Virus record (IMG/VR): IMGVR_UViG_3300036832_000898
Location: 1-23,559 of that record
Reading direction: 5' to 3' (one strand)
Source of the DNA: a virus
DNA: 23,559 nt
In this document: positions 1 to 23,559 of the stretch, one piece after another
How positions within the stretch are numbered: the first letter of the stretch is position 1
Layout of the letters: every line of letters begins with the position of its first letter
Notes under the pieces: model-generated
Seen by the model: the letters and a program-made list of their open reading frames with translations, nothing else
Database searches by the model: none
Told to the model about the DNA's origin: nothing
Made by a program: the position numbers and the translations under genes

Positions 1-2
1 CC

Positions 3-830
3 GGGTTTAAGGAGCTTTTCACTGGCCTCTATAATGAAATTGCGGAGGCCCCGAACCAGAGACGGACGCTTCGCATCAACGGCAAGTGGACCGACATCGA
101 CACTGGAACCTTCGACGCCTCCATGGGCGTCGAAGTCAATTCCACCCTAGGAAAGGGCTCCGATCAAGTCCGGATGATGACGCTGAGCCAGATCAAGCAG
201 GATCAGGCGATGGTGTTCACCCAATTCGGGCCGCAGAACCCGGTGGTCGGCATTCCGGAAATGCTCAACACCATCGAAGACATGGCGGCGATCGCCAACA
301 TTAAGAACATTGGCCGGTACTTCAAGCGTCCGCCGCCTCAGGTGCTGCAGCAGATCCAGAGCCAGCCGAAAGAGCCGGACGCGATGACCATCGCCGCTCG
401 AGCGCAATTCGAGAAGGTCAAGGCCGAAGCCGCGCAGGGCGTCGGCGATCAGCAATTGCAATTGCACAAGCAGCAACAGGACGACGCCTACCGTCACGCC
501 CAATTGATGCAGAAAGCCTGGTTCGAACATCAGAAGATCCAGGTCGACCGCGCCAAAGCCGGGCTCCAGGCGATGCAGGGCTCGCCGCAGGAAGACACCT
601 CCGCCGATCACGCCAAAGTCGCGGCCGACGTGCACGCGACCAATGTGAAGGGCGCGACCGATTTCCACGATACCCAGACGCAGGCGCAACTGGCGCGCGA
701 AAAGATGCTGAATGACTACCAGATCGCCCAAATGAAGGCCGAGCAGGCGCGTCAGGCGGCGGAAATGTCGGCTGAGACCGCCATGGCGACGGCGGCGATG
801 AAACCCAAACCGGAAAACAAGAATGGTTAG
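3..830 (+). CDS. Portal protein, P22-like, C-terminal part (5' end outside window)
   Basis: The frame is open from the first base of the window, so this is the last 275 residues of a longer protein. It would form the dodecameric ring at the capsid vertex through which DNA is packaged and ejected. In P22-type portals the region after the stem contains a 'vnvgLGtG' stretch followed by a Gln-containing helix. Here VNSTLGKGSDQ is followed by LSQIKQDQAMVF, then a conserved-looking block ending in IKNIGRYFKRPP. The rest is a long Gln/Ala/Lys-rich helical tail (about residues 110-275 of the visible part), as expected for the C-terminal barrel or coiled coil. The stop TAG (828-830) overlaps the start of the next gene (ATG at 823). 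Most portals of this family exceed 600 aa, so more than half is missing upstream. The portal call rests on family resemblance read by eye. Confidence 0.8.
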   Translation, partial: GFKELFTGLYNEIAEAPNQRRTLRINGKWTDIDTGTFDASMGVEVNSTLGKGSDQVRMMTLSQIKQDQAMVFTQFGPQNPVVGIPEMLNTIEDMAAIANIKNIGRYFKRPPPQVLQQIQSQPKEPDAMTIAARAQFEKVKAEAAQGVGDQQLQLHKQQQDDAYRHAQLMQKAWFEHQKIQVDRAKAGLQAMQGSPQEDTSADHAKVAADVHATNVKGATDFHDTQTQAQLAREKMLNDYQIAQMKAEQARQAAEMSAETAMATAAMKPKPENKNG

Positions 831-1023
831 AAGAGCAGGCGATTTATCCAAGCAAGAGCAGCGCGACTTCGTCGAGCAGCGATTCACCGAGCTGATCGAC
901 TTGGTGCAGGAGCACAATAAGGACGATTCCAAGCTCAGCCAGACGGCGGAACGGGCGCTCACCCACTTGCACACCGCGCAAATGTGGACCGAGCGGGTGT
1001 TGAACGAGATCGAAGAGCCCTAG
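823..1023 (+). CDS. Small helical-hairpin protein, Acb2/Tad1-hairpin-like (candidate anti-CBASS sponge)
   Basis: This 66-aa protein starts inside the portal gene's last codons (8-nt overlap). It has an N-terminal helix with an acidic/aromatic face (residues 8-30), a short turn, then the motif A45-L-T-H-L-H-T-A-Q-M-W55 and a final helix ending in EEP. The pattern 'xLAxTHLxxAxMWxxxA' near the C-terminus of a 60-100-aa phage protein is typical of the Acb2/Tad1 hairpin family as I recall it. Members of that family bind cyclic oligonucleotide second messengers and block CBASS, and they are often encoded among virion genes. The sequence shows the motif and size. Family membership comes from remembered pattern, and anti-CBASS activity is inference. 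It could instead be an unrelated helical morphogenesis protein. Its TAG stop shares the CTAG at 1020-1023 with the stop of the convergent minus-strand gene. Confidence 0.55.
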   Translation: MVRRAGDLSKQEQRDFVEQRFTELIDLVQEHNKDDSKLSQTAERALTHLHTAQMWTERVLNEIEEP

Positions 1024-1322
1024 GCCCTATGGAGCGCCAGATGACATGGGCGACAGAGCCAGACGATGTTGAGCGGCTTCTCGTAGTCGGGATGATGCAT
1101 CTGGGCGACTTCGCTGCTGCAGTTGACGCATGGCTGGCGGGTCAATTTGCCGCGCTTCAAGTAAACATAGGCGTAGGAACGGCAAGCGTCTTTCAGCTTT
1201 TCCGCACTGGAGCGCTGATGTTTTGCGCGCCATTGGCGCTGATAGGCTGCGTGACAGGTGAGGCAATACGCATGGTGCGGGCGGCGTTGGCTGATTCCGC
1301 AGCTGGCGCAAAGAGTTTTCAC
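1020..1322 (-). CDS. HNH-type zinc-binding protein, possible homing or nicking endonuclease
   Basis: This is the only supported minus-strand gene. It is 100 aa with a GTG start at 1322; an in-frame TAA at 1332-1334 prevents a longer form. It shows two zinc-ribbon halves, C5-x2-C8...C20-x2-C23 and C65-x2-C68...C90-x2-C93. Between them lies the block YAYVYLKRGKL, followed by QMHHPDYEKPLNIVWLC and a closing H94...H98. This arrangement (Cys pair, HH-P-D-Y, then WLC-x2-CH-x3-H) is common in small phage HNH-like zinc proteins. Some are free-standing homing endonucleases; others help terminases or are uncharacterised. The first ribbon resembles those of intron or homing HNH proteins. It interrupts an otherwise unidirectional operon between genes at 1023 and 1358, fitting a mobile 'moron' insertion. 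Catalytic ability is not certain: H76/H77 are present, but the middle Asn (N85?) cannot be assigned without alignment. I see no convincing promoter upstream. Confidence 0.75.
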   Translation of the reverse strand: MKTLCASCGISQRRPHHAYCLTCHAAYQRQWRAKHQRSSAEKLKDACRSYAYVYLKRGKLTRQPCVNCSSEVAQMHHPDYEKPLNIVWLCRPCHLALHRA

Positions 1323-1336
1323 GCTAACTGTTTAGC
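1323..1336. other. Short inverted repeat between divergent starts
   Basis: GCTAA-CTGT-TTAGC forms a 5-bp stem with a 4-nt loop. It lies immediately upstream of the GTG of the minus-strand HNH gene and about 10 nt before the AGGAG of the plus-strand gene at 1358. It is too short to be a terminator and has no T-run. It could be an operator or simply chance. Confidence 0.25.
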
Positions 1337-1357
1337 ATGAAACATAGGAGAATGGAA

Positions 1358-1729
1358 ATGGCTGGCCTACCAATAACGATTAATGGCACTGAAACAGACG
1401 AAACTGGCACGCGCGCAGTCACCATCATCGGCGTGGCGACCATCACCGGCTTAGGCGTCGGCGGCGGACCGATGCCTGGTCAGCCGCCAAATTTCCCCAA
1501 CGTTCCTCCGCATCCAGAGCATCCGATCGGAGGAGGCGGGCCATTCCCTGACAAGCCTGGCTACCCGCCGGTCGTCGGCGGCGGCCCAATCTATCCGACC
1601 GACCCGCCGGTCGAACCGCCGACCGATACGAGCAAGATCGAATGGCATGCGGCCTGGACGGAGCAAGATGGCTGGATCACCGTCGGCATCATCAAGCCGG
1701 AAGGTCCGCATCCGACGCCTTCTCAATAA
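1358..1729 (+). CDS. Pro/Gly-rich small phage protein, unknown function
   Basis: The start at 1358 is chosen because AGGAG (1346-1350) lies 7 nt upstream. An upstream in-frame ATG at 1337 lacks such a site, and another at 1352 is too close. The 123-aa product begins with a short beta-prone segment (GLPITINGTETDETGT, then VTIIGVATITG). It continues with a low-complexity stretch of about 60 residues rich in GGGP, PPHPEHP and PP motifs. It ends with a folded-looking tail, IEWHAAWTEQDGWITVGIIK, followed by PTPSQ. The tail resembles the C-terminus of short phage proteins that accompany portal genes, but no function is known to me. It may be a flexible head-associated or decoration protein. It directly follows the minus-strand HNH gene, so its transcription must read through or restart there. 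Confidence 0.65.
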   Translation: MAGLPITINGTETDETGTRAVTIIGVATITGLGVGGGPMPGQPPNFPNVPPHPEHPIGGGGPFPDKPGYPPVVGGGPIYPTDPPVEPPTDTSKIEWHAAWTEQDGWITVGIIKPEGPHPTPSQ

Positions 1730-1756
1730 GCCGTTGAGAAAAAGCCGAGTTCGTGA

Positions 1757-2008
1757 ATGAGCGACAACGTTCAAGTCTTACGCGAAAAAGCGCTCGGCGC
1801 GCGTAATCTCATTGAGGACCCCATCCTCAATGAGGCGCTGAGCAAAGCCAAAGAGCTGGTCATGGCTGAGATGGTGCTCAACCGGACGCCGGACGCGCGC
1901 AAACTTGAACTCGTGCAATTGTACAAGGCGATCGAGCTTTTGAAGCCGATGCTGCAGACAATCATCAACGATTACCAAGCCGCCAGCCGGAGGCAGGCCC
2001 GTGGCTGA
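1757..2008 (+). CDS. Small helical protein between portal and scaffold genes
   Basis: This protein of 83 aa is predicted almost wholly helical (LREKALGARNLIEDPILNEA, then KLELVQLYKAIELLKPMLQT, then a basic RRQARG end). It sits directly before the scaffold and shares 8 nt with that gene's GTG start. Several podovirus head operons carry a helical protein of this size at this position, usually unannotated. It may be a minor head or scaffold-associated factor, but nothing in the sequence identifies a reaction or partner. The ribosome site is weak (GAGAAAAAG about 10-18 nt upstream). Confidence 0.7.
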   Translation: MSDNVQVLREKALGARNLIEDPILNEALSKAKELVMAEMVLNRTPDARKLELVQLYKAIELLKPMLQTIINDYQAASRRQARG

Positions 2009-3251
2009 GGGCGTCGATAACGCCGCCGCCGCGTTTCGGGCGGAGATTCAGCCGCAATCGCCGATTGCGGACCGATCGCGCGACGCGGACACCGGGCGAT
2101 TCACTCAGGTGCGCGAACGGCCCGAGCCGATGTTCGCGCCGCGGCCGCTCGAAGGCGATCCGGAAACCGGAGATCTGAGCGACGGCGGCGACGATCCGCG
2201 TCTCGCCGCCCATGAAAGGAAGGCAGCCGATGGTTGGACTGACGAAAGGGATGCCGAAGGGGCTCGACAAACGACCGCCCTCCGTCAAAGGCCGGGTAAA
2301 GAACATGGTCGCGATGCCGGGACGGGATCAGAGCATGCCGCCGCCGACGACCGACACGCGGGAGCCGAAGCGGAGCCGGAGCGGCTTGGTGACCAACGGA
2401 CCGGGGACGATCAAGACGCTCAGGAATCAGACGAAGGGCCCAGTTCCGAAGGGCCACCAGAGCCGGACGCCGAAAGCTGGCAGGTAATCCGCAACGGCAA
2501 GCCGGTCGAACAGCTGGAAGTGACGATCGACGGCCGGCCGCAGCCGGTCACTCTGGATGAATGCGTCAAAGGCTATATCCGCGAGCAGACCTTTCACCAG
2601 CGGATGACTCAAGTCGACCAGGCTCGCCAAGCGGTGCAGGGCGAAATCCAGACGATCGGCCACAAGCGGCAGGAATTGGAGGACAAGCTGATCCTAGCTG
2701 ATCGGATTCTGGCTGATATGACGCCGCCGGAGCCGGACTGGGATCAGGAATTCGCCATCGACGCCAAGAAGGCCCGCGACAATCAGAAGGCGTTCCAGAG
2801 CGTCTATCACAAACGGGCGATGATTCAGCAGGCTATGGCTGAGGAAAGAGCCAGAGAGCAGCAGGAGTATGATAAGCAAGCCAACGACTATGCCGTGAGG
2901 GAATGGAGCCAGTTTGTTGCGGAATCAGGCTTTCGCAACAAGCAAGAAGTCGACGAAGCCGTGGCGATGATGCACGACTATGCGCTCAAAGAAGGCTTTT
3001 CCTCAGCAGAAATCCATGCCGTCTACGACCGCAGAATGCAAAGGGTATTGCGGAAGGCGGCATTGTACGACCTGTCTCAGGCTCATCCGCCTAAGGCAGT
3101 TTCACCAGACAGTGGCAAGACATTGATACCCGGTAGCGCTACGCCCATAGGGAATGCGCCACGCCGACAGATTGATGCCGCGCAGAAAAGACTGGCCAAG
3201 ACAGGGCGTTTGGATGACGCCGCGCTAGTAATGAAGCAGTTCATCAGATGA
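2001..3251 (+). CDS. Head scaffolding protein
   Basis: The GTG start at 2001 has CCGGAGG (1987-1993) 7 nt upstream and overlaps the preceding stop. The 416-aa product would direct procapsid assembly and then leave the head. Its layout fits podoviral scaffolds. It has a disordered N-terminus containing DADTGRF, a charged acidic linker (about residues 70-155), and a small beta motif (IRNGKPVEQLEVTIDGRP, then VTLDECVKGYIREQTFHQRM). Long coiled-coil-prone helices follow (residues 205-345). A basic C-terminal helix (RLAKTGRLDDAALVMKQFI) resembles the coat-binding tail of scaffolds. It lies immediately before the major capsid gene, the usual order. Within the linker (about 2212-2487) third-position GC falls to roughly 57% by hand count, while an overlapping +1 frame reaches about 81%; see the separate entry. 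Confidence 0.8.
   Translation: MAEGVDNAAAAFRAEIQPQSPIADRSRDADTGRFTQVRERPEPMFAPRPLEGDPETGDLSDGGDDPRLAAHERKAADGWTDERDAEGARQTTALRQRPGKEHGRDAGTGSEHAAADDRHAGAEAEPERLGDQRTGDDQDAQESDEGPSSEGPPEPDAESWQVIRNGKPVEQLEVTIDGRPQPVTLDECVKGYIREQTFHQRMTQVDQARQAVQGEIQTIGHKRQELEDKLILADRILADMTPPEPDWDQEFAIDAKKARDNQKAFQSVYHKRAMIQQAMAEERAREQQEYDKQANDYAVREWSQFVAESGFRNKQEVDEAVAMMHDYALKEGFSSAEIHAVYDRRMQRVLRKAALYDLSQAHPPKAVSPDSGKTLIPGSATPIGNAPRRQIDAAQKRLAKTGRLDDAALVMKQFIR
2230..2487 (+). CDS. Candidate overprinted gene inside the scaffold gene, basic 85-aa protein
   Basis: This frame lies wholly inside the scaffold gene in a different phase. The ATG at 2230 is preceded by AAAGGAAGG (2215-2223) with a 6-nt spacer, one of the best ribosome sites in the window. 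The frame stays open to TAA at 2485-2487. The product is strongly basic and Pro/Gly-rich (MVGLTKGMPKGLDKRPP, later KRSRSG and RTPKAGR), with about twenty Lys/Arg and four acidic residues. My hand count of third-position GC over 2212-2484 is about 81% in this frame against about 57% in the scaffold frame. That is the reverse of what a silent shadow should show. Function is unknown; a nucleic-acid-binding or scaffold-linked role would be guesswork. An upstream in-frame ATG at 2212 overlaps the ribosome site and is less likely. The basic composition could also simply be the +1 reading of an acidic linker. Confidence 0.4.
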   Translation: MVGLTKGMPKGLDKRPPSVKGRVKNMVAMPGRDQSMPPPTTDTREPKRSRSGLVTNGPGTIKTLRNQTKGPVPKGHQSRTPKAGR

Positions 3252-3261
3252 GGCATCAATC

Positions 3262-4263
3262 ATGGCCGTTAACAATGTCGAAAGCACGGGTAAGGTAACC
3301 TCTGCCTTTACCACCTATTCCGCGACTGGTAACCGCGAAGACTTGTCAAACGCGATCTACAACATAGATCCGTTTGATACGCCGGTGATGTCCGGCTCTA
3401 AGCGCCGAACCACCAAAAATCGAACATTCGACTGGCAGACCGAATTTCTGCCGACCGTCGATCCGAACAATGCGCAGCCGGAAGGTTTCCTGCTGCTCAA
3501 TTCGCCGGCGCAGCCGACCTTAAGGCAAAGCAACGCTACGCAAATCAGCAAGCGGGACGCCACGGTTTCTGGTTCGCAAGAAGAAGTGGACGCGGCCGGC
3601 AAATCGTCGGAAATGGCCCACCAGATGGCGATGACCGCCAAAGTGCTAAAGAGCGACCTGGAGACGATCGCCTGCTCGCGTCAGGCGCTCAACGCCGGCA
3701 ACGACTCGACCCCGACGCCCCGAACGACCGAAGCCATCTGCCACTGGCTGGGGCGCGCCACCGACCGCACCGGCGCGGTCAACGGCGCCGTCGCGCCCGG
3801 AACGTCGCTGCCGGGCGCCTATACGGCGACGGCGGTGTTTCCGACGCCCGGCGCCGCGGTGCAGATCACCGAAGCGATGCTCGGCGCGGCGATGCAGCAG
3901 GCCTATATCAATGGCGCGAGCCCGACCCTGTTGATCGTGCCGCCTGGCGTGAAACGGACGGTGTCAACCTTCACCGGCCGGTCGACCACCCAAGTCCTGG
4001 TCGGCAAGACGGAAGTGGTGTCGACGGTCGACGTGATCGCCACCGATTTCGGCCGGATCAAAGTCGCCCCGTCGCGCTGGATTCCGACCGATGTCGGGCT
4101 CTTGCTTGATCAGGACTATCTTGCCTTCGCCTTTTTCCGCAATTTCCGCCAGTTCCTGATGGCTCGGGTCGGCGATGCGGAGACGCGCATGATCGTGGTC
4201 GAATGGGGCATCGAGATGCGCAATCCGCTGGCGCATATCCTGTTCAACTCGATCAAGCCGTAA
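3262..4263 (+). CDS. Major capsid protein, SU10-type (DUF5309/PF17236-like)
   Basis: The 333-aa protein is the main shell subunit, expected to have the HK97 fold. The N-terminal region reads NREDLSNAIYNIDPFDTPVM, the hallmark of the SU10 major-capsid family (an 'edLsn.i..idP.dTPf' block). Further along are FDWQTEFL (E-loop region), a helix-rich centre, LLIVPPGVKRTVSTF and a C-terminal block with IKVAPSRWIP and VVEWGIEMRNPLAH. Length agrees with the family (about 300-350 aa). The start ATG follows TGAGG, which overlaps the scaffold stop, with 8-nt spacing. Its stop TAA overlaps the next start (TAATG). No frameshift or fused accessory domain is visible. Function is family knowledge. Confidence 0.9.
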   Translation: MAVNNVESTGKVTSAFTTYSATGNREDLSNAIYNIDPFDTPVMSGSKRRTTKNRTFDWQTEFLPTVDPNNAQPEGFLLLNSPAQPTLRQSNATQISKRDATVSGSQEEVDAAGKSSEMAHQMAMTAKVLKSDLETIACSRQALNAGNDSTPTPRTTEAICHWLGRATDRTGAVNGAVAPGTSLPGAYTATAVFPTPGAAVQITEAMLGAAMQQAYINGASPTLLIVPPGVKRTVSTFTGRSTTQVLVGKTEVVSTVDVIATDFGRIKVAPSRWIPTDVGLLLDQDYLAFAFFRNFRQFLMARVGDAETRMIVVEWGIEMRNPLAHILFNSIKP

Positions 4264-4406
4264 TGGCGGCGACTGACGACCAAATCGTGGTCGCGCTGCA
4301 AGTGGTCGCCGAATTGCGCCAGATTTCCGAAACTCTGGCGCGGCTCGAAGACCTCATCCAGCGCATCGCGTTGGTCGTCGGCGTGACGCCTAGAGGATCG
4401 GCATGA
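4263..4406 (+). CDS. 47-aa helical protein, unknown function
   Basis: The start ATG overlaps the capsid stop in TAATG, and its TGA stop overlaps the next start (ATGA at 4403). This double coupling is the main support for a real gene. The same frame opens upstream at 4203 inside the capsid gene, but the coupled start is preferred. The product (MAATDDQIVVALQVVAELRQ, then ISETLARLEDLIQRIALVVG) is one amphipathic helix with heptad-like Leu/Ile spacing, suggesting a small coiled-coil oligomer. No family is recognised. Confidence 0.6.
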   Translation: MAATDDQIVVALQVVAELRQISETLARLEDLIQRIALVVGVTPRGSA

Positions 4407-4696
4407 GCGAACATCGCAAAACCTACCAAGATCGGGATGGCGTCCGTCGTACGCTCGTCTGGCAGGACGAAAAGCCAGATGAGGTTTCGGTCTATGCCGA
4501 GCAACGGATCGACGAGATCATGACGGGCATCGCCCGCAACCGTGAATTGATGAACAAGCATGGGCCCAACAGGCTCGCGGCGTCGATCCCGGCGGTGCAC
4601 GCCGATCGGGTGCTGCAAATGGATCCGGATGAACTCGACCATTGGCTAAATGACAGCGCGAACGAGCAATATCGAGTCTGGAAGGGGCGCGTGTGA
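4403..4696 (+). CDS. Conserved-type small phage protein downstream of capsid gene
   Basis: This 97-aa product is coupled to the gene before by ATGA. It has a polar N-terminus (KTYQDRDGVRRTLVWQDEK), a helix (YAEQRIDEIMTGIARNRELM) and a C-terminal part with SIPAVHADRVLQMDPDELDH and LNDSANEQYRVWKG. The last part recalls short head-region phage proteins having 'vaSIP...w.r..d......L.d....fR'. No reaction or binding site can be named. A role in head completion or as a minor virion component is inferred from position only. Confidence 0.65.
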   Translation: MSEHRKTYQDRDGVRRTLVWQDEKPDEVSVYAEQRIDEIMTGIARNRELMNKHGPNRLAASIPAVHADRVLQMDPDELDHWLNDSANEQYRVWKGRV

Positions 4697-4699
4697 AGC

Positions 4700-4915
4700 A
4701 TGGCGGCCAATCTGATCGTCGCGCTTATCCTGGTGAATCTGACTGGGCCGACCGGACACCATGTCTATGTCAACCCGGACGAAGTCTCGTCGATCCGGGA
4801 CGTGGCGCATGGGGCGCATTGGGGCCCCGGCACGCGCTGCGTTTTGATCATGACTTCCGGCAAGTTTTTGGCGGTGCACGAGACCTGCGAGCAGGTGCGG
4901 AGAGCGCTCCGATGA
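4700..4915 (+). CDS. Membrane-anchored or exported FlbD-like small protein
   Basis: This 71-aa product has a hydrophobic N-terminal segment (LIVALILVNLTG, residues 5-16). A compact beta domain follows, with VYVNPDEVSSIR, then GTRCVLIMTSGKFLAV and a closing helix HETCEQVRRAL. The pattern 'vyVnpdeV.si......G..cvi...dGkfl.V.Et...V' recalls FlbD-like and related small alphaproteobacterial proteins. Two Cys (C47 and C63) could form a disulfide if the domain is periplasmic. It lies just upstream of the endolysin and overlaps it by ATGA. A lysis-accessory role (holin or antiholin-like) is therefore possible, but a single hydrophobic segment plus a folded domain is not a classical holin. A GGAAGGGG stretch lies upstream, but at 12 nt it is far for a ribosome site. 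Confidence 0.6.
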   Translation: MAANLIVALILVNLTGPTGHHVYVNPDEVSSIRDVAHGAHWGPGTRCVLIMTSGKFLAVHETCEQVRRALR

Positions 4916-5364
4916 GAATTTCCGACGCCGGCGTCGAGACTTTAAGAAATCGCGAAGGCTGCGAGCTCGAAGCCTATGTCGACAGCGTCGGCGTATGGAC
5001 AATCGGCGTTGGCCACACCGCAGCGGCCGGGCCGCCGGAGCCCAAGCCCGGCCTATGCATCACTCAGGATCAGGCCGACGCGCTCTTCAATCAGGATCTC
5101 AATTCTTACGAATCGACGGTCGATGAGGTCATCGTAAAGCCGATGACCCAGAATGAGTATGACGCCTTTGTCTCGATCTGTTTCAACATCGGCCAGACCG
5201 GATTTGCCGAGTCGACATTCGCCGAACGGTTCAACCTGGGGGATCGCCTAGGCTGCGCGGAGGCCATCTTATGGTGGAATGATCCGCCGGAAATTATCGA
5301 GAGACGACAGGGCGAATACGTGCAGTTTCTTGGCGGCTATGTCGCCCGGATCGGGCAATTATGA
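4912..5364 (+). CDS. Endolysin, GH24 (T4-type) lysozyme
   Basis: The 150-aa muramidase would cleave the MurNAc-GlcNAc bond of peptidoglycan at lysis. The N-terminus holds the GH24 catalytic layout E15-x8-D24-x5-T30 in NREGCELEAYVDSVGVWTIG, followed by VGHT, with the same spacing as T4 lysozyme E11/D20/T26. Later blocks are ITQDQADALFNQDL (the 'is..qAe.ll..Dl' helix), VKPMTQNEYDAFVSICFNIG and WWNDPPEIIERRQGEYVQF, all standard for the family. Length is normal. The ATG at 4912 overlaps the previous stop; the frame extends upstream to 4693, but that part lacks lysozyme sequence. There is no N-terminal signal or SAR helix, so release should depend on a holin. The gene lies between capsid and adaptor genes, so it would be co-expressed with the head genes. 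A virion role cannot be excluded. Confidence 0.92.
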   Translation: MRISDAGVETLRNREGCELEAYVDSVGVWTIGVGHTAAAGPPEPKPGLCITQDQADALFNQDLNSYESTVDEVIVKPMTQNEYDAFVSICFNIGQTGFAESTFAERFNLGDRLGCAEAILWWNDPPEIIERRQGEYVQFLGGYVARIGQL

Positions 5365-6005
5365 GCGATTACAGCGACTTCGTCGCTACGCTGCGGGACT
5401 GGGCCAACCGGCAGGATTGGTCGGACGCTCTGGTCATGTCCTATGTGCGGGCCGCCGAGCAGAAGCTCAATTCTGAACTGCGCATTGCGCGCATGATCAA
5501 ATACGCCTCCAACACCGTCGCCGACGCTTGCGGCCCATTGCCTGACGATTGGCTAGAGATGGATCTGGTGCAGATCGCCGCCGGCTGGGCGTCGACCGGC
5601 TTCTGTCCGATCCATTACAAGGCGCGCGAAGAATTCTTCCGCACTGAGGCGGTTCGGGACACCAGCGCCACCCAACAAACTTGGCGCTTCTACACCTTGA
5701 TCGGCCGGACGATCTACTTCGGCGGCCAGCCGGATCAGGTCAACGGCACGCCTTACAAAATCGCCTATTATGCCGAAGTCCCGGTCTTCGCCGACGCTAC
5801 CCCGTCCTGGGTCTATAGCAAATATCCCAGCCTGTATTTGTATGCCGCGCTGATGCACGCCGAATTGCACGCCATCGGTGAAGAACAGAGCGCCGCCAAT
5901 ATGAAGGCGCTGGCCGAAGACGCCATCCAGAAGCTCAACCAAGAGCATCAGCGATCGAAGGCCTCCGGCTCCCGTCTCACCCGTATGCGCCGGAGCTTTG
6001 GCTGA
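5361..6005 (+). CDS. Head-tail adaptor (SU10-adaptor-like)
   Basis: The 214-aa protein overlaps the lysozyme stop by ATGA. Podovirus adaptors of this kind bind below the portal and dock the tail hub. Features include an N-terminal helical part (LRDWANRQDWSDALVMSYVR, then AAEQKLNSELRIARM), a central beta portion with LPDDWLEMDLVQI and IGRTIYFGG, and the block VYSKYPSLYLYAALMHAELH. The last matches the 'wL...p..ylyaaL.ea' signature of phage connector proteins. A final helix runs through NMKALAEDAIQKLNQEHQRS into a basic end. Position after the capsid and length (about 200 aa) agree with SU10-type adaptors. The family name is by eye; P22 gp4-like factors have a similar fold and role. Confidence 0.75.
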   Translation: MSDYSDFVATLRDWANRQDWSDALVMSYVRAAEQKLNSELRIARMIKYASNTVADACGPLPDDWLEMDLVQIAAGWASTGFCPIHYKAREEFFRTEAVRDTSATQQTWRFYTLIGRTIYFGGQPDQVNGTPYKIAYYAEVPVFADATPSWVYSKYPSLYLYAALMHAELHAIGEEQSAANMKALAEDAIQKLNQEHQRSKASGSRLTRMRRSFG

Positions 6006-6301
6006 TGAGCCTGGTGTTCAACACTTGGGTGGAAACTGACGGATGCGGAGCCATGTCTCTGGTCTTGCTTGACAATATGGAGCGGCTGATTCCTACGGCG
6101 ATCAATACGCTGCCCCAGATCAGCCATACGCCCTATGGCGGCTTGTGCGAGCTCGTCATCAATGGCGTCACCTTCACCACCGTCGACGGCTCGTTCCACG
6201 TCGACACCAATCGCAACGTCTATTGGACATCGACCGAAATTTCAGTGGTGCCGTCCGATATGGTCATCGCGGTCTACAGCTATATGGGGTCGCCGTCATG
6301 A
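6005..6301 (+). CDS. Small tail-module protein, unknown
   Basis: This 98-aa protein shares 1 nt with the adaptor stop (TGATG) and overlaps the next gene by ATGA. It is beta-rich: LVFNTWVETDGCGAMSLVLL near the start, then GLCELVINGVTFTTVDGSFH and EISVVPSDMVIAVYSY. The 'viNGv.f......f.v......v......dmViavYsY' pattern recalls short beta repeats in phage tail or fibre proteins ('NGq.l......v.g..l.f...gd.v.v.Y'). It could be a fibre-attachment or small tail protein. No enzymatic motif is visible. Confidence 0.6.
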   Translation: MSLVFNTWVETDGCGAMSLVLLDNMERLIPTAINTLPQISHTPYGGLCELVINGVTFTTVDGSFHVDTNRNVYWTSTEISVVPSDMVIAVYSYMGSPS

Positions 6302-9186
6302 ACATCATGAAATGGCTTTGTGCTGGGTTCGTTCCCGTACTGTTCGTAGCTGTTACAGCTTTTACAGTCGGGGCTCAGGCGCAGACCGCGTCGAACAATC
6401 CGTCGACGGCGAAGATGGGCATCGATCACTCGAGCGATCCGGAGCCGGTGTTTGTGCAGGACGCTTCCAAGATTTGGGCGCAGATGGGTTCGGTCAACAA
6501 GACGACGCATGCCTTCACCCCGGTCGGCGGCGCGGCCGGCGGCGGCGGCGGCGGCGGATTGTCGGAAGGGCCATGGGGCTCGCCGCCGCCTGGTTACGCA
6601 ACCTACATCGGCATTCTGGCCGACCCATCTGGCAATATGATCGGCCCGAAAGGCTCGATCTGGGGCACCCCGCCAAACGGCGGCGTGGTGCTCGATGTCA
6701 ACGCCAATGTGCTCAACGTTGCGCATATCATTTGCGATTCCGGCTGTAGCAGCGGCACAGGCGGCTCGGGCTCGAACGCTTCGGTCGGCGCGATCCCGGG
6801 CACGGCGCCGGCCTCAGCGACCTATATGGGCATGCTGGTCAATGGCGGCGGCATGGTCGGCGTCAGCGGTTCGCCTTGGGGCACCGCTCCGACCGGGCTT
6901 AATGTCTTGGGCGTCAACGCCCAGATCTTAGGAACGCTGCCCGGATTTGCCACGCCGCCGTCGTTCAACTGTGCTTCCGGCTGCACCAGCGGCGGCGGTC
7001 CGGTGACCGCGGCCAACAATTCCTATGCCGATGGCGCGCTGGTCACCATGGGGACCAAGGCCGACCCGGCCTGGACGACCGGAGCTGGCTCGGAAATCGC
7101 GATCTTAAAGACGATCGCCAGCTCAGTTGCGGCGCTGCCGCCCAATGCGTCGACCGCCTCCAATCAAACTAGCGGCAGCCAGAAAACCCAGATTGTCGAT
7201 AGCGGCGGCACGGTGATCGGTTCGACTAGCGGTGGCTTTAATGTCAATTGCATCGCTGGCTGCTCGGGCGGTTCTGGAGGCTCGAATGCGTCGGTTGGCG
7301 TGGTCTCGCCGCCTGCCCCGGCGCCGACATCGGCCACTCTTAACGGCATGGCGATCTCCGGCGGCAATATGGTCGCCGCCTCCGGCTCGGTCTGGGGAAC
7401 CGCCCCGACAACGCTCAGCGTATTTGGCGTCAACGCCAATGTGTTGTCTTCCGTGCTGCCGCCCAATGCGGCGACCGCGTCCGGTCAGCCGGCGCTCAAC
7501 GCCGATGGCGGCGCAAACGCGCACATCATGAATTTCCCGGCCACCCAGCCAATCAGCGCGGCCGCATTGCCGCTGCCGCCCAATGCAGCGACCGCGTCCG
7601 CTCAACCGGCGATCAATGGTGACGGCGGCTCGCAAACCCATGTGATGAATTTCCCGACCACCCAAGCGGTGTCGTTGGCGTCCGCGCCGCTGGCGGCCAA
7701 TGCTGCGACCGCCGCCAATCAGAACTCCACCGCCCCGGGCACGAGCGCCGCGGCGGCGCAGGGCGTGCAGGGCGTCACCGGCGGCGTGCCGTTCCTAACC
7801 AATCCCGGCACGGCGTCGCTCTGGGGCCTCTATGGGCAGGGAGCGGCGACCAGCGGTCAAATCGGCGGGCTCATGCTGGGCGCGGTCACCACCGCCGCGC
7901 CGGGTTACACAACCGGCAATTCGTCGCCCGTGTCGCTCACGGCGGCGGGCGAACTCCGGGTGAACTGCACCACTGGCTGCACTGGCGGCGGCGGAGGCGG
8001 CACTTCTTCGAACTTCGGCTCGACCTATCCCACCGCCGGCACCGCGGCTGGCTTCCAATATTTGGCCACGCCGCCGACTCTGACCAACAACACCATGGTT
8101 GCTGGTCAAGCCGACGTGAACGGCTACCTCAAAGTCGATTGCATCATTGGTTGCGTCAACACCGCCATCGGCGGCACGCCGCAGACCACCAATAGCGCCC
8201 CGATCAGCATTTCCAGCGCCACCACGACGCAAATCATTCCGGCTTTAGCCAGCAATTACACCTATATCACCCAGCTCAACGTGATGGCTGGATCGGCGGG
8301 CGGCCTGACGTTGGAATATGGCACCGGCACGAATTGCGGCACCGGCACGACCGTGCTCACCGGCGCCTATCCGTGGCCGGCCTTTGGCGGCGTGTCGATC
8401 GGCACCGGCTTTGGCCCGACTTTCGGGACGATTCCGATCAATAATGCGGTCTGCATCGTCAGCACCGGCGCGCCCGTGCAGTTAGCCGGGTCGATCAGCT
8501 ACACCCAATCGACGACGCTGATCTCTCCTTGGGGCGGTCCGGGCGGCTCGGGCGGCGGCGGCGGAGGCGGCGGCAGCACAACGATTACCGGGCCGCTCGG
8601 CCCATCGACGCCGCCAGCCTCCGCGGTGGCGATCACCGATACTGGCGCGCCGATCACTGGCCAGACCTTGGGCTCCGGCGGTCAAGGCCTGGTTGGCTGG
8701 CTATCGCAAGTCGTTGCCAATATGGCGCAGGGTGTGTTCACTCCGGGCGGGACAGCGCCGGCTCAAGGCGTCGCTACCGGCGGTCTCGATATCAACGGCT
8801 TGCCGCAGATCCGGGCGATCGCCCCCTGTGATCAGCCCAATAGCTATTTTGATTTCGCGACCGCGGCCGGGACGGGGCAACTGGTCGCCGGCGTGGCCGG
8901 CAAGAAGATCTATCTATGCGCCGGCACGACGATCGTGACTTCAACTGCGGCGCATGTGTCGTTCATCGAAGGTTCGGGCTCGAGCTGCACGACGCCAGTG
9001 TCGGTCTATGGCAATGCGGCGACGGTCGCCGCCACCAGCGGCATGGCGTTCGCCGCCAATGGCGGCGTGCAATTGACGGGAACCCGTCCGGCGGCGACTC
9101 AGACCACAGGCAATGCGCTGTGCGTCCTGTTTGACACCGCCAATTCGCCACAGGTCAATGTCCATGTCGCCTATGTTCAGAAATAG
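6298..9186 (+). CDS. Large Gly-rich repetitive protein with Sec signal peptide (secreted fibre/adhesin-like)
   Basis: The start at 6298 overlaps the previous stop by ATGA and gives a typical signal peptide: MNIMKWLCAG, a hydrophobic core (FVPVLFVAVTAFTV) and a likely cleavage after GAQA near residue 28. The frame also opens upstream, without support. The mature part (about 930 aa) is low-complexity Ala/Gly/Thr/Ser with ordered repeats. Blocks built around PWG or WGT(A/P)P followed by GVNA(N/Q) recur (Trp 93, 122, 194, 366). Five C-x3-C motifs sit just before Gly runs (146/150, 225/229, 318/322, 557/561, 615/619). A tandem 39-residue repeat starts 'PPNAATAS' (Asn 390, 429, 468). Poly-Gly runs separate segments. 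The C-terminal 150 residues look more globular (AGKKIYLCAGTTIV, SSCTTPVSVYGN). This architecture suggests a fibrous surface protein stabilised by small disulfides. No catalytic domain is recognised. Its role as virion fibre or exported protein is unresolved. Confidence 0.75.
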   Translation: MNIMKWLCAGFVPVLFVAVTAFTVGAQAQTASNNPSTAKMGIDHSSDPEPVFVQDASKIWAQMGSVNKTTHAFTPVGGAAGGGGGGGLSEGPWGSPPPGYATYIGILADPSGNMIGPKGSIWGTPPNGGVVLDVNANVLNVAHIICDSGCSSGTGGSGSNASVGAIPGTAPASATYMGMLVNGGGMVGVSGSPWGTAPTGLNVLGVNAQILGTLPGFATPPSFNCASGCTSGGGPVTAANNSYADGALVTMGTKADPAWTTGAGSEIAILKTIASSVAALPPNASTASNQTSGSQKTQIVDSGGTVIGSTSGGFNVNCIAGCSGGSGGSNASVGVVSPPAPAPTSATLNGMAISGGNMVAASGSVWGTAPTTLSVFGVNANVLSSVLPPNAATASGQPALNADGGANAHIMNFPATQPISAAALPLPPNAATASAQPAINGDGGSQTHVMNFPTTQAVSLASAPLAANAATAANQNSTAPGTSAAAAQGVQGVTGGVPFLTNPGTASLWGLYGQGAATSGQIGGLMLGAVTTAAPGYTTGNSSPVSLTAAGELRVNCTTGCTGGGGGGTSSNFGSTYPTAGTAAGFQYLATPPTLTNNTMVAGQADVNGYLKVDCIIGCVNTAIGGTPQTTNSAPISISSATTTQIIPALASNYTYITQLNVMAGSAGGLTLEYGTGTNCGTGTTVLTGAYPWPAFGGVSIGTGFGPTFGTIPINNAVCIVSTGAPVQLAGSISYTQSTTLISPWGGPGGSGGGGGGGGSTTITGPLGPSTPPASAVAITDTGAPITGQTLGSGGQGLVGWLSQVVANMAQGVFTPGGTAPAQGVATGGLDINGLPQIRAIAPCDQPNSYFDFATAAGTGQLVAGVAGKKIYLCAGTTIVTSTAAHVSFIEGSGSSCTTPVSVYGNAATVAATSGMAFAANGGVQLTGTRPAATQTTGNALCVLFDTANSPQVNVHVAYVQK
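6574..7440 (+). repeat. Degenerate protein-level repeat, WGT(A/P)P...GVNAN blocks
   Basis: Four related segments occur within the 6298 gene. Three carry 'TYMG/TLNG..(V/I).GG.MV...GS.WGTAP...v.GVNA' with Trp codons at 6661, 6877 and 7393; an abbreviated one has Trp at 6574. They are 72 and 172 codons apart, with C-x3-C/poly-Gly units between. They look like diverged copies of one beta-strand module. Confidence 0.6.
7453..7728 (+). repeat. Tandem 117-bp (39-codon) repeat, two full units plus a partial third
   Basis: Units begin at 7453, 7570 and 7687 with an exact 117-bp period. Each opens with codons for (L/A)(P/A)NAATA. The first two also share Q-P-A-(L/I)-N-x-D-G-G...H-(I/V)-M-N-F-P-x-T-Q. 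The third keeps only the head of the unit. A related lone head (LPPNASTASNQ) lies near 7135-7167. The repeat is part of the coding region and may vary in number between relatives. Confidence 0.8.
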
Positions 9187-10603
9187 CGCGCTGGCGCTCG
9201 CCGTCCTGATCGGCCTGGCTGGCGGCCCGATCAGCGTTGCGGCTCAGGAGGAAATCATTGGCGGCGGCGTCTACCGGCCGCCCAATCCACCGACTGGCCT
9301 CACTGCGCCAATCATGGCGACGTTTGTGCTGCCTGGATCGGGAACCAACCTCCAGTATGGCGGGCAAATCGGGAGTTGGGTAAGCGGTCAACTGTCCGCA
9401 ACGGCGACGAATCGCCTTATACCGATTCCCATCGCCGGAACGATCTATGGGCTCTACAGCAATCTGGGATTAGTGAATTCCGCGGCGACGATCACCGATG
9501 TGATCAATGGAAACGCCGGGACAGTCACCTGCGCTTATACGCCGACCACTGCGCCCTTTTCCTGCAACGATGCGACTCATTCCGACGCGGTCAATGTCGG
9601 CGATACCTTTGAATGGAAATGGGACCCGCATGGCGTTGCCTGGCTGCAAAATGTCACCTCTTCGGTGTCTTTTCTGTTGACCAGCACGAGCCCACAGCAG
9701 GGCGCGCTACTGATGGGCGTGTGGCCGGGCGTTGGCGCTCAGGCGGCTAATTATCTCGCGCCGGGCGGCGGCGCGACCGGCAACGCCACGGAAATAACGA
9801 TCTCCGCCATTTTGCCGGAAGCGATTACTGTTACGGGCTTGTTCGCCTTGACCAACGCAGCCGAGAACGCCACCGACGCGCATGTCTTTACCGTGTGCAA
9901 AAATGGCTCATCGACTTGTTCGGCAAGTCCGTCGTCTGGCATGTTTTGCACGCCGGGCCTCAGCGCATCCGGCGGTTGCTGCACCGATACGACGGGCTCG
10001 GCTCACCACATCGGCGGCGGCTCCGGTCCAGCCTGCACTTTGGCCAGTTCGGTCAGTTTCGCGGCCGGCGACACCGTTTCGGTTCTGATGTCTTGTGCGG
10101 GAGGAACCGACTGCGCCACGGTCAATCCTGGAATTGGCTTAGCCTATACGCCCGGCGTGCCTAACCAAGCCGTTCTAACTGCGCAAGCGACCGTCGCCCT
10201 GTCCAGCTGGTTTGCCGGCTTTAATGGACTCATCGTCAGCGGCCAGTTTAACTATAACATAATCCCAGCGCTTGGCAGTAAGTCAATCATTTTCGCCAAT
10301 TTGATCGCCTGCACCAGCGTGGCCCCGGGCGGAACGGCGGCGCGCATCATCACATCGCAGAGCTCGACCGCTGCAAACACGGCGCCGACCAATGTGTCAG
10401 GCGGGACGGTTGCGACCATTACCGGCAGTCCTGCCTGTCCGGGCAGCAATGGGCTCTCTCTGTTCGGCGCGCAAGACACCAACTCCGGCCATGCATGGAC
10501 TGCGGTCTCTGGCGGTCTGGTCGACAATGCCTGGACTTTGACCGGCTCGCCGGTCACCGGCAATGCGAACTGGAAAACGGCAATCACGGCGAAAATTCAA
10601 TGA
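9173..10603 (+). CDS. Cys-containing beta-rich protein with Sec signal peptide, unknown function
   Basis: Three in-frame ATGs fall inside the end of the previous gene (9158, 9164, 9173). The last gives the cleanest signal peptide: MFRNSALALAVLIGLAGGPI, with cleavage likely after SVAA, before QEE. The others only add MSMSP. None has a strong ribosome site, so the start is uncertain by 15 nt. The mature protein (about 450 aa) is Ala/Gly/Thr-rich and predicted all-beta, with many short strands (SGQLSATATNRLIPIPIAGT, VSVLMSCAGG). It has unusually many Cys for a phage structural protein, including a cluster FCTPG...GGCCTDTTG (about 10-nt positions 9945-9990). It ends with NANWKTAITAKIQ. Two halves look weakly similar ('gDTfewkw', 'GDTVSVLMS'), hinting at a duplicated domain. 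It overlaps the next gene by ATGA. I do not recognise a family; a secreted, disulfide-bonded fibre or receptor-binding subunit is inference. Confidence 0.7.
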   Translation: MFRNSALALAVLIGLAGGPISVAAQEEIIGGGVYRPPNPPTGLTAPIMATFVLPGSGTNLQYGGQIGSWVSGQLSATATNRLIPIPIAGTIYGLYSNLGLVNSAATITDVINGNAGTVTCAYTPTTAPFSCNDATHSDAVNVGDTFEWKWDPHGVAWLQNVTSSVSFLLTSTSPQQGALLMGVWPGVGAQAANYLAPGGGATGNATEITISAILPEAITVTGLFALTNAAENATDAHVFTVCKNGSSTCSASPSSGMFCTPGLSASGGCCTDTTGSAHHIGGGSGPACTLASSVSFAAGDTVSVLMSCAGGTDCATVNPGIGLAYTPGVPNQAVLTAQATVALSSWFAGFNGLIVSGQFNYNIIPALGSKSIIFANLIACTSVAPGGTAARIITSQSSTAANTAPTNVSGGTVATITGSPACPGSNGLSLFGAQDTNSGHAWTAVSGGLVDNAWTLTGSPVTGNANWKTAITAKIQ

Positions 10604-13600
10604 AGCCTTTTCTCGTTTGGGTCTCTGTGATTGCGGCGGCCGTCTGGTCGGCCAACGGATATGCCTACCTGCAGCGCGGCGGCTCGACCGGCGGCGGAGG
10701 GGGGCCGGTGGCGACGGCCTATTATGTCGACAATTCGGCTGGCGCCGACACCAACCCGGGCACCCAGGCGCTGCCATGGAAGACGCTGACGAAAGTCAAC
10801 GCCGGACGATACAACCCGGGCGATAGCATCAATTTTCAAGGCGGCCAGACCTTCACCTTGGCGACCGCAGTGGCGTGCGGCGCGGGTGCGCAGGCGACGA
10901 CCGTCGATCTTTGTTTCAATGCGTCGAACCTATCCGGGACGGCGACCACGCCGGTGGTCATCCAAAGCTATGGGGCCGGTCAGGCAACCATTCAGGCGAC
11001 CGGCAATAGCGCCGCTTTCATGGCCTATAATATCGGCGGTTTCACTCTGCAAAATCTGGTCTTCGCCGGCAGCGGCGCGACCACGCCCATGGCAGCCAAC
11101 GCCTGGGGCGGCGTGCTGATTGAGAATGATCTTAGCGGCAATGTGCGGCTCGACGGGGTCACGGTCAGCCATCTCAGTGTGCATGGTTTCGCCAATGACG
11201 GCTTGAGCCTTCAGGGACTCGCGGGCAGCTCAGGCTATCTAAATCTGAACATCTCTTACATCACCGCCTACAACAACACCGGCGGCACGGACGGCAATGG
11301 CGGCGCTGGCATCGATCTGCAGGCCGCGCCGAATCGCGGCAATGGCGCGACCAATGCGGCCTATCAGAGTGTCACGATCGATCATTGCTATGCGCATGAC
11401 AATTCTGGCTTCGGCACGGCGGCATGGACCGGCGAAGGCATCCATTTAAGCAATGTCAATGGCGGCGTCGTCCAATATAGCCTTGCGGCAAATAATGGGG
11501 CCAGCGGCGCGGATGGCTTTGGCATTGATGTCGCCGACTCCAACAGTGTGACCATTCAATACAGTGAATCATATGGACAAGTCACCAACAATAGTTTTGA
11601 CGGCGGCGGCTTCAATTTCGACGGCGGCGTCAGCAACTCAACCATGCAATACAATTATTCTCACGACAACAACGGGCCAGGCTTTCATCTTTATAGTTTC
11701 AATGACGGGACGATTACCGGCTCGTCAGGCAATATCGTCCGCTACAATATTAGCCAGAACGATGCGAACAAGGCGTCCATTGGTTATGGCGGGATTACGC
11801 TCAATTCGAGCGCCAACCTGACCGGCGCACAGGTCTATGGCAACGATATCTATGCGTCTAACACCACATCGTTGGGAGCAATCGGCGTCACCGGTCCAAG
11901 CGCCAGCACGATCGGGGCCAATATCTCAAACAACATCCTTTATGCGCTGAGCGGCGTGACGCTGGTGTCGAGTAAGGGCGCAGATGCGACGCCTGCTAGC
12001 GTTGTGTTCACCGGCAATGACTATTACACGCCTGGTTCGTTCAGCATCAAATGGGGCGCCAACGCCGGCACGTCTTATGCGAGCCTATCGGCCTGGCAGG
12101 GCGCTGGTCAGGAGAAAGTGTCAGGCAGTCCGGTCGGAACCACCGGCAACCCGAACCTAACCAATCCTGGCGGCGGCACAACCGCCAACGCCACGCCTGG
12201 ACCGCCATCGTCGCAGGCTTCGGCTTATAAAATCACCAGCGGATCAGCGGCGAGCAACGCTGGCGTGGCGATCACTTCGCCCGGTCTCAATGACTTTTTC
12301 GGCTTAGCTTTGGGCGCCCCGCCGTTGAATATCGGCGCAGATGACACGCCAGTCGGCGGAGGCGGTGGTGGCCCGGGTTCGGCGCCGGTCAATGTCGCGC
12401 TGCCGGAGATCCAGGGCCTGGATGTCGTGTCGAGCCTGCCGCTCACCATCAAGCCCGGGTCATGGACCGGTTCGCCAACGCCGACTCTGACCTATTCCTG
12501 GCACATGATCGGCGGCCCGCAATTGAGCACCGCATCGAGTTATGGGCCGCTCACCTCCGCACAGATCGGGCAGAGGCTGCAGGTCGACGAGACGGCGACC
12601 AACGCCAGCGGCAGCGCCACGGCGATCAGCGATTTTATCGGACCGGTGGAGGCTTCTTACCCGCCAGCGCCGTTTGTCGGCGCGACCGATAACGCCGGCC
12701 ACAGCCTGGCTCCAACGGCCTTACCGGTTTTTCCGGCGCACTTTTTACAGAACGGGCACGCGATCTGGCCTGGTTGTCCTCCGCCGCCAGTCGCGCCGAC
12801 CAGCACGGCGGCGAATGTCTGGTGGTTCGACCCGGATAATGGACAGACCCAGACGGCTGGGGCGACTGGCCATGTCGCCAGTCCGTTTAAGGACGTGACC
12901 GCGATCTTTGGCACGGTGACCGGCTATCCGTCCGGCGGCCTGTTCCCCGGCACCATCAAGCCGGGCGACGCGGTCTATATAAAACCAAAGGCGGATGGCA
13001 GTTCGCTCGGGACTTTGACTTTAAATGGCGACTATTCGACCAGCACCGGCACGACGACCGGGACCACCCAATTTACCTGGATCATGGCCGATCCGGCCGC
13101 GGCCAAGAAGCCGGTCCTGAACCAGCTTTCGATCGCTGGATCGGCCGGCTTTTTGTTTAAGGGCTTGGGGTTTGAATGGAATGCCCTGCAACCCGGCGCA
13201 TCTCAGAACGCGAACACGATCCTGGTGCAGGGCACGCAAAGTGCGCCGACGCATGACATCATCCTTGAAGACAATGGCGTCACTGGCTGGATTGGCCATT
13301 CGAGCGACGATTGGAGAGCAGGCTATCCGAAGACCGGCGGCCATTCCGACGGCACGATCTTCACCGCCAGCCCTTATGATAAGACCCACCAAGATCCGCC
13401 GCAGGTGTCGGTGTCTGCTTCGGCCAATTCAACTCAGCTTTTCTTACAAAATACTCTGTTTACCGATACGTCTTATTATTTCGTTACGGCCCCTGGATAC
13501 GGCTATCAAGACGGGCCCAGCACCGGCATCCCGAATGGCACGGTGATTAAGAATTATCAGGGCAATGCCGCCTATGTGCCGAAAGGCAATGTGTCGAGCT

Positions 13601-16600
13601 CCTCCGCTTTGCCGGCGGAGGTCGATAACAACGCCTATTTCGCCACCGACACCAAGCATATGTGGGTTGGGGTGAGCGGCGCTTGGGCAGATAAGGGCTT
13701 GGCCTATATGACGATCGGAACCTGCGATCCGAGCGGTGCGGCCAATGCCTTCAACGGCCAAAGTGACGCCCAAAATGGTTGCCCGAGCACGCTGACCGGA
13801 AACGGCACGCCGTTTGTTGGCTGCGATCCGAAAGTCACCAGCTATGGCCCATCGCCGGCTTGCGCGACCTCAAACCCGCCAGTGTGGAACGGCGCGACCC
13901 GGGCCATATCGGCAGAAAATATCCGTCTTTATCCGGCTATGAACATTGCGCCGGCGGGCTACTGGAACGGCGTCGATTGGGCGAACCAGATTTACGGCAT
14001 TCACGTCGCTGGAGTCGCAGGGCCCAATAATCTCGACCCCACCTATGGCAACGATGTGATTGGCAATTCATGTGTCTCGCTCAAAAACAATACGATTAAA
14101 GCCACGCAAATTGGAATTATGGTCGAGCTTATGGCAAACGTCGTTCTTTACAATAATAAGGTAAGATACAAGTCACAGGACGCAATGCAGATATTTACGA
14201 TGCATCGCATCATCATTGCTAATAATCTGATATCTGATGGAGCCTATCTACTGCAGCATCCTGATCTTATGCAATTTGCGCAGCATGGCGGCCCCAGTTC
14301 GGGCCTGGGATCGCATTACTATAATCATGCAGTAATCAACAACGAATTCTATAGTTATCTTGATCCGGATAACCCGTTTCCAATTGGCGCGCAGGGACCT
14401 GTTCAGACCGATGGGGTGTGGGATGGCGATTATCTCTGCTGCAATATTATATTCAACTCCAACTATCCCCCCGGCATAAACAGCGGAGGCGGGTTGAACG
14501 TCCTTGTGCATAATGACGCGTTCCATGATGATGATGGGTTTGGGGGTCAAGGCCGTATCTATGTTAACCAACAGCATAAATTTAATGAGACCAGCACTAG
14601 TCCCGGAGGAGCGCAGCCGCCCAATTCCGTCATGGAGAATAATGTCGCGAATGGCATTTATCGCGTCACAACAAGCCTCAATAGTGCAACGGGCACGACA
14701 TGCTCCGGCGACGGCAACACGGTCGGCGGCAACATATCGCTTCCGACTTTTAGTCCTACAGCCACGCCCGTCACCTTTAGCCCATGGAATCAATATTTCT
14801 GCGGCGACCCCTATCTTTTTGGTTCGACTGGCACTGGTACAGGAAAGGTCGGCAACGTGACGACCAGCGGCCCCTTTAATGACGTGGCGATTTGGAGCGG
14901 GGACGACTGGCGAACGGTTACTGGCGTAACGTCGCCGGTCACCGCTTATAATCCCGTGGTTCTGCCCGGATTTCCCTTTCCGAGCGGCCGGGTCAGCTGC
15001 GTGCAGAACGAATTTAAAATGACGAATTGTGCGGCGGGAGTGCCGATGCTGAACATGCGGCCGAACCCATCGTTTACCGGCGCGTCATCATCGCCGAGCA
15101 GCTATGCTGGCTTTGCCAAGAATGGCTCCGGTTCTGGCTCGGCTTGCAATCTGCCAACCGGCGGCGCAGTCGGCGATAAATGGATGGTCCCGTTAAGCAC
15201 CTCCGGCAATGCTGGCATAACCCAATGCTCGCCGGTGGGCTCCTATCCGGCTGGCGTCTATACCAAAATCAATACTGGCACGGGATCGGCCTCATGGAGT
15301 TTTGCCCCGTTTAACCCATCGCTGATCGGTAACGGCAAAACGCTTGGGGCTCAGGCGCCGCCGGCCGATCACGGCCGTAAACCGTGGGCGAATCCGCCGG
15401 CCGCCGGCGCCTATGAAGGCGGGACGGGCGGCGGAGGCGGAGGGACGACCCCGACGCATTATTGGTATGCGGCCACCGCGCCAGAATGCAACCCGAGCTG
15501 CACCGCCTATCCCAGCGGCGCTGGCTACATCAATGTCTATGACATCGACAATGGTTTCACCAGAGTCAAAACCATCACCCTGCCGACGACGGTTAAGGGA
15601 ATTCGTGGGCTATTCGCCGACTCGACCGGCACGCATCTTTATGTGCCCAACTATGGCGTAACGTCCGTCAGCACGAATACAACCAGCGGCCGTCTGTTGA
15701 GCTGGAACCTCACTAACGGCAGCGCTGATTACGATCAGAACTATTCGCTGGCTGCCATCGATAGGGGTTGTATCTCGAGCGATGATTCGACGATCTATGA
15801 GCCCGCAGGGGAGAATGTGCAGACCGGCACCTACGCCAGCGCGTGGTATGTGCTCAACGCGGCGACGGGCGCGCAGACCAGCCCTAACATAATCAACCTG
15901 ACCAGCGGGGCGGTCAGGCCACACAATACGGTTTGCTCGCCAAGCACGATTTTCATGGCCGCGATCGATCTGCATGGCGGCCCATCGGCGACCCATTCAG
16001 TCACCATGTACAACACGTCCTCCCATGCCCAGACCACGGTGGGCCCGTTCACCGCCGGCGACGGCCGGGTGCGGCCCTTCACCGTCGATGTTCCGCATGG
16101 CCTGGTTTACGTGAACCTGGAAGATTGGGTCGGCTTTGCGGTCGGCAACACGTCCGGAACCGTTCTCTACGACTCACAGAAACCGCCCGGTTATACCGAG
16201 CCGGGCACCAGCAACGTCGTCAACTCCCATGGCATTGCGATCACCCCGAACGGCAATGATTTGTATGTGGCCGACCCCAACATGGGGGCCGGCTCAAGCA
16301 CGGCTTGCGGCGTCGAGCATTGGGACGTTTCGGGCGTGCGGAGCGGCTCGGCGCCGGTCTACAAGAGCTTCATTTCGACGCCCTGCGTGTCGAGCGTTCA
16401 GAGCGGCAAGACGCCGGGTTGGCTCTATGCGACCAATGATGGCAAATACATCATCACCGAGACCGGTGAGGTGATCGCCACTCCCGCCGCTCCATCCCCC
16501 AACACCATCGTTTTCACCTTGGCTGATCCGAACCAAGCCGATAGCGCAGCCAGCGGACACATGATCACACGCTACGCAGCCGAGATAGATAGCAGTGGCA

Positions 16601-18351
16601 CGGCTGGCGTTCCATGCACTCAGACGTATTGTGTCGATCAAGCAAATGGAAGCGATTCCAATCCCGGCACGGCTGCGCGCCCATTCAAGAACCTTACTTC
16701 CGTACCGACTCTGACAGCGAACCAGAGCGTAGGGCTGGCTTGCGAAACCCCTCCAGCGCATTGGCGTCAGCAGATCAGTCAGGGGTCGGCTCCCAATGGA
16801 ATCACCATAACCGGTTATGGCCCCTGCACATCGGTTGCACAAATCATCGCGGGCGCTACGAGCAACCTGCCAATTATTGATGGGGCGGATATTATTACGA
16901 CTGGCTGGACCAAGACCGCAGGGCAGACCAATGTTTACCAAACCAACTCGGCGCTAACGTTTGGCACTGCGTGTGGTGGCGCGAACACGGATTATAATTT
17001 CATTCAAAATCAAGGTGGACCGTGCCCCACCACTCCGCCTTATGGCTCGTCTAATGCTTTCGAAAACGTATGGGAGGATGACGGTTCGACTACGACTGGC
17101 GGGAAGTTCATGAGCTGGCAGTCGAGCATAGCCAACGTCGATGCTAATGCTTGTTCTTATTACGTTCCTAACTTGGTCATTAGCGGTTCGAGTGATGGCT
17201 TCTGGGCGATACCGCCTTCAGGAGTCATGTACATCCACGGCTGCAACCCGTCCGCTCTCAATCCGAGCACCAACGGTTACGTATATGACTATGCTAATCG
17301 GCAATACAACATAGGACTTGGCAGCGGCCTATGCACCATGACTTTTCTGGAGGGTCGCAAGGCCAACTGGGGCGCCGGCGCTCTTACATGCAGCGCCTTG
17401 AACAGCGCTGATGTCTTCCATGACTTGATTGGCAGACAGTACTCAGAGGCGGCCTTAGGAGTTGTCGCCGGTTCCACGGTGACTAATTCCATCTTTGTCG
17501 ATGGGTATTTTCCTTCGCCCATAGATCACGGCCATACCGTCGGCGGAAGCCCGATCTTGATTTACGATAATGGAGTGTCAACAGGGAAAAACTCTAGTAT
17601 CAGCAACAACTATTTTCAGATGGATCAGAGCCTTCCTAACAATGATATCGATACTTTGATCAGCCAGAATGACGCAATGACTGGAGACGGAGCGCTGACA
17701 TATTCGAACAATTGGATCATCGGTAAAAACGGAGCCGCTCACCAATATGTTGGAGCCAATACGTTTGCATCGCAGACCTATGATACTAATTATTTTTACA
17801 ACACGCAAGGTCTTGTATTGGTCGGGACTCCGGTAACATTTAAAAATAATATTGCATATGATCAGGGATGTCCAGGAGCGGTGGGCACATGTCCCAACAG
17901 AGGCGGGTTTGAAGTGCAAAACACCAGTCTACTCACGTTAACCAATAATCAAATTTGCGAAACAAATACCTATTATGGCCTTACACGAACCGACATAGCG
18001 GGTGGCCATATCACCTCTTCAGGAAACAAATTCTATTTGGTGACGCCGGCCGGATATGCTGCGGTATTTGCGAGCGATAATAGTGTGACGATATCTTCCC
18101 AGAATGACGATTTCGGCGGGGCTGGCGATACGGTAACCAACTATGCAACCTCTGGCTCGACTTGGACCACGCCAAGCAGCCCGGCGGATATCTATGAAAG
18201 CAAAACCCATTGGACATGGAACGGCGCCAGCTTGGCGAGCCTGTCGGCATGGAAGGCCGCCGCCGGTGTCTCCGATCCCAGCAGCATCACGACTGGCGGC
18301 TCGGCCTCATCGGCCTGTAGCGCAATGCCAACCATACCGAATGTGCAATAA
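10600..18351 (+). CDS. Giant secreted modular beta-helix/propeller protein (2583 aa), tail-spike or adhesin-like
   Basis: The start ATG overlaps the previous stop and opens a signal peptide (MKPFLVWVSVIAAAVWSANG, cleavage near YA). Modules in order follow. (1) Residues about 41-585: right-handed parallel beta-helix opening with YYVDNSAGADTNPGTQ and closing with ASLSAWQGAG. (2) About 594-685: Ig-like domain with KPGSWTGSPTPTLTYSW and ATNASGSAT. (3) About 687-1604: second, longer beta-helix with inserts (GDAVYIKPK; NNTIKATQIGIMVE...). (4) About 1618-2001: YVTN-type beta-propeller (GLFADSTGTHLYVPNYG, HGIAITPNGNDLYVADP). (5) About 2007-2583: third beta-helix opening YCVDQANGSDSNPGTAARPF and closing ASLSAWKAAAG. 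Poly-Gly linkers mark the signal/helix, helix/Ig and helix/propeller joints. Beta-helices in phages usually bind or cleave surface polysaccharide, but catalytic residues cannot be assigned. AT-richer stretches (about 14080-14640, 16600-18110) suggest later-acquired parts. It overlaps the next gene by TAATG. It could be a virion spike or an exported lysogeny factor. Confidence 0.8.
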   Translation: MKPFLVWVSVIAAAVWSANGYAYLQRGGSTGGGGGPVATAYYVDNSAGADTNPGTQALPWKTLTKVNAGRYNPGDSINFQGGQTFTLATAVACGAGAQATTVDLCFNASNLSGTATTPVVIQSYGAGQATIQATGNSAAFMAYNIGGFTLQNLVFAGSGATTPMAANAWGGVLIENDLSGNVRLDGVTVSHLSVHGFANDGLSLQGLAGSSGYLNLNISYITAYNNTGGTDGNGGAGIDLQAAPNRGNGATNAAYQSVTIDHCYAHDNSGFGTAAWTGEGIHLSNVNGGVVQYSLAANNGASGADGFGIDVADSNSVTIQYSESYGQVTNNSFDGGGFNFDGGVSNSTMQYNYSHDNNGPGFHLYSFNDGTITGSSGNIVRYNISQNDANKASIGYGGITLNSSANLTGAQVYGNDIYASNTTSLGAIGVTGPSASTIGANISNNILYALSGVTLVSSKGADATPASVVFTGNDYYTPGSFSIKWGANAGTSYASLSAWQGAGQEKVSGSPVGTTGNPNLTNPGGGTTANATPGPPSSQASAYKITSGSAASNAGVAITSPGLNDFFGLALGAPPLNIGADDTPVGGGGGGPGSAPVNVALPEIQGLDVVSSLPLTIKPGSWTGSPTPTLTYSWHMIGGPQLSTASSYGPLTSAQIGQRLQVDETATNASGSATAISDFIGPVEASYPPAPFVGATDNAGHSLAPTALPVFPAHFLQNGHAIWPGCPPPPVAPTSTAANVWWFDPDNGQTQTAGATGHVASPFKDVTAIFGTVTGYPSGGLFPGTIKPGDAVYIKPKADGSSLGTLTLNGDYSTSTGTTTGTTQFTWIMADPAAAKKPVLNQLSIAGSAGFLFKGLGFEWNALQPGASQNANTILVQGTQSAPTHDIILEDNGVTGWIGHSSDDWRAGYPKTGGHSDGTIFTASPYDKTHQDPPQVSVSASANSTQLFLQNTLFTDTSYYFVTAPGYGYQDGPSTGIPNGTVIKNYQGNAAYVPKGNVSSSSALPAEVDNNAYFATDTKHMWVGVSGAWADKGLAYMTIGTCDPSGAANAFNGQSDAQNGCPSTLTGNGTPFVGCDPKVTSYGPSPACATSNPPVWNGATRAISAENIRLYPAMNIAPAGYWNGVDWANQIYGIHVAGVAGPNNLDPTYGNDVIGNSCVSLKNNTIKATQIGIMVELMANVVLYNNKVRYKSQDAMQIFTMHRIIIANNLISDGAYLLQHPDLMQFAQHGGPSSGLGSHYYNHAVINNEFYSYLDPDNPFPIGAQGPVQTDGVWDGDYLCCNIIFNSNYPPGINSGGGLNVLVHNDAFHDDDGFGGQGRIYVNQQHKFNETSTSPGGAQPPNSVMENNVANGIYRVTTSLNSATGTTCSGDGNTVGGNISLPTFSPTATPVTFSPWNQYFCGDPYLFGSTGTGTGKVGNVTTSGPFNDVAIWSGDDWRTVTGVTSPVTAYNPVVLPGFPFPSGRVSCVQNEFKMTNCAAGVPMLNMRPNPSFTGASSSPSSYAGFAKNGSGSGSACNLPTGGAVGDKWMVPLSTSGNAGITQCSPVGSYPAGVYTKINTGTGSASWSFAPFNPSLIGNGKTLGAQAPPADHGRKPWANPPAAGAYEGGTGGGGGGTTPTHYWYAATAPECNPSCTAYPSGAGYINVYDIDNGFTRVKTITLPTTVKGIRGLFADSTGTHLYVPNYGVTSVSTNTTSGRLLSWNLTNGSADYDQNYSLAAIDRGCISSDDSTIYEPAGENVQTGTYASAWYVLNAATGAQTSPNIINLTSGAVRPHNTVCSPSTIFMAAIDLHGGPSATHSVTMYNTSSHAQTTVGPFTAGDGRVRPFTVDVPHGLVYVNLEDWVGFAVGNTSGTVLYDSQKPPGYTEPGTSNVVNSHGIAITPNGNDLYVADPNMGAGSSTACGVEHWDVSGVRSGSAPVYKSFISTPCVSSVQSGKTPGWLYATNDGKYIITETGEVIATPAAPSPNTIVFTLADPNQADSAASGHMITRYAAEIDSSGTAGVPCTQTYCVDQANGSDSNPGTAARPFKNLTSVPTLTANQSVGLACETPPAHWRQQISQGSAPNGITITGYGPCTSVAQIIAGATSNLPIIDGADIITTGWTKTAGQTNVYQTNSALTFGTACGGANTDYNFIQNQGGPCPTTPPYGSSNAFENVWEDDGSTTTGGKFMSWQSSIANVDANACSYYVPNLVISGSSDGFWAIPPSGVMYIHGCNPSALNPSTNGYVYDYANRQYNIGLGSGLCTMTFLEGRKANWGAGALTCSALNSADVFHDLIGRQYSEAALGVVAGSTVTNSIFVDGYFPSPIDHGHTVGGSPILIYDNGVSTGKNSSISNNYFQMDQSLPNNDIDTLISQNDAMTGDGALTYSNNWIIGKNGAAHQYVGANTFASQTYDTNYFYNTQGLVLVGTPVTFKNNIAYDQGCPGAVGTCPNRGGFEVQNTSLLTLTNNQICETNTYYGLTRTDIAGGHITSSGNKFYLVTPAGYAAVFASDNSVTISSQNDDFGGAGDTVTNYATSGSTWTTPSSPADIYESKTHWTWNGASLASLSAWKAAAGVSDPSSITTGGSASSACSAMPTIPNVQ

Positions 18352-19148
18352 TGGCTGACATCGATGGCGCAACTACCAACTATGGCTGGGTCATGCCCGC
18401 CGACCATGGCTCGCTCGCCACCTGGGGAGCCAAGCTGAACTCTGACTTGCAGGCGATCGACGCTCAGGTGTTCGCCAATCAGACCGCGATCCAAATCGGT
18501 TCGACGATTATCGGCGAAATCAAGATGTTTGGCGGCACGACGGCGCCGGATAACTGGCTGCTCTGTGATGGGTCGTCAATACCGCGCGCTGCGCCTTACG
18601 ACAAATTGTTTGCGGTGATCGGCGCAAGCTTTGGCAGCGTCGATTCCAGCCATTTCAATCTGCCGGATTTCGGCGCCCGCTCGCCGATTGGCGTTGGAAC
18701 GGCGACCTTTGGACCGGTCGCGGTCGGCGCCGCCGGCGGCGAAAGCGCCCACATCTTGGTCGAAGCGGAGATACCGGGCCATACCCATGTCATCGAAGAC
18801 CCGGGCCACGCGCATCCGATTAATGATCCGCAGCACGTCCACAGTCAGAACTCGCCGCACACCCATCCTGCGTCGCAAGCCGCGCACCGGCATGGCGGCG
18901 TCATCGTTCCGGGCGGAAACTTTTCGCTCGGGGTCGGCCCCTATACCACGCAGCCCGGATTTACCGATTTCCAGCAGCCAACCATCACGGTTGGGCCGGC
19001 TTTTGCCGATATCGCCTTTGCCTACACCGGCGTCGTTGTCCAGCCTGCTTTGAGCAACATTAATCACACCGATGGAACTGGTGGCGGCGCGTCGCACAAC
19101 ACTTACCATCCATTTCTAGTTATTAATTTCATCATCAGGTACCAATAG
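18351..19148 (+). CDS. Phage tail-collar domain protein (microcystin-dependent-protein-like)
   Basis: This 265-aa protein starts in TAATG with the previous stop. Residues 54-116 form a Phage Tail Collar domain (PF07484-type): GEIKMFGGTTAPDNWLLCDG, then YDKLFAVIGASFG and FNLPDFGARSPIGVG. Residues 144-181 carry five HxH motifs (HTH, HAH, HVH, HTH, HRH). In T4 gp37-type tips such motifs coordinate metal ions along a trimeric needle. The end, NTYHPFLVINFIIRYQ, is typical of this family ('yqPflalnyiI'). It is probably a trimeric short fibre or receptor-binding protein. Metal binding is inferred from the motif. It has no signal peptide, unlike the three genes before it. Confidence 0.88.
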   Translation: MADIDGATTNYGWVMPADHGSLATWGAKLNSDLQAIDAQVFANQTAIQIGSTIIGEIKMFGGTTAPDNWLLCDGSSIPRAAPYDKLFAVIGASFGSVDSSHFNLPDFGARSPIGVGTATFGPVAVGAAGGESAHILVEAEIPGHTHVIEDPGHAHPINDPQHVHSQNSPHTHPASQAAHRHGGVIVPGGNFSLGVGPYTTQPGFTDFQQPTITVGPAFADIAFAYTGVVVQPALSNINHTDGTGGGASHNTYHPFLVINFIIRYQ

Positions 19149-19157
19149 GGGTCAGCC

Positions 19158-19346
19158 ATGAGCATCGGCCTAATACTCATCGTTCTCCTGGTTCTGATCC
19201 TAATCGGCGGAATAGGCGGAGTCGGCGGTCCAATCGGCTATGCGCCATGGGCCTATGGCTATGGCGGCGGTCATTATGGGATCGGCCTGATCGGCCTGAT
19301 TCTGATCATCCTGATCATCTGGCTCCTAGTCGGCGGAGCCCGATGA
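19158..19346 (+). CDS. Two-TM small membrane protein, DUF3309-like (candidate holin)
   Basis: This 62-aa protein is two hydrophobic helices (LILIVLLVLILIGGIGG, then GLIGLILIILIIWLLVGG) around a Gly/Tyr-rich loop (YAPWAYGYGGGHYG). The size and shape match DUF3309-type bacterial membrane proteins. Two transmembrane segments with very short ends also match class II phage holins. There is AGGGG about 7 nt before the ATG, and the gene ends in ATGA with the tail hub. Its position among tail genes, well downstream of the lysozyme, is not diagnostic. A holin role is inference. The C-terminus (GGAR) has only one charged residue, less than the charged tail common in holins. Confidence 0.7.
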   Translation: MSIGLILIVLLVLILIGGIGGVGGPIGYAPWAYGYGGGHYGIGLIGLILIILIIWLLVGGAR

Positions 19347-20926
19347 CCAAGTTCACCCCCATTCAGATCCCGGGCGGCGTGGTGACCAACGCCACCAAGA
19401 ACATGCGCTCGTCGAATTGGGCCGAAGTCAATCTGGTGCGCTGGATCGAAGGCGAAATGCAGCCGATCGGCGGCCAGAAGCAGCTCGCTTATCCATCGCA
19501 TTATCCGCTTGGCTCACGCTGCCGGATGATCCACGCCTGGATCGATCTCACCGGCACCAAGCACATCGCCTATGTGTGCGAGCAGCATGTCTATATCGAC
19601 ACCGGCGGCGTGCTAACCGACGTCTCTCCGGTCGCGCCGGCGACGCCATGGCCGGGCCCGCCTGGGCCGGGCGAAGGCGGTTATGGCGATCTGCTCTATG
19701 GCGACGACCTCTATGGCACGCCGCGCGCCAGCGGCACAGCGCTGCCGACCGAGACCATTCCCAATGTCTGGTCGGTCGATAATTTTGGCGCAATCCTTCT
19801 GGTGATGAACTCGATCACTGGCGAGCTCCTGTACTGGGACCCGGCGGTTGGCGGAACGCTGGCCCTGGTTGTTGGCGCGGCGGGATCGGTCGTGCCGCAT
19901 GCGCGCTGTTTCGTCGTCACCCAAGAACGGTTCGTGATGGCGTTCGGCACCTATCACGACGGCACTGCCGATGGCGGTTCGTCCCGCCGTTTCGCTTGGT
20001 CTGACCAAGAGCTTTATGACACCTGGAACTATACGGAGGTGGTTTCTCAATCTGGCTTTCTCGATGTCGAGCCGGCGAGCCCGATCATCGCTGCGCACGC
20101 CGGCAAATTTGGCGTGTTATTTTTCACCGCGCATCGCGCCTATTTGAGCGCTTATCAGGGCTTGCCATACGTCTATGGCTATAAGGAGCTGGCGGATGGC
20201 TGCACGCCATGGTCGCCGCATTCGATCGTCTCGACGTCAAGCTTGGTCTTATGGATGAGCGATCAGGGCATGCATTCCTATGATGGCGCATCGATCAATC
20301 CGATCGCTTGCCTGGTGCGCCCATGGATTCTCGACGACCATGACCCAGCCAATGTGCGTGAGCAGGCTTGCGCGGTGCACAACTCGACTTTCAATGAATG
20401 GTGGTGGTTCTTTCCGCAAAATGGCCAGCCGTACAACACCCGCTGCGTGATCTACAATTACAAAGAAGGCTGGTGGTCACAGGGCACGATGAGCCGGTCA
20501 GCCGGCATTGATGCGAGTTACATCGAAGAAACCCTTATGGCGGATGGAACGCTGATCTATGAGCATGAGCTCGATCAGTATTACAGCGCCGGCACGCCGT
20601 TGCCATGGGCCGAAACCTTTGATCTGAATCTCACCTCCGGCGCCAGATTGGCGACGATCAAGCAACTCATGCCGGATTTGCGCATGCCGCCCGGGCAAAC
20701 GCTGCCGAATCTGCAATTCCAATTTTACAGCAAAATGTCGCGATCACCGGGCGGGACGGGCAATTGGTCGCAGCCCTATCAGCTCAGGACGGATGGCTCT
20801 GGCTATGTCGACGTACGGGTCACTGGGCGCGCTTTGCGCATGAAAATCAGCGTAGCGTCGCCGCCAGTCACGCCCTTCACTGTTGGCCAGCACTTGTTTG
20901 ACTTTGCCGTCAGGGGCGATCGATGA
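19343..20926 (+). CDS. Tail hub/nozzle protein, P22 gp10-like (phage stabilisation family)
   Basis: The real start is taken at 19343 (ATGA overlap); the frame opens earlier within the membrane gene. The 527-aa protein begins IPGGVVTNATKNMRSSNWAE, then NLVRWIEGEMQPIGG. This matches the opening of gp10-like tail hub or nozzle proteins ('pGv..natr......W.d.nlvRw..G..qpigGw'). The rest is all-beta with propeller-like blades: HIAYVCEQHVYIDTGG, FAWSDQELYDTWNY, LVLWMSDQGMHSYDG and WWWFFPQNG. The C-terminal part (residues about 440-525) is a beta sandwich ending HLFDFAVRGDR. The protein would extend the tail tube under the adaptor and carry the fibres. The family call is by pattern, and length agrees with it. 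Confidence 0.82.
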   Translation: MTKFTPIQIPGGVVTNATKNMRSSNWAEVNLVRWIEGEMQPIGGQKQLAYPSHYPLGSRCRMIHAWIDLTGTKHIAYVCEQHVYIDTGGVLTDVSPVAPATPWPGPPGPGEGGYGDLLYGDDLYGTPRASGTALPTETIPNVWSVDNFGAILLVMNSITGELLYWDPAVGGTLALVVGAAGSVVPHARCFVVTQERFVMAFGTYHDGTADGGSSRRFAWSDQELYDTWNYTEVVSQSGFLDVEPASPIIAAHAGKFGVLFFTAHRAYLSAYQGLPYVYGYKELADGCTPWSPHSIVSTSSLVLWMSDQGMHSYDGASINPIACLVRPWILDDHDPANVREQACAVHNSTFNEWWWFFPQNGQPYNTRCVIYNYKEGWWSQGTMSRSAGIDASYIEETLMADGTLIYEHELDQYYSAGTPLPWAETFDLNLTSGARLATIKQLMPDLRMPPGQTLPNLQFQFYSKMSRSPGGTGNWSQPYQLRTDGSGYVDVRVTGRALRMKISVASPPVTPFTVGQHLFDFAVRGDR

Positions 20927-21768
20927 CCGTCTCGCCGCCGCCGGATCTGCCCTCCAACCTGCCGCCGAGCGTGGCTGACTATTTGCGCCGTCTGCGCGCC
21001 TGGATGCAGGACGGATTGAACCGGATGGTCGATGCGACATCAGCGACCACCGGGCTATTGATGCAAGATCAAAACGGCGGCCGGAGCGTCTATCGATTCG
21101 GCTTGGCGGTCACCGGGGGGACGCCAAATGCTGAATTGACCGAGATCCAACTGGGCACAGGCAAACCCGGCGCGGTCTTCGGAGTCGGCGGCGGCGCGAC
21201 AGGTCCGGCCGGTCCGACCGGTCCGACCGGTCCGGCTGGACCCGCGGGCCCGACTGGAGCGACCGGCGCGACTGGCGCGACTGGCGCAACCGGTCCAGCC
21301 GGACCAACGGGAGCTACTGGGCCCGCGGGTCCTCCGGGTTCGTCCGGAATTGGCGTCACCGACGGCTCGGACGCCGCGACCGGCCACATCGGCGAGTTCA
21401 TGCAGGCGATTCTGCCTGCAGGGACTGGCTCTGTTCCATCCGCCACGCCTACGTCCCTCACCAGCATCACACTAACGGCCGGCGATTGGAACGTATGGGG
21501 CACAGTTGGGATCGACCCGCCGACGGCGAATGTGGCGGATCTATCGGGCGGGATAAGCACGACGTTCAACGCCTTTGATAGCAACCCGGAGATAAACACA
21601 GCTGAGGTCGGCGGCAGCGCGGCGCTTGGCTCCATGGTGCTAGCCACTCCGATCGTCCGGTTCAACCTGACCGCTTCCACTGTCGTTTATATTGTCGGGG
21701 AGATTCTTTTCACCGGCGGCGGCGCGCTTGATATTTTCGGCAGCATCTCGGCGCGGAGGATGCGATGA
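20923..21768 (+). CDS. Collagen-like tail fibre protein
   Basis: This 281-aa protein overlaps the hub gene by ATGA. An N-terminal domain (residues 1-86) contains SVADYLRRLRAWMQDGLNRM, a helix that probably attaches to the tail. A run of 17 Gly-X-Y triplets follows (residues 91-141; GAT, GPA, GPT types). A C-terminal beta domain (about 150-281) carries LTAGDWNVWGTVGI and VVYIVGEILFTGG. Phage collagen-like segments form trimeric triple helices, and Thr/Ala at Y replace hydroxyproline. The knob resembles C1q-like or jelly-roll tips by strand pattern only. The protein is likely a trimeric fibre displaying the knob. Confidence 0.85.
   Translation: MTVSPPPDLPSNLPPSVADYLRRLRAWMQDGLNRMVDATSATTGLLMQDQNGGRSVYRFGLAVTGGTPNAELTEIQLGTGKPGAVFGVGGGATGPAGPTGPTGPAGPAGPTGATGATGATGATGPAGPTGATGPAGPPGSSGIGVTDGSDAATGHIGEFMQAILPAGTGSVPSATPTSLTSITLTAGDWNVWGTVGIDPPTANVADLSGGISTTFNAFDSNPEINTAEVGGSAALGSMVLATPIVRFNLTASTVVYIVGEILFTGGGALDIFGSISARRMR
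21193..21345 (+). repeat. Collagen-like triplet repeat (9-bp units)
   Basis: Seventeen contiguous Gly-X-Y codon triplets, largely GGTCCGACC- and GGCGCGACT-type 9-bp units, lie inside the fibre gene. The near-perfect 9-bp repeats could change copy number by slippage or recombination without breaking the frame. Confidence 0.9.
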
Positions 21769-22118
21769 TCAGCTATCCTGAGAAGCTCGAGCGCGTGCTC
21801 GCCGCCATGGGCGGCGTCTATACGGTCAGCGACCTTATCGAACGGATCAGCGATGGGCGCATGCAATCGTTCACCGTCAATAACACTTGGGCGATCACCG
21901 AAATCAACCCATACCCACAGAAGAAAAGGCTTCAGGTGGTCGCGATGGTTGGCGACCTTGCGGACGGCGAAGCGATGCATGCGAAGATCTCTGACTTCGC
22001 CGAAAAAATAGCTGTTGATTCGATTGTAACTTACGGGCGTAGGGGATGGATGCCATGGGCGCTCGCTCACGGCTGGAGAATCAAGACAAAAGGTTGGCTC
22101 TATCAGAAGGATCTATGA
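21765..22118 (+). CDS. Small alpha/beta protein, possibly degenerate GNAT-like, phage tail region
   Basis: This 117-aa protein starts with GGAGG 5 nt upstream and an ATGA overlap. The sequence MISYPEKLERVLAAMGG, then TWAITEINPYPQKKRLQVVA, VGDLADGEAMHAKISDFAEK and IAVDSIVTYGRRGWMPWALA resembles short podoviral proteins of the type 'i.e....p..k.l.i....Gd......l...i..fA...g.d.v...GR.GW...l...G'. These look like reduced acetyltransferase folds and often precede ejection-protein genes. The usual acetyl-CoA loop is not clear here, so enzymatic activity is doubtful. A minor virion or assembly role is inferred from position. Confidence 0.65.
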   Translation: MISYPEKLERVLAAMGGVYTVSDLIERISDGRMQSFTVNNTWAITEINPYPQKKRLQVVAMVGDLADGEAMHAKISDFAEKIAVDSIVTYGRRGWMPWALAHGWRIKTKGWLYQKDL

Positions 22119-22121
22119 GCC

Positions 22122-23480
22122 ATGGGCGGCGCAGACACCACGCAGCAAACGCAATCGCAGCAAGTTCAGCAATTGCCGCCATGGATTAACGACGCGGCGC
22201 AGCAAAATTACGCCTTCGCCCAGAACGTCGCCAATCGGCCGTTGCAGCAATATCAGGGCCAGATGGTCGCCGATCTCGGGCCGCAGCAGCAGCAAGCGTT
22301 TAATCTGGCGGGCAGCTCCGGCAATGTCGGGCAGAACCAATATGACGCGTCCCAGGCTGGATATCTGGGCGTGCTCGGCCAGCAGCCGCAGCAGGTGACG
22401 GCCGGTCAGCTGTCGAACACCAATTTACAACCGTATATGAATCCGTACACCCAGGACGTGATCAACGCCACCCTGCCGATCATGCAGCAAAATCTGGGTA
22501 TGCAGATGATGGGCAATCAAGCCAACGCCACTCAGCAGGGCGCGTTCGGCGGCTCGCGCGCGGCGGTGCAGCAGGGTGTGACCCAGGCGCAGGGCGCGAT
22601 GGATATGGCGCAGATGGCGGCGCAATTGAACCAGGCCAATTTCACCCAGGCGCAGGGCGCGGCCGGTCAGGATATCGCCTCCCGGATGCAGGCGGCGCTG
22701 GCCAATCAGCAGGCGCAGCAGAATCAGGGCGGGCTCAATTTACAGGCGTCGCAGGGCTTAGCCGGACTTGGCCAGCAGGCGCAGCTGAATCAGGCGCGCA
22801 ACTTCACTGAACTGATGACCGCCGGTCAGGGCGAGCAACAGCAGGCGCAGAACCAGATCAACGCCCAGCAACAGAAATTCCAGAATGCTTGGGGCTATCC
22901 AACCCAGCAATTGGGGGCGTTGCAGAGCGCGCTCGGCATGACGCCCTATGGCACGGCGACACAGGGCAACCAGGTCACTACGACTCAGCAGTCAGCCAAT
23001 CCGCTGCAGGCGGGGCTAAGCGGCCTGGAGACGCTCGGCGGCCTATTCGGTAGCGGCGGCGCTTTTCCGCTGATGGGGCTGTCCGATCGGAAAATGAAGA
23101 CCGACATCACTCGGATCGGCACACATCCCTCTGGCGTTCCTATCCACGCCTACCGCTACAAAGGCGATCCGAAATCCTACCCGAAAGTGGTAGGGCCTAT
23201 GGCGGAAGACGTAGCCAAGATCGCGCCGCAGGCGGTGTTCAAGATCCCAGGCTCCGGCGGCAAGCGCGGCATCCATATGGGCTTGCTCAACGCCGCGACG
23301 CAAGCTCCGCGCGGCGCATCAGCCGCCGGCATGCCTTCCTTGGGCGGCGCCCCGCCCGGGCCGCCGATGGGCGCGCCGATGGGGCCGCTGGCCATGGGCG
23401 GCGGGCCGCTGACGCCGCCAGTCCCGTTGAACCCGCGTCGCGTCCGACCGCCGTCGATTAGGGGAGCGTTAGGTGGCTAG
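22122..23480 (+). CDS. Gln-rich ejection-type protein with C-terminal S74 intramolecular chaperone domain
   Basis: The 452-aa protein has three parts. Residues 1-310 are Gln/Ala/Asn-rich and helical: LPPWINDAAQQNYAFAQNVA, then LQPYMNPYTQDVINATLPIM and GAFGGSRAAVQQG. These blocks are typical of podoviral internal or DNA-ejection proteins. Around residues 320-395 is a chaperone-of-endosialidase (Peptidase_S74-like) domain: LSDRKMKTDITRIGTHPSG, then PIHAYRYKGDPKSYPKVVGP and MAEDVAKIAPQAV. The Ser of LSDR is at the position of the usual self-cleavage Ser. A Pro/Gly/Met-rich tail of about 57 residues follows, replacing the long C-terminal helix seen in many S74 proteins. ATG 22122 is the start used; an out-of-frame ATG lies at 22115. 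The mix suggests a trimeric injected protein that may be processed during folding. Confidence 0.8.
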   Translation: MGGADTTQQTQSQQVQQLPPWINDAAQQNYAFAQNVANRPLQQYQGQMVADLGPQQQQAFNLAGSSGNVGQNQYDASQAGYLGVLGQQPQQVTAGQLSNTNLQPYMNPYTQDVINATLPIMQQNLGMQMMGNQANATQQGAFGGSRAAVQQGVTQAQGAMDMAQMAAQLNQANFTQAQGAAGQDIASRMQAALANQQAQQNQGGLNLQASQGLAGLGQQAQLNQARNFTELMTAGQGEQQQAQNQINAQQQKFQNAWGYPTQQLGALQSALGMTPYGTATQGNQVTTTQQSANPLQAGLSGLETLGGLFGSGGAFPLMGLSDRKMKTDITRIGTHPSGVPIHAYRYKGDPKSYPKVVGPMAEDVAKIAPQAVFKIPGSGGKRGIHMGLLNAATQAPRGASAAGMPSLGGAPPGPPMGAPMGPLAMGGGPLTPPVPLNPRRVRPPSIRGALGG

Positions 23481-23559
23481 CAGGGGCGGTTACAGCCTCA
23501 CCGGTGTCCAGCTCATTGCCGACGAGCTGAGGAAGCGCGGCGTTCCGGAAGCCGCTATT
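23473..23559 (+). CDS. Start of next virion gene (partial), possible tail-lysozyme/hydrolase-type protein
   Basis: The GTG at 23473 is preceded by AGGGGAG (23460-23466) with a 6-nt spacer and overlaps the previous stop by 8 nt. The 29 visible codons read MASRGGYSLTGVQLIADELR, then KRGVPEAAI, running off the window. A helix of the type 'lt..q.va..L..rGvp..aa.gi..n...ESg' is common at the start of phage tail lysozyme or transglycosylase domains in ejection proteins. That assignment is a guess from 29 residues. Confidence 0.5.
   Translation, partial: MASRGGYSLTGVQLIADELRKRGVPEAAI

Follow-up and report, generated by a model that had tools for sequence, protein, structure and literature searches.

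The 66-amino-acid protein encoded at positions 823-1023 of the window (the whole stretch of DNA analysed here, a virus record from IMG/VR that is 23,559 bases long) appears from its sequence to belong with the Acb2/Tad1 hairpin proteins as a compact, divergent relative, and its gene sits in an accessory slot behind the phage portal gene. Distant homology to that family is very probable. The most likely function for the protein is that of a sponge for a nucleotide immune signal, to which we give about an even chance; CBASS antagonism specifically is less likely than this and goes beyond the evidence. A preliminary description of the same DNA had called the product an Acb2/Tad1-like hairpin protein and a candidate CBASS antagonist. 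It was right in kind on the family, and its overall interpretation is partly supported.

The hairpin gene and its neighbours

The window opens within the portal gene and continues with genes for scaffold, major capsid protein, lysozyme, adaptor and tail. Its capsid protein is 67% identical to the counterpart in Ochrobactrum phage vB_OspP_OH. The features around the hairpin gene are as follows.

3..830 (+): portal protein, C-terminal part (SU10_portal), truncated by the start of the window; Pfam 3.5e-23, PHROG 5.5e-13
823..1023 (+): hairpin-protein gene, 66 aa, a probable divergent homologue of Acb2/Tad1 hairpin proteins
850..912 (+): predicted helix 1, residues 10-30, with E18 at the place of the family's invariant Lys
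931..1008 (+): predicted helix 2, residues 37-62
955..987 (+): A-L-T-H-L-H-T-A-Q-M-W motif, residues 45-55, with T47 matching T68 of T4 Acb2
1020..1322 (-): small endonuclease-like ORF, an insertion following the hairpin gene; phrog_2340 7.6e-14
1337..1729 (+): Pro/Gly-rich 130-aa protein of unknown function, with no Pfam or PHROG match; relatives were found
1757..2008 (+): small helical protein, in this phage group usually the lone gene separating portal from scaffold
2001..3251 (+): head scaffolding protein; phrog_3927 8.3e-23
3262..4263 (+): major capsid protein (SU10_MCP); Pfam 2.4e-74

The hairpin gene starts with an ATG at 823, which lies 8 nt inside the portal ORF ending at 830. That the gene directly follows the portal within the head operon, as had been described, is borne out. 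The 66-aa ORF with an A-L-T-H-L-x-x-A-x-M-W motif was likewise confirmed from the sequence, the residues being A45-L46-T47-H48-L49-H50-T51-A52-Q53-M54-W55. Close copies of the protein were found in three further IMG/VR records at 94, 92 and 83% identity, and dN/dS was 0.06-0.26 in the six pairwise comparisons among the four copies of the gene, which is under purifying selection. These copies and ratios indicate that the ORF is a gene and not a chance frame.

Chance does not commonly produce such a motif. The pattern A.[TSNG].{4}A.MW, looked for in 6338 ORFs of related loci (a pool in which two records were entered twice), occurred in 10 ORFs, and all 10 were copies or relatives of the hairpin gene or family members recognised by Pfam. 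Against 50,697 phage records, tblastn with the 66-aa protein returned two chance matches only (E 5), and megablast with the whole window returned no match.

Several other parts of the window were noted along the way. The endonuclease-like ORF at 1020-1322 is present in the window and in one related locus (L001) and absent from two others (L002 and L003) in DNA alignment. Window and L001 carry nearly the same inserted DNA despite 15 differences between their hairpin genes, which suggests a recent mobile insertion. Between 6145 and 10603 (+) there are two long ORFs of 1013 and 496 aa with no Pfam or PHROG match, the longer of which contains a 117-base tandem repeat at 7455-7664. The ORF at 10495-18351 (+), 2618 aa long and with no PHROG match at 0.001, may encode a protein of the virion interior or one used in ejection.

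Homology to the Acb2/Tad1 hairpin family

Searches with the single sequence gave weak matches. The best among 24,736 Pfam models was PF24729 (Acb2_Tad1_hairpin), at an E-value of 0.0041 and 17.7 bits; the curated cut-off is 27 bits, so the protein is filed here as a divergent homologue only and not as a Pfam member. On the three close copies the same model gave 13.2 bits, 12.8 bits and no match (E 0.11, 0.14 and none), and LicP_NPro scored better there. The sole PHROG match was phrog_717 (E 0.13), which holds both T4 Vs.4 (2.3e-32) and PaP2 p26 (9.8e-33). PADLOC gave no match. Sequence searches of the PDB with the window protein and with a profile of four window-type sequences returned a designed repeat protein and chance matches only, with no direct match to Tad1, and a profile search of genome contigs with the clade alignment matched 30 stretches and 0 relatives. 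Direct single-sequence scores cannot alone decide the family.

Intermediate sequences gave a stronger signal. Among 80 loci gathered by capsid similarity, phmmer found divergent homologues in L024 (2.5e-9), L042 (1.2e-8) and L049:1154-1402 (3e-4). The genes in L024 and L042 occupy the same slot as the window gene and have PF24729 as their top Pfam match, at 0.002 and 0.009, while the L049 gene, which lies upstream of its portal, passes the Pfam cut-off at 1.6e-12 and 47.9 bits. A gene between the portal and the small head gene of another locus (L056:4232-4468) also passes it, at 2.2e-6 and 28.2 bits. Later scans added one more relative (L103), for which PF24729 came second (0.004) after SbcD_C (0.0032).

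Profiles were then compared with profiles. Using hhalign, seven window-type and sister sequences were aligned with 12 family sequences at a probability of 95.6% and an E-value of 1.3e-8; one of the 12 (L106, from phage Aaphi23) is itself under the Pfam cut-off, at 17.0 bits. With gap-trimmed alignments of the same two sets the score was 48.5, against 10.1 and 7.8 for reversed decoys and a maximum of 18.0 in 200 column shuffles. Taken by themselves, the four window-type sequences scored 34.7 against the 12. They scored 37.7 against a set of 58 FNPSGD-type members of PF24729, 200 shuffles of which reached at most 19.6. That set came from 80 loci, which gave 75 ORFs by the pattern A..[AGSC].MW.V[KR] plus an FN motif, with five dropped, and 58 distinct sequences.

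HMM searches of the 6338 ORFs agreed in both directions. The window-type HMM found L049 at 2.9e-7 and L056 at 3.7e-7, with the next unrelated ORF at 0.8, and the family HMM found L001, L002 and L003 at 5.1e-4 to 4.5e-3, with the next unrelated ORF at 4.5. The 58-member FNPSGD-type model scored the window protein at 17.9 bits, T4 Vs.4 at 15.1 and PaP2 p26 at 9.4, with unrelated ORFs at 5.9 or below.

The connection to proven Acb2 proteins is less direct. Five T4/PaP2-type sequences scored 47.0 against the 58 FNPSGD-type sequences, and the four window-type sequences scored 13.8 against the same five, inside the range of the shuffles (top 16.9). Because that last score falls within the shuffles, the link to T4 Vs.4 and PaP2 p26 is an indirect one that runs through the FNPSGD-type members. 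A combined alignment also found p26 (7e-19) and Vs.4 (8e-18) in the PDB, but both were already in the alignment, which makes the result circular, and it was not used.

An HMM search had been named in the preliminary description as one way to check its family assignment. The match that was found is weak and under the Pfam cut-off when made directly, and strong when made through relatives and profiles. The assignment therefore stands in the form of a distant homology, carried by hhalign, shuffles and reciprocal HMMs, and does not stretch to membership by the PF24729 cut-off or to a direct reach to proven Acb2.

Predicted structure

The AlphaFold2 model of the 66-aa protein is a two-helix hairpin with a mean pLDDT of 84.7. 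The features of the hairpin family are thus present as two antiparallel helices in the model and, in the sequence, as A-x-T and A-x-M-W on the second. VIA-align superposed the model on T4 Vs.4 (7uq2) with Z 7.1 and an rmsd of 2.5 over 61 residues, at rank 5 and tied with unrelated hairpins. The model of the recognised member L049 behaved in the same way (Z 7.2, rmsd 3.0, 60 residues, likewise tied with unrelated hairpins), so the predicted fold agrees with Acb2 but does not discriminate. The Acb2 p26 chains were not among the VIA-align matches listed, which has no bearing on this reading. Foldseek of the model against the PDB and BFVD gave no match with E < 0.001; several of the BFVD matches are named Acb2/Tad1 hairpin proteins and are too weak to count.

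The slot behind the portal

In the records listed, phages of this group usually have the small head gene after the portal, followed by scaffold and capsid. By hand count of these, a hairpin-family gene lies between portal and scaffold in 5 of the 60 records having both (L002/L010, L003/L009, L024, L042 and L056), the 60 being ranked by capsid similarity to the window and so not a random sample. They derive from 62 loci with portal and scaffold markers, two records having been present twice, and still include one locus (L066) with a negative gap that was mis-assigned. Other phages of the set have a terminase-like or unknown ORF in the slot. The hairpin slot is accessory, and its distribution is patchy. 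For an accessory gene in an exchange slot, counter-defence is a better fit than an essential head protein, but this falls short of proof.

The terminase-like ORF is long (about 440 aa) and lies between the portal and the small head gene in L014, L019, L032, L033, L045 and L046; it was called by eye from the sequence, and in L032 from broken frames and the length of the gap.

PF24729 was also searched for in the complete records from which the 80 loci were taken; 10 of these records had a match at E 0.01 or better, and 6 had one over the cut-off. Six-frame searches gave weak matches in two genomes (G012 at 0.005 and G039 at 4.5e-4) and another in Microcystis phage MJing1. Two loci (L091 and L092, from records G006 and G021) have a second hairpin-family form elsewhere in the genome, at 66.4 and 61.8 bits, with a spacing of Tyr and Lys as in T4 Vs.4.

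The FNPSGD-type protein is very common in viral contigs: one scan found 494 stretches that encode a relative, 80 of which were kept (L110-L189). The annotated phage records examined call it hypothetical. Its genes were tested in 50 of 80 records, and 14 of these had a match to the terminase family PF03237, which by hand count lay no more than 1 kb from the hairpin gene in 6/14 and no more than 5 kb away in 9/14. The preliminary description had stated that Acb2-type sponges often lie right behind the portal. This agrees in part with the FNPSGD-type members, which are often near the terminase, but T4 vs.4 and PaP2 gp26 are outside the head operon.

Candidate pocket residues

Four polar positions are nearly invariant in the 58 FNPSGD-type sequences: a Lys on helix 1 (58/58), an Arg 15 residues before the Trp (58/58), a Thr 8 before the Trp (57/58) and a Lys 3 after it (58/58), the conservation of the last being partly built in, as a basic residue there is part of the pattern that selected the set. 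The window protein keeps two of the four, with E18 in place of the Lys, Q40 in place of the Arg, T47 for the Thr and R58 as the basic residue. The counterpart of T47 is Ser in L001-L003 and Asn or Gly in the sister sequences, which have Lys or Arg at the helix-1 Lys position, Lys at the Arg position and Lys after the Trp. There is no Tyr anywhere in the 66 residues of the window protein.

Residues were matched by HMM alignment and by counting from the Trp, as the combined alignment misaligns the N-termini of the T4/PaP2 sequences. PaP2 p26, whose binding residues we take to be Y11, K26 and R67 while resting no argument on them, was anchored wrongly in the automatic count, with Ala at the assigned Trp position, and was left out of it. 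T4 Vs.4 itself has Asp at the Arg position of the family, so Q40 is not a strong objection to binding.

In T4 Acb2, according to the part of PMC12657230 that was available, Y8A is binding-deficient and T68M lowers affinity. The second of these positions is the one to which T47 of the window protein corresponds. The charge reversal at E18 and the missing Tyr are strong objections. They make it unlikely that a T4-like cyclic-dinucleotide pocket is intact, and an altered ligand or lost binding has to be considered. With two of the four otherwise fixed polar residues changed, the ligand or the affinity is probably unlike that of T4/PaP2 Acb2.

Possible functions

If the protein is a sponge, the steps would be as follows. 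The hairpin gene is probably translated together with the portal through the start/stop overlap. On the pattern of Acb2 and Tad1, several hairpins would assemble into an oligomer, with an immune signal derived from a nucleotide bound at the interfaces. While portal and capsid are being made late in infection, the sponge would sequester the alarm signal of CBASS, Thoeris or a similar system before its effector fires. A more specific proposal is that of a compact sponge subfamily which does without the Tyr and the helix-1 Lys, binds some other nucleotide signal, and has its portal-coupled translation timed to capsid-sensing defences. Taken with all of these details, this is speculative and rather unlikely.

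The protein may instead be a small head-assembly or portal-associated protein that has, or once had, the hairpin fold without any role in counter-defence. The gene does overlap the portal and sit among head genes, and its small neighbour at 1757-2008 is itself a head-operon protein. Yet most relatives manage without a hairpin gene, the usual occupant of the gap among the records listed being a homologue of the 1757-2008 gene, and hhalign of the window-type profile against that neighbouring helical family found no similarity (0.4%). We regard a head-assembly role as improbable, while taking it seriously.

A narrower form of the sponge reading is that the ligand is Thoeris-type gcADPR or another nucleotide and not the cyclic di- and trinucleotides of CBASS. 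The Tad1 structure 7uav reads C-A-L-T-H-V-E-E-A-L-M-W where the motif lies (E 0.046, in a search with a mixed profile of which the window protein is part), and a capsid-sensing TIR-based system, as described in the available part of PMC11312562, would suit expression with head genes. Against it, the N-terminal beta domain of Tad1 (PMC12043709, in the portion available) is missing from the 66-aa protein, and neither that protein nor the profile of four sequences matched Tad1 directly in sequence searches. This restriction of the ligand seems distinctly unlikely.

Nucleotide binding could also have been lost in the window clade, leaving a former sponge or a retasked protein. E18 and Q40 at positions fixed in all 58 FNPSGD-type sequences, together with the absent Tyr, are what one would expect from such a loss, but purifying selection on the gene speaks against it, and the proven T4 Vs.4 has also given up the Arg. 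Loss or retasking strikes us as quite improbable too.

A chance likeness of a short amphipathic hairpin with no homology to Acb2/Tad1, as the marginal single-sequence scores and the similarly sized matches to LicP_NPro and other weak Pfam models might suggest, is already disfavoured and very improbable given the agreement of two libraries, reciprocal HMMs, decoy-controlled profiles and a Pfam-recognised relative that occupies the same slot.

What a sponge in this slot would mean

If the protein is a sponge, the Acb2/Tad1 hairpin family extends to sequences that present profile cut-offs miss, and its members with changed pockets offer natural variants with which to learn what residues determine the choice of ligand. 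The slot behind the portal of SU10-portal phages would then be an exchange site for branches of the family and a place to seek counter-defence genes. If it is not a sponge, the case warns that a short motif is not enough to call a hairpin protein Acb2.

Comparison with known systems

In the open-licence literature, as far as it was available and with subscription papers outside the search, no mention of the window-type subfamily was found; nor was a binding test of FNPSGD-type members found in the literature.

Tad1 (7uav) is a sponge for gcADPR and cyclic nucleotides and shares the A-L-T-H-x-x-x-A-x-M-W hairpin motif with the window protein. The parts of PMC12043709 and PMC10419184 that were available describe it as hexameric, with a beta domain, and as holding gcADPR and cyclic nucleotides, and the first of the two places an N-terminal antiparallel beta-sheet domain ahead of the hairpin. 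The window protein, in contrast, has only helices in its model and is about half as long.

Acb2 (T4 Vs.4, 7uq2; PaP2 p26, 8h2j) is a hexameric sponge for cyclic di- and trinucleotides, which are held between protomers (PMC12043709 and PMC10419184, in the parts available). The window protein shares with it the hairpin fold, according to the model, as well as T47 at the place of T68 and the basic R58. It differs in having no Tyr at the place of Y8 and no helix-1 Lys, in a sequence link that is indirect only, and in its position in the genome, since the T4 and PaP2 genes are outside the head operon and the window gene is in it.

The FNPSGD-type members of PF24729 (such as L049, L056 and the protein of Pasteurella phage Pmp11) differ from the window protein in carrying the FNPSGD segment, which it lacks, in the Lys and Arg that are fixed among them where it has E18 and Q40, and in its score under the Pfam cut-off. 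Like the window protein, they are two-helix hairpins of fewer than 90 aa with A-x-T ... A-Q-M-W on helix 2 and a basic residue three after the Trp, and they are often encoded near terminase or head genes.
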